Shown piece after piece: positions 1-64,000 of a DNA stretch of 64,000 nt (the first letter of the stretch is position 1; each line of letters starts with the position of its first letter). The stretch is from Flavobacteriia bacterium (GTDB lineage: Bacteria; Bacteroidota; Bacteroidia; Flavobacteriales_D; Crocinitomicaceae), in contig JACPDW010000010.1 of the NCBI GenBank assembly GCA_016183815.1, forward strand, positions 248,001-312,000, in the 5' to 3' direction. Both the position numbers and the translations under genes were made by a program. The notes under the pieces are model-generated. The model was not told the origin of the DNA, did no database searches, and was given only the letters and a program-made list of their open reading frames with translations.

Positions 1-749
1 GTTGCATGAACCCATTCGTTTTTAGATTTTATACCTCCAGCGGAATTTGTTCCTAATAAATCTTGAAACGAACCGAAAAAGACAAATGGTTTTGTGGTAT
101 CTATTGTTTCATAACTCAAATCTTCTTCTTTATTCGACACAAATTGCCATCCAGCAAAATCAATATGGGATTCTAAGTCTTCTTTCCAAGCACTTTGAAC
201 AGCAGGTTTAAATGTTAAAACCAATAGTTTAGACCAACCCATTTTTTTCGCCAATTGGTAGCTTGTAAATGTTTTACCAAAACGCATTTTTGCGTTCCAT
301 AGAAAATGAGGGATTTGATTTTTATTCTCTTTTTTAGAACTTAAAAAATATGCTTCTGTTTTTATAATAGCATCTGTTTGTTCGGGACGTAATCCAAAAT
401 CTAAGGTACGCTTATCCTCATTTACAACACCTGTTTTGATTTCAAGAATACACGCTTTTAACTCATTTAGTGAGCATTCGAACCATTCTCCATTGATGTG
501 TTTTACTTTTTTCGAAATTAACAGTCTATGTATGTCTTTATCTGTAAATAAAGTGCCATTATTGCGCATAGCCAATTCTTCCAGTATGATTTCATAACTC
601 ATAGTAGGCAGTTTTACAGGGTATTGTTCTGCAACTCTTTCCTCTGCTGTTTTAGTTGTGTAGCCAACTTTAATGCAATTAGGATAGCGTGTATCTGTAT
701 ATGCATATACTTTTGGGATACTTTTTTCTGGAAAATAATTTTTACTCAT
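1..749 (-). CDS. GIY-YIG (T5orf172) nuclease fused to SF2 helicase, restriction protein, 3' end cut by window
   Basis: I translated this from the ATG at 749; it stays open to the window edge (about 249 residues visible). The first ~100 residues look like a T5orf172/GIY-YIG nuclease: VYAYTD near residue 15, then KVGYTTKTAEERVAEQ. A helicase core follows, with a Walker A-like NAKMRFGKTFTS near residue 152 and a motif Ia-like LLVLTFKPAVQSAWKEDL. This architecture is known from restriction proteins that travel with Eco57I-type methylases, and such a gene lies upstream on the same strand. The protein probably uses ATP to move on DNA and cut it. The C-terminal helicase half is outside the window, so its completeness is unknown. 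Confidence 0.75.
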   Translation of the reverse strand, partial: MSKNYFPEKSIPKVYAYTDTRYPNCIKVGYTTKTAEERVAEQYPVKLPTMSYEIILEELAMRNNGTLFTDKDIHRLLISKKVKHINGEWFECSLNELKACILEIKTGVVNEDKRTLDFGLRPEQTDAIIKTEAYFLSSKKENKNQIPHFLWNAKMRFGKTFTSYQLAKKMGWSKLLVLTFKPAVQSAWKEDLESHIDFAGWQFVSNKEEDLSYETIDTTKPFVFFGSFQDLLGTNSAGGIKSKNEWVHA

Positions 750-865
750 AGCGTTTAGGATTTACTTTGCAAATAAAAACAAATTGTTTTTCAATTGTTT
801 ACGTTCATTTATGTTTTCCTTTGCAAATAAAAAAACTGTTTTAAATTTTGTTACTATTTTAATCA

Positions 866-993
866 TGTCGAAAAAATACAGAAAAATCGACACAATGAAT
901 ATGTCATGTCGATTGAAACGACATTTACTATTTATATGTCGAAAAAAATGAAAAAAATCGACACATTTAATTGATGTGTTTATTGTATCGACA
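866..993. promoter_or_regulatory. Array of TGTCGA/TCGACA half-sites upstream of the GIY-YIG/helicase gene
   Basis: TGTCGA occurs at 866-871, 907-912 and 937-942. The inverted TCGACA occurs at 887-892, 958-963 and 988-993, and CGACA at 919-923. They form head-to-head pairs with spacers of 15, 7-bp-core and 15 bases, plus one lone half-site. The array lies between the 3' end of the Fic gene and the start of the GIY-YIG/helicase gene, in an otherwise very AT-rich stretch. This is what an operator cluster would look like; the protein that binds it is not known. Confidence 0.55.
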
Positions 994-1017
994 TATATTT
1001 TTTGATTGATTTTCATC

Positions 1018-2109
1018 TTATTTTGATAATATATCAATTAATTTGTGGTTAATGAAATAAACTTCTCTTCCTATTTTGATGGGCTGTAACCAACCTAAAT
1101 TTTCAATTTTTTTCAAGTATTCAGATGCAGTTTGACGCTTTGCAATTCCTGCTTGTTCTAATATGCTAATTTTAATGTAAGGGTTACTAAACAGCAAATC
1201 AACTAATTCTTTTGAAAAGGATGCTTTAAATTCCGATTTTATAGCTATTTCGGCCTGTTGTTTTAAAAGCAATATGGCATTTATTTTTTCTAGGGTCATT
1301 TTTGAAGTTTCTGCTACACCATTCACAACAAACAAAACCCATTCTTCCCAATTATTTTCTTCTGTAATAGACTTTAATAAACGGTAGTAATCGGATTTGT
1401 TTTGAATGATGTAATGACTTAAATACAAAACAGGCAAACCTAATAGCTCTTGTTGAATGAGATATAACACATTTAAAATTCTACCTGTACGACCGTTACC
1501 ATCGCTAAAAGGGTGAATGGCTTCGAACTGATAATGAATTAGCGCCATTTTTATCAATGGGTCTAAATCTGAAAAAACATCATCATTGATGAAAACTTCT
1601 AATTTGGCAAGTTTTTCTCTTATGGTGTTTTCTCCTTCTGGCGGTGTATAAACAACTGTATTGTTGGTAGGGTTGGCTAATTTAGTACCTGAATTTTTAC
1701 GAATATTGTCTGATGTATTTCTCAAACGTTGCATAATACCTACCAACAAGTTAGTTGATATTATTTTTGTTTTAGTCAATTCTTCTATGCCCCAATACAT
1801 TGCTTGACGGTATTGAAGTACTTCTTTGGCTGCTTGATTTTTTACAGCATCACCCATTAAAGTTGCTTTGTATAACTCATCTTGAGTAGTGACAATATTC
1901 TCAATTGCATTAGACTCCTTACTTTCTTGCAAAACAATGGTGTTTAAAAGCATTTCAGGATTTGGTAATGTTTGACAATACCCTTTTAATTCTGCCAATA
2001 ATTTATTCGCTTTTATAGTTGCTTTGAAAACAGTACTTGTTTCCAAATTTGCTCTTGGTGGCAAATCGGGTAAACTATTGTATGGGAGGTCTTTGTTAAA
2101 TTTTGTCAT
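1018..2109 (-). CDS. Fic family AMP-transferase with C-terminal winged helix
   Basis: Fic proteins transfer AMP (or related groups) to hydroxyl side chains of target proteins. The active-site motif HPFSDGNGRTGR is at residues 199-210. An N-terminal inhibitory motif of class II Fic proteins, SNAIEN, is at residues 66-71, so activity is probably self-restrained. The last ~80 residues contain a helix-turn-helix-like segment (SILEQAGIAKRQTASEYL). The 363-residue length fits the SO4266-like two-domain family. The gene is 5 nt downstream of the AbiGi-like gene on the same strand, inside a restriction cluster. Its winged helix makes it one candidate binder of the TGTCGA array just beyond its 3' end; that is inference. 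Confidence 0.9.
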   Translation of the reverse strand: MTKFNKDLPYNSLPDLPPRANLETSTVFKATIKANKLLAELKGYCQTLPNPEMLLNTIVLQESKESNAIENIVTTQDELYKATLMGDAVKNQAAKEVLQYRQAMYWGIEELTKTKIISTNLLVGIMQRLRNTSDNIRKNSGTKLANPTNNTVVYTPPEGENTIREKLAKLEVFINDDVFSDLDPLIKMALIHYQFEAIHPFSDGNGRTGRILNVLYLIQQELLGLPVLYLSHYIIQNKSDYYRLLKSITEENNWEEWVLFVVNGVAETSKMTLEKINAILLLKQQAEIAIKSEFKASFSKELVDLLFSNPYIKISILEQAGIAKRQTASEYLKKIENLGWLQPIKIGREVYFINHKLIDILSK

Positions 2110-2114
2110 TGTAC

Positions 2115-2984
2115 TTATTTAAATGATTCAATTTTTTTTAAATTTTCAAGAGTTGAAATTAATTTACAGTCAATTTCTTTATTTAGATCAAAATTTATAA
2201 AATTTCTTAATTCTTGAATTTCTTCTGTTGATGTAACAATAATATTTCGAATTTCGGAAAGAGGTATCTGTAATGAGTATTCTTTTTCTTTTAAGTGAGG
2301 TTTTCTTGATTTAATAATTTCATCATATTTTGAATTAATAAAACCTTTAGGAGTAAATTCACGAATATAATTTAAATCAAAATAGCTTTTACGCCACTCT
2401 CTTTCATTATATGCAATCCATTCTTTTCCTATTTTGTCATTTACCTTAAATGGTTTAGATGTTAAAATTTGATTACGGCTGTTAATGAAAATTTTTTCAA
2501 AAATTCTTTTGTATGCATTAATTATGGAATCTGATGTATTTTCGTCAATTGAATTTATCAGAGATTTAGCATCTTCACTTAATGGTTTTATTGCAATGTT
2601 TTGTAAATAAGTACCACAACAACCTTTGGTATCTAAATAAAATTTTTTAACATCATCTAAAATTTGAGGTATTAAAGCATTTTCATAATTATATTTAATA
2701 CCTTTAGCAATTGTACTATTTTCCTGAAAATAGGAAACTGGATTTAAATCAAATATTTTTGAAAAGTTATCTCGTTCAACAACAACAGCATAAGATCCAT
2801 ATTCTACAACCTCTTTCTCTCCAATATCTCTGTATAATATATTAGAAAAGCTAATCATTGGGACTAAAATATTTTCGGCACAAAAGATTTCTAAATTATA
2901 CGATGTGTGAATCCCATCTTTAAGTATTGACTTCAAAGACTCAAATGACTTTGTCATATGAACAAGTTGGTTTATTTGTTTCAT
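2115..2984 (-). CDS. AbiGi-like protein (putative abortive-infection antitoxin family)
   Basis: The N-terminus has the pattern of the AbiGi family: HMTKSFESLKSILKDGI, then ENILVPMISFSNI, then VVEYGSYAVVVERDNF (residues ~9-75). In lactococci AbiGi pairs with the toxin AbiGii, a nucleotidyltransferase. No AbiGii-like gene is visible here. The immediate partner, 5 nt downstream, is the Fic gene; 18 nt upstream ends the Eco57I-type gene. The middle and C-terminal parts have no motif I recognise. The family call rests on recall of the N-terminal pattern and is fairly good; a functional antitoxin role is uncertain because the partner differs. Confidence 0.6.
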   Translation of the reverse strand: MKQINQLVHMTKSFESLKSILKDGIHTSYNLEIFCAENILVPMISFSNILYRDIGEKEVVEYGSYAVVVERDNFSKIFDLNPVSYFQENSTIAKGIKYNYENALIPQILDDVKKFYLDTKGCCGTYLQNIAIKPLSEDAKSLINSIDENTSDSIINAYKRIFEKIFINSRNQILTSKPFKVNDKIGKEWIAYNEREWRKSYFDLNYIREFTPKGFINSKYDEIIKSRKPHLKEKEYSLQIPLSEIRNIIVTSTEEIQELRNFINFDLNKEIDCKLISTLENLKKIESFK

Positions 2985-3002
2985 AGAATTGGCAAAATTA
3001 AA

Positions 3003-4547
3003 TTATTGTTCCAACTCCATTGGGCGTATCATACTATCTATAAATGCTATCTCTTCCACAGTTAAACCATATTTAGCATACAGTTTTTCGTCTGTCCAAG
3101 GTAGGGTAAAGTCCTGCATTGGAACGAATGAGTAAACTTTTTTCATTGCATTTTGGGTTAATTTTATCAAAGCAACCAATAAATGAAAAAACTTTGTTTG
3201 AGTATAGCTAACTACATTTTCTGCTGTTGATTTCTTGGAAAATGGACCAATAATCAAATATGTTTCAGTGCAACATGAATTGGGTTCAACGATTAGTGGT
3301 TGTAACCAATCTTTTCCCATACTACCAACTCCCCACGCTTTTGTTATAAGAACTTTATAATCTTTTATAAAATCAATATTTTTTCTAATACTATCTTTTT
3401 CAATATAACCTATACCTTCTCTTTGCCAACCATTGTAATAAAATTTAATTGCATTATTAAATGGCTCTTTTTTGTATTTAGGTTTTACTCGCTTATAACT
3501 TCCATCTACTCTTACATCAAAGCCGAATGGATCATTAGAACTAATAATATTTGTAAAACTTTTTTCTTTTAAACTTTGCACTTTATGTAGAATTGAAATT
3601 GCTTCATTATATCTAATAAAAGTTTCTGCACCATTTTCCAATAAATACCTTAATGATTCAGATTTAATAACACTATTTTCATGAGTAAAAACTTGAGTTT
3701 TGCCATTGTAATCTTTTTCCCAAAGAAAAAAACAAACACCTCCTTTTATTTCAACACCTGGGAAGCAATCTGATGCATTTGGAAAATCATGAAGTCTACT
3801 TATTCTTTTATCTTTTAACATTTCATCACGAAACTCATCTAAACCTCTACCTCCTGTAAACCATCGAGAAGGAACAATCATAGATAGATATTTCGGTTTT
3901 AATTTTTTTGCTTGCTGTATAAACTTATGGTAGATAGGAATTGCACTAGAGCCTGTTCCACCACCATCATTTAACTGATACGGAGGGTTTCCTACGATAA
4001 CATCAAATTTCATATTTTTAAATAATTTTTCAGGGTTATTGGTATGTATAAATTGGTAAGCGTATGTTTCTAAGGCATCTTCACGCTCGTAAACTTCTTG
4101 ACTGGCGTTACAGAAGGTACATTTTCCGTTTTTCCAAGTATGTTCTATTTTATCAAAAAGTATGTTGCCTTGTTCAGTATTAAAGGTTTCACAAATGGAA
4201 TATTTACCGTTTGCAATTTTGGAACAATACACACTTCTTCTTGTGAGAAGGGAGGTTAATTCTGTTATTGCAATTCCAAACAATTGTTTGCTAAAAATGT
4301 GGTTTAAACGCTCCTGTTGGTCGGGTATTTCTTTTTCCAAACCTACCATCAATCTTTTTGCAATTTCACGCAAAAAAACACCTGATTTGCTTACAGGGTC
4401 GAGAAATGTTGTTTTTGAGGAGGTAAAAAGTTCTTGTGGCAAGGTGTCCAACATTTGGTTAGCCAATGATGGGGGTGTAAAAACCTCGTCATTGCTCAAA
4501 TTTGCAAGACAAGTTAATACATCAGGGTTATAATTTACTTCAATCAT
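3003..4547 (-). CDS. Eco57I-type restriction-modification methylase/nuclease
   Basis: This is an N6-adenine DNA methylase domain protein of 514 residues. The catalytic motif NPPY is at residues 187-190. The SAM-binding region [15 protein letters not shown] (48-62) is the form usual in this subfamily and departs from the standard DPxxGxG. A small Cys pair (GKCTFC, 141-146) sits before the catalytic motif. The rest probably forms the target-recognition part. It is 18 nt upstream of the AbiGi-like gene and is followed downstream by the GIY-YIG/helicase gene, a common partner set. A separate 217-residue methylase lies upstream. The recognition sequence cannot be told from the protein. Confidence 0.85.
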
Positions 4548-4581
4548 AAACGTTAGTTATTTAATATAAAATAATTTTTTT

Positions 4582-4741
4582 CGCAAAGAAAGTAAAGAAT
4601 TTGTTGAAACGAATGATTTTTTATTAAAAAGGTTTTCAGGCAAAGAAAAGCAAAGTTTTTTAATCGCAAAGCTCACAAAGAAACCAGTTAAACTTAACCT
4701 TTCTCTGCGTTTCTTTGCGTTTAATCTTACCGACCTTTGCG
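4582..4741. repeat. CTTTGCG/CGCAAAG motif cluster downstream of GxxExxY gene
   Basis: CGCAAAG is at 4582-4588 and 4665-4671, and CTTTGCG at 4713-4719 and 4735-4741. Between them lie related strings such as CTCTGCG and CAAAGAAA. On the other side of the GxxExxY gene a TTTTGCG (5193-5199) and CTTTGCG (5215-5221) occur. From memory, such strings are common beside GxxExxY genes in this phylum. No open frame here looks like a real protein. Confidence 0.5.
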
Positions 4742-4764
4742 TGATTAAACTTTTCCAAAAACAG

Positions 4765-5142
4765 CTATAAATTATTAACAATCCTATGTATTCCATCTTT
4801 TAAAACTTTAGTGTTAAAATTAATCAAAAGAGCCAACTTTAAATCAGACAATTTCAAATAGGTAAGTGTTTGGGCAAAATGAACAGGAGCCAACAACTCT
4901 AATGATTTAAGTTCTATGATCACTTTGTTTTCTACCAATAAATCTAGTCTATATCCAATATCTTGTTTTACTTCTTTATAAATTAACGGCATAGGTACTT
5001 GTGTTTCAACTTGTAACCCAGATTCTCTCAAATCAAAAGCCAAAGCGGCTTCATAAGCTGACTCCAACAAACCTGCACCTAAATTTTTATGTAAATCAAT
5101 GGCAATCCCTATTATTTTATAAGAAATTTCATTTTCATTCAT
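4765..5142 (-). CDS. GxxExxY protein (PD-(D/E)XK-like fold family)
   Basis: The protein is 125 residues from the ATG at 5142; an extension to 5184 has no family similarity. The family signature is GAGLLESAYEAAL (GxxExxY), followed by the nuclease-fold-like YRLDLLVENKVIIELKS with D and E/K in the usual positions. The C-terminus ends LLINFNTKVLKDGIHRIV, typical of the family. The function is not established; many paralogues occur per genome. It sits between two methylase genes of the restriction cluster with CTTTGCG motifs on both flanks, as if it were inserted as a unit. Confidence 0.85.
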   Translation of the reverse strand: MNENEISYKIIGIAIDLHKNLGAGLLESAYEAALAFDLRESGLQVETQVPMPLIYKEVKQDIGYRLDLLVENKVIIELKSLELLAPVHFAQTLTYLKLSDLKLALLINFNTKVLKDGIHRIVNNL

Positions 5143-5237
5143 GTATCTTATTTTTGTTAAGTTTAAAGATACAAATATTTTCACAATGTTTATTTTGCGA
5201 AAATTCTAAGTGAACTTTGCGAGATACAATTAGATTT

Positions 5238-5891
5238 TCAATCATACTCAGCGATTTTTAAAAAATGGGTTAAGGGAAATTCTGCTACTGGCTGAGGAAT
5301 AAAAACAGGTTCATCTAAATCAGAAAATAAATTAATTTCATCTTTATCAAATTCAGTGTTTTCTAAAAGTTTATTGAGTTGGAAGTCTCTCCTTTTAAGC
5401 ATATTGCCGTTTACTGGACTCCACTCAGAAAAAGTGATGGGTTTACCATTTGTAGTTAGCATTGATAATGCGTCACCCCAAATGATGTTTTTTTGTAAAA
5501 TAAATTCAGCCGATTTCAAAAAATCTTCATTAAAATCTTTTTTGTAATGGTGTAAGTAGTATTTTGTAAAAACGCCTAAAAGCCGATCTCTGCACGCTTG
5601 CACGTTGTCTTCTAAAATATCAACTCCGTATATGCTAGAAAGTGCTGTAATGGCATTTCTTTCATATTCAAGCTGACTTTTTTTGTATCGTGCTTCTACA
5701 ACTTTTAATTTTCGTTCTAAAATTTCAACCAAAAAATTACCTGTTCCACAAGCTGGTTCAAGAAAACGGGAATCAATTCTTTCTGTTTCTTGTTTCACAA
5801 GATCCAGCATAGCATTTACTTCACGTTTATTTGTAAATACTTCGCCGTGGTCAGCAACTCTTTTTTTTGATTTTACTTGTGTTTCTTTCAT
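5238..5891 (-). CDS. Small N6-adenine DNA methylase-like protein (no NPPY motif)
   Basis: The protein has 217 residues. HGEVFTNKREVNAMLDLVK (15-33) and the SAM-binding motif FLEPACGTGNFL (43-54) are clear, followed by an acidic GVDILEDNVQACRDRL segment. No NPPY or DPPY catalytic motif is present, so it binds SAM but may need a partner to methylate. It begins the defence cluster; the Eco57I-type protein downstream carries NPPY but has an unusual SAM motif. From memory such small methylases occur beside Eco57I/T5orf172-helicase pairs, so the short length is probably normal and not a truncation. Confidence 0.75.
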   Translation of the reverse strand: MKETQVKSKKRVADHGEVFTNKREVNAMLDLVKQETERIDSRFLEPACGTGNFLVEILERKLKVVEARYKKSQLEYERNAITALSSIYGVDILEDNVQACRDRLLGVFTKYYLHHYKKDFNEDFLKSAEFILQKNIIWGDALSMLTTNGKPITFSEWSPVNGNMLKRRDFQLNKLLENTEFDKDEINLFSDLDEPVFIPQPVAEFPLTHFLKIAEYD

Positions 5892-5959
5892 TCTAATTTC
5901 ACAAATTAAATATAAATTTAAAACAAACTTGATTTAAGTTACTAATTTAGAAAGTTTAT

Positions 5960-6637
5960 TTATTTTTTTCCTTCAATAACAATCACCATTTCTCCTTTTA
6001 TTTTATCTTCATTAGCGGAAAAATAATCTAAAACTTCTATTACTGTACCTCTTATGCTTTGTTCGTAGATTTTAGAGATTTCTCTAAGCACACAAATTTT
6101 TCTTTGTTCGTCAAAAAATTCCTGAAAAAGTTTTAAAGTTTTAATAATTCGATGAGGTGATTCATACAAAACACATGTTCTTTCTTCATTTTCAATTTCT
6201 TTAACTTTAGTTTGTCGTCCTTTTTTATGCGGTAAAAATCCTTCAAAACAAAATCTATCACAAGGAAAAGCACTCATAACTAATGCTGGAACGAAAGCTG
6301 TTGGACCGGGCAAACAACTTACCGAGATGTGCTTATCAACGCATGCTCGCACTAATAAAAAACCAGGGTCTGAGATTGCAGGCGTACCAGCATCTGAGAG
6401 TAATACAGTTAAAGAATTTTCTTCTATCTTTTGAACAATTGTATCTAACAATTTATGTTCATTATGTGCATGATAAGGATATACTTTTTTTGAAATTTGA
6501 AGATGATTTAACAATTTGAGTGTTACTCTAGTGTCTTCAGCTAAAACGACATCGGCTTCTTTAATACAGCGAATGGCTCGTAGTGTAATGTCTTCCAAGT
6601 TTCCAATTGGCGTGGGGATTAAAATTAACTTTCCCAT
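5960..6637 (-). CDS. rsmI: 16S rRNA (cytidine(1402)-2'-O)-methyltransferase
   Basis: RsmI methylates the ribose of C1402 in 16S rRNA, which tunes decoding at the P site. The tetrapyrrole-methylase fold is evident: start LILIPTPIGNLEDITLRA (residues 4-21), AEDTR (33-37), SDAGTPAISDPG (81-92) and GPTAFVPAL near 115. The length of 225 is close to other Bacteroidota copies and shorter than E. coli (about 286), which has an extra C-terminal part. It is 3 nt upstream of nothing on its own strand except the defence cluster, and it follows plsC with a 3-nt gap, so the two are probably cotranscribed. Confidence 0.95.
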   Translation of the reverse strand: MGKLILIPTPIGNLEDITLRAIRCIKEADVVLAEDTRVTLKLLNHLQISKKVYPYHAHNEHKLLDTIVQKIEENSLTVLLSDAGTPAISDPGFLLVRACVDKHISVSCLPGPTAFVPALVMSAFPCDRFCFEGFLPHKKGRQTKVKEIENEERTCVLYESPHRIIKTLKLFQEFFDEQRKICVLREISKIYEQSIRGTVIEVLDYFSANEDKIKGEMVIVIEGKK

Positions 6638-6640
6638 GTT

Positions 6641-7399
6641 TTATAATTTTGATGAAATCAATTGAAAAGCTTCTTCCCGTAATTCTTCAATGGTTTTATT
6701 TTGAATAGATTCTACACTAAAGTAAGGATGAATATAAACCTTGCTTATTCCAGGTCGTGCGGGACCTAAAATATGTGTTGGATCTGAAAATAAACGGTGA
6801 TTATTTTTGTAAGTTATTGGGATAATTGGCACTTTCATTGTCTTGGCTAATTTAAAAGCACCTTCTTTAAATGGAATCATTAAAGGATAATTTTCATCAG
6901 GGATTCCACCTTCAGGAAAAATCGCCAAACTCCACCCTTTTTTAAGTGCATTTTTAGCTTCCACAAATGAGCGTGCTGCTTTTCCAGTTCCCCTAAAAAC
7001 AGGAATATTTAAGTCAATAAAAAAAGACTTAACCAGTGGATAGGATAATATTTCAGATTTACCTAAAAATAAAAAATGATTGTATGGTAAAATGGAATAC
7101 ATTAAAAAAATGTCGAAATAAGAGGTGTGATTTGCAATAATGATATATGGAGGGGCTGGAAGTATAGATTTTTTATAGTATTTTACATGAATAAATGTAA
7201 AGAGTCGAATCATCCAACTCCAAACCACAAATAGGCGAAAACAAATTATTTTGCTTTTTTCCTTTCTTCTAAAAAATCTTATTGGAAAATAAAAAATCAA
7301 CAGGCCAATGAGAAAAACAATTGCTACATAAAATTTAAATAGTAATCCAAAAACCCCTTTTATTTTTTTAATAAAATTGCTGAAAAATTTGTTTTTCAT
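6641..7399 (-). CDS. plsC: 1-acyl-sn-glycerol-3-phosphate acyltransferase
   Basis: This enzyme acylates lysophosphatidic acid to phosphatidic acid at the inner membrane. The HX4D catalytic motif is NHTSYFD (H91, D96); the substrate-binding FPEGG is at 161-165; RGTGKAAR lies at 136-143. A hydrophobic membrane segment covers residues ~18-40, after a basic start. The length of 252 is normal. It precedes rsmI with a 3-nt gap. Substrate specificity among lysophospholipids cannot be told. Confidence 0.9.
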   Translation of the reverse strand: MKNKFFSNFIKKIKGVFGLLFKFYVAIVFLIGLLIFYFPIRFFRRKEKSKIICFRLFVVWSWMIRLFTFIHVKYYKKSILPAPPYIIIANHTSYFDIFLMYSILPYNHFLFLGKSEILSYPLVKSFFIDLNIPVFRGTGKAARSFVEAKNALKKGWSLAIFPEGGIPDENYPLMIPFKEGAFKLAKTMKVPIIPITYKNNHRLFSDPTHILGPARPGISKVYIHPYFSVESIQNKTIEELREEAFQLISSKL

Positions 7400-7539
7400 T
7401 CATTCAAAATTAATGAGAAAATCAAAGCAAATAAAATTTACATTTTTTCTTTTTAAATTTTTCTTTTAAAAAAGCCATTTAATTTAAATAGTTTGATAAT
7501 TAATCAGAATAAAATACACTATTTTTCAATAAACAAAAA

Positions 7540-7563
7540 AAGCCACCTCAAATAAGGTAGCTT
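7540..7563 (-). terminator. Rho-independent terminator after rpmE2
   Basis: Read on the minus strand, AAGCTACCT pairs with AGGTGGCTT (one mismatch/wobble) around a 6-base loop and is followed by a run of seven T. It lies 20 nt after the rpmE2 stop codon. Confidence 0.75.
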
Positions 7564-7583
7564 ACAAACTTTTATGTTTAAAA

Positions 7584-7838
7584 TTATTTTTTAGTTTTTG
7601 AATATCTAGAATTAAACTTATCAATACGACCTGCTGTATCAACATATTTAACAATTCCAGTAAAAAACGGATGAGATTTATGAGAAATATCTAATTTTAT
7701 TAAAGGATATTCATTTCCATCTTCCCACTTCATGTTTTCTCTACTAGCTGCACATGATTTTCCTAAAAAAGCATATTCATTAGTCATGTCTTTAAATATT
7801 ACCGTTCTATAATCTTCTGGATGTATATCTTTTTTCAT
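7584..7838 (-). CDS. rpmE2: Type B 50S ribosomal protein L31
   Basis: A large-subunit ribosomal protein. The start [15 protein letters not shown], the SHPFFTG motif and the C-terminal FNSRYSK are diagnostic of type B L31, which lacks the zinc-binding cysteines of type A. I start it at 7838 (84 residues). The longer start at 7862 adds eight residues that overlap a TAnnTTTG promoter element at 7860-7867, so it could not be in the mRNA. A terminator follows at 7540-7563, so the gene is monocistronic. Confidence 0.95.
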
Positions 7839-7859
7839 CTCTTTTTTAATTTGGGAGTG

Positions 7860-7867
7860 CAAAGTTA
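7860..7867 (-). promoter_or_regulatory. Bacteroidota -7 promoter element for rpmE2
   Basis: The minus strand reads TAACTTTG, an exact TAnnTTTG match, 22 nt before the rpmE2 start. It decides the shorter start of that gene. No clear -33 TTG was identified. Confidence 0.6.
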
Positions 7868-7915
7868 ATAATAAATAATAAATAATAAAAATAATTTCTT
7901 GTTTTATTTAAAAAA

Positions 7916-7923
7916 TAATTTTG
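7916..7923 (+). promoter_or_regulatory. Bacteroidota -7 promoter element for the DUF2269-like gene
   Basis: TAATTTTG matches TAnnTTTG and lies 24 nt before the ATG at 7948. A TTG at 7899-7901 is a possible -33 element, but its 14-nt spacing is short. The predicted transcript start (~7930) rules out the upstream start codon at 7921. Confidence 0.5.
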
Positions 7924-7947
7924 TACCTTTATTTGCAAAACAAGCAA

Positions 7948-8502
7948 ATGAAAATAAGTACAGCCACAAAAATAGCTATTTTAAATGGCTTAATTTTATC
8001 CGTTTTAACTCTTCTTGAATATTTTCAAGTAATTAGCTTTAAGTTAATTTTATCTTATCATTGGCATAAAATTTTGCACCTTTTTGGCGTTATCCTCTTT
8101 GTCGGAAATATGTTTGTCGGACCCTTTTGGTTTATTTATGCTTATTATTCAAAAGACGTTAAATTACTACAATTTTCCAACAAATTATTACAAGTCACGG
8201 ATTCTTATCTAACCATTCCTGGTGTTGCATTAACGGTAATAAATGGCTTGTTTTTAGCTTCTATTTATGGAGGAACAAGTAAACAGCCGTGGTTATTTTA
8301 TTCCATTTTTTTATTGCTCATTATGTGGGCTTTATCAATTCCACTCATTTATATTCAAGAGAAAATGTATCAATGTATTGAAAACGAACCTGAAAATAGA
8401 ATAAAGTTGAACAAAATTTTAGTTTATTGGGGAATAGTAGGAACAATTGTTATGATACCTTCTTTACTAGTTTTTTACCTTATGCTAACAAAAAGTGTTT
8501 AA
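7948..8502 (+). CDS. DUF2269-like integral membrane protein
   Basis: The protein has 184 residues with four strongly hydrophobic segments, near residues 8-28, 38-62, 85-102/113-135 and 155-178. The pattern HLFGVILFVGNMFVGPFW in the second helix and LTIPGVALTVINGLF in the third resembles the DUF2269 family of predicted inner-membrane proteins, whose function is unknown. I chose the ATG at 7948 because the promoter element overlaps the upstream ATG. Its stop overlaps the purA stop by 4 nt in convergent orientation. Confidence 0.65.
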   Translation: MKISTATKIAILNGLILSVLTLLEYFQVISFKLILSYHWHKILHLFGVILFVGNMFVGPFWFIYAYYSKDVKLLQFSNKLLQVTDSYLTIPGVALTVINGLFLASIYGGTSKQPWLFYSIFLLLIMWALSIPLIYIQEKMYQCIENEPENRIKLNKILVYWGIVGTIVMIPSLLVFYLMLTKSV

Positions 8503-9788
8503 TTATTAACTTTTTTTTCACTTAAAGCAAGTGTTTGTTTTCTGTCTGGACCAACGGATAAAATATGTATAGGCAATTCTAAATGTTTTTCCAAAAAACT
8601 TACATATTCTTTTAATTCAAGTGGAGCATTTTCAAACTCGTTCAACTGTGTCAAATCTTTTCTCCAACAAGGCAAAGTAAGGTAAACAGGTTCTATTTTA
8701 TTGTCAAAAGCTTCGAATGGAATATACTCATTTTTTTCACCATTAATTAGATAATGTGTACAAACTTTTATTTCGTCAAAGATACTTAAAACATCGGCTT
8801 TCATCATGCATAACTCAGTTACACCATTAATCATGATGGCGTATTTTAAAGCGGGTAAATCCAACCATCCACAACGTCTTTTTCTACCAGTTGTAGCACC
8901 AAATTCATTTCCTTCTTGACGAATTTTTTCACCTATTTCATTTTCTTGTTCTGTGGGAAAAGGACCACTCCCCACACGAGTACAATATGCTTTAAAAATT
9001 CCGATTACTTTACCAATTTTATTTGGTGGAATACCCAATCCAGTACAAGTACCTGCTGTGATAGTATTGGAAGAAGTAACAAAAGGATATGAACCAAAAT
9101 CAATGTCTAACATTGTACCTTGAGCACCTTCAGCAAGGACTTTTTTCCCTTCTTTTAGTTGTTGATTAACAAATATTTCACTATCAATACACGTCATTTT
9201 TTTCATCACTTCAATGGCTCTGAAAAAAGGTTCTTCTAATTGTTTTAAATCATAAGAAAAAGAAGGATAATGTTTAAGAATTCCTAAATGTTTTTCTACC
9301 AAAACATCGTATTTATTTTTAAAATTATCTAAAAAAATATCACCAACTCTTAACCCATTTCTTCCAGTTTTGTCCATGTAAGTTGGACCAATACCTTTTA
9401 AAGTAGATCCGATTTTATTTTTTCCTTTAGATTCTTCCGAGGCCTGATCGAGCAAACGATGGGTAGGAATAATTAAATGTGCTTTTTTTGAAATAAGTAA
9501 ACGTTTATTAAAATCAATATTATACGCACTTAAATTATCTAATTCTTTTGAAAAAATAACCGGGTCAATCACAACTCCATTTCCTATAATATTGATTACT
9601 TCTTCATGAAAAATTCCAGATGGAATTGTGTGAAGTACGTGTTTTTTTCCATCAAATTCTAATGTATGCCCTGCATTTGGACCCCCTTGAAACCTAGCAA
9701 TAATATCATAATGAGGGGTTAAAACATCAACAATTTTCCCTTTGCCTTCATCACCCCATTGAAGACCTAACAACACATCTGCTTTCAT
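8499..9788 (-). CDS. purA: Adenylosuccinate synthetase
   Basis: PurA joins IMP and aspartate using GTP, the first step from IMP to AMP. The start has the P-loop-like GLQWGDEGKGKIVDVL with the catalytic Asp near residue 13; GGPNAGHTL carries the catalytic His; GIGPTYMDKTGRNGLRVGD and TTGRKRRCGWLDLPAL are strongly conserved. The length of 429 is normal. Its start overlaps the STAS gene stop by 1 nt, so translation may be coupled in the fur-STAS-purA unit. Confidence 0.98.
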   Translation of the reverse strand: MKADVLLGLQWGDEGKGKIVDVLTPHYDIIARFQGGPNAGHTLEFDGKKHVLHTIPSGIFHEEVINIIGNGVVIDPVIFSKELDNLSAYNIDFNKRLLISKKAHLIIPTHRLLDQASEESKGKNKIGSTLKGIGPTYMDKTGRNGLRVGDIFLDNFKNKYDVLVEKHLGILKHYPSFSYDLKQLEEPFFRAIEVMKKMTCIDSEIFVNQQLKEGKKVLAEGAQGTMLDIDFGSYPFVTSSNTITAGTCTGLGIPPNKIGKVIGIFKAYCTRVGSGPFPTEQENEIGEKIRQEGNEFGATTGRKRRCGWLDLPALKYAIMINGVTELCMMKADVLSIFDEIKVCTHYLINGEKNEYIPFEAFDNKIEPVYLTLPCWRKDLTQLNEFENAPLELKEYVSFLEKHLELPIHILSVGPDRKQTLALSEKKVNN

Positions 9789-10138
9789 TAACGTACTTGA
9801 AATTTATTTAAACCCTCGGTTATAGTAGGATAAATGGTAAATATTTCATTTAATTTTGAAATTATTAAGAGTTTTTCTACATGACCCTTCACTCCACAAA
9901 GAACAATTTCACCACCTACATTTCTAATTTTTGTAAGAGAACGGACTAAAAAATTTAATCCCGAACTGGTAATATATTCTAAATGACTTAAATCATATAA
10001 AAACATTCTTTTTTCTTTCGATATTTCTTGTTCTAAAGTATCCATTGCTTCGATGGTTTCCTCAGAAGTCTGAATTTTCCCTGAAAAGGCAAAAATAACA
10101 GATTCGTTTTTGTGGTCAACTTTTATTGATAAGCTCAT
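9788..10138 (-). CDS. STAS-domain anti-sigma factor antagonist-like protein
   Basis: A single STAS domain of 116 residues. The conserved loop with the phosphorylatable serine is [13 protein letters not shown] (Ser58/Ser59), preceded by the strand [12 protein letters not shown]. In the SpoIIAA family, phosphorylation at this loop controls binding to an anti-sigma kinase. No kinase or phosphatase partner is in the window. It overlaps fur by 4 nt upstream and purA by 1 nt downstream, so it is part of a three-gene operon. Confidence 0.85.
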
Positions 10139-10587
10139 GGTTTAGAAGAATTTGGTTTTTTTATTCCATAAAAATATAAAGAATGGTGTTGAACTTTAAC
10201 GCCAAACAAGTCTTCAACAGTTTGTTTGATGTGTTGAATTCTAGGGTCGCAAAACTCAATTACTTCACCAGTATCCGTACAGATAATGTGGTCGTGTTGT
10301 TTGGAGCCGTGTGATTTCTCAAATTGAGCAATATTTTTTCCAAATTGATGTTTTCTTACTAAATTACAGGCCAACAACAATTCAATAGTATTATACAAAG
10401 TTGCTCTTGAAACCCTATAATTTTTATTTTTCATTTTAATATACAACGATTCTATATCAAAATGCCCTGTATAGTTGTAAATTTCAGCTAATATAGCAAA
10501 ACGTTCGGGTGTTTTCCGATGTCCATTTTGCTCCATATATGCAGAAAATATGTCTTTTACAATCTGTTGTAAATCTTCAGTAGTCAT
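10135..10587 (-). CDS. fur: Fur family metal-dependent repressor
   Basis: The 150-residue protein has the Fur winged helix ([15 protein letters not shown], residues ~23-37, and [15 protein letters not shown]) and the metal-site [17 protein letters not shown]. It lacks the CxxC zinc pairs found in many Fur/PerR proteins, which is common in this phylum. It could be Fur or PerR in function; the sequence does not settle that. It heads the operon with the STAS protein and purA. A -7 promoter element lies 17 nt upstream. Confidence 0.85.
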
Positions 10588-10603
10588 TTACAATATTAAA
10601 ATG

Positions 10604-10611
10604 CAAAGTTA
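10604..10611 (-). promoter_or_regulatory. Bacteroidota -7 promoter element for fur operon
   Basis: The minus strand reads TAACTTTG, an exact TAnnTTTG match, 17 nt before the fur start. No convincing -33 TTG at normal spacing was found. Confidence 0.5.
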
Positions 10612-10687
10612 GAAAAAAGGAAGTAATAATAGTGACTTCAAAATAATTTAATTAACAAGTTTTGCACACAATTTTTTCAAAAAATAA

Positions 10688-13117
10688 CTAACTCAAAAAA
10701 TTAACATCTGCTTCTTTAATAATATCAATTACTTTTTCAATTATGTCTTCAATATTTGGTTTAGAGAAATAATCACCATCACTTCCGTAAGCAGGTCTAT
10801 GGTCTTTAGCACTTAAAGTATAAGGCATTGAATCCAATTGAAAATAGGACTGTTGTTCAACCAAAATTTTATCTAAAATATAAGCGGTAGCTCCTGAACT
10901 AACGTCTTCATCTACAATTAATAATCGATTTGTTTTTGACAATGACTTTTTAATACTATGGTTTATGTCAAAAGGTATCAATGTTTGGACATCTATTAAT
11001 TCTACGTTTATACCCATTTTTTCCAATTGTTTACACGCAATTTCACATAGATTAAAAGTTGAACCATACGACACCAAAGTTAAATCTTCTCCTTCTTTTA
11101 CAATTTCTGGAATGCCCAATGGAGTTGTGAATTCACCTATATTATTAGGCATTTGTTCTTTAATACGATAACCATTAAGTGGTTCAATAACCAACGCTGG
11201 GTCGTCAGAATACATCAAAGTATTGTAAAACCCTGCTGCTTTTGTCATATTTCTTGGAACACAAATATAAATGCCACGTAATGCATTCACAATCATTCCC
11301 ATAGGAGACCCACTGTGCCACACGCCCTCTAAACGATGTCCTCTAGTGCTGATGATTAATGGGGCTTTTTGACGGCCTTTTGTTCTGTATTGTAAGGTGG
11401 ATAAATCGTCGGATAAAATTTGAATCGCATACAATAAATAGTCCAAATATTGAATTTCTGCAATTGGTCTTAAACCTCTCATCGCTAACCCAATTCCTTG
11501 ACCAACAATGGTACATTCACGTATTCCTGTGTCTGAAACACGAAGTTCTCCAAAAATTTCTTGAAGTCCTTCTAAACTTTGATTTACTCCACCTATTTGA
11601 CCTGCATCTTCTCCAAAAATAAGGGCTTCGGGATGATTTTCAAAGATTTTTTTAAAGTTTTCTCTTAAAATTATCCTTCCGTCTTCCATTTTAGAATTTT
11701 CATTAAATTCTGGTTTAGTTTCCGGTACTTTTAAAGAGGAATAATTTGATTGTGAATACAAGTGAGAATTGTATTTTCCAAAATGAATGTCTTTTTGTTT
11801 TCTAATCCAAGTATTTAAGGGTAAAAAAGTAGGATTTTTTTGATTGACTTGAAAAATTCTACGTGCAAGACTAAAGACTTCTTTTTTAATTGGTTCTTTA
11901 TTGGATTTTAATTCTGTAATTTCACTTGATAAATCAGAAGAAAGTGAATTGATTAACTGGTTTGTTTCTAAAAGTTGGATCAATTCGTTTGCAAAATTTT
12001 TATTTTCATCAACAAAAAGTTTCCATGCTTTGTTTTTAGCTTCTCTAACCTCGTTTTTAGCGTTTTTTTCAATGGTTTCTAGTTCATCAATGTTTGCAAG
12101 AAAAGTGCCCTCAATTTGATAATTTAAAATCCATTCTTTAAACTTCTGAATACAATCAAATTCGGATTCCCAAGCAAGTCTTTCATTTGACTTGTATCGT
12201 TCATGAGACCCAGATGTAGAATGTCCTTGTGGTTGATTTACTTCTTTTACATGAACAAGGACAGGAATATGCTGTTCTCTAGCAATAAGAGTAGCTTTTT
12301 CATAAGTTTGAACTAAATGCGGATAATCCCATCCTTTAGTAGTAAAAATTTCAAAACCATCTTTTTCTTTATCGCGTTGAAATCCAGAAAGTGCTTCAGA
12401 AATACTATCTTTAATGGTTTGTTTCTCGCGTGGAACAGAAATTCCAAAACCATCGTCCCAAACAGACATTACAAGTGGAACTTGTAAAACCCCTGCCGCA
12501 TTTAATGTTTCCCAAAAGGGACCTTCTGAAGTGGAAGCATCACCGATAGTTCCAAAAGCCACTTCATTACCTTTAGAAGAAAATTTTGTAAATTTTTCTA
12601 TGTTTTTTAACTCCGGATGGTTCCTATAAATCTTTGAAGCTAATCCAAGTCCAAGTAAACGAGGCATTTGTCCTGCTGTTGGAGAAATATCAGCGGAACT
12701 GTTTTTTTGTAACATTAAATTTTTCCAATCGCCATTTTCATCAAGACTGTGAGTTGCAAAATGTCCACCCATCTGCCGACCAGCGGACATTGGTTCTATG
12801 TTTAAATCTGTATGTGCATATAATCCCGAAAAATATTGAGTTATGGTAAGCTGTTCAATAGCAAACATTAACGTTTGATCACGATAATATCCCGACCTAA
12901 AATCACCATTTTTAAACTGTTTTGCTAAAGCTATTTGTGCTAATTCTTTTCCATCACCAAAAATTCCAAACTTTGCTTTGCCTGAAAGCACTTCTTTTCT
13001 ACCCAAAAGGGAAGTTTCGCGAGACAAACAGGCCAATTGATAATCGTTTAAAACTTCTTTTTTAAATTGATCAAAATCGATAGTAGTAGTTTCTGAAGAA
13101 ATGGAATCTTTTATCAT
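10688..13117 (-). CDS. Fused E1 alpha/beta subunit of a 2-oxoacid (probably branched-chain) dehydrogenase
   Basis: E1 decarboxylates 2-oxoacids with thiamine diphosphate and passes the acyl group to the lipoyl E2. The alpha half carries the TPP motif start GDASTSEGPFW (192-202) and QMGGHF/ PTAGQMPR. The beta half starts near residue 455 and carries IFGEDAGQIGGV, QYLDYLLYAIQ and GHRLEGVWHSGSP. At 809 residues, both subunits are joined in one chain, a form common in Bacteroidota. The substrate, 2-oxoisovalerate-type or related, is inferred from the family. No E2 or E3 gene is nearby. Confidence 0.85.
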   Translation of the reverse strand: MIKDSISSETTTIDFDQFKKEVLNDYQLACLSRETSLLGRKEVLSGKAKFGIFGDGKELAQIALAKQFKNGDFRSGYYRDQTLMFAIEQLTITQYFSGLYAHTDLNIEPMSAGRQMGGHFATHSLDENGDWKNLMLQKNSSADISPTAGQMPRLLGLGLASKIYRNHPELKNIEKFTKFSSKGNEVAFGTIGDASTSEGPFWETLNAAGVLQVPLVMSVWDDGFGISVPREKQTIKDSISEALSGFQRDKEKDGFEIFTTKGWDYPHLVQTYEKATLIAREQHIPVLVHVKEVNQPQGHSTSGSHERYKSNERLAWESEFDCIQKFKEWILNYQIEGTFLANIDELETIEKNAKNEVREAKNKAWKLFVDENKNFANELIQLLETNQLINSLSSDLSSEITELKSNKEPIKKEVFSLARRIFQVNQKNPTFLPLNTWIRKQKDIHFGKYNSHLYSQSNYSSLKVPETKPEFNENSKMEDGRIILRENFKKIFENHPEALIFGEDAGQIGGVNQSLEGLQEIFGELRVSDTGIRECTIVGQGIGLAMRGLRPIAEIQYLDYLLYAIQILSDDLSTLQYRTKGRQKAPLIISTRGHRLEGVWHSGSPMGMIVNALRGIYICVPRNMTKAAGFYNTLMYSDDPALVIEPLNGYRIKEQMPNNIGEFTTPLGIPEIVKEGEDLTLVSYGSTFNLCEIACKQLEKMGINVELIDVQTLIPFDINHSIKKSLSKTNRLLIVDEDVSSGATAYILDKILVEQQSYFQLDSMPYTLSAKDHRPAYGSDGDYFSKPNIEDIIEKVIDIIKEADVNFLS

Positions 13118-13134
13118 AACTTGGAAATTGAATG

Positions 13135-13142
13135 CAAATATA
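13135..13142 (-). promoter_or_regulatory. Bacteroidota -7 promoter element for E1 fusion gene
   Basis: The minus strand reads TATATTTG, an exact TAnnTTTG match, 18 nt before the start codon at 13117. Confidence 0.5.
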
Positions 13143-13168
13143 GTGAAAATCTTAAATAATTCGCTTAA

Positions 13169-13951
13169 TCACAGCATACCAATCATCATTAAAATAGAAA
13201 ATAATAATAATAATATTGAAATAAAATAATGAATAAACATTAAACTCACCTTCTTAAGTGCTTTATTTCCAATGAGAGCCCCTAAAAATGCAGCAACTAC
13301 CCCAGTCCACAACAAGGGTTCGTTTACTGTCGTCCATAATTTTAAAAAGGAAAAAGAAACAAAATAAACAGTCAGTCTAATCAAGTCAATACCCATTGAA
13401 ATAACCGTTGAAGTGGCGACCAATTCTTCTTTGCTTAAATCTACTTTTTTTAAAAATAATGAACGTAAAGCCCCTTGATGTCCTGATAATCCCCCAAAAA
13501 ATCCAGACAAAATACCACCAATCAATAAAATAATATTGTTTTGTTTTAAAATTTGTATGTTTTTAGCAAATAATTCAATAAGAGTGAAAAGCATTATTAA
13601 AAAAGAGACAATAAAAGTAGTGGTAGTAACCTGAAAATCTTTCTCAAACATGGAATATTGAAAAAATATTTGTTTGTCGTTTAAATGAGTTAAAAGATAG
13701 GAACCAAAAAATGCAGACAAAGTTGCTGGTAAACCAAAAAGAATAAAAATTGACCAATGAATGTGTTTTTTTAGAAAAATAAACTTAAAAAAAGAGTTGG
13801 AAACGTGTACGAGTGCGGTGGCGAAAATGGCGGTTTTCAAAGGGAAAAAAAATAAAAAAACAGGCAATAATATCGTTCCTAAGCCAAAACCAGAAAAAAA
13901 AGTCATCAACGAACCAAACAATACAATAAAAAAAACAAGTATTAATTGCAT
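13169..13951 (-). CDS. TSUP family (TauE/SafE) membrane transporter
   Basis: A 260-residue protein with about eight hydrophobic segments in two similar halves. The first half begins GSLMTFFSGFGLGTILLPVF and the second GGILSGFFGGLSGHQGALRS, the paired glycine-rich motifs of the TSUP family, which export sulfite, sulfoacetate and other small anions. The substrate here is unknown. It lies downstream of no close neighbour on its strand (the E1 gene follows after 51 nt). Confidence 0.85.
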   Translation of the reverse strand: MQLILVFFIVLFGSLMTFFSGFGLGTILLPVFLFFFPLKTAIFATALVHVSNSFFKFIFLKKHIHWSIFILFGLPATLSAFFGSYLLTHLNDKQIFFQYSMFEKDFQVTTTTFIVSFLIMLFTLIELFAKNIQILKQNNIILLIGGILSGFFGGLSGHQGALRSLFLKKVDLSKEELVATSTVISMGIDLIRLTVYFVSFSFLKLWTTVNEPLLWTGVVAAFLGALIGNKALKKVSLMFIHYFISILLLLFSILMMIGML

Positions 13952-14280
13952 ATTTATTTCCTTTTAGAATGATTTCAAATTTACATTAAATTAAAATATT
14001 ACACTGAAATAATTTCACAATTTGGATTTTATAAATTAAGCGTTTATTAGTGTTTTTTAAACTTTACATCACTACAATTATTTGTATTGTCGGTATATGT
14101 CTTTATCCTAATTGTGTGTTTTTTACCTTTTTTTGTATCTTTGTTAAGAATATTGAAATTTATTGGTTTTCATTTAAATTACTTATTTACCAATTTTAAA
14201 TTTATTCAATTGGTATAAATTTCTTATTATCATAAAAATTATTTGAAAAGAAAGAAGTACTGAAAAGAAATATAAATGGT
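13952..14280. other. Intergenic region with BRO-gene promoter
   Basis: This 329-bp AT-rich gap separates the divergent TSUP and BRO-N genes. The only signal I can support is the promoter element TATCTTTG at 14136-14143 with a TTG at 14112-14114 (21-nt spacing). I see no RNA gene or open frame. Confidence 0.5.
14136..14143 (+). promoter_or_regulatory. Bacteroidota promoter for BRO-N gene
   Basis: TATCTTTG matches TAnnTTTG exactly, and a -33 TTG is at 14112-14114 with 21-nt spacing. The next start codon is about 130 nt downstream, so the leader would be long. Confidence 0.5.
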
Positions 14281-15105
14281 ATGGATAATATAAAATTATT
14301 TGAAGAAAAAAAAGTGCGTACCTTATGGGATGTTGATCAAGAAATGTGGTTTTTTTCTATTGTAGATGTTATTGAAATTTTAACAGAAAGCAATAATCCA
14401 CGACGATATTGGAGTGATTTAAAAATAAAACTTCAAAAGGAGGGTAGCCAGTTGTACGAAAAAATCGTACAACTGAAAGTACAATCTTCAGATGGTAAAT
14501 ATTATAAAACCGATGTGGCAAACACAGAACAAATTTTTCGTTTAATACAATCTATACCCTCTCCAAAAGCAGAACCTTTCAAACTTTGGCTTGCCCAAAT
14601 CGCCAACGATCGAATAGACGAAATGCATGACCCAGAGCTAAGTATTGATAGAGCTTTACAACTATATCTAAACCTTGGATATAGCGAAAACTGGATTAAT
14701 CAACGCCTGAAAAGTATAGAAATTCGTAAAGAATTGACCGATGAATGGAAACGTCTTGGTTTAAAAGAAGGGCAGCAATTTCCAACTTTAACTGATATTA
14801 TATCAAAAAATTGGAGTGGAAAAACTACCAAAGAATATAAAACTCTCAAAGGTTTAAAAAAAGAAAATTTGAGAGATAATATGACCAATACGGAACTCAT
14901 CTTGAACATGTTGGCAGAAGCATCCACCAAAGACATTTCTCAAGCAGTAAACCCAAAAAATTTTGAAGAGAGTAAAAATGTAGCCAAACAAGGTGGTACA
15001 ATTGCGGGAAATGCCAGAAAAGAATTAGAAACTAAAACAGGCAAAAAAGTAGTAACAAAACTAAGTGCCCAAACACTTTTAAAAGACAATAAGAAACTAA
15101 AATGA
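14281..15105 (+). CDS. BRO-N domain (phage antirepressor-like/DinD-like) protein
   Basis: The 274-residue protein starts with a BRO-N-like domain (RTLWDVDQEMWFFSIVDVIEI, then PRRYWSDLKIKL). The middle (LDRALQLYLNLGYSENWINQRL-type helices) and the C-terminal NVAKQGGTIAGNARKELE followed by GKKVV are shared with phage antirepressors and DinD-like proteins. Its biological target is unknown. It stands alone, without phage genes, between two core genes, so it is probably a relic of mobile DNA. The alternative name DNA-damage-inducible protein D cannot be excluded. Confidence 0.7.
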   Translation: MDNIKLFEEKKVRTLWDVDQEMWFFSIVDVIEILTESNNPRRYWSDLKIKLQKEGSQLYEKIVQLKVQSSDGKYYKTDVANTEQIFRLIQSIPSPKAEPFKLWLAQIANDRIDEMHDPELSIDRALQLYLNLGYSENWINQRLKSIEIRKELTDEWKRLGLKEGQQFPTLTDIISKNWSGKTTKEYKTLKGLKKENLRDNMTNTELILNMLAEASTKDISQAVNPKNFEESKNVAKQGGTIAGNARKELETKTGKKVVTKLSAQTLLKDNKKLK

Positions 15106-15500
15106 ACCTAAGATTAGCGTACGAGGATATTGAAAACACTTCCAATGATTTTAAAAAAAGCAAAACACAAAAATTTAGTTGTAATCAATAAAATTAATTA
15201 ATCTAAAGATTTTTTTTATAATTATGATTTGAATAACTCAATTTTAACTCTCCCCTAACTTTTTGATTAAACCCAAATTAAGCATTAGAAATGCTACATA
15301 CGACAAAGAAAATGTAAATCAATCCGTTGACTGACAGATTAATACATTTACTTAGTCGGGATTTCTCAGATTTACCGTTCAATTCGGTTTAAATAAACCT
15401 CTATCACTGAATCTGAGTTAAAATAGCTATTTTTGTACTAAAATTAGCAGTTTTTAACTTGAAAAATGGTGTGTAAAAGCACAAAAAAAATTAATACAGA
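15106..15500. other. Intergenic region with nested inverted repeats upstream of asnS
   Basis: A 29-codon frame at 15102-15191 overlaps the BRO stop (ATGA) and resembles nothing I know. Further on, CTCAGATT (15365-15372) pairs with AATCTGAG (15410-15417), and inside them GGTTTA (15386-15391) pairs with TAAACC (15394-15399). A promoter element TATTTTTG follows at 15428-15435, 66 nt before asnS. The hairpins precede the promoter, so they are more likely a protein site or old element end than an RNA switch for asnS. Confidence 0.4.
15428..15435 (+). promoter_or_regulatory. Bacteroidota -7 promoter element for asnS
   Basis: TATTTTTG matches TAnnTTTG and is 66 nt before the asnS start. It is the only good match in the gap near the gene. 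Confidence 0.45.
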
Positions 15501-16952
15501 ATGAAAAGAAGTAAAATTAACGAAGTTTTAAAAAACGGTAAAATTAATGATAGAATATTAGTGAAAGCATGGGTTCGGGCTTTTAGAAGCAATCGTTTTA
15601 TTCAATTGAATGATGGCTCTTGCATTCAAAATTTACAAGCTGTAATAGATTTTGAAAAATGGGAAGAAGCCAGTCTTAAAAAAATTACCACTGCAAGTTC
15701 TATCTCAATTGAAGGGGTATTGGTAGAATCACAAGGAGCCGGACAAGCCCTAGAATTATTAGTAGAAAAATGGGAACTATTAGGTGAAGCACCAGTCGAT
15801 GAGGTTCAAAAAACCATTTTACAACCAAAAAAACACAGTTTAGAATTTTTAAGAGAACAAGCTCATCTGCGTTTTCGTACTTCAACTTTTTCAGCTGTTT
15901 TCAGAATAAGACACGGATTGGCCTTTGCTATACATCAATTTTTTAACGAAAAAGGATTTTTTTATTTACACACACCAATTATTACTGGTTCAGACGCAGA
16001 GGGTGCAGGTGAAATGTTTCACGTAACAAATTTTGATTTGGAAGCTGTACCAAAAAACAAAGAAGGAAAAGTTTGTTTTGAAGATGATTTTTTTGGGAAA
16101 TCTGTAAACTTAACTGTTTCTGGACAACTCGAGGCAGAATTAGGAGCATTTGGACTTGGACAGGTTTATACCTTTGGCCCGACTTTCAGAGCAGAAAACT
16201 CAAACACATCAAGACATCTTGCGGAGTTTTGGATGATTGAACCAGAAGTTGCATTTAATGATTTGAATGACAATATGGATTTAGCGGAGGAAATGTTACA
16301 ATATCTGTGTCAATATATATTAGACAATTATAAAGAAGATTTAAAGTTTTTACATGAACGCGATGCTCAAGAACAACTCAGCAAACCTACTAATGAAAGA
16401 AACGAATTAGGATTGATAGAAAGACTTGAATTTGTTACTAAAAATGAATTTAAAAGAATCACTTACACTGAAGCGATTGATGTTTTGATGAACTCTAATC
16501 ACTACAAAAAGAAAAAATTCAAATACAATGTTGAATGGGGCACTGATTTACAGTCTGAACATGAACGTTATTTAGTTGAAAAAGAATACAAAAAACCAGT
16601 AATTATCACCAATTATCCCGTATCGTTTAAAGCTTTTTATATGAGAAAGGACGACAATTGTACAGCAGATCGACAAACGGTTGCGGCAATGGACATTTTA
16701 TTCCCAGGAATTGGAGAAATGGTTGGGGGTTCACAAAGAGAGGAAAGATTAGACATATTGAAACAAAAATTGAAGGATTTTAACATTCACGAAGAAGAAT
16801 TGTGGTGGTATTTAGAAACAAGAAAATTTGGCACTGTTCCACATGCTGGCTTTGGTTTGGGTTTTGAGCGAATGGTGATGTTTGTAACAGGAATGACAAA
16901 TATTAGAGATGTAATCCCCTTTCCAAGAACACCAAAAAACGCAGAGTTTTGA
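15501..16952 (+). CDS. asnS: Asparaginyl-tRNA synthetase
   Basis: AsnS charges tRNA-Asn with asparagine. An N-terminal OB-fold anticodon-binding domain (ILVKAWVRAFRSNRFIQLND) is followed by the class II core: LTVSGQLEAELGAFGLGQVY, FGPTFRAENSNTSRHLAEFW (motif 2) and FGLGFERMVMF (motif 3). The length of 483 is slightly above that of E. coli (466). A direct asparagine route is implied, though an additional Asp/Glu amidotransferase is not tested by this window. Confidence 0.97.
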   Translation: MKRSKINEVLKNGKINDRILVKAWVRAFRSNRFIQLNDGSCIQNLQAVIDFEKWEEASLKKITTASSISIEGVLVESQGAGQALELLVEKWELLGEAPVDEVQKTILQPKKHSLEFLREQAHLRFRTSTFSAVFRIRHGLAFAIHQFFNEKGFFYLHTPIITGSDAEGAGEMFHVTNFDLEAVPKNKEGKVCFEDDFFGKSVNLTVSGQLEAELGAFGLGQVYTFGPTFRAENSNTSRHLAEFWMIEPEVAFNDLNDNMDLAEEMLQYLCQYILDNYKEDLKFLHERDAQEQLSKPTNERNELGLIERLEFVTKNEFKRITYTEAIDVLMNSNHYKKKKFKYNVEWGTDLQSEHERYLVEKEYKKPVIITNYPVSFKAFYMRKDDNCTADRQTVAAMDILFPGIGEMVGGSQREERLDILKQKLKDFNIHEEELWWYLETRKFGTVPHAGFGLGFERMVMFVTGMTNIRDVIPFPRTPKNAEF

Positions 16953-17430
16953 AATGTAATTAATTTCAAAAGCACTAAGCTTGTTAAGCTTTTATCAACA
17001 AGTATATAATTTGAAGCTGTTCTACGGACTTTTAAATGAGTGTATTTTGTTCTTTTTGAAAACGAATATTTCACCACCTAGATACAAAATATTAGTTTTC
17101 TCCGATATATTAAATTCAAATTTTGCTTCTGATTGATCAAGTTTAAATTTGTCATTATTTGTTGCTTCAAAGTGGATGAGCTGGTTGTCCTGACCTATTA
17201 AATTTAGGGTCTTTGGGGAAAAAAACATTTTGTTATCAGTATTTTATAAGTTGTTTCACGATTTTACGTGTAAGGTTTGTTTAAACTAAAAACAAAATAA
17301 ACTTGCAAATCAAAATCAGAATTCTGATAAAAAATCATTTATTTTTAAAAGGTTTGTAGTTTTTCAGCAGACCCTAAGTGAAAAACTGGAATTTCATAAA
17401 GCATATCGAATACTAAACTAAAAACTTTGA
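16953..17430. other. Mostly non-coding gap after asnS
   Basis: This stretch holds one doubtful small ORF on the minus strand (17022-17228) and otherwise AT-rich DNA. An imperfect palindrome AAGCTTGTTAAGCTT lies near 16976-16990. I see no terminator with a clear T tract after asnS and no RNA gene. Confidence 0.4.
17022..17228 (-). CDS. Small hypothetical ORF, doubtful
   Basis: The 68-residue product has alternating hydrophobic and charged residues (INFLYLGGEIFVFKK-like stretches) and no family I recognise. Its only support is that the frame is open in very AT-rich DNA and starts with ATG. It may be a decayed fragment. Base composition matches its surroundings. Confidence 0.25.
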   Translation of the reverse strand: MFFSPKTLNLIGQDNQLIHFEATNNDKFKLDQSEAKFEFNISEKTNILYLGGEIFVFKKNKIHSFKSP

Positions 17431-17434
17431 TATA

Positions 17435-17659
17435 ATGAAGTTAAATTTGATTATTTAATTGCTTATTCTGTTCTTTTATTGTAATAAATTAGAAATTAGC
17501 AAAGAATTTAACATTAGTAACCCAATAAATGAACCTGTATGCTTGTCAAATAATAAAAATAATGCCGAAAAAAACTTAAATTACATAGAAAATTTTCAAT
17601 TATTTTTTAAAGAAATGGTTGATTTGAAAAAAAGATTTTATACCATATACAATTATTAA
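17435..17659 (+). pseudogene. Lipoprotein gene interrupted by in-frame stop in the signal peptide
   Basis: From the ATG at 17435 the frame reads MKLNLII, then TAA at 17456-17458, then LLILFFYC and on to a stop at 17657-17659. Read through, this is a typical lipoprotein signal (MKLNLII-x-LLILFFYCNK) with the lipobox cysteine 16 codons from the ATG. The remaining ~60 residues (KLEISKEFNISNP...) match nothing I know. Either the gene is dead or the sequence has an error at that codon. Confidence 0.45.
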
Positions 17660-17740
17660 CCTGAGTTCGATTATTAATAAGTCCAAATTTATTGGACTAG
17701 TTATTCTATGGATTTGGTAAAATATGAAAGATTCCAAAAT

Positions 17741-17777
17741 AAAAAAGGCTGTCCTTTATTTTGAAACAGCCTTTTTT
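17741..17777. terminator. Bidirectional terminator next to the CAU tRNA
   Basis: AAAAAAGGCTGT (17741-17752) and ACAGCCTTTTTT (17766-17777) form a perfect 12-bp inverted repeat with A/T runs on both sides. It lies directly after the minus-strand tRNA 3' end. Confidence 0.8.
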
Positions 17778-17778
17778 G

Positions 17779-17852
17779 TGGTCCCACCTGGGCTCGAACC
17801 AGGGACCACCTGATTATGAGTCAGGTGCTCTAACCAACTGAGCTATAGGACC
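17779..17852 (-). tRNA. tRNA with CAU anticodon, probably tRNA-Ile2 (or elongator Met)
   Basis: The minus strand folds as a full tRNA. The acceptor GGTCCTA pairs with TGGGACC (one G-T), the D-loop is AGCTCAGTTGGTTAGAGC, the anticodon stem CCTGA/TCAGG encloses loop CTCATAA, and the T-arm is CCTGG-TTCGAGC-CCAGG. CCA is not encoded. The GACTCATAATC stem-loop context resembles tRNA-Ile whose C34 is changed to lysidine by TilS, so I prefer Ile2 over Met. Confidence 0.85.
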
Positions 17853-17920
17853 TTTTTTATTTAATTATAAATAAATTAAAATAAAAAGTGTGCAAATATA
17901 GTGAATTCTAAATTTATATT

Positions 17921-18829
17921 TTAAAATTGTTTAATAATTTTTTCAAATAATTGATTATATTCAACAAAATTGTTGTATTCTAATGCTACTGAATCTGAAT
18001 TTTTTTTAAACCAAGTAAATTGTCTTTTTGCATAATTTCTTGTATTCTGTTTTAGTAATTCAATAGCTGAGTCGAATTCTAATTCACCTTTAAAAAAAGA
18101 AAATAACTCTGAATAACCTACCGTATTATTGATTATTGAGTTATTTAATTCAAACAAAGCTTTTGCTTCATCAAGCAAACCTTCATCAAGCATTTTTTCA
18201 ACTCGTTGGTTAATCAATGAATACAAAAATGTTCTTTCTGGTAATAAAGTGAAGGATATAACGTTATAATTTCTAACTTTTTTACTATTATTTCTAAGTT
18301 CTGAATATTTTTTTCCGCTTATTGAAATTGCTTCTAATGCTCTAATAATTCTACGTGGATTGTTTTTATCAACCATTTCAAAATAATCATTGTCTTTTTT
18401 CTTTAGTTCCATTAATAATGATTCAATTCCTTTTTTTTCAAAAGTTTCGATGTATTTTTTCTGAATTTCTATGTTGTGAGGAATATCGTCCAAACCATCA
18501 ATTAAGCTTTTCATAAAAAGTCCAGATCCTCCTACAACAATTATATTTTTTCTTTTTCTAAATTCAATTTCCAAAAAAAGATTGGCTTCATGCTCGAATT
18601 TTGCCGCACTTAAAGGAGTTTTTACAGAATGGGAATGAATAAAATAATGAGGCACTAATTCCAATTGTTGAACTGATGGAACGGCAGTGCCTATTTTCAT
18701 TTCTTTGTAAAACTGCCTGGAATCAGCAGATACAATAATTGTGTTAAAATATTGTGCTAGTTTGATAGCTAATTCAGTTTTTCCACTAGCAGTTGGACCT
18801 TGAATTAATATTAATTGTTTGTCAGTCAA
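17921..18829 (-). CDS. miaA: tRNA dimethylallyltransferase
   Basis: MiaA adds a dimethylallyl group to A37 of tRNAs reading UNN codons. The P-loop is GPTASGKTELA (residues ~10-20), followed by SADSRQFYKEMKIGTA, PHYFIHSHSV and VGGSGLFMKSLIDGLDDIP. NNPRRIIRALE and the C-terminal TRNYAKRQFTWFK are the tRNA-recognition parts. The length of 302 is normal. It is downstream of fabD with a 16-nt gap. Confidence 0.97.
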   Translation of the reverse strand: MTDKQLILIQGPTASGKTELAIKLAQYFNTIIVSADSRQFYKEMKIGTAVPSVQQLELVPHYFIHSHSVKTPLSAAKFEHEANLFLEIEFRKRKNIIVVGGSGLFMKSLIDGLDDIPHNIEIQKKYIETFEKKGIESLLMELKKKDNDYFEMVDKNNPRRIIRALEAISISGKKYSELRNNSKKVRNYNVISFTLLPERTFLYSLINQRVEKMLDEGLLDEAKALFELNNSIINNTVGYSELFSFFKGELEFDSAIELLKQNTRNYAKRQFTWFKKNSDSVALEYNNFVEYNQLFEKIIKQF

Positions 18830-18845
18830 ATTCAGAATAGGAATT

Positions 18846-19733
18846 TTAAACTAAAATAGCAGAGGAACAATTTAAAGATCTATCCACTTTTTTAAATAAC
18901 CCTTGTAAAACGGTTCCTGGACCAACCTCAATCACTTCTGCAGCTCCGTCTTTTAACATTTCATGCATGGTCTGAGTCCATCTCACAGGAGCTGTTAATT
19001 GTTTTATCAAATTTTCTTTAATTTGCTCGGAATCTATTACTGCTTTTGCATTCACATTTTGGTAAATTGGGCAGATAGGATTTCTAAATATGGTTGTCTG
19101 AATTGCATTTGCTAATTTTTCTCTAGCCGGCTCCATTAATGGAGAATGAAATGCACCTCCAACTTGAAGAATAATAGCCCTTTTTGCACCAGCTTCAGAT
19201 AAAAGTTTACAAGCTTTTTCAACTGCAGAAACATCACCCGATATAACTAATTGACCAGGGCAATTATAATTTGCTGGAACAACTATACCGTCTGTGATAG
19301 ATGCACAAATGTTTTCCACTGTTTCATCATCTAATCCTAAAATAGCTGCCATTGTTGAAGAGACTTTCTCGCAAGCCATCTGCATTGCCATAGCTCTTTG
19401 ATACACTAAATTTAATCCATCTTCAAAAGAAATGGATTGAGTTGAAACAAGTGCGGAAAATTCACCTAATGAGTGACCTGCTACCATGTTTGGTTTAAAT
19501 TCATCACCAAGCACTTTTGCTAAAATACAAGAATGAACAAATATTGCAGGTTGTGTTACTTTTGTTTGTTTCAATTCTTCATCACTGCCTTCAAACATTA
19601 AGGATTGAATATCAAAGCCTAGAACTTCATTTGATCTTTGAAAAAGGAATTTTGCTTCAGGTGATTTTTCATATAAATCTTTTCCCATTCCAGAAAATTG
19701 AGCTCCTTGACCCGGAAAAATGTATGCTTTCAT
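18846..19733 (-). CDS. fabD: Malonyl-CoA:ACP transacylase
   Basis: FabD loads malonyl groups on acyl carrier protein for fatty-acid synthesis. The N-terminus is FPGQGAQFSGMGKDLYE, the nucleophile is Ser88 in GHSLGEFSAL, and GGAFHSPLMEPA has the catalytic His near residue 197. The C-terminal EVIEVGPGTVLQGL is typical. The length of 295 is normal. It precedes miaA on the same strand; other fab genes are not in the window. Confidence 0.95.
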   Translation of the reverse strand: MKAYIFPGQGAQFSGMGKDLYEKSPEAKFLFQRSNEVLGFDIQSLMFEGSDEELKQTKVTQPAIFVHSCILAKVLGDEFKPNMVAGHSLGEFSALVSTQSISFEDGLNLVYQRAMAMQMACEKVSSTMAAILGLDDETVENICASITDGIVVPANYNCPGQLVISGDVSAVEKACKLLSEAGAKRAIILQVGGAFHSPLMEPAREKLANAIQTTIFRNPICPIYQNVNAKAVIDSEQIKENLIKQLTAPVRWTQTMHEMLKDGAAEVIEVGPGTVLQGLFKKVDRSLNCSSAILV

Positions 19734-19844
19734 ATCTAAAATTTGTGTAAAATTAATATTCTATTTAGTCTTCTCAAAAAAAAACAAAAATGTAACTAAA
19801 AAGTCTCAATACAAGATTATGTTTAAGTTTACAGCTGAATTAAT

Positions 19845-20141
19845 TTAATCTTCCTCAAATTCTTCATCTTTAAGCTTCGCAACTTTGGTGTCATCAACTT
19901 TAAATTCTGTCATCAGATCTAATCCGTAGTTTCGAATTATATCAATTATCACTATTGCTCTCAAACCTCGTTCAGTAATTGTATATTCCACTTTTGGAGG
20001 GATAACTGGAAAAACTTCTCTACTAATAAAACCCTCTTCTTCCAATTCTCTCAATTGACTAGTGAGCATTTTGTGAGTAATGTGTGGAATATCTTTTTTT
20101 AATTCACCATAACGCATTACTTTATCTTTTAATCGCCACAA
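19845..20141 (-). CDS. HxlR family winged-helix regulator, N-terminally truncated
   Basis: The 98 residues cover the recognition helix and wing of HxlR proteins: RYGELKKDIPHITHKMLTSQ, then LEEEGFISREVFPVIPPKVEY and ITERG. The usual first ~30 residues with the conserved Cys and GKW motif are missing. The open frame begins at a TTG just after an in-frame TAA, which suggests a lost 5' end rather than a natural start. An internal ATG is at MRYGELKK. It may be non-functional, or work as a dimer without the N-terminal helix. It is divergent from rseP, 88 nt away. Confidence 0.6.
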   Translation of the reverse strand: MWRLKDKVMRYGELKKDIPHITHKMLTSQLRELEEEGFISREVFPVIPPKVEYTITERGLRAIVIIDIIRNYGLDLMTEFKVDDTKVAKLKDEEFEED

Positions 20142-20198
20142 TTTTTACATTTCTAATTCTCCTAACTTTTTTTAACAGCAACACAAAGGAATTAATAC

Positions 20199-20206
20199 TA
20201 TCTTTG
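20199..20206 (+). promoter_or_regulatory. Bacteroidota -7 promoter element for rseP
   Basis: TATCTTTG matches TAnnTTTG exactly, 23 nt before the rseP ATG at 20230. No clear -33 TTG is present. Confidence 0.5.
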
Positions 20207-20229
20207 CAAGCTAATTTTATTACAATCAA

Positions 20230-21561
20230 ATGGATTTTTGGATACGAGCTGCCCAATTGGTATTATCACTCTCAATTTTAGTTATTCTACATGAATTGGG
20301 TCATTATATCCCTGCTAAATTATTTAAAACCAGGGTGGAAAAGTTTTATTTATTTTTTAACCCATGGTTTTCTCTCTATAAAAAGAAAATTAAAGATACA
20401 GAATGGGGTATTGGTTGGTTGCCTCTTGGAGGTTATGTTAAAATAGCAGGAATGATTGATGAGTCAATGGACAAAAAACAGATGGCTCAACCAGCTCAAC
20501 CTTGGGAGTTTAGATCTAAACCCGCTTGGCAAAGACTTATTATAATGATTGGCGGAGTCACCGTAAATCTATTGTTAGGATTGTTTATTTATATTTTTGT
20601 CGTTTTTGCTTACGGCGAAGAAAAAGTTGCACCTAATGAATTGACTCATGGTCTTGAAGTTCACCCTTATTTGTCTAAATATGGAATCCAATCAGGTGAT
20701 ATAATTACTAAACTTGATGGTCAACCGTTAGAAAGTGCTTTAGATGCCAATGCTGAAATCATGCTTAGAGGGAAAAGAAGTATAAGCATTCAAAAAATTG
20801 ATGGTTCAAAAAAGACTGTGCAATTACCTGAAAACGTAGAATATGAATTGTTTAAAAAAGGAGCATTTCCTGCTTTTTCTTTGCGTTCAAAAGCGTTGAA
20901 AGTAGATAGTATAATTCCACTTTCCCTTGCCGAAGAAATGGGACTAAAAAAAGGCGATGAATTTATTCTTATCAATAATAAAAAACCTGAGTATTTTGAC
21001 GACATAAAAACCGAACTTTATACTAAAAAGAATAAAAAAATTGAAATACAAGTACTTAGAAACCAAAAAGACACTTTATTACTTCACAATGTTGTCAGTG
21101 AAGAAGGCACTTTAGGTTTTGTTGTAACCCCAACTTTTATAGATCAAAATAAAATCAAACACGTAGATTATTCTTTTGGTGAAAGTGTAGGTAGAGGCGT
21201 CAACAAAGGAATGAATATTTTAGGCGATTATATGGCTCAAATGAAGTTTTTATTTACTGAAAAAGGAGCTTCTTCTATCGGTGGTTTTGGTTCAATAGGA
21301 AAAATGTTCCCCCCTGAATGGGATTGGCAAATATTTTGGTTGAACACCGCTTTTATTTCAATTGCCCTTGCATTTATGAATATTCTTCCTATACCTGCAT
21401 TAGATGGTGGTCATGTAGTTTTCTTAATATATGAAATGATTACTGGCAAAGAAGCACCACAAAAAGTGTTGGAAATAGCTCAATACATTGGCTTTATACT
21501 TTTACTCGGACTTCTCCTTTATGCAAATGGAAATGATCTTTTTCGTTTTCTTTTTAAATAG
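20230..21561 (+). CDS. rseP: RseP family site-2 zinc metalloprotease
   Basis: RseP cleaves membrane-embedded substrates, such as anti-sigma factors, after a first cut. The zinc motif HELGH is at residues 21-25 in the first membrane helix. A PDZ region occupies the middle (residues ~150-270). The second metal ligand is in ALDGGHVVF near residue 396, followed by two C-terminal helices. The length of 443 is normal. The gene is transcribed alone, convergent with pdxA with a 20-nt gap. Confidence 0.93.
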   Translation: MDFWIRAAQLVLSLSILVILHELGHYIPAKLFKTRVEKFYLFFNPWFSLYKKKIKDTEWGIGWLPLGGYVKIAGMIDESMDKKQMAQPAQPWEFRSKPAWQRLIIMIGGVTVNLLLGLFIYIFVVFAYGEEKVAPNELTHGLEVHPYLSKYGIQSGDIITKLDGQPLESALDANAEIMLRGKRSISIQKIDGSKKTVQLPENVEYELFKKGAFPAFSLRSKALKVDSIIPLSLAEEMGLKKGDEFILINNKKPEYFDDIKTELYTKKNKKIEIQVLRNQKDTLLLHNVVSEEGTLGFVVTPTFIDQNKIKHVDYSFGESVGRGVNKGMNILGDYMAQMKFLFTEKGASSIGGFGSIGKMFPPEWDWQIFWLNTAFISIALAFMNILPIPALDGGHVVFLIYEMITGKEAPQKVLEIAQYIGFILLLGLLLYANGNDLFRFLFK

Positions 21562-21581
21562 AAATTATAGAACGCCAGACT

Positions 21582-22643
21582 CTATTCTATCGGACTAACT
21601 TTTTTATCTGCTTTATCGTTATTTAATGGTAGGGGATTTTTATTCAATTCTTTAAAATGGATCCTATTTTTATATATATCTACTGCTAAATAAATTGCAT
21701 TTCTAAAAGAAAATTCACTAGCAAGATTTTTTCCAGCGATATCAAAAGCTGTTCCATGGTCTGGAGAAGTACGCACAATGGGTAATCCAGCAGAATAATT
21801 AACTCCATCTTCAAAAGACAATGCTTTAAAAGCCGTTAATCCTTGATCGTGATACATAGCTAAAATCCCATCATATTGTTGAATTTGTTTTGACCCAAAA
21901 AATGAATCAGCAGGAAAAGGACCAAAAGCCAACACATTTTCTTTTCTTGCTTTTTGTATGGCAGGAATTATATGCTTTTCTTCTTCATCTCCAATTTTTC
22001 CATTTTCTCCAGCGTGCGGATTTAATCCAAATACTGCAATTTTTGGTCTAATTATTCCAAAGTCTTTTTTTAAACTTTGTTCAAAACAAATTATTTTATC
22101 AAAAACAATTTCAGAACTAATTTTATTTGGAACTTCTTTGATTGGAATGTGTGTTGTAACTAATGCAACTTTACACTGTTCAGAACACATAATCATTAAA
22201 ACTTGTTGAGAATGAGCATAATCTGCAAGGAATTCTGTTTGACCAGGAAAATTAAATCCGTTTTTCTGTAATGCTTCTTTACAAACAGGTGCTGTTACAA
22301 GAACATCAAGTTTATTAGACGCTAAATCTTCAACTGCATTTTGAAGTGAAAGTAGGGCATATTTACCTCCCGTTTGATTAATAACTCCAGGTTCAATTTT
22401 TACTTCATCATTCCATACATTTATAAGATTGACTTTTTTTGGTATAAATTCTAATGAAGATTTACATGTCTGATAAGAAAATTCTTCTTCATTTAATGTT
22501 TTTTTATAAAAAGAAAGAACCCTTCCAGAGCCATAGATAATAGGAGTAAACTCAGTAAACATTCGACTGTCTCTTAATGCTTTGATAATAATTTCGGGAC
22601 CAATACCGTTGATGTCCCCCAAAGTAATTCCTACTTTTATCAT
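21582..22643 (-). CDS. pdxA: 4-hydroxythreonine-4-phosphate dehydrogenase
   Basis: PdxA oxidises 4-phosphohydroxythreonine in pyridoxal-phosphate synthesis. VGITLGDINGIGPEIIIKAL opens the protein, metal ligands are in THIPI and YHDQGLTAFK, and TSPDHGTAFDIAG is diagnostic. The length of 353 is normal apart from a short C-terminal extension ending KADKKVSPIE. Its start overlaps the aminopeptidase stop by 4 nt, so translation is probably coupled. Confidence 0.96.
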   Translation of the reverse strand: MIKVGITLGDINGIGPEIIIKALRDSRMFTEFTPIIYGSGRVLSFYKKTLNEEEFSYQTCKSSLEFIPKKVNLINVWNDEVKIEPGVINQTGGKYALLSLQNAVEDLASNKLDVLVTAPVCKEALQKNGFNFPGQTEFLADYAHSQQVLMIMCSEQCKVALVTTHIPIKEVPNKISSEIVFDKIICFEQSLKKDFGIIRPKIAVFGLNPHAGENGKIGDEEEKHIIPAIQKARKENVLAFGPFPADSFFGSKQIQQYDGILAMYHDQGLTAFKALSFEDGVNYSAGLPIVRTSPDHGTAFDIAGKNLASEFSFRNAIYLAVDIYKNRIHFKELNKNPLPLNNDKADKKVSPIE

Positions 22644-24040
22644 GCTAAATAATTATGTATAAATTCAGTTATTATTCGAACACCAAAACCTGTTCCGCCT
22701 TTCCCTTTATAATTTTCTTCGCTTTCTAAAAATGAAGGGCCTGCAATATCTATATGCACGAATGGTTTAGGTGCAAAATGTTCTAAAAATTTTCCTGCAC
22801 TAATCATGCCTGCATATTTTCCTCCGATATTTTTAAAATCTGCAATGGAAGATTTCATATCCTCCAAATATTCATCCCAAAATGGCAATTCAACAACTCG
22901 TTCATGCACCTTATTACCAGCTTCAACTAACATTTGATTGGTTTTATTTTCTGCATTTGACATCATACAGGCCGCTTTTGTTCCAATAGCCATTACTGCT
23001 GCCCCTGTTAATGTTGCTGCATTGATGACCAAATCTGGTGTATATTTTTTTGAATAAGCTAAAGCATCTGCTAAAATTAGTCTTCCTTCGGCATCTGTGT
23101 TTAATACTTCAACGCTTGTTCCATCCATGATATGGATTATGTCTCCTGGAGTATAAGCGTTTTCCCCAGGTCGATTGTCTGTTGCAGGAATAAGACATAT
23201 AAGGTGTACGGGCAAAAGTAATTTGGCACAAAGATATATTGCTCCAACCATCATTGCCGCTCCAGCCATATCGCATTTCATACTGTCCATTGAACCGGCT
23301 GTAGGTTTTAAACTTAACCCTCCTGTATCGTAGGTTACTCCTTTTCCAACCAAGACAATAGGTTTTTTGTTTTTAACCTTTTTAGGTTTATATTCGATGA
23401 TAGTAAATGTTGGAGGGTCTTGAGAACCTTTATTTACAGACAATAGACCGCCCATTTTTAATGCTTCAATTTTACTTTTCTCTAAAACATTCACTTTAGT
23501 GTCCTTTATTTTTGAAAACAAAGAAACGATTTCATTTGAAAAGTTAGTGGCATTTAAATAAGATACAGGTTCATTAACCATATCTCTTGTCCAATAAACA
23601 GCGTTTAAAGTATGGTTTAAAAAAGTTACTTTCTCTTCTGTAAGCACATCAGAAAGATGTATTGTATCAAGTGAATATTGTAAGTTTTTTTTTTCTTTTT
23701 TATATTTCAAAAATTGATAAGAAGACAAGCAGAATCCTTCAACTAAGGAGAATATGGTCTCTGAATTATTTCCATGCACAAAAACATTTTTTTCTGTTCT
23801 TTCAATTAGTGTTCTGATTTTATGACCTAAAACTCTATATTTTTCATTTGTAAGACCCTCTTTGATGAAGAAAATCATACCAGTATTTAGTTTTAAAAAT
23901 AAAAAATCATCTTTTGATTTCAACCATTCATTAATAGAACTATCAAATGTGTTTTCTACTTCTTTTGCCGAAGTGTTTTCTGTTGAAAGTATTAGCAAAG
24001 CAGACTTTAGTTTTATGGAAGCTATTCTTTTAAGTTTCAT
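22640..24040 (-). CDS. pepA: M17 leucyl aminopeptidase
   Basis: A two-zinc cytosolic aminopeptidase of 466 residues. The metal and active-site motifs are GKGVTYDTGGLSLKP, MKCDMAGAAMM and the family signature NTDAEGRLILADAL. The N-terminal third is the variable domain. It is upstream of pdxA with a 4-nt overlap. Whether it acts also as a DNA-binding protein, as E. coli PepA does, cannot be told. Confidence 0.93.
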   Translation of the reverse strand: MKLKRIASIKLKSALLILSTENTSAKEVENTFDSSINEWLKSKDDFLFLKLNTGMIFFIKEGLTNEKYRVLGHKIRTLIERTEKNVFVHGNNSETIFSLVEGFCLSSYQFLKYKKEKKNLQYSLDTIHLSDVLTEEKVTFLNHTLNAVYWTRDMVNEPVSYLNATNFSNEIVSLFSKIKDTKVNVLEKSKIEALKMGGLLSVNKGSQDPPTFTIIEYKPKKVKNKKPIVLVGKGVTYDTGGLSLKPTAGSMDSMKCDMAGAAMMVGAIYLCAKLLLPVHLICLIPATDNRPGENAYTPGDIIHIMDGTSVEVLNTDAEGRLILADALAYSKKYTPDLVINAATLTGAAVMAIGTKAACMMSNAENKTNQMLVEAGNKVHERVVELPFWDEYLEDMKSSIADFKNIGGKYAGMISAGKFLEHFAPKPFVHIDIAGPSFLESEENYKGKGGTGFGVRIITEFIHNYLA

Positions 24041-24066
24041 ATTAAAATTTAGGAAGTAAAATTACG

Positions 24067-24092
24067 AAAAAAAAGCCGATTAAAAATCGGCT
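24067..24092 (-). terminator. Rho-independent terminator after YwqK-type gene
   Basis: AGCCGAT (minus strand) pairs perfectly with ATCGGCT around a 5-base loop (24074-24092), followed on the minus strand by eight T. It lies 23 nt after the stop of the MORN/YwqK gene. Confidence 0.85.
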
Positions 24093-24114
24093 CTAATTTG
24101 TTTATGCTGGTTTG

Positions 24115-24990
24115 TTATAATTGTCCATCTGAATGATAAGCACCATTTTTATAAACTTTTACTTTCAATAAGATGCCGTCTTTGTCATAGACATAAACTT
24201 TGCCATTAAGTAAACGTCCTTCTTTAAATTCACCATCTTGCCAAATCTCATCGGCTTCATTATAAACTTTGTTGTAGCCATTTGGCTGAAATTTACCTCC
24301 TTTAACAATGGGATTGTTTACCCTTGGGGCACCTTCGTTTGAAGCACCTGGATCTTTCACTTTCACTTCAGGGTTAATCATTTCTTTGGTCTCACTTTTG
24401 GCGATAGAACCGTCACCATTAAATTCAATAATTTCTTTCACATCTCCATTTTCATAAAATCGAGTTGCTTTGCCAGTCGCAATACCATTATTTGATGTAT
24501 ATTCAAATTCAACTTGACCATTGGCATAAAAATATTTAACCTTTCCTTGTTCTTTGCCGTTTTCATTATATTTGGCCTCATATTCAAGTTGCCCGTTCTC
24601 GTGGAAGCGTTTTAAAGAATCTTGGTATTGATTTTTTTCGAAACTACCAACTTCTTTTATTTTTCCGTTTGCATGGAATTTAGTATAACTACCTTTTGGG
24701 CGATTATTACTGTACATTCCTTTTAATTTTGGTGTTACCCCATCGTTATGGTATTTTATCCAAAGACCTTCTTTTCTGTCGTCAGTATAACTACCTTCTT
24801 CGACTTTTCCTTCCATAGGATAACCTTCTTGGGGTTTATCTTTTCCGTAAAATATCCATTTACCTTGTTTACGACCAGTGGCATCTTTTTGGTTAATCTT
24901 ATCGTCTTGAAATAAAATAGCCACTTCAGAAGAAAATACTAAAGCACTTGTGAAAAACAATAAACAAAACACAGGTAAAAATCTATTCAT
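24115..24990 (-). CDS. Exported MORN-like/YwqK repeat protein
   Basis: I start at the ATG at 24990 because it opens a signal peptide (MNRFLPVFCLLFFTSALVFS); the longer ATG at 25008 adds six polar residues. After it come about seven copies of a ~24-residue repeat of the type G-x-W/Y-x(3)-NG-x-(5)-Y (KGSYTKFHANGKIKEVGSF, ENGQLEYEAKYNENG, ANGQVEFEYTSNNG and others). These MORN-like repeats occur in cell-surface and YwqK antitoxin-annotated proteins; the true role is unknown. A terminator follows. Confidence 0.8.
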   Translation of the reverse strand: MNRFLPVFCLLFFTSALVFSSEVAILFQDDKINQKDATGRKQGKWIFYGKDKPQEGYPMEGKVEEGSYTDDRKEGLWIKYHNDGVTPKLKGMYSNNRPKGSYTKFHANGKIKEVGSFEKNQYQDSLKRFHENGQLEYEAKYNENGKEQGKVKYFYANGQVEFEYTSNNGIATGKATRFYENGDVKEIIEFNGDGSIAKSETKEMINPEVKVKDPGASNEGAPRVNNPIVKGGKFQPNGYNKVYNEADEIWQDGEFKEGRLLNGKVYVYDKDGILLKVKVYKNGAYHSDGQL

Positions 24991-25109
24991 TTTTGGTGTA
25001 TTTAACACTTAGCCACAATAAAAGTAGATATTTTTTTTAATACTACAATATTTATTCCACAAAAATTCGTCAAAAAGTTTTTTTTTTTCGATAAAACTAA
25101 ACAATTAAA

Positions 25110-26066
25110 TTAAATATTACTCATTTTTTTAATGTCCACGTTTTCTAACATAATTTTTACCATTTTCTCCAAGGTAAATTCTTCTTTCCAAAACCATTCT
25201 TTAACAGAATAAGAATCGTCGATAGAGTCTGGCCACGAATCTGCAATTTGTTGTCTAAAATCTGCTTTATACTGAATTTCAAATGTAGGTATATGTTTTT
25301 TGATTTCAAGAAAAAGGTCTTTAGGAGTAAAACTAATTCCAGCAAGATTATAAGAGGAGTGAACACTTAATTTTTTCCTATCTGTTTTCATCAACTCAAT
25401 AGTTGCCCTAACAGCATCTTTCATATACATCATTGGTAAAGAGGTGTTTTCCTCTAAAAAGCAAGTATAATTTAAATTGGCTTTGGCTTGATAAAAGATG
25501 TCAACTGCATAATCAGTAGTACCACCCCCTGGCAAACTACCATATGAAATTAATCCGGGATACCTCAAACTTCTTACATCAACACCAAATTTTTCATGAT
25601 AATAGGCACACCATCTTTCACCAGCTAATTTGGAAATTCCATACACGGTATTGGGTTCCATTATTGTAAACTGTGGTGTTTTGATTTTTGGTGTATTCGG
25701 GCCAAAAACGGCAATAGAACTCGGCCAATATATTTTTTTTAAAACTCCTTCTTTTCCCAAATCTAAAATACTAAGTAAACTTTCCATGTTTAATTTCCAT
25801 GCTAATTCAGGGTTTTTTTCACCAGTGGCAGACAATATGGCAGCTAATAAATAAACTTCATCAATTTTTTTATTAAGAATAAAATTTCTCAAAGAAGCTT
25901 TATCTAACACATCTAATTGTACGTATGGCACACCCGTAAAAAAATTATTTTCAATCACTTTAATATCCGAAGCAAAAATTTCTTTATCAGGAAAAACACG
26001 ACATAATTCAGGAATCAATTCTGTTCCAATTTGTCCACATGAGCCAATGACTAATACTTTATTCAT
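25110..26066 (-). CDS. Short-chain (epimerase-type) L-threonine 3-dehydrogenase
   Basis: The enzyme belongs to the extended short-chain dehydrogenase family: NAD-binding VIGSCGQIGTELIPEL (5-20) and catalytic YGISK (about residue 141). The overall sequence (YWPSSIAVFGPNTPK, RYPGLISYGSLPGGGTTDYA) resembles the flavobacterial L-threonine dehydrogenase, which makes 2-amino-3-ketobutyrate without a metal. UDP-sugar epimerase is the alternative, but the GGGTTDYAVDIFY region favours threonine dehydrogenase. It lies downstream of hutU by 41 nt, both in amino-acid breakdown. Confidence 0.8.
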   Translation of the reverse strand: MNKVLVIGSCGQIGTELIPELCRVFPDKEIFASDIKVIENNFFTGVPYVQLDVLDKASLRNFILNKKIDEVYLLAAILSATGEKNPELAWKLNMESLLSILDLGKEGVLKKIYWPSSIAVFGPNTPKIKTPQFTIMEPNTVYGISKLAGERWCAYYHEKFGVDVRSLRYPGLISYGSLPGGGTTDYAVDIFYQAKANLNYTCFLEENTSLPMMYMKDAVRATIELMKTDRKKLSVHSSYNLAGISFTPKDLFLEIKKHIPTFEIQYKADFRQQIADSWPDSIDDSYSVKEWFWKEEFTLEKMVKIMLENVDIKKMSNI

Positions 26067-26107
26067 GATTTATATTTTTTAATACTAACAAAACAACAAC
26101 AATTTAA

Positions 26108-28108
26108 TCAAAATAAATTTTCAATTAGGTCTTGGTTTAGTGGTTCGGGAACCGTTACCTTTAACAAAGGTTCTTTTTCCATGGCTCTTTTAATTGTAAA
26201 CACAGCTCCTTCATTTCTTGCCCATGATCTTCTGCTGATTCCATTGTTAACGTCCCAATGTAACATCATTTGTATTCTTCTATCTGCCTGAGTTGATCCG
26301 TCAAGCAACATTCCAAAGCCACCATTTATAACTTCTCCCCAACCTACGCCTCCTCCATTGTGAATTGAAACCCAAGTTGCTCCACGAAAACTATCTCCAA
26401 TCACATTATGAATGGCCATATCTGCTGTAAATCTCGACCCATCGTAAATATTGGAAGTCTCTCTAAAGGGCGAATCCGTACCTGATACATCATGGTGATC
26501 TCGTCCAAGTACAACTGAACCTATTTTACCTTCAGCAATGGCTTTGTTAAACGATTTAGCAATTTCTATCCGACCTTCAGCATCAGCATATAAAATTCGA
26601 GCTTGAGAACCCACAACCAATTTATTTTCTTTTGCTTCTTTAATCCATTGGATATTGTCTTGTAGTTGTTGTTGAATTTCAGGAGGACTAGTTTTAATCA
26701 TTTCTTGCAGAACTTCTAAAGCTAAAAGGTCAGTTTTTTCTAAATCTTCTTTTTTACCAGAGGTACATACCCATCTAAAAGGACCAAAACCGTAATCAAA
26801 ACACATTGGGCCCATAATGTCTTGAACGTAAGAAGGATATTTAAAGTCAATGCCATTTTCAGCCATCACGTTTGCTCCAGCCCTTGAACATTCTAAAAGA
26901 AAAGCGTTTCCATAGTCAAAAAAGTAACACCTTCTTTCTGCATGTTTGTTGATAATATCAGCATGCCTTCTCAAAGATTCTTGAACTTTTAATTTAAACA
27001 ATTCAGGATTATTAGCCATCATTTGATTTGACTCTTCAAAACTTTGTCCAACAGGATAATAACCTCCAGCCCATGGATTGTGCAACGAAGTTTGATCTGA
27101 GCCCAAGTCTATTTTAATATTTTCCTCATATAATTTTTCCCAAACATCTACGACGTTTCCGACATAAGCAATGGACACAATTTCTTTATTTAATAAGGCA
27201 ACTTTTAGTCTTTCAACCAATAAATTGAGGTCGTTGAAAACTTCGTTAATCCACCCTTGTTCATGTCTTATTTTGGTGATTTTGGGATTAACTTCTGCAC
27301 AAACGGTAACACAACCAGCAATATTTCCAGCTTTTGGTTGAGCTCCAGACATTCCACCTAATCCAGAGGTAACAAATAAAGATCCTGTTGGAGATTTCCC
27401 AATTTTTCTAAATCCATTTAAAACCGTGATGGTTGTCCCATGTACAATACCTTGAGGTCCAATATACATATAAGAACCCGCAGTCATTTGTCCATATTGA
27501 GTTACACCAAGGGCATTAAACTTCTCCCAATCATCTTGTTTTGAATAGTTTGGAATCATCATTCCATTGGTTACTACTACTCGAGGAGCTTCAGAATGAG
27601 AGGGAAACAAACCCAAAGGGTGACCAGAATACATAACTAAGGTTTGTTGGTCTGTCATTTCAGACAAATATTTCATAGTTAAACGATATTGAATCCAATT
27701 TTGAAAAACAGCACCATTTCCACCATAAGTAATAAGTTCATGTGGATGCTGTGCAACGGCTTTGTCGAGATTGTTTTGAATCATCAACATAATGGCCTTT
27801 GCTTGTAATGATTTTCCGGGATATTCTTCAATTGGTCGAGCATACATTTCGTAATCAGGTCTAAAGCGATACATATAAATACGCCCATAAGTGTTTAGTT
27901 CCTCTAAAAACTCTTTTGCCAATTCTTTGTGGAACTTATTTGGAAAATAACGTAAAGCGTTACGAAGTGCCAGTTTTTTCTCTTCTATTGTTAAGATGTC
28001 TTTTCTTTTAGGTGCATGATTTATTTTAATGTCATACTCTTTTTTTGTAGGAAGTTCTTCTGGAATACCACTTCTTAACTCGTTTTGAAAAACACTTAAT
28101 ATCATCAT
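26108..28108 (-). CDS. hutU: Urocanate hydratase
   Basis: HutU hydrates urocanate to imidazolone propionate in histidine breakdown, using tightly bound NAD. The protein of 666 residues matches the longer form seen in Bacteroidota. Clear motifs are GGNGAVFQNW, YSGHPLGLFPSH, TSGLGGMSGAQPKA, GSDQTSLHNPWAGGYYPVG and VSIHNGGGVGWGEV. The rest of the pathway (hutH, hutI, ftcD or hutG) is not in the window, so this copy stands apart. The next gene downstream is threonine dehydrogenase. Confidence 0.95.
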   Translation of the reverse strand: MMILSVFQNELRSGIPEELPTKKEYDIKINHAPKRKDILTIEEKKLALRNALRYFPNKFHKELAKEFLEELNTYGRIYMYRFRPDYEMYARPIEEYPGKSLQAKAIMLMIQNNLDKAVAQHPHELITYGGNGAVFQNWIQYRLTMKYLSEMTDQQTLVMYSGHPLGLFPSHSEAPRVVVTNGMMIPNYSKQDDWEKFNALGVTQYGQMTAGSYMYIGPQGIVHGTTITVLNGFRKIGKSPTGSLFVTSGLGGMSGAQPKAGNIAGCVTVCAEVNPKITKIRHEQGWINEVFNDLNLLVERLKVALLNKEIVSIAYVGNVVDVWEKLYEENIKIDLGSDQTSLHNPWAGGYYPVGQSFEESNQMMANNPELFKLKVQESLRRHADIINKHAERRCYFFDYGNAFLLECSRAGANVMAENGIDFKYPSYVQDIMGPMCFDYGFGPFRWVCTSGKKEDLEKTDLLALEVLQEMIKTSPPEIQQQLQDNIQWIKEAKENKLVVGSQARILYADAEGRIEIAKSFNKAIAEGKIGSVVLGRDHHDVSGTDSPFRETSNIYDGSRFTADMAIHNVIGDSFRGATWVSIHNGGGVGWGEVINGGFGMLLDGSTQADRRIQMMLHWDVNNGISRRSWARNEGAVFTIKRAMEKEPLLKVTVPEPLNQDLIENLF

Positions 28109-28226
28109 TCATAATTTGAGCGTAAAATTAAGTTTTCTATTTTATTTTGTATTGAAAAGTAAAGTTTTTTAAATATTTTCTTTACAAATGATTTTTTTTA
28201 AAATTATAAAGTAAGTTTGTAAATCT

Positions 28227-29726
28227 ATGGGCTTTATAAAAAAAGATGCTATCCGAACAATGAGTTTAACCTACGTTGGACTAGCATTGGGTTACTTGAA
28301 TAAAGCTGTCTTGTTTTTATGGATACTTAGTTCAGAACAAGTTGGGTTAATCAATTTAATTTTGAGTGTTTCACTATTGTTTGCACAATTTGCAAATCTT
28401 GGAGTTATAAATAGTATTTTAAAATTTTTTCCCTTTTTCAGCGACAACACAGAAAAAAAATCAAGGTTTATCAGAATGACCTTTGGAATAGTAATACTTG
28501 GAATTGTTTTTTTTAGTGTTTTAACACTTGTGTTTAAAGAAAGCATTTTGAGTTTTTATAGAGAAAAATCGCAGGAATTTGTTGCTTATTATTTGTGGAT
28601 AATCCCACTTGGAATCGCCAATGTATTTTATTTGATTTTAGATTATTATCTGAGGGCTATTCATAAAAATGTGTTGGCAGTATTTTTAAATGATTTTTTA
28701 CTAAGATTAATGGTCACCGCTTTGTTAATCATCTTATGGTTTAAATGGATTAATTTTGAAGAATTCTTTGTTTTTCATTGTTTTATTTATTTCATTCCAA
28801 CGATAATTATTGTGATTTATCTAATTAAAAACAACGAAATACAACTTAAAAAAAATGTTTATAGAATTCCTAAGAGATTAAAAAAAATAATATACTCTTA
28901 CAGTTTATATAATTTCGCTAATTCTATTGGCGTTTTATTTGTTTTTACGATTGATGGAATGATGATTGCTTCCTGTCTTGGGTTAAAAGCAACAGGCGTT
29001 TACACAACAATGATTTATTTCAGTTCTGCACTACAAATCCCTTATCGTTCTTTAATTCGAATAAGTAGTCCGTTAATTCCAAAATATTGGAAAGATAGAA
29101 ACATGATTGAAATGCAAACCTTATATCAAAAATTTAGCTCTGTATCGTTTGTGATTATTTTGTATTTATTTCTGCTAATATTTGCTAATAGAGTAGAATT
29201 ATTTTCTTTATTACCAAAAGATTTTCAAGCAGGAGAACAAGTGTTTTTTTTATTATTAATTGGGAGAATTATAGACATTTATTGTGGGTTGAATGGAACA
29301 ATATTGTTGAGCTCAAAAAAATACAAATTGGACTTATATTTAACGATTTTGTTGATTGGAATGGTCGTTTATCTCAACTATTTGTTTATTCCAATATACG
29401 GCATCGAAGGAGCGGCTTATTCAACAAGTTTGGCTTTGATAATCTATAACATATTTCGTTTGTGGCTAGTTTATTATTATTATCGACTTTATCCTTTTCA
29501 ATTAAATCATTTGTATATTTTGTTGTTGTTGTTTTCCATTATTTTTTTATCTGGATTGATTAACAATATTTTATATTATTTTGACACTGCAACTTTCATC
29601 ATTTTAATAGTGAATTTTATTTTAATTACGGCTTTATTTTTTATACCTATAATCTTTTTAAAATTAGAAGAGGAAATAATTAAAAGTATTTTAAATATTT
29701 TTTTATGGGTAAAAAAGAAATTTTAA
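28227..29726 (+). CDS. Wzx/MATE-like oligosaccharide flippase
   Basis: The 499-residue protein has 12 to 14 hydrophobic segments and no soluble domain. The start (LTYVGLALGYLNKAVLF) and the segment NFANSIGVLFVFTIDGMMIAS are typical of polysaccharide flippases that move lipid-linked sugars across the inner membrane. It is not next to glycosyltransferases, so the substrate is unknown; surface polysaccharide genes lie 8 kb downstream. Confidence 0.8.
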   Translation: MGFIKKDAIRTMSLTYVGLALGYLNKAVLFLWILSSEQVGLINLILSVSLLFAQFANLGVINSILKFFPFFSDNTEKKSRFIRMTFGIVILGIVFFSVLTLVFKESILSFYREKSQEFVAYYLWIIPLGIANVFYLILDYYLRAIHKNVLAVFLNDFLLRLMVTALLIILWFKWINFEEFFVFHCFIYFIPTIIIVIYLIKNNEIQLKKNVYRIPKRLKKIIYSYSLYNFANSIGVLFVFTIDGMMIASCLGLKATGVYTTMIYFSSALQIPYRSLIRISSPLIPKYWKDRNMIEMQTLYQKFSSVSFVIILYLFLLIFANRVELFSLLPKDFQAGEQVFFLLLIGRIIDIYCGLNGTILLSSKKYKLDLYLTILLIGMVVYLNYLFIPIYGIEGAAYSTSLALIIYNIFRLWLVYYYYRLYPFQLNHLYILLLLFSIIFLSGLINNILYYFDTATFIILIVNFILITALFFIPIIFLKLEEEIIKSILNIFLWVKKKF

Positions 29727-29827
29727 AGGGTTAAGTTAAAATGCTTTAAAAAATTGCATTATTTTTGTTAATTAAAAAACTAGTAAACATAAGTCTATTT
29801 AGTATAATTTGAACTCTATTTATAATT

Positions 29828-30286
29828 ATGAAAAACGCTCCATTAATTATTTTTTTCCTTTTTTTTTCTACACAGTTCAATGCACAAACTGTTGAGACAA
29901 TGGAACTTGCCCATAAAAAATACTCTTCGGATTCGTTAAACAAACTCTATTTTAACAGAGTTTTGACCGATGAGATTATTGAAGCATTTGAAACATCTAC
30001 AGATTTTTTTATTAGAGAATGGAGAGGGTTTACTAAAGAATACATGGCCTTTCTTCAAAATAATCATTTTAATTTTGGAAAAAAAACAGTTATGCAGATT
30101 GAAGTATTTTTCAATAAAAACGAAAAAATCGATTGTTTTTTCTATCAAATAAACAATTCAACTTTAACGGAAACGCAAAATAAAAAATTAAAAGAATTAA
30201 CGATTGAGTTTTCAAAGGCGTATATATTTACTTTAGATGCTTCTAAACCATTTAGTAATTACGGAACAATAACTTTTATACAATAA
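29828..30286 (+). CDS. Hypothetical exported protein
   Basis: The 152 residues begin with a signal peptide (MKNAPLIIFFLFFSTQFNAQ). No known domain is visible. The C-terminus ends ASKPFSNYGTITFIQ and the middle has two short beta-like blocks (MQIEVFFNKNEKIDCFFYQ). It ends 2 nt before the sodium:solute symporter gene, so the two may be cotranscribed. Confidence 0.65.
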   Translation: MKNAPLIIFFLFFSTQFNAQTVETMELAHKKYSSDSLNKLYFNRVLTDEIIEAFETSTDFFIREWRGFTKEYMAFLQNNHFNFGKKTVMQIEVFFNKNEKIDCFFYQINNSTLTETQNKKLKELTIEFSKAYIFTLDASKPFSNYGTITFIQ

Positions 30287-30288
30287 TA

Positions 30289-31773
30289 ATGTCAATTGGA
30301 TTAATTGCGTCTGTTTTAATTGTTTATTTTTTCCTTCTAATTCTTATTGCAAAAATTACCTCAAAAGGGGCAGATACAGATACTTTTTTTACTGCTGGTA
30401 AAGGAAGTCCATGGTACTTAGTTGCTTTTGGAATGATTGGAGCTTCGTTGTCTGGTGTTACGTTTATTTCAGTTCCAGGGACGGTTCAAACCGAAGGAAT
30501 GGCATATTTTCAGGTAGTTTTGGGTTATGTTTTAGGCTATCTTGTCATTGCTAATGTTTTAATGCCAATTTATTATAAAATGAATGTAATTTCCATTTAT
30601 GAATATTTAAAAAGTCGTTTTGGTACAGTAAGCTACAAAACAGGAGCAATTTTTTTTATTCTTTCTAGAACTTTAGGTTCAGCAATGAGATTGTATTTAG
30701 CAACATTAGTTTTACAATTGTTTTTATTTGATGCAATTGGAATACCCTATTGGTTAACCGCATTTATTACAGTAGCTTTAATTTGGGTTTATACAATCAA
30801 AGGAGGAATTAAAACCATTGTATTTACAGATACTTTTCAAACTTTTTTTCTTGTAAGTTCCTTAATTGTTACCGTTGTTGTAATTGCCAATAAATTAGAC
30901 TTATCTTTTTTTTCTTTGTATGATCAAATTACTGAAATGACTACAGGAAAACATAGTTTAAGTAAAATTTTCTTTTTTGACGACTACCAATCTAAACTTT
31001 TTTTCCCAAAACAATTTTTTGGCGGTATGTTTATTGCAATTGCCATGACTGGATTAGACCAAGATTTAATGCAAAAAAACCTTACTTGTAAAACTTTAAA
31101 AGACGCAAAAAAGAACATGTACACTTTTACAATTATTTTAGTTTTTGTTAATTTTTTATTTTTACTTCTTGGTGGTGCCTTGTATCTTTATGCTCAAAAA
31201 CAAGGTGTTGAATTGCCAATAAACGAAAGTGGTAAAGTGCTTACCGACAAAGTTTTTCCAACTTTAGCATTAAATGAATTTGGCACAATTGCTGGAATTT
31301 TCTTTTTATTAGGAATCACTGCATCAAGTTATGCAAGTGCAGACAGTGCTTTAGCCGCCCTTACCACAGGATTTTGTATTGATTTTCTAGGATTTAAAGA
31401 AAGGCAGGACGAGAAACAAAAAAGCAAATTAAAACTTTTTACTCATTTGGGTTTTAGTTTAATATTTCTTTGTATTATATTAATTACTTATCAAATAAAA
31501 GCTGAGGCATTAATCGGTGTAATTCTAAAAATAGCTAGTTATACTTATGGACCACTATTAGGACTTTTTGCATTTGGTATTCTCTCAAAAAGAAAACTTA
31601 AAGAAATTTATACTCCTTTTGTATGTGTAATAATTCCTTTTTTGTGTTTTTGGATAGATAAAAATTCAATCACATGGTTTTCTGGATACCAATTTTCTTA
31701 TGAATTGCTGATTTTAAATGGATTATTGACCTATTTAGGACTTTATTTTATTTCTGTTCGAGACAAAAATTAA
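30289..31773 (+). CDS. Sodium:solute symporter family protein
   Basis: The 494-residue protein has about 13 membrane helices. SSS family motifs are GMIGASLSGVTFISVPG in helix 2, STLGSAMRLYLAT-like (residues ~125-140), YTIKGGIKTIVFTDTFQ and the sodium-site helix ITASSYASADSALAALTTGF. The transported solute is unknown. It follows a small exported-protein gene by 2 nt and is convergent with the biotinyl-carrier gene, the two stop codons being directly adjacent. Confidence 0.9.
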   Translation: MSIGLIASVLIVYFFLLILIAKITSKGADTDTFFTAGKGSPWYLVAFGMIGASLSGVTFISVPGTVQTEGMAYFQVVLGYVLGYLVIANVLMPIYYKMNVISIYEYLKSRFGTVSYKTGAIFFILSRTLGSAMRLYLATLVLQLFLFDAIGIPYWLTAFITVALIWVYTIKGGIKTIVFTDTFQTFFLVSSLIVTVVVIANKLDLSFFSLYDQITEMTTGKHSLSKIFFFDDYQSKLFFPKQFFGGMFIAIAMTGLDQDLMQKNLTCKTLKDAKKNMYTFTIILVFVNFLFLLLGGALYLYAQKQGVELPINESGKVLTDKVFPTLALNEFGTIAGIFFLLGITASSYASADSALAALTTGFCIDFLGFKERQDEKQKSKLKLFTHLGFSLIFLCIILITYQIKAEALIGVILKIASYTYGPLLGLFAFGILSKRKLKEIYTPFVCVIIPFLCFWIDKNSITWFSGYQFSYELLILNGLLTYLGLYFISVRDKN

Positions 31774-32241
31774 TTATTCAAATGTAATTAAAACAGCACC
31801 TTTATCGACAACATCATTACTTTGAATTTCTATGCTTTTTACTTTTCCAATACCTTCAGCTTTTAAGACATTTTCCATTTTCATGGCCTCTAGAGTTAGT
31901 AATGGAGTTCCTACTTCTACCTCATCGCCAATTTGAACAGAAATATTCACAACTCGCCCAGGCATTGGAGATTTCAATTGATTTAATTTTTTTATTTTAA
32001 CTTTATTAAGGCCTAAATCTTCAATCAATTGATCTAATGAGCCCTCTTTGGTAATGTCAAAAATTCTATGATTAATTTTCACTTTAATTTTTCTATTTTC
32101 TAATTGTTCTTCTAACAATTCTCCATAAAAAGATTTTCCTTTTAACTGTATGGTGAAAAACTTTTCATCTTCCCAATGAACAATCGCTTGATGATTAATA
32201 GAAACTTTTTGTCCGTCAACTTTCCAAGAATTTTGTGTCAT
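31774..32241 (-). CDS. Biotin carboxyl carrier (biotin/lipoyl attachment) protein
   Basis: The 155-residue protein ends in a biotinyl domain with the biotin-accepting lysine K121 in EAMKMEN, preceded by MPGRVVNI and GTPLLTLEA. The first ~85 residues resemble the N-terminal part of carrier subunits of acyl-CoA (propionyl- or methylcrotonyl-) carboxylases. No biotin carboxylase or carboxyltransferase gene is near, so it must work with subunits made elsewhere. Confidence 0.85.
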   Translation of the reverse strand: MTQNSWKVDGQKVSINHQAIVHWEDEKFFTIQLKGKSFYGELLEEQLENRKIKVKINHRIFDITKEGSLDQLIEDLGLNKVKIKKLNQLKSPMPGRVVNISVQIGDEVEVGTPLLTLEAMKMENVLKAEGIGKVKSIEIQSNDVVDKGAVLITFE

Positions 32242-32385
32242 AACATAGTTTTCAACAAAGATACAATTATTTAAATAGTCATTGAATAAAAAATCAAAAA
32301 AGACTTCATTCCAAAAAAAATACTTTTTTATTTGAGAATATAACGCATTAATTTCAAAGACTTTAGTTTAGAAAATGAAAAAAAA

Positions 32386-32751
32386 CGAGGTGTTAGAAAA
32401 TCAGAAAGATATATGACAAATAGAAAAGCATTTAGAGTTGCAAAAACAGATTTAAAAATACGACAGATATACCACAGAGTAAAATGAAGAATTAAAACTC
32501 ATATTAGTATTGATTTTGTTGCATATAATATTTAAAAAGAACTAGAACGATTACAGAAGCTAAAAAAATCAACACTAAGTCCAGGTTAAGCTATAAATAT
32601 AGAGAAAACAATTTATTCAGTAAAAATCAAGCATTCAATAACAAATGAACTTATTTTTACTACTATAAAAAATACAGAGGAACAATAATATTTAGCTAAA
32701 TTGTTTGATTTTTAATTTGGGTGTCCCAGCGATGAAAACAGGAATTATTAG
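32386..32751 (+). pseudogene. Decayed DDE transposase fragment (IS4/IS1634-like C-terminus)
   Basis: One plus-strand frame reads KAFRVAKTDLKIRQIYHRVK, stop, RIKTHISIDFVAYNI, stop, KELERLQKLKKSTLSPG, stop, AINIEKTIYSVKIKH..., stop, YLAKLF, stop, FGCPSDEN. This is the C-terminal pattern of IS1634/IS4-type transposases (EKAFR-SKTDL-IRPIYHR--RI-AHI-I-F-AY--YKELER). Five stops interrupt it and the N-terminal catalytic part is gone. No terminal inverted repeats were found. Confidence 0.75.
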
Positions 32752-32815
32752 AACATAAATTAAGGAAAAAAATTAAAAATTTGTTAAAGTATTTGCTTTG
32801 AGTTCAAAAAACACT

Positions 32816-32823
32816 TAACTTTG
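32816..32823 (+). promoter_or_regulatory. Bacteroidota promoter for tmRNA
   Basis: TAACTTTG matches TAnnTTTG exactly, 12 nt before the tmRNA 5' end. TTTG at 32792-32795 is a possible -33 element with 20-nt spacing. Confidence 0.6.
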
Positions 32824-32835
32824 TTGTTACTTATT

Positions 32836-33236
32836 GGGGTCGTTTTTGGATTTGACAGCAAAAGCGATGCTTAAGTGAAAGCATGTAGAGCGTTGAGGTG
32901 GAGCTCTTGAATATCCTGTCTCAAACCATAAAAGACAACACGTCTTACGCACTTGCAGCTTAATCCGACAAAGTCGAATTGGCTTAATTCAGTCGAAGTT
33001 TAGTAGGCCGAACAAGTACTTTCACCCACGCCTCCGTCTGTTAGGCAGGGATTTTGAGAGTTCAGAAATTACAGACTGGTACTAACCGCACTTCGAGGAA
33101 GGTATAAGAAACTAGAAGATAAGTTGCTAATTGGGTGTTTTTGTCCGTTTAGCAGTCGAAAATCAAACAAAAACTAAACATGTAGAAGACTTAAAAGTCC
33201 GTTGTTTGGACGAGGGTTCGAACCCCTCCGACTCCA
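32836..33236 (+). ncRNA. ssrA: Transfer-messenger RNA
   Basis: tmRNA rescues stalled ribosomes and tags the unfinished protein. The 5' GGGGTCG pairs with 3' CGACTCC (one G-T), followed by the discriminator A; the T-arm is GAGGGTTCGAACCCCTC. The reading frame ends ...GACAACACGTCTTACGCACTTGCAGCTTAA-like (33 positions near 32934-32970), giving a tag that ends DNTSYALAA. The exact resume codon was not fixed. CCA is not encoded. A terminator follows. Confidence 0.93.
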
Positions 33237-33244
33237 CGAATAGA

Positions 33245-33278
33245 ATGAGAAATAGTTTGTAACTGTTTCTCATTTTTG
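33245..33278 (+). terminator. Terminator after tmRNA
   Basis: ATGAGAAA (33245-33252) pairs with TTTCTCAT (33266-33273), with additional AGT/ACT pairing inside, followed by a T-rich TTTTTG. It begins 9 nt after the tmRNA end. Confidence 0.7.
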
Positions 33279-33352
33279 TTTAATCACTAGAGGTGAGAAG
33301 TCTATACCGAGGTATATTTTCGAGGTAAATCCGTAGAAAATAACCATCGGTA

Positions 33353-33369
33353 AACCCCTCCTACTCCAC
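33353..33369 (+). repeat. Partial second copy of the tmRNA 3' end (att-like scar)
   Basis: AACCCCTCCTACTCCAC here matches AACCCCTCCGACTCCAC at 33221-33237 of the tmRNA in 16 of 17 positions, 132 bp apart. tmRNA 3' ends are frequent targets of integrases, which leave such direct repeats. No integrase lies between. The rest of the gap to 33623 is AT-rich and holds nothing I can support. Confidence 0.5.
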
Positions 33370-33623
33370 TTAACTAATTCAATAACGCTCAACACCTCGT
33401 AATAAGGTATGTTTTGAGAGATTTTTTATGTTTTAACATTTATAAAAAATTAAAATAATGGATTTTTCACTTTACATCAACTTTTTTTATTCAATTGAAA
33501 TGGGATTGATATATATGCCATAAGCAGCGAGAAAATATTTAATGATTATAATTTTCTTCAAATAAATTTTGTCAGTTAAAAAAAAATGTTTATTTTTAGG
33601 TAACAAACCAAAATTTACCTTTT

Positions 33624-35159
33624 ATGTTAGTCAAAACGTATAGTAGTGCCGTGTGTGGCATTGAAGCAACAACCATTACAATTGAAGTGAATATTTCACA
33701 AGGAATTAACTTTTTTTTAGTTGGATTACCTGATAGTGCGGTAAAGGAAAGTCAACAAAGAATAAAAGCCGCGTTTAAAAACAATGATTTAAAATATCCA
33801 GGAAAAGAAATAACGGTGAACATGGCTCCTGCTGATATAAGAAAAGAAGGATCAATTTACGATTTGCCTATAGCCATTGGGATTTTAGCCGCAAGTGAAC
33901 AGTTGGCTTCTGTTCCTTTAGATGAATATCTAATGTTAGGTGAACTTTCTTTAGACGGCACAATTCAAGAAATGAGGGGTGTTTTGCCCATCGCTATTAA
34001 AGCCAAAGAGGAGGGATTTAAAAAAATTATTTTACCAAAACAAAATGCTAAAGAAGCGGCTGTTGTTAAAGAACTGGAGGTGATAGGAGTAAGTCATATT
34101 AACGAAGTATTAGAGTTTTTAATCAATCCTAAAAGTATTTTAAGAACAAGCGTTGACATTGCTTTAGAATTTGAGAATAAGATTTTTGAATGTACAGAAG
34201 ACTTTAGTGATGTAAAAGGTCAAGAAAATATCAAACGAGCTTTTGAAATAGCTGCTTCAGGTGGACATAATGTGATATTAATTGGCCCTCCTGGTTCTGG
34301 TAAATCGATGTTAGCCAAAAGGTTACCTAGCATTTTACCCCCTATGACACTACAAGAAGCATTAGAAACCACAAAAATCCATAGTGTAGCAGGGAAAACA
34401 GGAAAAGAAAAAGGATTGGTCACAAAAAGACCATTTCGTAAACCACATCATACCATTTCAGATGTGGCGTTAGTGGGTGGAGGCAGTTATCCACAACCAG
34501 GTGAAATTTCTTTAGCGCATAATGGTGTACTTTTTTTAGATGAACTTCCTGAATATAAAAGACAAGTTTTAGAGGTTATGAGACAACCTTTAGAAGATCG
34601 AACGGTTAGTATTTCAAGAGCGAAATTTTCCGTTGACTACCCTGCTGCGATTATGTTAGTAGCTGCTATGAACCCTTGTCCTTGTGGTTATTATAATCAT
34701 CCAGAAAAAGAATGTAGTTGTAGTTCCTCAATGGTTCAAAAATATTTAAATCGGATATCAGGACCCTTATTAGACAGGATTGATTTGCACGTTGAAGTTG
34801 TACCTGTTGGCTTTAATGAATTAGCTTACGATCGTCCAAAAGAAAGTAGTTTAGATATTAGAAAAAGAGTAATTGAAGCGAGAAAAATTCAAGAAACTAG
34901 ATATAAGAATGAAACGACGATTTATTGTAATGCTCAAATGGATTCAAGATTAATACAAAAACATTGTAAGATTTCAGATGCTGGAAGAGAAATTCTAAAA
35001 ACAGCAATGGTAAAATATGGATTATCTGCACGTGCTTATGACAGGATACTTAAAGTGTCAAGAACGATTGCTGATTTAAATGGAGAAGAAGATATAAACA
35101 TCAGTCATCTTGCTGAAGCAATACAATATAGAAGTTTGGATAAATCAAATTGGGCCTAA
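33624..35159 (+). CDS. comM: YifB/ComM family Mg-chelatase-like AAA+ ATPase
   Basis: ComM-type helicases help branch migration during natural transformation. The N-terminal YifB domain (residues ~1-170, [17 protein letters not shown]) precedes the AAA+ core: Walker [11 protein letters not shown] (221-230), Walker [12 protein letters not shown], and [19 protein letters not shown] with the cysteines of the family. The C-terminal [17 protein letters not shown] is typical. The length of 511 is normal. Confidence 0.93.
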
Positions 35160-35247
35160 TTTAGAAAAAATCAATATCTTTTTAGCTTTTCAAGTTAAAA
35201 ATTAATTTTATTGAAATTTTTGTTTTAAAAAAGTAGCATAAAAAATG

Positions 35248-35255
35248 TAACTTTG
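35248..35255 (+). promoter_or_regulatory. Bacteroidota -7 promoter element for purF-like gene
   Basis: TAACTTTG matches TAnnTTTG exactly, 14 nt before the ATG at 35270, giving a very short leader. Confidence 0.5.
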
Positions 35256-35269
35256 CAAAAATTTTCTTC

Positions 35270-37171
35270 ATGAGCGATGCAATAAAACACGAATGCGGAA
35301 TCGCCTTATTACGTCTTAAAAAACCACTTTCATTTTACGCAGAAAAATATGAAACGGCATTATATGGCATCAACAAGATGCATTTTATGATGGAAAAACA
35401 GCGTAATCGCGGTCAGGACGGGGCGGGCTTGGCTAACATAAAATTCGATATGCAACCAGGAGAAAGATATATCTCTCGATTTCGTTCAATACATAAAAAT
35501 CCTATTCAAGATATTTTTGACCACATTCATAAAAGAATTAAAAACATCAACGAACTCGACTCAAAACTTCTAAAAGATGTTGACTACCTTAAAAAAAACG
35601 TCGGATTTACTGGAGAATTATTTTTAGGTCATTTAAGGTACGGTACTTTTGGCAAAAATAACATTGAAGCATGTCACCCTTTTTTAAGACAAAATAACTG
35701 GATTACTAGAAATTTATGTTTGGCAGGAAATTTTAATCTCACTAATGTTGAAGAACTTTTTGATACATTGGTTCGAATTGGTCAACATCCAAAAGAAAAA
35801 TCAGATACGGTAACTGTTTTAGAAAAAATCGGTCATTATTTAGACAAAGAAAACGAAAAAAAACTCACTCTTTATAAAGATTCATTTGAAAAAAACGCGG
35901 AGATTTATCAGAAAATCGCCGATGAATTAGACATTGTTTCCATACTAAAAAATTCTTCCCAAGATTGGGATGGAGGTTATGCCATGGCTGGACTTTTTGG
36001 ACATGGAGATGCTTTTGTTTTAAGAGACCCAAATGGAATAAGACCCGCTTTTTGGTATGAAGATGAGGAAATTTGTGTGGTAACCTCCGAAAGACCTGTT
36101 ATTCAAACTTGTTTCAAAACTAGAACAGAAGACATAAAAGAAATCAAACCTGGTCATGCACTGATTATCAAAAAAAATGGACAAGTTAGTGAAGTAGAAA
36201 TCAACGCAACGAAAGAAAAGAAAAGCTGTTCCTTTGAACGAATTTATTTTTCAAGAGGAAACGATAAAGATATCTATAATGAGCGAATTAATTTAGGTAA
36301 ATTAATTGTTAAACAGGTGTTGAAGTCAGTGAATTTCGACCTAGATCATTCTGTTTTTTCATTTATTCCAAACACTGCTGAAATAGCATTTTATGGAATG
36401 ATTAAAGGGTTGGAAGACTATTTAAACGAACAAAAATTAAAAGAAATATTAGCATTGTCTTCCAATAAAAATGAAAAAGAATTAGAAAAGATTTTATTTA
36501 AAAGAGCGAGAATTGAAAAAATTGCAATAAAAGACGCTAAATTACGAACATTCATCACATCGGATACAGAAAGAGACGATTTAGTTTCCTCAAGTTATGA
36601 TATTTCTTATGGCACTGTTCAAAAAGGAATGGACAATTTGGTGGTAATTGACGATAGCATTGTTAGAGGAACAACTTTAAAACAGAGTATCTTGAGAATT
36701 TTGAACCGATTAGAGCCAAAAAAAATTGTGGTGGTTTCTTCCGCTCCTCAGATAAGATATCCAGATTGTTATGGTATTGACATGGCAAAAATGCAAGATT
36801 TTATTGCTTTTGAAGCAACAATTCAACTGTTAAAAGAGCACAAAATGGACTATGTTTTAGATGAGGTATATCAACGCTGTTTAGAGCAACAAAACCTGCC
36901 GAAAGAGCAAGTAAAAAATGTAGTCAAAGAAATATACAAACCTTTTACTGCAGAACAGATCTCCAAGAAAATTGCTGAGTTGTTAAAACCAAAAGACATA
37001 CAGGCAGAAGTGGAAATAGTATATCAATCCATTGAAAATCTTCATGAGGCCTGTCCAAATCATAAAGGAGATTGGTATTTTACGGGTGATTACCCAACTC
37101 CTGGGGGATATAAAGTGGTCAACACTTCCTTTATAAATTATATGGAGGGTAAAAACGAAAGAGCATATTAA
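35270..37171 (+). CDS. Amidophosphoribosyltransferase-like protein (large PurF variant)
   Basis: PurF makes phosphoribosylamine from PRPP and glutamine, the first purine step. The glutaminase nucleophile is probably Cys9 in HECGIAL after an eight-residue propeptide; GHLRYGTFG and CHPF follow. The PRPP-binding motif is VVIDDSIVRGTTL. The protein has 633 residues against about 500 for E. coli PurF, with inserts around residues 70-110 and a C-terminal extension (CPNHKGDWYFTGDYPTPGG). This large form is known from Bacteroidota beside a normal PurF, so a purely biosynthetic role is likely but not certain. Confidence 0.8.
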   Translation: MSDAIKHECGIALLRLKKPLSFYAEKYETALYGINKMHFMMEKQRNRGQDGAGLANIKFDMQPGERYISRFRSIHKNPIQDIFDHIHKRIKNINELDSKLLKDVDYLKKNVGFTGELFLGHLRYGTFGKNNIEACHPFLRQNNWITRNLCLAGNFNLTNVEELFDTLVRIGQHPKEKSDTVTVLEKIGHYLDKENEKKLTLYKDSFEKNAEIYQKIADELDIVSILKNSSQDWDGGYAMAGLFGHGDAFVLRDPNGIRPAFWYEDEEICVVTSERPVIQTCFKTRTEDIKEIKPGHALIIKKNGQVSEVEINATKEKKSCSFERIYFSRGNDKDIYNERINLGKLIVKQVLKSVNFDLDHSVFSFIPNTAEIAFYGMIKGLEDYLNEQKLKEILALSSNKNEKELEKILFKRARIEKIAIKDAKLRTFITSDTERDDLVSSSYDISYGTVQKGMDNLVVIDDSIVRGTTLKQSILRILNRLEPKKIVVVSSAPQIRYPDCYGIDMAKMQDFIAFEATIQLLKEHKMDYVLDEVYQRCLEQQNLPKEQVKNVVKEIYKPFTAEQISKKIAELLKPKDIQAEVEIVYQSIENLHEACPNHKGDWYFTGDYPTPGGYKVVNTSFINYMEGKNERAY

Positions 37172-37180
37172 CTAAGTGTA

Positions 37181-37510
37181 ATGGATTTTTTTTCTACAAA
37201 ATACATGAAATTATTTGCCTTATTCATTGGAATAGTGGCACTTATTCTTTTTTTATTTCCCATTAACCTATTTGAAGGGGAGATAGTTTTTGAGTTAAAC
37301 GGAAACAGGTTTACAGAAAACGCAAAATTAAGTTTGTCTTATTTTATTGGTATTGGAGCTTCTGCATCGGAAACGAAAGATGTTGTCGATTTTAATTTGC
37401 TACCATTAGGCTTTTTGAATGTGTTTTTTTTACTATTTTGTTTACCTCTTCTGATTTCCTATCGATTTTATCTAAATGATTTGAAGAAAGGGGGTAATAT
37501 AATAAAATAA
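37181..37510 (+). CDS. Small hypothetical membrane protein
   Basis: The 109 residues contain two hydrophobic segments (about 9-29 and 73-95) with a polar stretch of ~40 residues between them (LFEGEIVFELNGNRFTENA). No family is recognised. It starts 9 nt after the purF-like gene and is probably cotranscribed with it. Confidence 0.6.
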   Translation: MDFFSTKYMKLFALFIGIVALILFLFPINLFEGEIVFELNGNRFTENAKLSLSYFIGIGASASETKDVVDFNLLPLGFLNVFFLLFCLPLLISYRFYLNDLKKGGNIIK

Positions 37511-37529
37511 CGAAAAGAAAACTTGTATA

Positions 37530-38585
37530 TTAATCGCTTATAATATCTTTAATTGTTTGTATTAACATTTCCTTTCTTTTTTCAAGAGGAAAATTTTGTT
37601 CAATTCTACTCCTAGCTTTTTTTTGAAGGAGTTCAAAATTTGAACAAGTAAGGGCATTGTCCATAATTGTTTTTAATTCATTAATATCCTTTTTCATCAA
37701 AACGAATCCAGAATCCTCAATAATGAAAGGCATTGAAGAGACGTTTGATACGATAGGTACACAAGAACTCAACATTGCTTCACACAAAGCATTAGGAAAA
37801 CCCTCAGACATTGACAATTGGAAATAAAATTGTTTGTTTGACAAAAACTCTGATAATTGTTGAGGATTCATTTTATCAACTAAATAAACATTATTTGAAA
37901 TATTTTGTTGATTTTTAATCGTTTTACCTCCCACAATATAAAAAGAACAATTTGGATAAAATGGAGCTATGTCTAAAATTAAATCAATGCCCTTTAAATA
38001 AATACCAAATCTTGTACTTAAATCCGCGGCAATTGTTACAAAAGAATTTTTTTCTTTATTTGGCGAAGAATACCATTTATTATAATTATAACCATAATAA
38101 ATCACTTTATAAGGAGTTGTACATTTTTTAATATGACACAATACTCCTTGGCAAGAGAAATCCATATTTTGATAAGTATATGAACTGTAAATCAATTCCT
38201 TTGAAACTGGCAATAAATAACTTGCTTTTGTAATACTGAATTTAGTAAACCATCGTAAATATTTTTTATAAAAATTACCATACGAAATAGATGGAAAAGC
38301 TACACAATCTGTTCCACTTAAAACTAAAACATGAATTTTATAAAAGAGAACTTTAAATAATGAAGGAAAAAAAGAATGATACCCACCAAATTGAGTCACA
38401 AATAATTTAACTTTAAAATGTTTAAATATGAAAAAAATCTGTTTTATAAATTGAGTAAAGATTCCTTTTTTATTTCTTACATCAAAATAAAACTCTATAA
38501 CTTCAAATTGTGTTTTTAAAATTTCTATATCTTTTTCTACAAAAGTGGATTTTCCATTATGAAAATATAGAATTTTTCTCTTCAT
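37530..38585 (-). CDS. Glycosyltransferase family 4-like (GT-B) protein
   Basis: The 351-residue protein has the GT-B C-terminal signature SMSEGFPNALCEAMLSSC followed by PIVSNVSSMPFII, the nucleotide-sugar binding pattern of GT1/GT4 families. FKGIDLILDIAPFYP-like and YIVGG strings lie in the linker region. Donor and acceptor are unknown. It starts immediately before the FkbM gene's stop (adjacent bases), so both are one operon, and several more polysaccharide genes follow nearby. Confidence 0.85.
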   Translation of the reverse strand: MKRKILYFHNGKSTFVEKDIEILKTQFEVIEFYFDVRNKKGIFTQFIKQIFFIFKHFKVKLFVTQFGGYHSFFPSLFKVLFYKIHVLVLSGTDCVAFPSISYGNFYKKYLRWFTKFSITKASYLLPVSKELIYSSYTYQNMDFSCQGVLCHIKKCTTPYKVIYYGYNYNKWYSSPNKEKNSFVTIAADLSTRFGIYLKGIDLILDIAPFYPNCSFYIVGGKTIKNQQNISNNVYLVDKMNPQQLSEFLSNKQFYFQLSMSEGFPNALCEAMLSSCVPIVSNVSSMPFIIEDSGFVLMKKDINELKTIMDNALTCSNFELLQKKARSRIEQNFPLEKRKEMLIQTIKDIISD

Positions 38586-39530
38586 TTAATTTATGAACAT
38601 TTGAATTTGAGTAATTTTTGTTTTTGGACAGAAGATAAAATTTCTATATACAGTATCATCAGATACATCTAACAATGAATGGATTTTTCTTAAACAATGA
38701 TTACGATATTGGAAAATTTCATATTGATCTAAGTCATCTAAAACTTGTTGTGTTTCTTTGGCAATAACATCATAAACTTCACAAATTATAATGGGTTCTA
38801 ACTGTCTAATTGTTTCTTTACTGCATTTTAAAATAAGATGTTCTGTACATTCTGTATCTAATTTGAGTACATCTAATTGACTTAATTTATTTTCTTTAAC
38901 AATAGTGTCTAAAGTAATTACATCTACTTCGTAGGAAGAAGATTTGTTTAATCCAAATTTATTTTGTAAACTGTTTGAACCGTTTAGATTATGTACAACC
39001 CATGGATATTTTGTATTAATAACATCGTGAAAAAGCAATTTTCCATCAAGATCCGAAACAGCTTTTTTAATCAACGTAGAATTAGTTATGTTGTTGAGGG
39101 CAATATTTTCTTGTACATAATGAGAAGGGCCAAAAGAAGGTTCGAATGTATAAATAGAAACTTTTGGGTTTAATTTTCCAGCTAATACAGTAAAATATCC
39201 AATATTTGCCCCTACATCAAAAAAAACTTTTGACTGTAAAATTAATTCCTTAAATAATGGCGAAAATTCATAATTTTCAGCTCCATTAAAATATAACTCT
39301 TGTGTTACTGAGCAAGTTTGATTTGTTTTTAATTTAAATTTTACTCCAAATGCTTTAATCTTTAATATACCTGATATAGTAATAATTTTCTTATTGAAAA
39401 TCATATAGACTATATAGGCTATTGGTCTTAATATCGCATTTATTTGACTAGAATAAATTATTTTGTAAAAAATAGATTTCATTATTACAAAAGTAATTTT
39501 TTTATTGCGAAAGCATTTAATTTGAAACAT
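38586..39530 (-). CDS. FkbM family methyltransferase
   Basis: FkbM-type enzymes O-methylate sugars or polyketides. The SAM motif is VFFDVGANIGYFTVLAG (residues ~109-125), followed by YTFEPSFGPSHYVQENIALN and a late LDVLKLDTECTEHLILK. Residues ~10-40 are hydrophobic and basic, a possible membrane anchor. The start may also be the internal ATG of MKSIFYKI (residue 17). It is followed directly by the glycosyltransferase gene. Confidence 0.85.
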   Translation of the reverse strand: MFQIKCFRNKKITFVIMKSIFYKIIYSSQINAILRPIAYIVYMIFNKKIITISGILKIKAFGVKFKLKTNQTCSVTQELYFNGAENYEFSPLFKELILQSKVFFDVGANIGYFTVLAGKLNPKVSIYTFEPSFGPSHYVQENIALNNITNSTLIKKAVSDLDGKLLFHDVINTKYPWVVHNLNGSNSLQNKFGLNKSSSYEVDVITLDTIVKENKLSQLDVLKLDTECTEHLILKCSKETIRQLEPIIICEVYDVIAKETQQVLDDLDQYEIFQYRNHCLRKIHSLLDVSDDTVYRNFIFCPKTKITQIQMFIN

Positions 39531-39601
39531 AAATAGTTGATGATCTATAAAAAAACTTTGATATTTGAAAAAATAGACTTAAATTTGATAAAAAATGAGA
39601 T

Positions 39602-40552
39602 ATGAAGAAGAATTATTTTATCCTATTCGTTTTATTAATTTTTAATTTACATTCTCAAATTGAAAATGGAAGAGTTGCATTTTATCCTTTAGATGGTGAT
39701 GCAATAGACATTAGTAGTAATCAATTAAACGGAACATTGATAGGGGCAGTTCCTGCAAATGATAGAAACAATAATTTAAATTCTGCACTAACATTTGATG
39801 GAGTAAACGACTATGTGTCTTTGCCTAATTCCCAACTTCTTAAGCCACAATTTCCTTTTTCAATAGCTTTTTGGGCTAAAATCAACGAAAGTGAAGCTAC
39901 AGTTTTTTACACCTCCGATTATATTGATCAATACTATTATGGATTTTGGGTGGGAATTACTTTAGAGAATGAAGTTCACATAAACTTTGGTGATGGTGGT
40001 AATTCGGGTACTTCAAGCAGACAATCAAAGGTCGCCTCTCAACTTCTTCCTGTTGGTTCTTGGCATCATATACTTTGTGTAGTTAGAAGTGCAAATGATA
40101 TGGATATTTATATAGATTGTGAAAATGCTGGAGGAAATTATTCTGGAGAAGGAGAATTGCAAATGGTTTACTCAAGTTCTGCATCACCTAGATTATGTAA
40201 CGCTGTTGCTCAGTCAGCATTAGACCCAACATTTATGAATGGCTCAATAGATGAATTAATGATTTGGAATAGAGAAGTTACTTTAGAAGAGCTTAAGTCT
40301 TTTTGTCGTACTTCTAGTTTAAAAGCTGAGGAAGAGTTGGCTTTAAATGTATATCCTAACCCAGCAGAAGAAGAATTAAATCTTAGTAGTGAATATAATA
40401 AATCAAAGTATGAAATACTTACTTTATTAGGTGAGACGATTAAAAAAGGAAAAATTACAAATAGTGAAATTGATATAAAAGAGCTTTCCAATGGTCAATA
40501 TTTGCTTAAAATTGAATCTAGCAAAAGGGTTATTAAATTCATAAAACAATAA
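39602..40552 (+). CDS. Secreted LamG-domain protein with T9SS sorting signal
   Basis: A signal peptide (MKKNYFILFVLLIFNLHSQ) is followed by a LamG/concanavalin-like domain (residues ~20-230: VAFYPLDGDAIDISSNQLNG, FDGVNDYVSLPNS, WHHILCVVRS, GSIDELMIWNR). The last ~70 residues are a type A T9SS sorting domain (NVYPNPAEEELNL ... NGQYLLKIESSKRVIKFIKQ). It is exported through the type IX system and anchored or released at the cell surface, where LamG probably binds carbohydrate. It is convergent with recR with a 2-nt gap. Confidence 0.9.
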   Translation: MKKNYFILFVLLIFNLHSQIENGRVAFYPLDGDAIDISSNQLNGTLIGAVPANDRNNNLNSALTFDGVNDYVSLPNSQLLKPQFPFSIAFWAKINESEATVFYTSDYIDQYYYGFWVGITLENEVHINFGDGGNSGTSSRQSKVASQLLPVGSWHHILCVVRSANDMDIYIDCENAGGNYSGEGELQMVYSSSASPRLCNAVAQSALDPTFMNGSIDELMIWNREVTLEELKSFCRTSSLKAEEELALNVYPNPAEEELNLSSEYNKSKYEILTLLGETIKKGKITNSEIDIKELSNGQYLLKIESSKRVIKFIKQ

Positions 40553-40554
40553 AT

Positions 40555-41160
40555 CTAAATCGTAAAGGGCAAACGATTTTTTAAAGATTTGGCAAGTGTT
40601 ATGGAGTCGATGTATTGAAGTTCTGACCCAATAGAAACACCTTTCGATAATGTAGTGATTTTAATTTGAAAAGGAGAAAATTTTTTGTACAAATAATAAT
40701 TAGTAGTGTCCCCTTCCATCGTTGCGTTTAAAGCTAAAATGATTTCCTCGACCTCGCCGTTTTGAAGTTTATTTATAAGGGTTTCTGTTTTTAAATCGTT
40801 TGGACCTATTCCATCTATAGGAGAAATAACTCCTCCTAAAACATGATAAACCCCTTTGTAACTTGAGGTTTCTTCAATTGCCATCACATCTTGAATGTTT
40901 TCCACCACACAAACAATTTTTTTTTCTCTGTTTGGGCTTGAACAAATTGAACACGTGGGAGTGTCAGAAATATTATTACATAAATTACATAAAAGAATTT
41001 TATCTTCTAAATCGGCAATACTTTGAGCAAGCAACTGTATGTCTTCCGTTTTTTTGTTTAAAATGGAAATGGCTAAACGAAGGGCAGACCTTTTTCCAAT
41101 ACCTGGAAGTGTACTTAACTGTTCAACGGCTTTGTCTAAAATCAAAGAAGGGATATTCAT
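40555..41160 (-). CDS. recR: Recombination protein RecR
   Basis: RecR acts with RecF/RecO to load RecA at gaps. The N-terminal helix-hairpin-helix (LSTLPGIGKRSALRLA) is followed by the C4 zinc finger CNLCNNISDTPTCSIC and the Toprim domain (CVVENIQDVMAIEETSSYKG, YHVLGGVISPIDGIGP). The length of 201 is normal. It follows the sugar-transferase gene with a 1-nt overlap. Confidence 0.96.
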   Translation of the reverse strand: MNIPSLILDKAVEQLSTLPGIGKRSALRLAISILNKKTEDIQLLAQSIADLEDKILLCNLCNNISDTPTCSICSSPNREKKIVCVVENIQDVMAIEETSSYKGVYHVLGGVISPIDGIGPNDLKTETLINKLQNGEVEEIILALNATMEGDTTNYYLYKKFSPFQIKITTLSKGVSIGSELQYIDSITLAKSLKNRLPFTI

Positions 41161-42554
41161 TATTTGCCTTTTCCTTTTAAAATGATAAAAAATGTAAATA
41201 ACATTATTTTAAAATCTAATGCTAAAGAAATATTTTTTAAGTACAATAAATCGTATTTCATTCGCTGAATCATTTGATCTACATTTTCAGCATAACCATA
41301 TTTAACTTGACCCCACGAGGTAATTCCTGGTCGAACAATATTTAATTCTAAAAATTGCGGTTCACGAACGACAATTAAATCAATATAAAATTGTCTTTCT
41401 GGTCTTGGTCCAACCAAAGACATCTCTCCTAAAATTACATTAATAAATTGAGGAAACTCATCAAAACGACTTTTTCTTAAAAACTTACCAAAAGGGGTAA
41501 TACGTGGATCGTTTTCTGTAGATAATTGAGGGCCATTTTTTTCAGAGTTTATATACATGGTGCGGAATTTTATAATCTTAAAATTTTTACCATTTTTTCC
41601 AATTCTATCTTGTAGAAAAAAAACAGAACCTTCAGAAGTAAATTTGATGATTAACGCAATAAATAGAAAAAAAGGAAGTAAAATTATTAAGGCAAGAACA
41701 GAAAAAAGTATATCGATAAACCTTTTGGTTGTTCTTTGCCAAACAGGCATTCTGTTTGCGTTGACTTCAATTAATAAAGCACCAAACAAGTTACTCATTT
41801 GAACAGATCCAGATAAAATGTCGTACATATCAGGTAAAATTTTTATTTTTATATTTTTTCTAGAGAGTTTAGCAATAAGTGTTTTAAGTCGTTCATGTTC
41901 AGTGCTTTCCAGTGCAATAATAACTTCTTCTACCTGATTGTTTTTTAAAATTTCATCTAATTGATTAATATGTCCCAAATAAGGTATTTTATTTTCTAAA
42001 AGTTTATCAATCCCATTTAAATTAATGAAACCAATGAAAGTATTTCCAATGCTTTTTTTCATTCCTTGAATTTCAAGGTAAATGCTCAAAGCTTTTTCAC
42101 TTCCACCTAACAAAACTGTTGAAAAGCCCTCTTTACGAGATTGAATTTTATAAACTTGTAATGAGACCCAAATGATTCGTGGAAAAAAACTGATAATAAA
42201 ATGCAAGGTGAAAAGTAAAGCTATAGATTGATAATATGCATAATAACCTTTAATTGAATCGTCTAAAAGAAGGGCAAAAAATAAAATAATACTGCCCATT
42301 AAACTTGCTTGAAATGTGAGGGAAAAAATTTTAAAACGATGTAAACGTTTTATATCCACATACGTTCCTTGCAATAAATAGATGAAAAGCCAAAAAATGG
42401 GGACAAAAATAATTCCATAATAAAAGGATTCACTAATTTCAAATGGACTTTTTTCAATAAAAATTTTACGAAAATAAAAAAACAAGAACCAAGAACAAAA
42501 AGCGGCAACAAAGTCGAGTAAAATAAAAAAGTATATTCTGAAAGGAATTTTCAT
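41160..42554 (-). CDS. Polyprenyl-phosphate sugar-1-phosphate transferase (exopolysaccharide initiation)
   Basis: The 464-residue protein has about four N-terminal membrane helices, a middle CoA-binding-like domain (LLGGSEKALSIYLEI) and a C-terminal bacterial sugar-transferase domain: KRFIDILFSVLALI, VFFLQDRIGKNGK, KFRTMYINSE, FLRKSRFDEFPQFINV and LVGPRPERQF. It loads the first sugar on undecaprenyl phosphate. It overlaps recR by 1 nt and the upstream lipoprotein gene by 4 nt. Confidence 0.92.
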   Translation of the reverse strand: MKIPFRIYFFILLDFVAAFCSWFLFFYFRKIFIEKSPFEISESFYYGIIFVPIFWLFIYLLQGTYVDIKRLHRFKIFSLTFQASLMGSIILFFALLLDDSIKGYYAYYQSIALLFTLHFIISFFPRIIWVSLQVYKIQSRKEGFSTVLLGGSEKALSIYLEIQGMKKSIGNTFIGFINLNGIDKLLENKIPYLGHINQLDEILKNNQVEEVIIALESTEHERLKTLIAKLSRKNIKIKILPDMYDILSGSVQMSNLFGALLIEVNANRMPVWQRTTKRFIDILFSVLALIILLPFFLFIALIIKFTSEGSVFFLQDRIGKNGKNFKIIKFRTMYINSEKNGPQLSTENDPRITPFGKFLRKSRFDEFPQFINVILGEMSLVGPRPERQFYIDLIVVREPQFLELNIVRPGITSWGQVKYGYAENVDQMIQRMKYDLLYLKNISLALDFKIMLFTFFIILKGKGK

Positions 42555-43423
42555 TTTTTATACAGAAAACGAATATTATCGATAAATATTTTGCTTTCTG
42601 ATTTTGTAACATCTAAAGATGCCGAAAAGACATGTTTAAAATAAACAGCTGTACTTTGACTTGAAACCAATTCTTTCAAATCAATATATATTTTTTTCCA
42701 GCCAAGATTAGCATAATCAAAGGAGTTTAAAGAAATATTGGGATTGGTTTTTTCATAACCATTAATTGAAGCATTTAAAGAGGTAAGAAAAGAATTACTT
42801 GTCATATAATCTATTTCTAAATAAACTTCAGCACCCGCTTTTGGCACATTATAAAAAGGGATGCTTTCATAAGCAAAAACAGAATCAATTTTATTTAACT
42901 CAATATAACCATAAAAATTACCATATTTTACATAATTAGGATCATTTTTTTTCTGAAGTAGTGCTAAATTTCCGTTTAAAGGTGTCAGCTCTGTTGAAGC
43001 ATCTTCAAAATCTTCTACCCAAAAAGACAAATTTGAAAGGTAATGTGTGCTAGGTTTTATTGTATGAACCTTATCAATTTCCATATTGATTACTGTGTCA
43101 AATGTACTACAAAAAGGGTAACTTTTTTTTGTTGCAGAAATTCCGTTATTTCTTACCACAGGATACAGTTTAATTTCTTTTTGGCCTTCAAGCAAAAGTG
43201 GGATTTTAACTGGCAACTCAAAATAACCTATTATTTTCCCATCAATACTAATGTAAACATCATCAAACTGGTGACTTAATATTCCAGCGGCACCTGCTTC
43301 ATCAGGGTTTTCAACTATTGTCCATTTATCAATCTCAATCCATGTTGGGTTTTGATTGTTTTTTACGCAAGAAGAGAAAACAAATAGCAAAAATAAAAAA
43401 CAAAAACAGCTTGTTTTATACAT
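42551..43423 (-). CDS. Hypothetical lipoprotein
   Basis: I start at 43423, which opens a lipoprotein signal (MYKTSCFCFLFLLFVFSSC); the ATG at 43447 adds eight residues and overlaps the upstream gene. The 290-residue mature protein is beta-rich, with no known domain; strings like SIDGKIIGYFELPVKIP and YVKYGNFYGYIELNKID suggest sugar- or envelope-related beta folds. It overlaps the sugar transferase by 4 nt, so it is probably part of the polysaccharide operon. Confidence 0.8.
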   Translation of the reverse strand: MYKTSCFCFLFLLFVFSSCVKNNQNPTWIEIDKWTIVENPDEAGAAGILSHQFDDVYISIDGKIIGYFELPVKIPLLLEGQKEIKLYPVVRNNGISATKKSYPFCSTFDTVINMEIDKVHTIKPSTHYLSNLSFWVEDFEDASTELTPLNGNLALLQKKNDPNYVKYGNFYGYIELNKIDSVFAYESIPFYNVPKAGAEVYLEIDYMTSNSFLTSLNASINGYEKTNPNISLNSFDYANLGWKKIYIDLKELVSSQSTAVYFKHVFSASLDVTKSESKIFIDNIRFLYKK

Positions 43424-43443
43424 CCATTTCGAGCTTAAATAAA

Positions 43444-44430
43444 TCATAATAAAGGTTTTGCTTTTTGTATATTGTCCAAAATTTGGTACGCTAAGGTCAG
43501 TGCTTTAGAAGCGTCAAAAATGTTAACTTTTGGAGCGTTATTATTTACAATGCTGTCGTGAAAAGAAATCAATTCTTCTTTAATAGCATTAAAATCAAAA
43601 ATATCTGGCTTGTCAAACAAAACTTTTTTCTTTGTTTTATTTTCACCTAAATCAAAAACGATATCAAAAGGATCTGGTTCGCCTTCAATATTTTCTAAGC
43701 GGAAAACTTCCAATTCTTTAGTTAAAAAATCCACACTAATATAAGCATCTTTTTGAAAAAACCTTGATTTTCTCATGTTTTTCAATGAAATTCTAGAAGA
43801 AGTTAAATTGGCCACACAACCATTTTTAAAAACAATTCTCGCATTTGCAATGTCATCAGAATCACTTACAACAGCAACTCCAGAGGCAGAAATATTTTCA
43901 ACTTCAGAGTCAACAACGCTTAAAATAACATCTAAATCGTGAATCATTAAATCCAACACAACAGGAACATCAGTCCCACGTGGGTTAAATTGTGCTAAAC
44001 GATGTGTTTCAATAAACATTGGGTTCTTAAAGTACGGCATGGCCTTTACAAACGCGGGATTAAAACGTTCTACGTGACCTACTTGAACCTTAATTTGATT
44101 TTTTTTGTTAAGTTGAATTAACTTTTCGGCTTCTTCGATTGTTTGAGTAATTGGTTTTTCAATAAAGACATGCTTATTAGCAGAAATTATTTTGTAAGCC
44201 AGTTCAAAATGAGAAATAGTTGGGGTAACGACATCTAAACAATCAGACTGATTAATGAGTTCATTTGGGTTTTCAAAAAAAGGAATTTGAAACTCATGAG
44301 CTATTTGTTTTCCATAATCCAAATTGTTGTCATGAACACCAACGATTTTGTACAAAGTATTTAATTCTTTCAGTAATCTTAAATGAATTTTACCTAAATG
44401 ACCGACTCCAAACAAACCTATCTCTAACAT
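43444..44430 (-). CDS. Gfo/Idh/MocA family NAD(P)-dependent oxidoreductase
   Basis: I start at 44430 (MLEIGLFGVGHLG), which opens the Rossmann fold; the ATG at 44463 adds eleven residues without support. Dinucleotide binding is GLFGVGHLGKIH; the catalytic EKPIT is near residue 98; a sugar-binding domain follows. Such enzymes oxidise sugar-nucleotide or inositol substrates. It heads the minus-strand operon with the lipoprotein, sugar transferase and recR genes. Confidence 0.88.
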   Translation of the reverse strand: MLEIGLFGVGHLGKIHLRLLKELNTLYKIVGVHDNNLDYGKQIAHEFQIPFFENPNELINQSDCLDVVTPTISHFELAYKIISANKHVFIEKPITQTIEEAEKLIQLNKKNQIKVQVGHVERFNPAFVKAMPYFKNPMFIETHRLAQFNPRGTDVPVVLDLMIHDLDVILSVVDSEVENISASGVAVVSDSDDIANARIVFKNGCVANLTSSRISLKNMRKSRFFQKDAYISVDFLTKELEVFRLENIEGEPDPFDIVFDLGENKTKKKVLFDKPDIFDFNAIKEELISFHDSIVNNNAPKVNIFDASKALTLAYQILDNIQKAKPLL

Positions 44431-44483
44431 GGAAATAATTTGTACAAAAATAATCAATTTCAAAAACTTTTTTCAAAAATGTA

Positions 44484-44511
44484 TTGAATAAAAAAATTAT
44501 AACTATCTTTG
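44484..44511 (+). promoter_or_regulatory. Bacteroidota promoter for tRNA-Asp
   Basis: TATCTTTG (44504-44511) matches TAnnTTTG and a -33 TTG is at 44484-44486 with 17-nt spacing. The tRNA begins 72 nt after the -7 element. Confidence 0.6.
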
Positions 44512-44583
44512 CAGAGCTTTTAGAGAAAAGCACACACAATTTTTGAATTCCGATGTTTCGGGAGATTGAAAAATTAAAAAATT

Positions 44584-44657
44584 GGTTTGGTAGTTCAGTT
44601 GGTTAGAATACCTGCCTGTCACGCAGGGGGTCGCGGGTTCGAGTCCCGTCCAGACCG
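44584..44657 (+). tRNA. tRNA-Asp (GUC)
   Basis: The acceptor GGTTTGG pairs with CCAGACC (one T-G); the D-arm is AGTTCAGTTGGTTAGAAT; the anticodon stem CCTGC/GCAGG encloses CTGTCAC with anticodon GTC; the T-arm is GCGGG-TTCGAGT-CCCGT. Discriminator G, no encoded CCA. It is the last core gene before the integrase-led island, and so probably the integration target. Confidence 0.93.
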
Positions 44658-44885
44658 CTTTTACAGTTGCAAATCCATGCAACTTAGCGAAAGCCCTTCA
44701 TTTAGAAGGGCTTTTTTATTTTCCCTACATTCAGTTTCACCCTATTTCACCCACTTACCAGTGGGCAAATCGGTGGACATAAATTCCACGAAAAAAGTCC
44801 ACCGAATAAGGTGTAATTGCACTGCTTTTCAATACTTTGCATTTTGTTATAATGAACGCTTGCTGTAAGTTTAACCAATTAAAAA
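44658..44885. other. Candidate attL and integrase-binding region with nested repeats
   Basis: Right after tRNA-Asp, AGTTGCA (44665-44671) pairs with TGCAACT (44678-44684). TTTCACCC repeats at 44735-44742 and 44745-44752. CCCACT (44750-44755) pairs with AGTGGG (44760-44765), and CGGTGGAC (44771-44778) with GTCCACCG (44797-44804). Such a set of short inverted and direct repeats between a tRNA and an integrase gene is typical of core and arm sites. The exact crossover needs attR, which is outside the window. Confidence 0.5.
44690..44718 (+). terminator. Terminator after tRNA-Asp
   Basis: AAAGCCCTTC (44690-44699) pairs perfectly with GAAGGGCTTT (44705-44714) around a 5-base loop and continues into six T. 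Confidence 0.85.
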
Positions 44886-46109
44886 ATGAACATTATGGAG
44901 CGTTCAACATTCTCAGTTCTTTTCTACGTGAAAAGGTCTAAACCATTGAAAAACGGTGATGTACCCGTTTATTTAAGAATTACTGTAAACAGTAAAGGCG
45001 CAGAGATTTCTCTCAAGCGCAGTATTAATCCAAAATTGTGGGACACTACCCGAAACAAAGCAAAAGGGAATAGTGATGAAGCCAACCAATTAAATGACTA
45101 CCTCAACAGCGTTAGAGGTCAGATTTACGACCACCATAAACAAATGCAGGAGTCTGGTAGAACCATCACTGCAAAAATGTTGCGTAATGCTTTCCTCGGT
45201 TTAGGTGAAAAGCAATGGACATTAAAAGAGCTGTTCACGGAACACAATAAAAATATGGCAATGTTGGTAGGCAAAGAATATTCACCGCTTACCCTTCAGC
45301 GATTTGATGCAGCTCTGAAACATCTATGCATATTTATGAAAACCAACTACCACAATGAAGATTTGCCTCTCACAGAGGTAAACAATAAATTCATTACAGG
45401 TTTTGAGTTTTATTTAAAAACAACCGCCAGTTGTCAGCACAATAGTGCAATGAAGCATATTAAAGCATTGAAGAAAGTTATCCGTATTGCATTAGCAAAT
45501 GATTATATCAGGAAAGACCCTTTTTATAATTATAGGATAACACAGAAACAGGTTGATCGCGGCTATTTGTCGGAGCAGGAACTTAGGACGCTCCATACCA
45601 AAGAACTGTCTATCGAACGGATTGCAGTCGTGAGAGACCTGTTTCTTTTTCAATGTTACACAGGTTTAGCCTACAAAGATTTGGCAAACCTTCAAGAATC
45701 AAATATTCAAATTGGTATTGATGGCAGAAGATGGATTTACACTCACCGAGCAAAAACAGATGTGCCTTGTCATATTCCATTGTTGCCAATGGCTGAGGAT
45801 ATTTTGAACAGATACCAAAATCATCCCTGCAGAAGTATCGCAGGAACATTGTTACCAGTCCCGAGCAATCAGAAAATGAACGCATACTTAAAAGAAGTCG
45901 CAGATTTGTGTGGAATCAAAAAATCATTGCACACACACTTAGCACGGCACACGTATGCAACTACTGTAACCCTTTCGAATGGTATTCCAATGGAAACCGT
46001 ATCAAAGTTGTTAGGACACAGAAAACTTCAAACAACACAAGTTTATGCCAAAGTACTGGATGAAAAGATTAGTCAAGAAATGGAAGTCTTGCGTGTCAAG
46101 TTCGGATAA
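44886..46109 (+). CDS. Tyrosine recombinase, Bacteroidota IntDOT-like integrase
   Basis: The 407-residue integrase has an arm-binding N-terminus (residues ~1-90), a SAM-like core-binding domain (~110-210) and a catalytic domain. HLARHTYAT gives the H-x-x-R pair, LLGHRKLQTTQVYAKV the H and nucleophilic Tyr. In the first box, CYTGLAYKDL has Ala where most recombinases have the first Arg; IntDOT-type enzymes also lack this Arg. It reads away from tRNA-Asp and starts the island. A terminator follows at once, so it is a separate transcript. Confidence 0.95.
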   Translation: MNIMERSTFSVLFYVKRSKPLKNGDVPVYLRITVNSKGAEISLKRSINPKLWDTTRNKAKGNSDEANQLNDYLNSVRGQIYDHHKQMQESGRTITAKMLRNAFLGLGEKQWTLKELFTEHNKNMAMLVGKEYSPLTLQRFDAALKHLCIFMKTNYHNEDLPLTEVNNKFITGFEFYLKTTASCQHNSAMKHIKALKKVIRIALANDYIRKDPFYNYRITQKQVDRGYLSEQELRTLHTKELSIERIAVVRDLFLFQCYTGLAYKDLANLQESNIQIGIDGRRWIYTHRAKTDVPCHIPLLPMAEDILNRYQNHPCRSIAGTLLPVPSNQKMNAYLKEVADLCGIKKSLHTHLARHTYATTVTLSNGIPMETVSKLLGHRKLQTTQVYAKVLDEKISQEMEVLRVKFG

Positions 46110-46112
46110 TAT

Positions 46113-46140
46113 AAAAGGCCACTTTCGAGTGGCTTTTTTT
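46113..46140 (+). terminator. Terminator after the integrase gene
   Basis: GCCACT pairs with AGTGGC around a TTCG tetraloop-like centre (46118-46133), flanked by AAAAG and a run of eight T. Confidence 0.85.
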
Positions 46141-46149
46141 TGTTTTGAT

Positions 46150-46157
46150 TATCTTTG
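46150..46157 (+). promoter_or_regulatory. Bacteroidota -7 promoter element downstream of integrase
   Basis: TATCTTTG matches TAnnTTTG exactly, 10 nt after the terminator and 37 nt before the GTG start of the next gene. A six-codon frame (ATG at 46172) precedes it and could be a leader. Confidence 0.5.
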
Positions 46158-46193
46158 CAACTATTAAACAAATGACGCAGCTCAAAACATAAT

Positions 46194-47264
46194 GTGAGAT
46201 TAAAGATTTTCGAACATATCCTATATTCATCGCTTCGCCCCTGGAAGCAAGAAACTCTCAATGAGCGCGATTACAATTTATTTTTAAGAACAAGTGGTTT
46301 CACCACTCAAAAGAACTCAATCAATGAGTTCAAGACAGCATTAAATTCCATCTTCCCGAAAGACAGTTTCACTAAAGATGATGATTTTGATTTATACGAA
46401 TTGAACAATGCTGCTGACCGCATAAATATTGTTTCTCCCCTCATTCATATAGAACTACCAAAGGCACAGAACACAAAGTGCCGTTTCTACTTCTATTTAA
46501 TTACGAATGAAGTAACACGTCTTTCAGACTTATTATATCAATTGTATTCGGGACCTGCTTCACAGTCCGACAAAACATACGATATAAATAACGTGTTGGG
46601 ACAAATCAAAAACTTAATAAAAGAAACATCAAAAGAGTATCAAGAAGGAAACCACAACGAAGAAAGTATTTACATTCTGCAAATCCTTCGCCTTTCCTTA
46701 GTGCGCTTTTTATTAGAAGTAGAAAACTTATTTTCAGACATCATTAAATCTCCACTTACAACAGATGAAGAATTACATTTTGATTTGTTGAATGAAGATG
46801 TACCGGAGGAACAAATTTACACCCTTACAAATACCCTAACTTCCATCACTTCCTCTTTTGAGGAAATGGAAAATGAAAATCTTACCCCAAGCAATAAATT
46901 ATCGTTCAATTTCAACGGTGACAAAACCCGCTTATTGAATGTGGTTACTCAATTGAATAATCAAATTGAATTGCTCAACGAAGATGTTACAACACCTCAA
47001 CAAATGGTTGATGTGCTTACTGCAAGAGAATTAAATCAAACTCTCCCTAAAGTTCAATTCAATACCGAAACGACCCAAATTCGGTATGTATTTGATAAAC
47101 TTAATCCTTCTTTTTCAAATCTTACATTTGCCTTAATTGTAAGATGTGGTCTTTTCTATACCAAAGGAAAAAAAGAGCAGATAACAAGAACAAATTTATC
47201 CTCTTCAAAAAATCCCAATCCAAAAAATAAAGAGATAATAGACGAAATTTTCCGCTCTCTTTAA
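46194..47264 (+). CDS. Hypothetical mobile-element protein (RteC/DUF6617-like at best)
   Basis: The 356 residues read from a GTG start that directly follows an in-frame ATG-TGA. No catalytic motif is visible; the protein is acidic and helical (EEQIYTLTNTLTSITSSFEEMENE). Its place between integrase and excisionase-like gene is one where Bacteroidota elements often carry poorly known accessory proteins, and I recall similar ones under uncharacterised DUF names. The function is unknown. Confidence 0.6.
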   Translation: MRLKIFEHILYSSLRPWKQETLNERDYNLFLRTSGFTTQKNSINEFKTALNSIFPKDSFTKDDDFDLYELNNAADRINIVSPLIHIELPKAQNTKCRFYFYLITNEVTRLSDLLYQLYSGPASQSDKTYDINNVLGQIKNLIKETSKEYQEGNHNEESIYILQILRLSLVRFLLEVENLFSDIIKSPLTTDEELHFDLLNEDVPEEQIYTLTNTLTSITSSFEEMENENLTPSNKLSFNFNGDKTRLLNVVTQLNNQIELLNEDVTTPQQMVDVLTARELNQTLPKVQFNTETTQIRYVFDKLNPSFSNLTFALIVRCGLFYTKGKKEQITRTNLSSSKNPNPKNKEIIDEIFRSL

Positions 47265-47271
47265 TTTTTTT

Positions 47272-47320
47272 CATTGACTACATTGACTTCAATCATTGAC
47301 CATTCAATAGGTCAATGATT
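47272..47320. repeat. CATTGAC direct repeats with an 11-bp inverted repeat
   Basis: CATTGAC occurs at 47272-47278, 47281-47287 and 47294-47300. The last copy belongs to AATCATTGACC (47291-47301), which pairs perfectly with GGTCAATGATT (47310-47320) around 8 bases. It lies 65 nt before the excisionase-like HTH gene, the typical place for an autoregulatory or recombination-directionality site, or for an iteron origin. Confidence 0.55.
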
Positions 47321-47384
47321 TCGCGTGCTCGGTTGCTGAATTTTGCTTCGATAATTATTTAATAACCTTAAAATTCGTAGCACT

Positions 47385-47681
47385 ATGAGTTTAATTACAA
47401 TCGAGTCGGAAGCCTTCCAAAGACTTATGAAAAAAATGGAAGAAATTGAAAGCAAGTTAGACTTGCAAAAGGAGAAAACGCCATTGTCAGAAAAATGGCT
47501 GGATAATCAAGACGTGTGTCAATTACTTCACGTGAGTAAAAGAACACTTCAACATTATCGGGATGCAGGCATTATTGCCTACTCTCAAATTGGGTCTAAA
47601 ATCTATTATCGCGCTGCCGATATAGAGGAACACCTCAAGAACCATTACAAGTCGAGTAGTAATGGCAGTACTAACCTTTAA
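47385..47681 (+). CDS. MerR/excisionase-type helix-turn-helix protein
   Basis: The 98 residues have a MerR-like/HTH_17 DNA-binding motif in the C-terminal half: DNQDVCQLLHVSKRTLQHYRD, then YSQIGSKIYYRAADIEEHL. A short coiled segment precedes it. Such proteins act as excisionases or regulators in Bacteroidota elements. It ends 11 nt before the VirE-N/DUF3987 gene and follows the CATTGAC repeats, a plausible target site. Confidence 0.85.
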   Translation: MSLITIESEAFQRLMKKMEEIESKLDLQKEKTPLSEKWLDNQDVCQLLHVSKRTLQHYRDAGIIAYSQIGSKIYYRAADIEEHLKNHYKSSSNGSTNL

Positions 47682-47692
47682 AACCTGAGAAT

Positions 47693-49903
47693 ATGAATGA
47701 CGTGTCATTATTTGAACAGTTTACAAAGGTTGTTGAGAACAAACCGCTGTCAGAAATTATTAAATCGATTCAAAATGGAACTTACAAAGAGAATGTGGAG
47801 CCGTTGCGCACGGCTTTACAAGCAAATCAACAAGATTTGTACAACAAACACAAAAAGAGCCTTCTTGCATTCACACCATCTGGTAAATATGCAGGTGGCA
47901 GAACAGCAGATTGTTTGGTGGCATATAGTCATTACCTTGTTTTAGATATTGACCATATCACAACTGAACAGGTAAAAGCACTGAGAGACCAGGCAGCAGA
48001 AATTCCTTTTACAATTGCTGCCTTTGCCAGCCCCAGTAATGAAGGTTTAAAAATCATTGTGGGAGTTGATACAGACGTGGAGGAACATACACTTGCATAT
48101 AAGCAAGTTTCAGCGCATTACTCCAAAGAATTGAGTATTGAGTTCGACCCGAAAAACAAAGACGTTACACGCCTCTGTTTCGTGTCCTATGACCCCGAAG
48201 CGTATTTTAATCTGGATTACGACAATTTCAAAGTTGTAGAAGATGAACTGAAACCAGTTCAACCACAATTGGAGATTGTGTCAAGTGATTATTCGTTGAT
48301 ATTCAAAGAGTGTATTCAGTTCACAGAGCAGAAAGAACAGTATGTAGAAGGCAATCGCAATAACTTCATTTACTTACTGGCATCCAACTGCAATCGAAAA
48401 GGAATACCACAAGAGGAAGCACAAGAAATGATCTTACAGCAGTATGATTTATCCCATCACGAAATTGAAGCATCCGTAAAAAGCGCATACAACCACCACT
48501 CGCAAGAGTTCGGTGCATTTGCTAAAGCAAAAACCACCTCACAACAGGAGGAAATAGACGAAGAAGACTATTTGAAAAACTCTCCAGTTATTCCGCTTGG
48601 TATCTTCGATACCTTGCCGAATATTCTAAAAGAAGGTGCTTCTGGTTTTACAGATGTGCGTGAAAGGGATGTTTTTCTTACTGGTGCATTGTGTATTTTG
48701 AGTGGTTGTCTTCCCAATGTATCAGGTTTATATGACCAACGCATTTATTACCCTAATTTATTCGGTTTTATCATTGCCCCTGCTGCAAGTGGCAAAGGTG
48801 CACTTAATTCTGCCAAAAATTTGGCAGACCGTGTTCACGACACTATGCGTGAAATATCTGATGCCAACCGCAAAGAGTATGAAAGAGAGCTGCAAGAGTA
48901 TAAAACAGCACTTAAATCACGCAAAAAGGATGACCAGGAAGAATTGGAAGAACCAAAAGAACCCAATTTTAATGTGCTCTACATTCCTGCTAATACCAGT
49001 AACGCAAAAGTGCTTTGGCACTTGCAACAAAATGATGGTAAAGGGATAATTTGCGAAACAGAAGCCGACACAATGGGCAACGTATTTAAGCAAGAATGGG
49101 GTGGATATTCGGATATGCTCAGGAAGGCATTTCACCACGAAAAAATATCGTGTAGCCGAAAAACCAATAATGAATATATTGAAGTGAAACAACCTCAATT
49201 GTCCGTTGCCCTTTCGGGCACTCCCAATCAAGTGGGCAACCTCATCCAATCTGCGGAGGATGGTCTATTTAGCCGTTTTATCTTCTATTCGTTCAAAACA
49301 GAACAAAAATGGCGTGATGTGTCACCATTGGGTGGTGGTGTTAACCTAACTGCCCTATTTGATAAATTAGGGAAAGATGTATTCGATTTGTTCGGCTTCC
49401 TTAATACAAGCCCAACCAGTGTTCAATTAACTACTGTTCAATGGCAGAAGATTAACGTAACTTTTTCAAAATGGCTCAATGATGTGGCCATATTTACAGG
49501 TGATGAAGCAGGTAGTGTTGTGAAGCGATTAGGCTTGGTATTTTTCAGAATATGTATGATATTCACCGCACTTCGAAAATTTGAAAATGGAGATATGGAT
49601 CCTGAACCTTTCTGTACAGATGAAGATTTCGAAAATGCATTAGTCTTAGCAAATATCTATCTTGAACACAGTTTATTGATGTACCACAACTTACCAAAGC
49701 AGGATGATGCACAGGTTTTTAAAGGGAGTACAAACAAACTAAAGTTCTACGAGCAATTACCTAATAAATTCAAACGTGCAAAAGCCGTTGAATTAGGTAA
49801 CAAATACAAAATGTCAACTCGCACAGTGGATAATTTGCTCAAAAAACTACAGCCCGACTACCTCATTTCGGAAGAATATGGTGTGTACACCAAAGTAAAA
49901 TAA
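47693..49903 (+). CDS. VirE-N (BT4734-like)/DUF3987 protein of the mobile element
   Basis: The 736-residue protein has an N-terminal VirE-N/BT4734-like domain (ENKPLSEIIKSIQNGTY, residues ~14-30, to about 200, with the VDTDVEEH metal-like cluster), then a DUF3987 ATPase-like region with a P-loop-type APAASGKGALNSAK near residue 362. The C-terminus has a winged-helix-like KAVELGNKYKMSTRTVDNLLK. These proteins are probably primase/helicase-type replication factors of integrative elements. No relaxase is seen. Confidence 0.8.
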   Translation: MNDVSLFEQFTKVVENKPLSEIIKSIQNGTYKENVEPLRTALQANQQDLYNKHKKSLLAFTPSGKYAGGRTADCLVAYSHYLVLDIDHITTEQVKALRDQAAEIPFTIAAFASPSNEGLKIIVGVDTDVEEHTLAYKQVSAHYSKELSIEFDPKNKDVTRLCFVSYDPEAYFNLDYDNFKVVEDELKPVQPQLEIVSSDYSLIFKECIQFTEQKEQYVEGNRNNFIYLLASNCNRKGIPQEEAQEMILQQYDLSHHEIEASVKSAYNHHSQEFGAFAKAKTTSQQEEIDEEDYLKNSPVIPLGIFDTLPNILKEGASGFTDVRERDVFLTGALCILSGCLPNVSGLYDQRIYYPNLFGFIIAPAASGKGALNSAKNLADRVHDTMREISDANRKEYERELQEYKTALKSRKKDDQEELEEPKEPNFNVLYIPANTSNAKVLWHLQQNDGKGIICETEADTMGNVFKQEWGGYSDMLRKAFHHEKISCSRKTNNEYIEVKQPQLSVALSGTPNQVGNLIQSAEDGLFSRFIFYSFKTEQKWRDVSPLGGGVNLTALFDKLGKDVFDLFGFLNTSPTSVQLTTVQWQKINVTFSKWLNDVAIFTGDEAGSVVKRLGLVFFRICMIFTALRKFENGDMDPEPFCTDEDFENALVLANIYLEHSLLMYHNLPKQDDAQVFKGSTNKLKFYEQLPNKFKRAKAVELGNKYKMSTRTVDNLLKKLQPDYLISEEYGVYTKVK

Positions 49904-50113
49904 CTCCCCATAAATACCATTTACCAAAGTAAACCTGCGTTCTGCGGGTTTCGTGGTTTACAATTGTTGAAAAGTAAGTTGCTAATTAACTGCACTCTTT
50001 TGCTTTATTTTTCATTTGTTTAATTATATTTGTCAATTATTGTCAAGTCAAAAACTGTTGAATAAGTGAATGCATTAGAATTAGATTATACCATTTCAAG
50101 AAAGATAAAAGCT
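49904..50113. promoter_or_regulatory. Promoter and operator-like repeats before the defence operon
   Basis: GTAAACC (49929-49935) pairs with GGTTTAC (49955-49961), with AAACC/GGTTT pairing inside, a hairpin without a T tract. The -7 element TATATTTG is at 50025-50032. TTGTCAA occurs at 50030-50036 and 50040-50046, a 10-bp period overlapping the promoter. The repeat pair in front of an XRE gene is the usual position of its own operator. Confidence 0.55.
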
Positions 50114-50413
50114 ATGAACAAATTTGGTGAAGTAATAAGACAACGAAGAGAAGAAAAAGAATTACTACTGCGGCACGTAGCGGCTCAACTCGATATTGAT
50201 ACCGCAATGCTAAGTAAAGTTGAGCGTGGAGAAAGAAACGCCAAACGAGAACACGTAGTAATGCTATCGAAAATATTAGACCTTGACACAAAAGAACTGC
50301 TTACCCTTTGGTTGGCAGATAGAGTGTATGAAGTGATTGAGGATGAAGAAGTAGGATTAAACGCACTCAAAGTAGCAGAAGAACAAGCCAATTATAATAA
50401 TTTAAAGAAATAA
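50114..50413 (+). CDS. XRE-family HTH regulator (restriction controller-like)
   Basis: I start at 50114 (MNKFGEVIRQRREEKEL), where the XRE domain begins; a start at 50066 adds 16 residues with no support. The HTH is LRHVAAQLDIDTAMLSKVERGERN (residues ~18-41). The length of 99 fits restriction-modification controller proteins, with an acidic C-terminus. It precedes mod by 3 nt, so it probably controls the whole downstream operon and binds the TTGTCAA repeats upstream. Confidence 0.88.
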   Translation: MNKFGEVIRQRREEKELLLRHVAAQLDIDTAMLSKVERGERNAKREHVVMLSKILDLDTKELLTLWLADRVYEVIEDEEVGLNALKVAEEQANYNNLKK

Positions 50414-50416
50414 GAT

Positions 50417-52501
50417 ATGGATATCGCATTTAAAGACCATTTAGAAAAACTCCTTTTAAAAGACACTCGCCTTGTTGACGACCAGGGAGAATTAAAAGGT
50501 AATGTGGTTAAAAAATTCGCTAATGAATTAGAAGAAACATTAATCGGTTCTTTACTCGAAGACGATAGAACCCGTGACCACTTTTTCTTAAAAGTAAAAG
50601 ATGTCTATGTGTTCAAAGCAAATGATTTTATTTTCTTTTTGGAGCAGAATAAACTTGATAACAGTTTTACAAAATACGCAAACAGAATAGGTCTTACAAT
50701 TAATGGGAAATTCCTAAAAGACAATACCGATATAGTCTTAGATTTCCCTTACAAGGATTGTATTTTAGAAGGAGGTCAAAGCACAGAAGAAGGTTTAGAC
50801 TCGTATTATGAGTTTGACACAGAACTTTCTGCAGCCGACAAGAAAAAAGGACACAAGACTAACCAATACAACGAAAAACAAGCGAAACGCAAGGAAATAT
50901 TTTTCAATAATATTATTGCGAAAGACGAACAAGATAGATTGCTTGAACCGAAAGCATTTACCAATATTGTAGAATATTCAAAAGATGGTACCAAAAAACC
51001 TTCTAAATTCAACCGCAATAAAGAGGGAGTTATAACTAATAATTTAATCTTTAAAGGCAACAACCTTTTAGCACTCCACTCTCTTAAAAATGAGTTTAAA
51101 GGTAAAGTTAAATTGATTTACATTGACCCTCCATATAACACAGGAAACGATAGTTTTGCCTACAACGATAATTTCAACCACTCATCTTGGTTAACTTTTG
51201 TTTATAATAGAATTATAATTGCTAAAGAACTTTTAAGTGATAAAGGTACAATGGCAATTAGTATTGATCATAATGAGGTTAGTCAAGTCATTATATTAAT
51301 GGATGAAGTTTTTGGTAGAGCAAACAAGAAAAACATTGTTACAATAAAAAGAAGTTCCGTATCAGGCGCGAAAGTTATAAATCCCGGTGTTGTTAACGTT
51401 AGTGAATTCCTTTTGATATATTCAATAGGTTCTAATTGGTCTCCTAATAAAGTTTTCAAAGAAAAAGAAAGAGATAATAGATACAATACATTTATAACAA
51501 ATTTCGAAGATGATTCCGAAAAATGGAAATATTGCAGTGTTTTAGAAGCATTTGCTGCATTTAAAAATATTCCTAAAAATAAATTAAAAAAAGAATTAGG
51601 CACTGAATATGATATATTATTGGAAAACTTCTACTATGACAACAAAGAAAAAATAATTCGTTTTGCTGGATTAGATGACAATAGTATATCATCTGGTGTT
51701 AAAGAGGTTAAATACATATCAAAATCAGATACTTCTAAAACATATTTATTTGAAAGGGATGGTTTTAAAGATTATTATTTATACCAGGGTAATGCAATTT
51801 TGTTTTTTAAAGACCGTCTCATTAAAGTTGAGGATAAATGGAGATTTGGTGAAATGATATCTGACATTTGGAATGACGTATTACCAAATGATATACATAA
51901 CGAAGGTGGCGTGACATTGCGTAAAGGAAAAAAACCTGAAAAAATGTTAGAGCGTTTAATGGAACTATCTACTTCTGAAGGTGATATTGTGTTAGATTAC
52001 CACTTAGGTAGTGGCACTACAGCAGCAGTTGCACACAAATTAAAAAGGCAATACATTGGTATAGAACAATTAGACTATCAAGAAAATGACAGTGTTGTTA
52101 GATTACAAAATGTAATAAACGGTGACTCAACTGGAGTTTCCAAAAGTTCTAATTGGCAAGGTGGAGGAGGTTTCATCTACTTAGAATTAGCGAAGAATAA
52201 TGAGAAAGCGAAAGAATTAATTCAATCGTGTAAAACATTTGATGAACTGGTAAAATTATTCGATACGCTCTATTCTAAATACTTTCTTCATTACAATATT
52301 CGTATTAAAGATTTTAAAGAGTCCATCATTAAAGAAGACCAATTCAAAGCACTATCATTAAACAAACAAAAGGAAATGTTTTGTAGAATGTTAGACAATA
52401 ACCAATTGTATGTAAACCGTGATGAAATGGAAGATAAACAATTCGGTATTGCTAAAGAAGATATTGCCTTAACAAAAGATTTTTACCAAATAAAAGATTA
52501 A
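50417..52501 (+). CDS. mod: Type III DNA methyltransferase (Mod), N6-adenine
   Basis: Mod recognises the DNA target and methylates adenine. The catalytic DPPY motif is at residues 237-240 in IYIDPPYNTGNDSFAYND; the SAM motif LDYHLGSGTTAAVAH is near 525, which gives the beta order (catalytic before SAM). The part between them is the target-recognition domain. The length of 694 is normal. It is 3 nt after the XRE gene and 4 nt before res. Confidence 0.95.
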   Translation: MDIAFKDHLEKLLLKDTRLVDDQGELKGNVVKKFANELEETLIGSLLEDDRTRDHFFLKVKDVYVFKANDFIFFLEQNKLDNSFTKYANRIGLTINGKFLKDNTDIVLDFPYKDCILEGGQSTEEGLDSYYEFDTELSAADKKKGHKTNQYNEKQAKRKEIFFNNIIAKDEQDRLLEPKAFTNIVEYSKDGTKKPSKFNRNKEGVITNNLIFKGNNLLALHSLKNEFKGKVKLIYIDPPYNTGNDSFAYNDNFNHSSWLTFVYNRIIIAKELLSDKGTMAISIDHNEVSQVIILMDEVFGRANKKNIVTIKRSSVSGAKVINPGVVNVSEFLLIYSIGSNWSPNKVFKEKERDNRYNTFITNFEDDSEKWKYCSVLEAFAAFKNIPKNKLKKELGTEYDILLENFYYDNKEKIIRFAGLDDNSISSGVKEVKYISKSDTSKTYLFERDGFKDYYLYQGNAILFFKDRLIKVEDKWRFGEMISDIWNDVLPNDIHNEGGVTLRKGKKPEKMLERLMELSTSEGDIVLDYHLGSGTTAAVAHKLKRQYIGIEQLDYQENDSVVRLQNVINGDSTGVSKSSNWQGGGGFIYLELAKNNEKAKELIQSCKTFDELVKLFDTLYSKYFLHYNIRIKDFKESIIKEDQFKALSLNKQKEMFCRMLDNNQLYVNRDEMEDKQFGIAKEDIALTKDFYQIKD

Positions 52502-52505
52502 GGTT

Positions 52506-55295
52506 ATGGCACAGGACAAATATTTACACGAATACTTACCTGAGAAGTTAAGAGAATACCGAATTAATTTTTCAGACGTTCCAGAATTTATTCAAAAAAA
52601 CATTCGTTTTCCATTCTTTGATTGGCAAAAGCAAGCATTAGAAAATTTCTTAGACTATCAAAAGGTAAAGGAAATTGAAAACCCACAAGAGCCAACCCAT
52701 TTGTTATTTAATATGGCAACAGGTACAGGTAAAACCTTATTAATGGCTGCTCTTATATTACATTATTACGAAAAAGGGTATCGTCACTTTTTGTTTTTTG
52801 TAAACCAAAACAATATTGTTGGTAAAACAGAGGATAACTTAACAGACCCAGCGCACAACAAATATTTATTTTCAAATCCTATCGTAATTAATGATCAGAC
52901 AATAAATGTCAAAAAAGTTGATACTTTTTCAGATAACACTGAGGATATTGAAATTCTATTTACTTCAATACACAAATTACATAATTCAGTATATCAAGTA
53001 AAAGAAAATAGCATATTTCTTGAAGACTTACAAAGAAGAAACATTGTAATGTTGGCAGATGAAGCCCACCACTTAAACTCAGACACTAAAAAGAAAAAAG
53101 GTCAACTGGATTTGGAGGTAATTACAGAACTCCCTGAGAACGCAAGTGCAGAAATGATTGAAAAGAGTTGGGAACATACTGTGACAAAATTGATTTTACA
53201 AAAAGAGGGTGCAACCGATTCAGAAGAAAACAAGAATGTATTATTAGAGTTTACAGCAACCGTTCCAACAGATGAAAGTGTAGTTAAAAAATACATAGAT
53301 AAAACAATTTATAGGTTCGAGTTGAAAGACTTTTTAAAAGCAGGATATACCAAAGAAATCAATCTTGTTTCTTCCTCTTTCAATAAAAAGCAACGTGTCC
53401 TTCAAGCACTGCTTTTCAATTGGTTTCGTTATGAAATCGCTATAAAGAATAACCTACCAAACTTTAAACCAGTTATTCTATTCAGAAGTAAGTTTGTTGA
53501 TGAAAAAAACCCTGAAAATGTTCAAGAAGATTATGATTTTTTCAGAGAAGTAATAGACAATTTATCACAAAAAGATTTTGATTTTCTAACAAATTTTGAA
53601 ACAGAGCAAGTAGATAAAGTTTATGAAATGGGGCAAAGTCGTATTGTAGATATATCTAAATACATTGCAGAAAACAAATTAAACTACTCTTCAATAATAA
53701 CCTACTTAAAAGATGCTTTCAAGGATAGTAATTGCATTATTACTCACTCCAAAGATAAAAAGGCAGTTGGTAGGCGTGCAGAAGATAAAACAACACCTGA
53801 GCAAGATAAATTATTGAATAGTTTGGAAGACAAACAAAATCCAATCACAGCAATTTTCACTTGTCAACGTTTAACAGAAGGGTGGGATGTACTTAATTTA
53901 TATGACATCGTGCGTATGTATGAAGGTCAAAATACAGGTGGTTCAAACAAAGGTGCAGCAGGTAAAAGTACCGTTTCAGAAGTACAATTGATTGGTAGAG
54001 GTGTGCGTTACTATCCATTTGAATATGAAGACAAAATTCGCAATAAAAGAAAGTTCGATAAAGCACTAACTAATGAGTTAAGAGTGTTGGAAGAATTTTT
54101 CTTCCATAGTGATAAAGACGAAAGATATATTGCTGAATTAAAGAAAGAATTAAAACGTCAAGAGTTATTACCAGAAAAAGACAAACAACTCAAAATATTT
54201 GACATTAAACCCGAAATAAAAGAAGATAAAAATTCTTTTTATCATAAAGTAAAAATCTATAAAAACGACCGTAAACCAAACCCGAATAAAAAGAAACGTT
54301 CGCTTGAAGATTTAAAGAAAGATTGGGGTTTTGAATATAAAATTATTGAAAAATCTATTAGCGAAACCACTGTTAATTTTGAAGATAAAGCAGAGGATAA
54401 AACACGTTTAGAAACTGCCACTAAAGAAGGTAGAACGCTAACTCCAAAAATCAATGAGGTAGAAAGACATATTCTATACAAGGCTTTAAATATTCATTCT
54501 AAAAGAGATCAATCTATTCTCCGCTTTAATAAACTGAAAGAGGAACTGGACATTGAGCAAACGGATGATTTATTCAAAGATGAATTTATTGGTGGAATGA
54601 AATTAAAAATTTCAGTTCCTTCAAAATTCAATAACTTTTCAGACATTCCAAACAATGAACAAGTTGCAGTTTTAACTGCATTTTTCAATCAATTTGCAGA
54701 AGAACTTAGTAAGATATCTCATCCGTTCATCGGGTCAGAATTTGAGGCTGAAAAATTCAAAACATATTACGAAATTCCTAAAGCAATTTCTGTTGTAGAA
54801 GACCCTGAGAGCAACGATTTAGAAAGAGAACTAAAAGACAAAGATTGGTACGCACTAACTTCGTTTTATGGCACTTCAGAAGAAAAAGGTTTGGTAAAAT
54901 TTCTCAAAGAAACAATGGATAACTTCAAAGATAAATATGAAGACATTAATCTATTAAGAAACGAAGAGGTATACAAAATCTATGATTTTGACGAAGGAAG
55001 AGGGTTTATGCCAGACTTCTTACTTTTCCTAAAATCAAAAGGGAAGAATATGTATTATCAAGTCTTTATTGAGCCAAAAGGTTCACAATTCAAGGATGCC
55101 ACAGGTAGTTTTGAAAATAGTAAAGAAGGGTGGAAAGATAAATTCCTAACCGACATTTCGAGTAAATACGCAGGTACTTCAATTTTAAAATCAGAAAACA
55201 AAGAATACAAATTAGTTGGTTTACCGCTATACAACATATCTGCTTCCTCAAACTTTAAAAAATCTGTAAATGAACACTTAGAAATAGAAATTTAA
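52506..55295 (+). CDS. res: Type III restriction endonuclease subunit (Res)
   Basis: Res is the ATP-driven cutting subunit. The SF2 helicase core has Walker A ATGTGKTLLM near residues 71-80, the DEAH box in LADEAHHLN near 184, and motif VI-like VQLIGRGVRYY. The C-terminal nuclease domain shows PDFLLF near 836 with FIEPKG (E856-x-K858), the PD-ExK pattern. The length of 929 is normal. It ends 1 nt before the 42-codon ORF. Confidence 0.95.
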   Translation: MAQDKYLHEYLPEKLREYRINFSDVPEFIQKNIRFPFFDWQKQALENFLDYQKVKEIENPQEPTHLLFNMATGTGKTLLMAALILHYYEKGYRHFLFFVNQNNIVGKTEDNLTDPAHNKYLFSNPIVINDQTINVKKVDTFSDNTEDIEILFTSIHKLHNSVYQVKENSIFLEDLQRRNIVMLADEAHHLNSDTKKKKGQLDLEVITELPENASAEMIEKSWEHTVTKLILQKEGATDSEENKNVLLEFTATVPTDESVVKKYIDKTIYRFELKDFLKAGYTKEINLVSSSFNKKQRVLQALLFNWFRYEIAIKNNLPNFKPVILFRSKFVDEKNPENVQEDYDFFREVIDNLSQKDFDFLTNFETEQVDKVYEMGQSRIVDISKYIAENKLNYSSIITYLKDAFKDSNCIITHSKDKKAVGRRAEDKTTPEQDKLLNSLEDKQNPITAIFTCQRLTEGWDVLNLYDIVRMYEGQNTGGSNKGAAGKSTVSEVQLIGRGVRYYPFEYEDKIRNKRKFDKALTNELRVLEEFFFHSDKDERYIAELKKELKRQELLPEKDKQLKIFDIKPEIKEDKNSFYHKVKIYKNDRKPNPNKKKRSLEDLKKDWGFEYKIIEKSISETTVNFEDKAEDKTRLETATKEGRTLTPKINEVERHILYKALNIHSKRDQSILRFNKLKEELDIEQTDDLFKDEFIGGMKLKISVPSKFNNFSDIPNNEQVAVLTAFFNQFAEELSKISHPFIGSEFEAEKFKTYYEIPKAISVVEDPESNDLERELKDKDWYALTSFYGTSEEKGLVKFLKETMDNFKDKYEDINLLRNEEVYKIYDFDEGRGFMPDFLLFLKSKGKNMYYQVFIEPKGSQFKDATGSFENSKEGWKDKFLTDISSKYAGTSILKSENKEYKLVGLPLYNISASSNFKKSVNEHLEIEI

Positions 55296-55296
55296 T

Positions 55297-55425
55297 ATGC
55301 CAAATCAAAACCTCATACTGAACATGCTTACTTTCAACCATCTGGTTGAAGTTTTAAATAGTCAAAACATAGACACTGGTAAAAAATCAGAGTTTTTGAA
55401 ATATATCCAAACCAACATTTCATGA
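55297..55425 (+). CDS. 42-codon ORF whose start duplicates the pAgo N-terminus
   Basis: The 42-residue product begins MPNQNLILNM, then LTFNHLVEV. The pAgo at 59984 begins MPNQNLILNM, then VTFNHPVEV; 17 of 19 residues agree. The DNA differs at about 10 of 57 positions, eight of them third codon positions. The shared start follows TAAT in both places (stop TAA, one base, ATG). After residue 19 the similarity ends (VLNSQNIDTGKKSEFLKYIQ). Its stop overlaps the SIR2 start (ATGA). It may be a real small gene or the 5' stub of a replaced pAgo. Confidence 0.6.
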   Translation: MPNQNLILNMLTFNHLVEVLNSQNIDTGKKSEFLKYIQTNIS

Positions 55426-56609
55426 ACCTAAATATTTTAAAAAATACAATTCAATCTTGTAATATCAATTTTTTGATAGGTTCTGGGCTTTCACGTGATT
55501 ATTTAATTACTCTCGGTAACATTGAAACACTAATTGAAAAGGTTGAAACAACAGAGTGTGAGGAAATCGTAAAAAACATCATTAAAGCTTCTCTTTTTAA
55601 AAGATATTTTGAAGAGGTGATGCTTAAAAATGTTGATTCTTATATCATGTCTGAAAGTGAAATAACCGATTTTGATGCTACACTCAAAAATTACAAAGAC
55701 TTTCTAAAATGGCTAAATACAATCCTTTTGTATAGATATATGCCTATCCATAGTAAACAAGTAAACCTTTTTACGACAAATATTGATTTATTTTTTGAAA
55801 GAGCATTTGAGGAAACTAATGTTGAGAGTAATGATGGTTTTAAAGGCAGGATTAAGCCAGTGTTTAATTTGAGTAATTTTCAAAAATCCTATAAGAAAAC
55901 AAGTCTTCATTATAAAAACACTTCTGAAATACCTGTTTTCAACTTGTTAAAACTTCACGGATCTGTTAATTGGAGAAAAGAAAACGAAAATATCGTTTTA
56001 TCCGATTTTTCAGAAATACATGAAGCACATAAAATCCTTGGAAAGTTGGGGGTAATTATTAATGTGACGGATGAAAGCACTATAGATTCATTAAAATTAG
56101 ATGCTGAAAAAATTAAGTCTTCGATAGATGAAACTTTGTTGATGTCGTTTTTTGAGTCATATAACAAGATTCAAGTTGTTAACCCAACCAAAGAAAAATT
56201 CAAAACTACTTTATTGAACACGTATTATTACGAACTACTTAGGCTTTTTGCAAATGAAATGGAAAAAGAAAACACTATTTTATTTGCAATGGGATTTTCA
56301 TTTGCTGACGAACACATCAAGGAGATAACAATTAGGGCTTTAAATTCCAATCCTACTGCACAGTTATATATTTTCGCTTTTGATAATCAAGCAAAAACAG
56401 CAATTGAAAATAACCTTGAATTTAGTAAGAATCGCTTTCTGAATGGCAATATTAAAGTTATTGACCCTGCTACTTTTTATCAATCTAATTTAGAAGACGA
56501 AAACCTTGAAAAAGTAGACAATTTCAATTTTGAAAATATCAATAAAGTTGTTTTTGAAAATCTTGCCCTTAAAGTAAACCCAACAATTCGCTTAGTAGAT
56601 GCAAAATGA
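55422..56609 (+). CDS. SIR2-like NADase, defence effector
   Basis: The SIR2-like fold is clear: FLIGSGLSRDY (residues 18-28), TTNIDLFF (118-125, NAD-binding Asn-x-Asp), LHGSVNW with the catalytic His179, and a late FAMGFSFADEHI. Defence SIR2 proteins destroy NAD+ to stop an infected cell. The length of 395 is usual. It overlaps the HerA gene by 11 nt. SIR2-HerA pairs are a known antiphage system, so this call is well supported by both motifs and neighbour. Confidence 0.88.
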   Translation: MNLNILKNTIQSCNINFLIGSGLSRDYLITLGNIETLIEKVETTECEEIVKNIIKASLFKRYFEEVMLKNVDSYIMSESEITDFDATLKNYKDFLKWLNTILLYRYMPIHSKQVNLFTTNIDLFFERAFEETNVESNDGFKGRIKPVFNLSNFQKSYKKTSLHYKNTSEIPVFNLLKLHGSVNWRKENENIVLSDFSEIHEAHKILGKLGVIINVTDESTIDSLKLDAEKIKSSIDETLLMSFFESYNKIQVVNPTKEKFKTTLLNTYYYELLRLFANEMEKENTILFAMGFSFADEHIKEITIRALNSNPTAQLYIFAFDNQAKTAIENNLEFSKNRFLNGNIKVIDPATFYQSNLEDENLEKVDNFNFENINKVVFENLALKVNPTIRLVDAK

Positions 56610-58476
56610 TGTAAACATATCAGACCAAGTTATTTTAAAGGATTCAATTTTTAGAATTGGAAAGGTCTTTTCTGTAGAAGGTCGAATTGTTAAAATAAAA
56701 GTCGATAAGCAGAAAAACGCCTCTCATTTGTTATACAAAGGAGAATTACTCAAAAATGTTGGTGTTGGTGGGTATATCAAAATCATTAAGGGTTATATTT
56801 CAATAATCGGTAAAGTAGAAAGTGAACAAGTTCAAGAAGATAAATCAGTCAATCATGCTTACAATAAAGAAGAAGATAAAATAAACCGTATTCTAAATGT
56901 TAGTTTACTGGGGTTTATTGACAGTAATAACTTTGAAAGAGGAATCAAAGAATTACCACTCATTGACAATGAATGTTTTTTACTTGATAAATCTGAGATT
57001 GAGCAAGTACATGACTTTGTTGATGAAAAAAAGGACGTTAAACTTCGACTAGGTGTACTTGCTTTAGAAAGCGGCCAACCTATTCATATTGGTGTAAATG
57101 GTTTGTTTGCAAGTCATATAGGGATTTTTGGCAATACTGGTAGTGGTAAATCATATACATTAGCCAAACTTTACCGTACGCTATACACTAATTTTCAGAA
57201 ACAAAAGAAATTCAACAAAAATGCGAAATTTTTGCTTTTCGACTTCAATGGTGAATACAATTTAAGTGATACAATTATTTCAGACAAAAACGTAATCAAC
57301 CTTAATACAAAAACTAAAGAAGGTGAACAGAAGTTAGTCTTTAATGAGAAAGACTTATTGAACATTGAATTATTCTCTATCATAGCAAATGCAACAGAGA
57401 AAACACAACAGCCATTTTTAAAACGTGCTTTAGATTACTATCAATATGTTCTAAAATCTGATGATTCACTTCTTCATTATAAAAATCTTTTAAGGAACAA
57501 AATAGAGCACATTTTATCTATGTCAGATAAAAACAAAGCTTATTTGCTTTTGGATTACGTGAGAGAAATATTACCAACAAGCATTGAAGATGGTGTTGAA
57601 GTAAGTTTAACAGATGATTTTAGTTGGCACGGTGTCAAATCTACTTTTTATAAAGTACCTAATAATGACTATGATTTTTTCGATCAAAAGCCAGAATTAA
57701 TAAAAGAAACCAAACTTTATAAACACGTAGATAAATACGAGTTTCCTGAAGATATTATTTCAAAAGTGATAGACTTCTTATATCTCCAGTTAATTCATGA
57801 CGTTTTAACTAACAGGGCTCAAAATGAACATATAGCACCAGTAATAAACAAGCTCAAAAGTTTTCAGAAAGATTTTAAAAAGGTTATTGAAATTAGCTCT
57901 GATAAAACTACAGACTTTTGGAATGGTAAGAATTTCACGGTCATTAACTTGAATGATGCAAATTTGAGTACTAAGAAACTAATCCCTTTGCTTGTGTCAT
58001 TCAAATTGTATTCAGAACATAAAAACCAAAAAAAAGAAACTGTAGATAAGTACTTAAACATCATTATTGATGAGGCTCATAATATTTTATCCTATGAATC
58101 GCAGAGAGAAAGTGAATCGTGGAAAGATTATAGGCTTGAAACTTTTGAAGAAATCATAAAAGAAGGAAGAAAGTTTGGTGTGTTCCTCACTATTGCAAGT
58201 CAAAGACCTTCGGATATTTCTCCAACTATAATTTCTCAACTTCATAATTATTTTCTTCATAGATTGATTAATAACAGGGATATACAAGCTGTTGAAAAGA
58301 CTATATCTTATTTAGACAAGGTATCATTTGAATCATTGCCAATTCTACCCACAGGCGTATGCATCCTTGCGGGTTTAATGGCTCATATTCCTGTCATTGT
58401 TAAAATTGATGCAATAGAGAAGAAACATGAACCAAACAATAAAACAATTGATTTGGTATTTAATTGGAAAGACTAA
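56599..58476 (+). CDS. HerA-like hexameric ATPase, partner of SIR2
   Basis: The HerA/FtsK-like ATPase has an N-terminal barrel-like domain (residues ~1-130), Walker A GNTGSGKS (178-185) in ASHIGIFGNTGSGKSYTLAK, and Walker B LNIIIDEAHN near 487. FLTIASQRPSDISPTIISQL is the sensor region. The length of 625 is normal. In the SIR2-HerA system HerA assembles with the SIR2 subunits and controls their NADase or nuclease activity. It overlaps sir2 upstream by 11 nt and is followed after 6 nt by the DUF4062 gene. Confidence 0.9.
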   Translation: MQNDVNISDQVILKDSIFRIGKVFSVEGRIVKIKVDKQKNASHLLYKGELLKNVGVGGYIKIIKGYISIIGKVESEQVQEDKSVNHAYNKEEDKINRILNVSLLGFIDSNNFERGIKELPLIDNECFLLDKSEIEQVHDFVDEKKDVKLRLGVLALESGQPIHIGVNGLFASHIGIFGNTGSGKSYTLAKLYRTLYTNFQKQKKFNKNAKFLLFDFNGEYNLSDTIISDKNVINLNTKTKEGEQKLVFNEKDLLNIELFSIIANATEKTQQPFLKRALDYYQYVLKSDDSLLHYKNLLRNKIEHILSMSDKNKAYLLLDYVREILPTSIEDGVEVSLTDDFSWHGVKSTFYKVPNNDYDFFDQKPELIKETKLYKHVDKYEFPEDIISKVIDFLYLQLIHDVLTNRAQNEHIAPVINKLKSFQKDFKKVIEISSDKTTDFWNGKNFTVINLNDANLSTKKLIPLLVSFKLYSEHKNQKKETVDKYLNIIIDEAHNILSYESQRESESWKDYRLETFEEIIKEGRKFGVFLTIASQRPSDISPTIISQLHNYFLHRLINNRDIQAVEKTISYLDKVSFESLPILPTGVCILAGLMAHIPVIVKIDAIEKKHEPNNKTIDLVFNWKD

Positions 58477-58482
58477 TAAATT

Positions 58483-59982
58483 ATGCCTAAAAAGAGAATA
58501 TTCATAAGCAGTGTACAAGCAGAGTTTGCCAACGAACGGCAAGCCCTGTATGAATACATCTTGTCTGACCCACTATTAGGAAAGTTTTTCGAACCTTTTT
58601 TGTTTGAAAGACTGCCAGCAGTTGACCACCGTGCAGATGAAATGTATTTACATGAAGTAGAACAGTGCAACATATACTTAGCCTTATTGGGTGTAAATTA
58701 TGGTTTTGTGGATGAACAAGGTATTTCTCCTACCGAAAAAGAATTTGACCACGCTACAACACATCACAAAACAAGATTAATTTACCTTACCAACCATGCT
58801 TCTAATCAACGGGAGGACAAACAAAATACCTTCATTACAAAAGCACAATCCGTATTGGTTCGCAAACGATTTTCAACGATTGAAGAACTAAAATCTGCTG
58901 TATATGCATCATTGGTGAATTATTTAGTAGAAAAAGAAATCATCCGTACGGGTCCTTTTGATGCAACTTTACACGCAACCGCTACGCTTGACGATTTAGA
59001 TGCGGAAAAAATAAAAGACTTTGTTCGCGTTGCACGCTCTAAAAGAGGCTTTCCTTTACAGGAAACCGCTCCAATTGAAGACATTTTAACGCACCTCAAT
59101 TTATTAAATGATGGTCGCATTACCAATGCAGCCATTTTGCTTTTCGGCAAAGAACCGCAACGCTTTTTTATCAATTCAGAAGTGCGTTGTGCCTATTTTC
59201 ACGGGAATGTTATTGAAAAACCAATTCCATCTTATAAAGTTTACAAAGGGGATGTTTTTGAATTGGTAGATCAGGCAGAAGAATTTGTATTATCAAAATT
59301 AGATTATGCAGTAGGCACACGCTCACAAGATACTTCCATACCGGGTAAATATGAAATACCAAAAGAAATTGTTGCAGAAGCAATCGTAAACGCAATAGCG
59401 CATAGAGACTATACCAATAATGGTAGTGTTCAAGTAATGTTATTCCGTGACAGATTAGAAGTATTTAACCCTGGTGCTTTACCACTTGGTTGGACTACTG
59501 AAAAATTAAAGAAAGTACATACTTCTGTTCCTGCAAATCCTTTATTGGCAGAACCCATGTATTTAAAGGGCTACATTGAAAGATTAGGTACGGGAACAGC
59601 TGATATAGTGCGTATTGCTCGTGAAAACAACCTAAAAGAACCCGAATTTGAACAAGAAGATACGTTCAAAATAACCATCTACCGACCAACTACCGACCAA
59701 GTTACCGACCAAGTTACCGTAGAAGTTCCGCAGTACTTCCGCAGTACTTCCGTAGAAGTTAGAAATCTAATAAAAGTGTTAGACGGTGAAATGAGTAGGA
59801 AGATGATACAAGAAATATTAGAATTAAAACATGAAGGTAATTTTAGAGAAAATTACTTAGAACCTGCGCTAACAAACGGATATATCGAAATGAAATATCC
59901 CGACAGCCCAAACCACCCAAAACAAAGGTATTTACTAACCAAAAAAGGAGAAAATCTGAAATATGAACTAAAAAAGAAATAA
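58483..59982 (+). CDS. DUF4062 plus HATPase-type (AlbA-2/RecG-like) ATP-binding protein
   Basis: The 499-residue protein begins with DUF4062 (RIFISSVQAEFANERQALYEYI, to about 120), seen in many NLR-type and defence proteins. A Schlafen/AlbA-2-like middle follows, then a HATPase_c_4-type domain (EAIVNAIAHRDYTNNGSVQVML, then NPLLAEPMYLKGYIERLGTG). Near residues 400-425 the chain reads TTDQVTDQVTVEV, coded by 11/12-bp tandem repeats. A winged-helix C-terminus ends it. Similar proteins with TDQV repeats are common in this phylum. It is 1 nt before the pAgo gene. Confidence 0.85.
   Translation: MPKKRIFISSVQAEFANERQALYEYILSDPLLGKFFEPFLFERLPAVDHRADEMYLHEVEQCNIYLALLGVNYGFVDEQGISPTEKEFDHATTHHKTRLIYLTNHASNQREDKQNTFITKAQSVLVRKRFSTIEELKSAVYASLVNYLVEKEIIRTGPFDATLHATATLDDLDAEKIKDFVRVARSKRGFPLQETAPIEDILTHLNLLNDGRITNAAILLFGKEPQRFFINSEVRCAYFHGNVIEKPIPSYKVYKGDVFELVDQAEEFVLSKLDYAVGTRSQDTSIPGKYEIPKEIVAEAIVNAIAHRDYTNNGSVQVMLFRDRLEVFNPGALPLGWTTEKLKKVHTSVPANPLLAEPMYLKGYIERLGTGTADIVRIARENNLKEPEFEQEDTFKITIYRPTTDQVTDQVTVEVPQYFRSTSVEVRNLIKVLDGEMSRKMIQEILELKHEGNFRENYLEPALTNGYIEMKYPDSPNHPKQRYLLTKKGENLKYELKKK
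59681..59760 (+). repeat. 11/12-bp tandem repeats inside the DUF4062 gene
   Basis: Units are ACCGACCAACT (11), ACCGACCAAGTT (12) twice, ACCGTAGAAGTT (12), CCGCAGTACTT (11) twice and CCGTAGAAGTT (11). Gain or loss of one 12-bp unit keeps the frame; of one 11-bp unit breaks it. The first 12-bp copies encode TDQV. Confidence 0.75.
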
Positions 59983-59983
59983 T

Positions 59984-62053
59984 ATGCCCAATCAAAACCT
60001 TATACTCAATATGGTCACATTCAACCATCCAGTTGAAGTGAAACAATTCGGTTTGTTCCGTGACGAATTTAATAATAGCCAAAGACTACACAAGTCTTTA
60101 TGGCCTTTTGAATTACAAGAATCAAACCCTGAATTGTGGGATGAGGAAGAATTGGAATTTCTTTATACAGATTTTGAAACAATAGAAGGCGCAGACTTTA
60201 CAACAGATATAGATTTAAACAATAGTAAACGTTTCGCGAAAAGATATTATACCAAACTCATAAGTTTGCACTTTGCAAACATTGCAGACGTTACAAATCC
60301 CAATTTTGTAAAAGATGTTGAAGTCTGGTTCAAACCTAAATCTCAAAGCAATCAAGAATGGACAGTTTACAGCAAGTTCACGGTTAAGGTCAACATCAGT
60401 AGAATTACAAAACATCCTGAATTACTGCTTTCTTATGAGGGTGATACACGGGTTTTGAATAAACCAATTTTAGAGGTAGATGCAGAATCGACCTTATTCA
60501 AATGGGTAATTCACAACGGTATAAGATACCAATACGAAACCCTTGATTTTGAAACCAAAGCAGACATTGATAATATTTACCCTGTACTAAATAATCCCTT
60601 GCGTTCTGCCTTAGAGTTAGAAACAAGTTTCAAACGAGTTCAGAACAAATACAAAAACTATCACGACCACATCAAGCATTTCTTTGACAATTATATCAAT
60701 ACAGAAGAGTTTAAACAAGTCATTCCTTTGCGTGATGAAGATTTTATAGCAGTCAAAGATATTCGCGTAAAGCAAACAAGTAATGGAAGTAACAGCCTTA
60801 CATTTGGTAAAAAGAGTGGAGTTCAAGGAATTGGGATTAGCCCATACAACGGAATATTAAATAACGGTCCATACCTACCATCACCTTTTTCACATATTAA
60901 TATTTTCTTTATTTGCCACGAAGCAGATACCAATACAGCAAATAAATTATACTCATACTTTAAAGAAGGACTTGGAAATGGAGCATACAAATTTCCGAGT
61001 CTTGCTACATTATTAAAAACACCTTTGAATATTTCTAAAAATGATCAAATAAAATTCAAAGACATCAACAACCCAATTCCAGAGATACGCTCTCAACTAA
61101 GTGAAAAAACATTTGATAATAATAAAAGATACATTGCAATTTATGTTACTCCAATAACCAAAGAGGAAAAAGACCCCGAAAAAAAAGAATATTACTACCG
61201 TGTTAAAGAGGAACTACTCAAATATGGTGTTACCTCTCAGGTAGTAGAAACAGAAACAGTAAATGATAGTGGATTTAAATTTAGTCTTCCAAACATAGCC
61301 ATTGCAATCCTTGCAAAGTTGCAAGGTGTTCCATGGCGGTTAGACCGTTCAATGTACAATGAATTAGTGGTTGGCGTTGGAGCATTTAAACCTGTAAACT
61401 CAAAACACCGCTACATTGGTAGCGCATTTTGTTTTTCAAACAATGGCTTATTTCAAGGGTTTGAGTGCTACACAGATAACGACACATACAAATTAGCAGG
61501 TTCAATAAGTAAAGCCGTTAAGATGTACGCAAACAACCATTCGGGAGTCAAGCGATTGGTAATTCACTTCTACAAGCAAATGAGTAGAGAAGAATACGAA
61601 CCAATCGAAAGAGAACTCAATAATTTAGGCTTAGACATTCCAATCGTTATCATCACCATCAATAAAACAGAATCATCAGACATTGTTGCATTTGATAAAA
61701 ATTATGACGGTTTAATTCCAATAAGCGGAACGTATATCAATGTTGGCTTCAATCAATTTTTATTAAACAACAACACACGCTACACAGGAACACCTTCAGA
61801 CAAAATTGATAGTTACTCATTTCCTGTAAAACTAACAATCCGCAGTACAGATAAAACAATAATGGAGGATGCCAAAACAATCAACAACTTAGTTGACCAA
61901 GTTTACCAATTCAGTCGCATGTACTGGAAATCCGTAAAACAGCAGAACCTCCCAGTAACAATAAAATACCCCGAAATGGTAGCCGAAATCTTCCCTCACT
62001 TCGAAGGAGAAGTAATCCCATCATTCGGAAAAGATAATCTTTGGTTTTTGTAA
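59984..62053 (+). CDS. Long prokaryotic Argonaute (pAgo), predicted nuclease-inactive
   Basis: Prokaryotic Argonautes bind a guide nucleic acid and its target. The MID-PIWI half is plain: KLQGVPWRLD near residue 445, LVVGVGAF (461-468), RLVIHFYK (524-531) and INVGFNQFLLNNNTRYTG. The first catalytic Asp (usual G-x-D) is Gly466; the second, usual in HRDG, is Tyr530 in HFYK. So cutting is probably lost. The first ~350 residues are an N/PAZ-like region with no clear motif. The length of 689 fits long pAgos. It lies between the DUF4062 gene (1 nt) and the RT (5 nt). Confidence 0.85.
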   Translation: MPNQNLILNMVTFNHPVEVKQFGLFRDEFNNSQRLHKSLWPFELQESNPELWDEEELEFLYTDFETIEGADFTTDIDLNNSKRFAKRYYTKLISLHFANIADVTNPNFVKDVEVWFKPKSQSNQEWTVYSKFTVKVNISRITKHPELLLSYEGDTRVLNKPILEVDAESTLFKWVIHNGIRYQYETLDFETKADIDNIYPVLNNPLRSALELETSFKRVQNKYKNYHDHIKHFFDNYINTEEFKQVIPLRDEDFIAVKDIRVKQTSNGSNSLTFGKKSGVQGIGISPYNGILNNGPYLPSPFSHINIFFICHEADTNTANKLYSYFKEGLGNGAYKFPSLATLLKTPLNISKNDQIKFKDINNPIPEIRSQLSEKTFDNNKRYIAIYVTPITKEEKDPEKKEYYYRVKEELLKYGVTSQVVETETVNDSGFKFSLPNIAIAILAKLQGVPWRLDRSMYNELVVGVGAFKPVNSKHRYIGSAFCFSNNGLFQGFECYTDNDTYKLAGSISKAVKMYANNHSGVKRLVIHFYKQMSREEYEPIERELNNLGLDIPIVIITINKTESSDIVAFDKNYDGLIPISGTYINVGFNQFLLNNNTRYTGTPSDKIDSYSFPVKLTIRSTDKTIMEDAKTINNLVDQVYQFSRMYWKSVKQQNLPVTIKYPEMVAEIFPHFEGEVIPSFGKDNLWFL

Positions 62054-62058
62054 AAAAA

Positions 62059-64000
62059 ATGGCAGACTTAAAAGATCAGTTTCTAAATAAAGAGAATTTC
62101 TACTTGGCATTTAAGCGGTTGAAATTTCATTACTCACAGTCAAATGAGTGGTATGACCCAATAGAATTATATTCTTTTGAGGCTAATTTAGCAACCAACA
62201 TATTTCTGTTGATTGAACGAGTTAAAAATGAGAACTTTGAAGCCCATAAAATACACCTATTACCATTTCCAAAAGCAAATAAAAATGGAGCAAATAAAAT
62301 TCGTCCGTTTTATAAGATAAATATTGAAGACCAAATAATTTGGTTAGCTGTTGTGAATGTTATTGGAGATTTTTTTGAGTCTAATTTTCAAAGTTGGAAT
62401 TATGGGAATAGGTTATACCGGCCTATTTGGTTTACTGAAAATAGTGATGGTAGTTCAGAGATTAATAAAGGTTCGACAAAAAATACATCATCTTATATTT
62501 ATAGAAAATGGAGTCAAAGTTGGCCATTCTTTAGACGTCATATAAACATGACTATTCGTGCTCTGTCAAAAGGCAACAATTTAACAGTAGATGATTTCGA
62601 AAATGATATTGAAAAGGTCATCTACGAAGATGAAATGTCAAAAGAACACAAAGAATACAACTATCTTGATGGCAATTACTGGGCTTTATCAGAAAGTCAG
62701 GAGCTTTATTGGCTAACCTTAGATTTTGAAAAATTCTTTCCATCTATCCAACCTGACCTAATATTACAAAACATCAAAGAAATTCTTATAAATCAATATA
62801 ATAGGGATGATGTTAGTTTAATAATTTCAAGGATTGAAAAGTTATTAAAACCTAAAGTTTGTTTTTCTGGTTGGAGCCTTGATGATTCGATAGAGTTAAA
62901 AAACTATTTTGTAAACGACAAATCCGATAATTGCAAGGGTATTCCGACAGGGTTACTTGTTGCAGGTTTTTTAGCAAATGTAGCTTTATTAGAGCTAGAC
63001 AAAAAAATTAATTCTTGGATTAACCGTAATCGAAATCTTGCATATTTTAAGTTTGTAGACGATCAAGTGATAATCGCTAAATCTAATGAAGCTATAAAAT
63101 CATTTCTTGATTTTATTCATTTTGAGTTAGCAGGATTAAATTCAAACATTGTATTTAATGATGAGAAAATTGAGCCCGAAATATATAACTATGATCAAAA
63201 AACAGGCTTTTCTCAAAAAGAATCTTTAAATGATAGCGATAACAAGCTTAATGTAACATATCCTGAACCATTTCTTACCAATGCCCTTATGCAAATATCT
63301 AATTTGAATGGGGATGAGTTTTCATTAATGGACGAATCAGAATTGGAAAACAGTGAAAACGATTTAAAGTTTTTCCTTCTAACCGATTTCAATGACTCAG
63401 GAATAAGAAGAGATACAAGAGTTTCGTTTGCAGCTATGCGCTTGTGTAAAATAGCTAAATATTTAGAACCAAATTTCTTTCTTTTCGACCAGAATTATTC
63501 AAATATCAATCCCGATTTAATTGAAGAAAATAAATCCATAGAATTAAATAAAATTCAACTCCGTTACAAACGAATTTTTGACCTTTTGTTAAAAGCCACA
63601 ATAGAATTTCCTGATAAATTAAAATTATGGAAGAGGTGTGTTGAATTATGCTATATTTCTGGAATTGATAAAATAGACGAAATCTATCTATCCGTTGATA
63701 AAGCGAATATCCACGCAGCGAGTAAGTCTTATATCAAAGCATATATTCAAATCCTTTTAGTTGAGTTCATGCTTCAAGCAAAATCCCGTCTGTTTGAAAA
63801 GTATTCATCCTATTGGGATGCCTATCGTTTAAATCTTTTTATCTCAAATGTCTCAAAATTAGAAGTGGTATCACCTAATGAAAATCACATTTTAAAATCC
63901 TCCTCATCCTTATTTCATTTGATACAAGATTTTGTCCAAAATTCAAACTCTGACATTTATACAAACGAAGATTCAGAATACTCTTTCGAAGATTATTTTT
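62059..64000 (+). CDS. Reverse transcriptase (unknown-group/Abi-type), 3' end outside window
   Basis: I translated this from ATG at 62059; the frame stays open to the window end (647 codons). RT motifs are present: a motif-1-like NKIRPFYKINIEDQI near residue 79, motif A LDFEKFFPSI with Asp222, motif B GIPTGLLVAG (294-303) followed by FLANVAL, and motif C FVDD (332-335). Phe replaces the usual Tyr of YxDD. The C-terminal part after ~400 is long and helical, unlike group II intron maturases. No intron or retron RNA fits upstream, since pAgo ends 5 nt before. Defence-type RTs (UG/DRT) are the best guess. Confidence 0.8.
   Translation, partial: MADLKDQFLNKENFYLAFKRLKFHYSQSNEWYDPIELYSFEANLATNIFLLIERVKNENFEAHKIHLLPFPKANKNGANKIRPFYKINIEDQIIWLAVVNVIGDFFESNFQSWNYGNRLYRPIWFTENSDGSSEINKGSTKNTSSYIYRKWSQSWPFFRRHINMTIRALSKGNNLTVDDFENDIEKVIYEDEMSKEHKEYNYLDGNYWALSESQELYWLTLDFEKFFPSIQPDLILQNIKEILINQYNRDDVSLIISRIEKLLKPKVCFSGWSLDDSIELKNYFVNDKSDNCKGIPTGLLVAGFLANVALLELDKKINSWINRNRNLAYFKFVDDQVIIAKSNEAIKSFLDFIHFELAGLNSNIVFNDEKIEPEIYNYDQKTGFSQKESLNDSDNKLNVTYPEPFLTNALMQISNLNGDEFSLMDESELENSENDLKFFLLTDFNDSGIRRDTRVSFAAMRLCKIAKYLEPNFFLFDQNYSNINPDLIEENKSIELNKIQLRYKRIFDLLLKATIEFPDKLKLWKRCVELCYISGIDKIDEIYLSVDKANIHAASKSYIKAYIQILLVEFMLQAKSRLFEKYSSYWDAYRLNLFISNVSKLEVVSPNENHILKSSSSLFHLIQDFVQNSNSDIYTNEDSEYSFEDYF

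What the first reader, a model, noticed from the sequence alone, without database searches (positions are those of the whole stretch)
59681..59760. Tandem repeats of 11 and 12 bp in the DUF4062 gene: possible on/off switch
Two adjacent copies of CCGCAGTACTT (11 bp) follow three related 12-bp units within the coding sequence. Loss or gain of an 11-bp copy would shift the frame and stop the protein before its winged-helix end. Loss of a 12-bp copy would only shorten the TDQV stretch. The DUF4062 gene is directly before pAgo, so a frameshift might also lower translation of pAgo. Mixed unit lengths of this kind suggest past slippage.
Basis: partly seen in the sequence, partly recalled or inferred. 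Interest (0 to 1): 0.6.

Follow-up and report, generated by a model that had tools for sequence, protein, structure and literature searches.

The report
Repeat hinge in a phage-defence gene
A short repeated stretch of DNA in a bacterial anti-phage gene is real, but it looks less like an on/off switch than like an elastic hinge at which relatives of this gene have exchanged their end domain, possibly the part that senses phages.

Summary
The repeat is real: seven units of 11,12,12,12,11,11,11 bp (59681-59760), between the HATPase_c_4 and C-terminal winged-helix (wH) domains of a DUF4062 protein; a 2026 preprint describes DUF4062 as an anti-phage TIR-like NADase. The on/off reading is not favoured: of 18 bacterial genes found with 11-bp units here, 16 are in frame, and the two others carry further damage. 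Arrays at this linker are general (75 of 107 hits; 72 with 11/12-bp periods or multiples) and vary faster than their flanks, mostly by whole 12-bp units. Most informative: in related genes DNA 94-99% identical up to the array is followed by a different array and wH. In 25 of 79 pairs (24 from one genus) the DNA after the array differs; 0 of 64 differ further upstream; in L148/L150 similarity resumes just after the stop. So the array marks a border of module exchange. The same DNA units occur in unrelated phage genes; in one phage pair a 23-bp (11+12) difference shifts the frame. That the array promotes exchange, that the wH senses phage, and that the window gene itself takes part are inferences.

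The parts
58483..59982 (+). DUF4062 - HATPase_c_4 - winged-helix gene, 499 aa
   Evidence: ORF; Pfam DUF4062 1.2e-19, HATPase_c_4 2e-18, Fic-like_C 2.5e-23
58495..58755 (+). DUF4062 domain (aa 5-91), TIR-like; S82 P83 T84 E85 E87 invariant in the window protein and eight homologues
   Evidence: Pfam; alignment; Foldseek matches to SARM1 TIR and nucleoside deoxyribosyltransferases; NADase function from preprint PMC13174449
59425..59676 (+). HATPase_c_4 domain (aa 315-398)
   Evidence: Pfam
59681..59727 (+). first part of the array: ACCGACCAACT (11), ACCGACCAAGTT x2 (12), ACCGTAGAAGTT (12)
59728..59760 (+). second part of the array: CCGCAGTACTT x2, CCGTAGAAGTT (11 bp each)
59755..59940 (+). C-terminal winged helix (Fic-like_C, aa 425-486), the module that is exchanged in relatives
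   Evidence: Pfam; exchange in relatives, not seen in the nearest relatives
59984..62053 (+). pAgo gene, starts one base after the DUF4062 stop
   Evidence: Piwi 3.4e-14, PADLOC pAgo 5.8e-258

Best explanation
The array encodes a length-variable hinge between the conserved body (DUF4062 NADase plus ATPase) and a C-terminal winged helix of a defence protein, and it marks the left border at which that C-terminal module is exchanged between related genes. Slippage adds and removes units; 12-bp units change linker length by four residues, 11-bp units are kept almost only in combinations that leave the winged helix in frame. Shown: position, unit lengths, whole-unit variation, frame retention, and replacement of array plus winged helix between closely similar flanks in relatives. 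Inferred: that the array helps the exchange, that the winged helix senses the phage, and that the window gene itself takes part.
For: Array at this linker in 75 of 107 HATPase_c_4 hits (score >=12; periods 12: 53, 11: 15, 22 or 24: 4, 21: 3) against 0 of 105 control stretches just upstream. Pairs with flanks >=97% identical: array length differs by 12 or 24 bp in 5 of 9 bacterial and 8 of 40 phage pairs; flank gaps in 0 of 9 and 3 of 40. Exchange: of 79 pairs with a conserved HATPase side, 25 score <0.45 after the array (14 have no hit at all); of the 64 with the next segment upstream, 24 differ after the array and 0 upstream. L148/L150: 93.9% over 363 bp, no similarity over array and wH, 92.6% over 349 bp from just after the stop. 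L027/L046 (not among the 25): 98.75% over 400 bp, then another array and another HTH. In 101 pairs similarity runs to the stop in 38, ends in the array in 49, about 25-46 bp before it (as measured) in 14, inside the wH in 0. L031, L035 and L151 share the last ~400 bp before the array at 92-95% with different wH cores; L031 (same place as L354) carries DUF4062. In the window's own family L021 keeps 62% body identity with a different HTH, and L014 and L020 carry a second wH with a second array. In KpSwz, a DUF4062 NADase, an HTH/winged auxiliary domain binds the phage portal (PMC13174449).
Against: 24 of the 25 discordant pairs come from one genus (g215) and stand for only a handful of events. 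Four of the 25 are partial (0.39-0.44): L035, L036 and L037 against L040 share part of the wH, and L164/L171 align at 83% right through, so that pair is divergence rather than a swap. The window gene and its nearest relatives show no swap (L009-L011: body 77%, wH 69-77%). Some of the 49 ends inside arrays are only copy-number gaps between genes with the same module. In the L031/L035 group similarity resumes inside the last part of the wH, so flank homology alone could drive the exchange. Sensor function of this wH is by analogy only.
Confidence: 0.58

Rival explanations
1. Frame-shift contingency switch: gain or loss of an 11-bp unit turns the winged-helix end (and perhaps coupled pAgo translation) off and on.
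For: Both other frames stop by 59760. In the phage pair L072/L087 (88% identical over 1.9 kb) a 23-bp difference (one 12-bp and one 11-bp unit) shifts the frame: stop-to-stop ORF 416 vs 317 codons, the lost end still open in another frame. The own-genome remnant L008 and the gene L363 are out of frame across 11-bp arrays.
Against: 16 of 18 bacterial and 36 of 37 coding phage arrays with 11-bp units are in frame. Only two perfect 11-bp copies here. Genes L041, L150, L153, L154 with 11-bp arrays have equal array length at 87-93% flank identity. Out-of-frame L177 and L211 have 12-bp arrays, and by my reading the frame change beside the array is not a unit change.
Confidence: 0.1
2. Ordinary neutral low-complexity linker: slippage in a tolerant disordered region, with no role in exchange or control.
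For: The linker (aa 391-420) is modelled with pLDDT 26-30, but most of the HATPase is also below 50 in this 9-sequence model, so this says little. Many unit sequences are tolerated. Arrays also occur in apparently non-coding remnants (L357, L361, L370).
Against: Unit length is almost confined to 11-12 bp (72 of 75 arrays), and module borders coincide with the array.
Confidence: 0.24
3. A dispersed DNA minisatellite shared by Bacteroidota and phages: the ACC-n-CAAGT unit spreads as DNA and lands in linkers and loops because its common forms have no stop codon in the sense frames.
For: Two adjacent 11-bp units in 34 and 12-bp units in 51 viral stretches; the 12-bp pattern read backwards gives 0 (no such control was run for the 11-bp pattern). 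Arrays sit in a loop of a pyrimidine-dimer-glycosylase-like phage protein, where three aligned isolate relatives show none, in a gene distantly related to one of Flavobacterium phage immuto, and between genes. ACCGACCAAGT and ACCCACCAAGT are stop-free in all six frames, ACCCCCCAAGTT in five.
Against: In bacterial genomes scanned without regard to gene, 20 of 22 first loci are wH genes or lie in apparent remnants of them, so it does not land at random. Most 12-bp coding phage arrays use one frame (TxQV), which points to protein-level selection. The window's CCGTAGAAGTT units do carry a stop in other frames. The immuto gene itself has no array. No donor or mechanism was found.
Confidence: 0.08

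Closest known systems
Swarozyc (DUF4062 TIR-like NADase defence, e.g. KpSwz; preprint PMC13174449)
   Same: DUF4062 domain with a conserved Glu-containing motif, defence-island setting, C-terminal HTH/winged domain
   Different: The window protein has a HATPase_c_4 region and a repeat hinge before its winged helix; similarity of that winged helix to the KpSwz auxiliary domain was not tested. In that paper's main text 'linker' occurs 0 times and the 4 'repeat' passages concern other things; I did not read the whole text
Type IC HsdS specificity subunits (EcoR124 / EcoR124/3) with tetra-amino-acid tandem repeats
   Same: Four-residue repeats in a hinge, change in copy number, recombination of modules around them (details recalled; seen here only as reference titles in passages of PMC6158711)
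   Different: Unrelated protein family; here there are also frame-breaking 11-bp units, and the exchanged part is a C-terminal winged helix
Simple-sequence-repeat phase-variable (contingency) genes (recalled)
   Same: Frame-breaking tandem repeat inside a coding sequence
   Different: Few perfect copies, and nearly all natural alleles found are in frame

Membership tests
Phase-variable contingency locus | Frame-breaking repeat in or before the coding sequence | tested here: met
   11-bp units; other frames stop at 59720 and 59760
Phase-variable contingency locus | ON and OFF alleles both common among natural copies | tested here: not met
   16 of 18 bacterial arrays with 11-bp units in frame, exceptions further damaged; 36 of 37 in phages. 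Between species, not within one
Phase-variable contingency locus | Mixed alleles within a clone | not testable with these tools
   No reads or same-species strains held
DUF4062 NADase defence (Swarozyc) | DUF4062 domain with conserved catalytic Glu | tested here: met
   Pfam 1.2e-19; E85 and E87 invariant in 9 of 9 aligned sequences, window included; which of them corresponds to E97 of KpSwz was not aligned; TIR-like matches
DUF4062 NADase defence (Swarozyc) | C-terminal HTH/winged auxiliary domain binding the phage portal | not testable with these tools
   Winged helix present (Fic-like_C); binding needs experiment
DUF4062 NADase defence (Swarozyc) | Location in a defence island | tested here: met
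   Neighbours: type III R-like, SIR2, HerA, pAgo, RT_UG6
HsdS-like repeat hinge with module exchange | Whole-unit copy changes with conserved flanks | tested here: met
   in relatives and phages; not shown for the window gene itself
HsdS-like repeat hinge with module exchange | Exchange of the adjacent module at the repeat | tested here: met
   in relatives, mostly one genus; for the window gene inconclusive
HsdS-like repeat hinge with module exchange | HsdS homology | tested here: not met
   Pfam lists only DUF4062, HATPase_c_4 and Fic-like_C

The most novel reading that the evidence does not exclude
The 11/12-bp array is a dedicated recombination hinge by which NADase-type defence proteins swap their phage-sensing winged helices and tune sensor spacing, with the same repeat units carried by phages of related hosts, so that repeat DNA shared by phage and host helps renew immune specificity.
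Probability: 0.25. Interest if true: 0.78.

Novelty: new variant of a known kind. Interest (0 to 1): 0.55.

Why it matters
If the array is the border of a swappable sensor, DUF4062 and AlbA/HATPase defence proteins become a modular receptor family: the array tells where to cut and which part to test against phages, and natural module swaps offer ready-made pairs for finding triggers. It also warns against reading every frame-breaking repeat as a phase switch: here natural copies mostly keep the frame.

Tried and rejected
pAgo as a fixed partner: none of the window's neighbours (ResIII, SIR2, HerA, pAgo, RT) matched in 17 homologous loci (tblastn 1e-6), but these loci reach at most about 5-6 kb to either side and several far less.

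Strain-level variation in plasmids: in the E. coli, P. syringae and V. parahaemolyticus genes fetched, the annotated gene ends within or just after the HATPase part; the Aeromonas gene runs on but was not examined, and no array was scored in any of the four, so there was no intraspecies test. Repeat-only DNA queries against phages returned nothing, probably because of BLAST's low-complexity filter. The search for related loci in viral contigs found no relative of the window protein. The second unit type (CCGYAGWASTT) has no exact match in viral contigs. A 3-unit exact pattern matched 0 of 295 class genomes. A looser pattern matched 6 of 395 genomes (9 places), its reversed control 5, so it is weak evidence.

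Codon bias in arrays (ACC, CAA, GTC; 71 loci) hints at a DNA-level component, but loci are related. Antisense reading in Gly-rich phage ORFs (L093, L095, L108, L125) may be chance. Two of the 34 viral stretches (L057, L078) hold just two units in a protein of another kind and may be chance. The AlphaFold model is weak (mean pLDDT 62); its best PDB match by E-value, a Fic protein, superposes poorly. A first pair script timed out, and a tblastn call with a bad option gave empty rows.

Print: the searches listed no paper whose title or opening abstract describes a repeat hinge in these families. Searches listed none at all; may miss the name because of its accent. Only parts of PMC13174449 and passages of PMC6158711 were read.

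Mended on checking: control count, linker pLDDT, Fic scores, the status of L164/L171 and of the L040 pairs, and what was read of the papers. Because L164/L171 and the L040 pairs are only partly swaps, confidence in the best explanation went from 0.60 to 0.58 and the neutral-linker rival from 0.22 to 0.24.

Full report
Observation. The tandem repeat is present as described, with a small correction: seven units of 11,12,12,12,11,11,11 bp at 59681-59760. It gives the four best TRF scores of the window and the window's best stretches at periods 11 and 12, above 100 simulated windows at those periods. It lies between HATPase_c_4 (aa 315-398) and a winged helix (Fic-like_C, aa 425-486) of a 499-aa DUF4062 protein. 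The neighbours are a type III restriction-like helicase, SIR2, HerA, pAgo and a UG6-type reverse transcriptase.

What the protein is. A 2026 preprint reports DUF4062 as a TIR-like NADase used in abortive anti-phage defence; in KpSwz an HTH/winged auxiliary domain binds the phage portal (PMC13174449; abstract, found passages and the first part of the Results read). In the window protein and eight homologues SPTExE is invariant. The weak model (mean pLDDT 62) matches SARM1 TIR and deoxyribosyltransferases; its best match by E-value is a Fic protein, with a poor superposition.

The array is a family feature. I examined 107 HATPase_c_4 hits, window included: 19 loci and 88 of the listed matches, mostly the best-scoring (28 delivered with that call, 60 fetched). 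Of these, 75 have a tandem array with score 12 or more just after the ATPase domain: period 12 in 53, 11 in 15, 22 or 24 in 4, 21 in 3. The 105 control stretches just upstream reach at most 9. Three Fic-family plasmid genes carry 12-bp units with scores 23, 14 and 10 (L207-L209). A scan of 395 genomes with a pattern that ignores genes found arrays in 22 genomes (reversed control in 2). Of the first locus of each, 16 lie directly before a wH in one reading frame, one is such a gene broken at the array (L363), three lie downstream of an intact gene among fragments of another (L357, L361, L370), one is apparently non-coding (L372) and one looks like chance (L373). Pfam confirmed the wH in six of the 16; the rest were judged by tblastn or by eye.

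Variation. Between genes with flanks at least 97% identical the array differs by 12 or 24 bp in 5 of 9 bacterial and 8 of 40 phage pairs, with flank gaps in 0 of 9 and 3 of 40; three more phage pairs differ by 1 bp, where gap placement is unclear. At 90-97% identity the length differs in 27 of 33 bacterial and 19 of 24 phage pairs, by multiples of 12 in 24 and 17 of these. Four genes with 11-bp arrays (L041, L150, L153, L154) have equal length at 87-93% flank identity.

Frame. I counted 18 bacterial arrays with 11-bp units at this linker: in frame are the window, L009-L013, L039, L041, L044, L150, L153, L154, L163, L174, L176, L204 (16); out of frame are L008 and L363. L008 is a remnant in the window's own genome that also lacks aa 32-353; L363, found by pattern, has a further stop. 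Of all 107 hits, three are cut by the contig end, and 102 of the other 104 read at least 225 bp past the ATPase; the exceptions are L008 and L177, the latter with a 12-bp array and a frame change that is not a unit. In phages, 36 of 37 coding arrays with 11-bp spacings are in frame. One of these, L059, was flagged by the script but is in frame on reading. Rows with 11-bp spacings dropped before this count: L080, L122, L124 (non-coding or unclear) and L092, L101, L104, L105, L131 (finder artefacts). Many of the 37 are near-identical contigs. The exception L087 differs from L072 by 23 bp, one 12-bp and one 11-bp unit, and its ORF is 317 instead of 416 codons although the lost end is still open in another frame. 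So unit changes that break the frame do occur, but they are rare among the copies seen. This does not look like a balanced on/off locus.

Exchange at the array. In 78 loci with arrays, 79 pairs share the 250 bp before the array (identity times coverage at least 0.8); in 25 of these the 200 bp after it score below 0.45: 14 have no hit, 7 score 0.24-0.34 and 4 score 0.39-0.44. Where the segment further upstream could be compared (64 pairs), 24 were discordant after the array and none upstream. L148 and L150 are 93.9% identical over 363 bp up to the array, share nothing over array and wH, and are 92.6% identical again over 349 bp just after the stop. L027 and L046, not among the 25, are 98.75% identical over 400 bp, then carry different arrays and different HTH domains. 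L031, L035 and L151 share the last ~400 bp before the array at 92-95% and have different wH cores with a similar tail; L031 is a DUF4062 protein (as L354). Less clear: L035-L037 against L040 share part of the wH, and L164/L171 align at 83% throughout. In 101 pairs similarity ends in the array in 49, about 25-46 bp before it (as measured) in 14, inside the wH in none, and runs to the stop in 38 (some of the 49 are only copy-number gaps). All but one of the 25 pairs come from one genus (handles of g215). In the window's closer family L021 has another HTH at 62% body identity, and L014 and L020 have a second array and wH. The window gene and its nearest relatives L009-L011 show no swap.

Phages. 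The same units occur in viral contigs: 34 stretches with two 11-bp units, 51 with 12-bp units (three loci in both lists), and 0 for the 12-bp pattern read backwards. They sit in a loop of a pyrimidine-dimer-glycosylase-like protein (Pfam just below its cut-off; phrog_624); the three aligned isolate relatives L212-L214 show no array there (395 isolate records match the protein). They also sit in a gene whose matches in the phage collection, over its first ~40 aligned residues only, are four Flavobacterium phage records, a Microcystis phage and two uncultured phages, and in five loci without a stop-free frame longer than 68 codons (L090, L105, L122, L129, L131). The isolate gene of phage immuto has no array on reading.

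Reading. The best-supported account is a slippage-prone hinge, kept in frame, that coincides with the border of an exchangeable C-terminal module. That the module senses phage is inferred from KpSwz; that the array promotes exchange is inferred from the coincidence of borders. Type IC HsdS subunits with tetra-residue repeats are the closest analogue in how it works (recalled; seen only as reference titles), not a relative.

Noticed in passing
L087 1-9865 and L072 (viral contigs): Natural phage pair in which the array differs by one 12-bp plus one 11-bp unit and the gene is frame-shifted, with the downstream frame still open.
   Followed up: yes
G000:C19:127468-127999 (L002, L004, L008): Second, decayed copy of the gene in the same genome: aa 32-353 missing, out of frame across an 11-bp array, stops inside the array.
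   Followed up: partly
L090, L105, L122, L129, L131: Same 12-bp units between phage genes, near TTTGTGACAA-type motifs; function unknown.
   Followed up: partly
L370 1500-1700, L361, L357: Arrays, about 16 copies in L370, in apparently non-coding remnants downstream of an intact HATPase-wH gene.
   Followed up: partly
L014 5001-6791 and L020: Genes with a second array plus winged helix at the C-terminus.
   Followed up: partly
L054 5986-7489 (Legionella hackeliae plasmid): DUF4062 homologue annotated as two overlapping genes, split in its N-terminal part, not at the array; the L. anisa copy is annotated as one gene.
   Followed up: no
window 52506-63999: Dense defence cluster: REase_III, SIR2, HerA, DUF4062-ATPase-wH, pAgo, RT_UG6, all on one strand.
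   Followed up: no
loci: Unit length is almost confined to 11 or 12 bp although the unit sequences differ; protein repeats alone would also allow 9, 15 or 18.
   Followed up: partly
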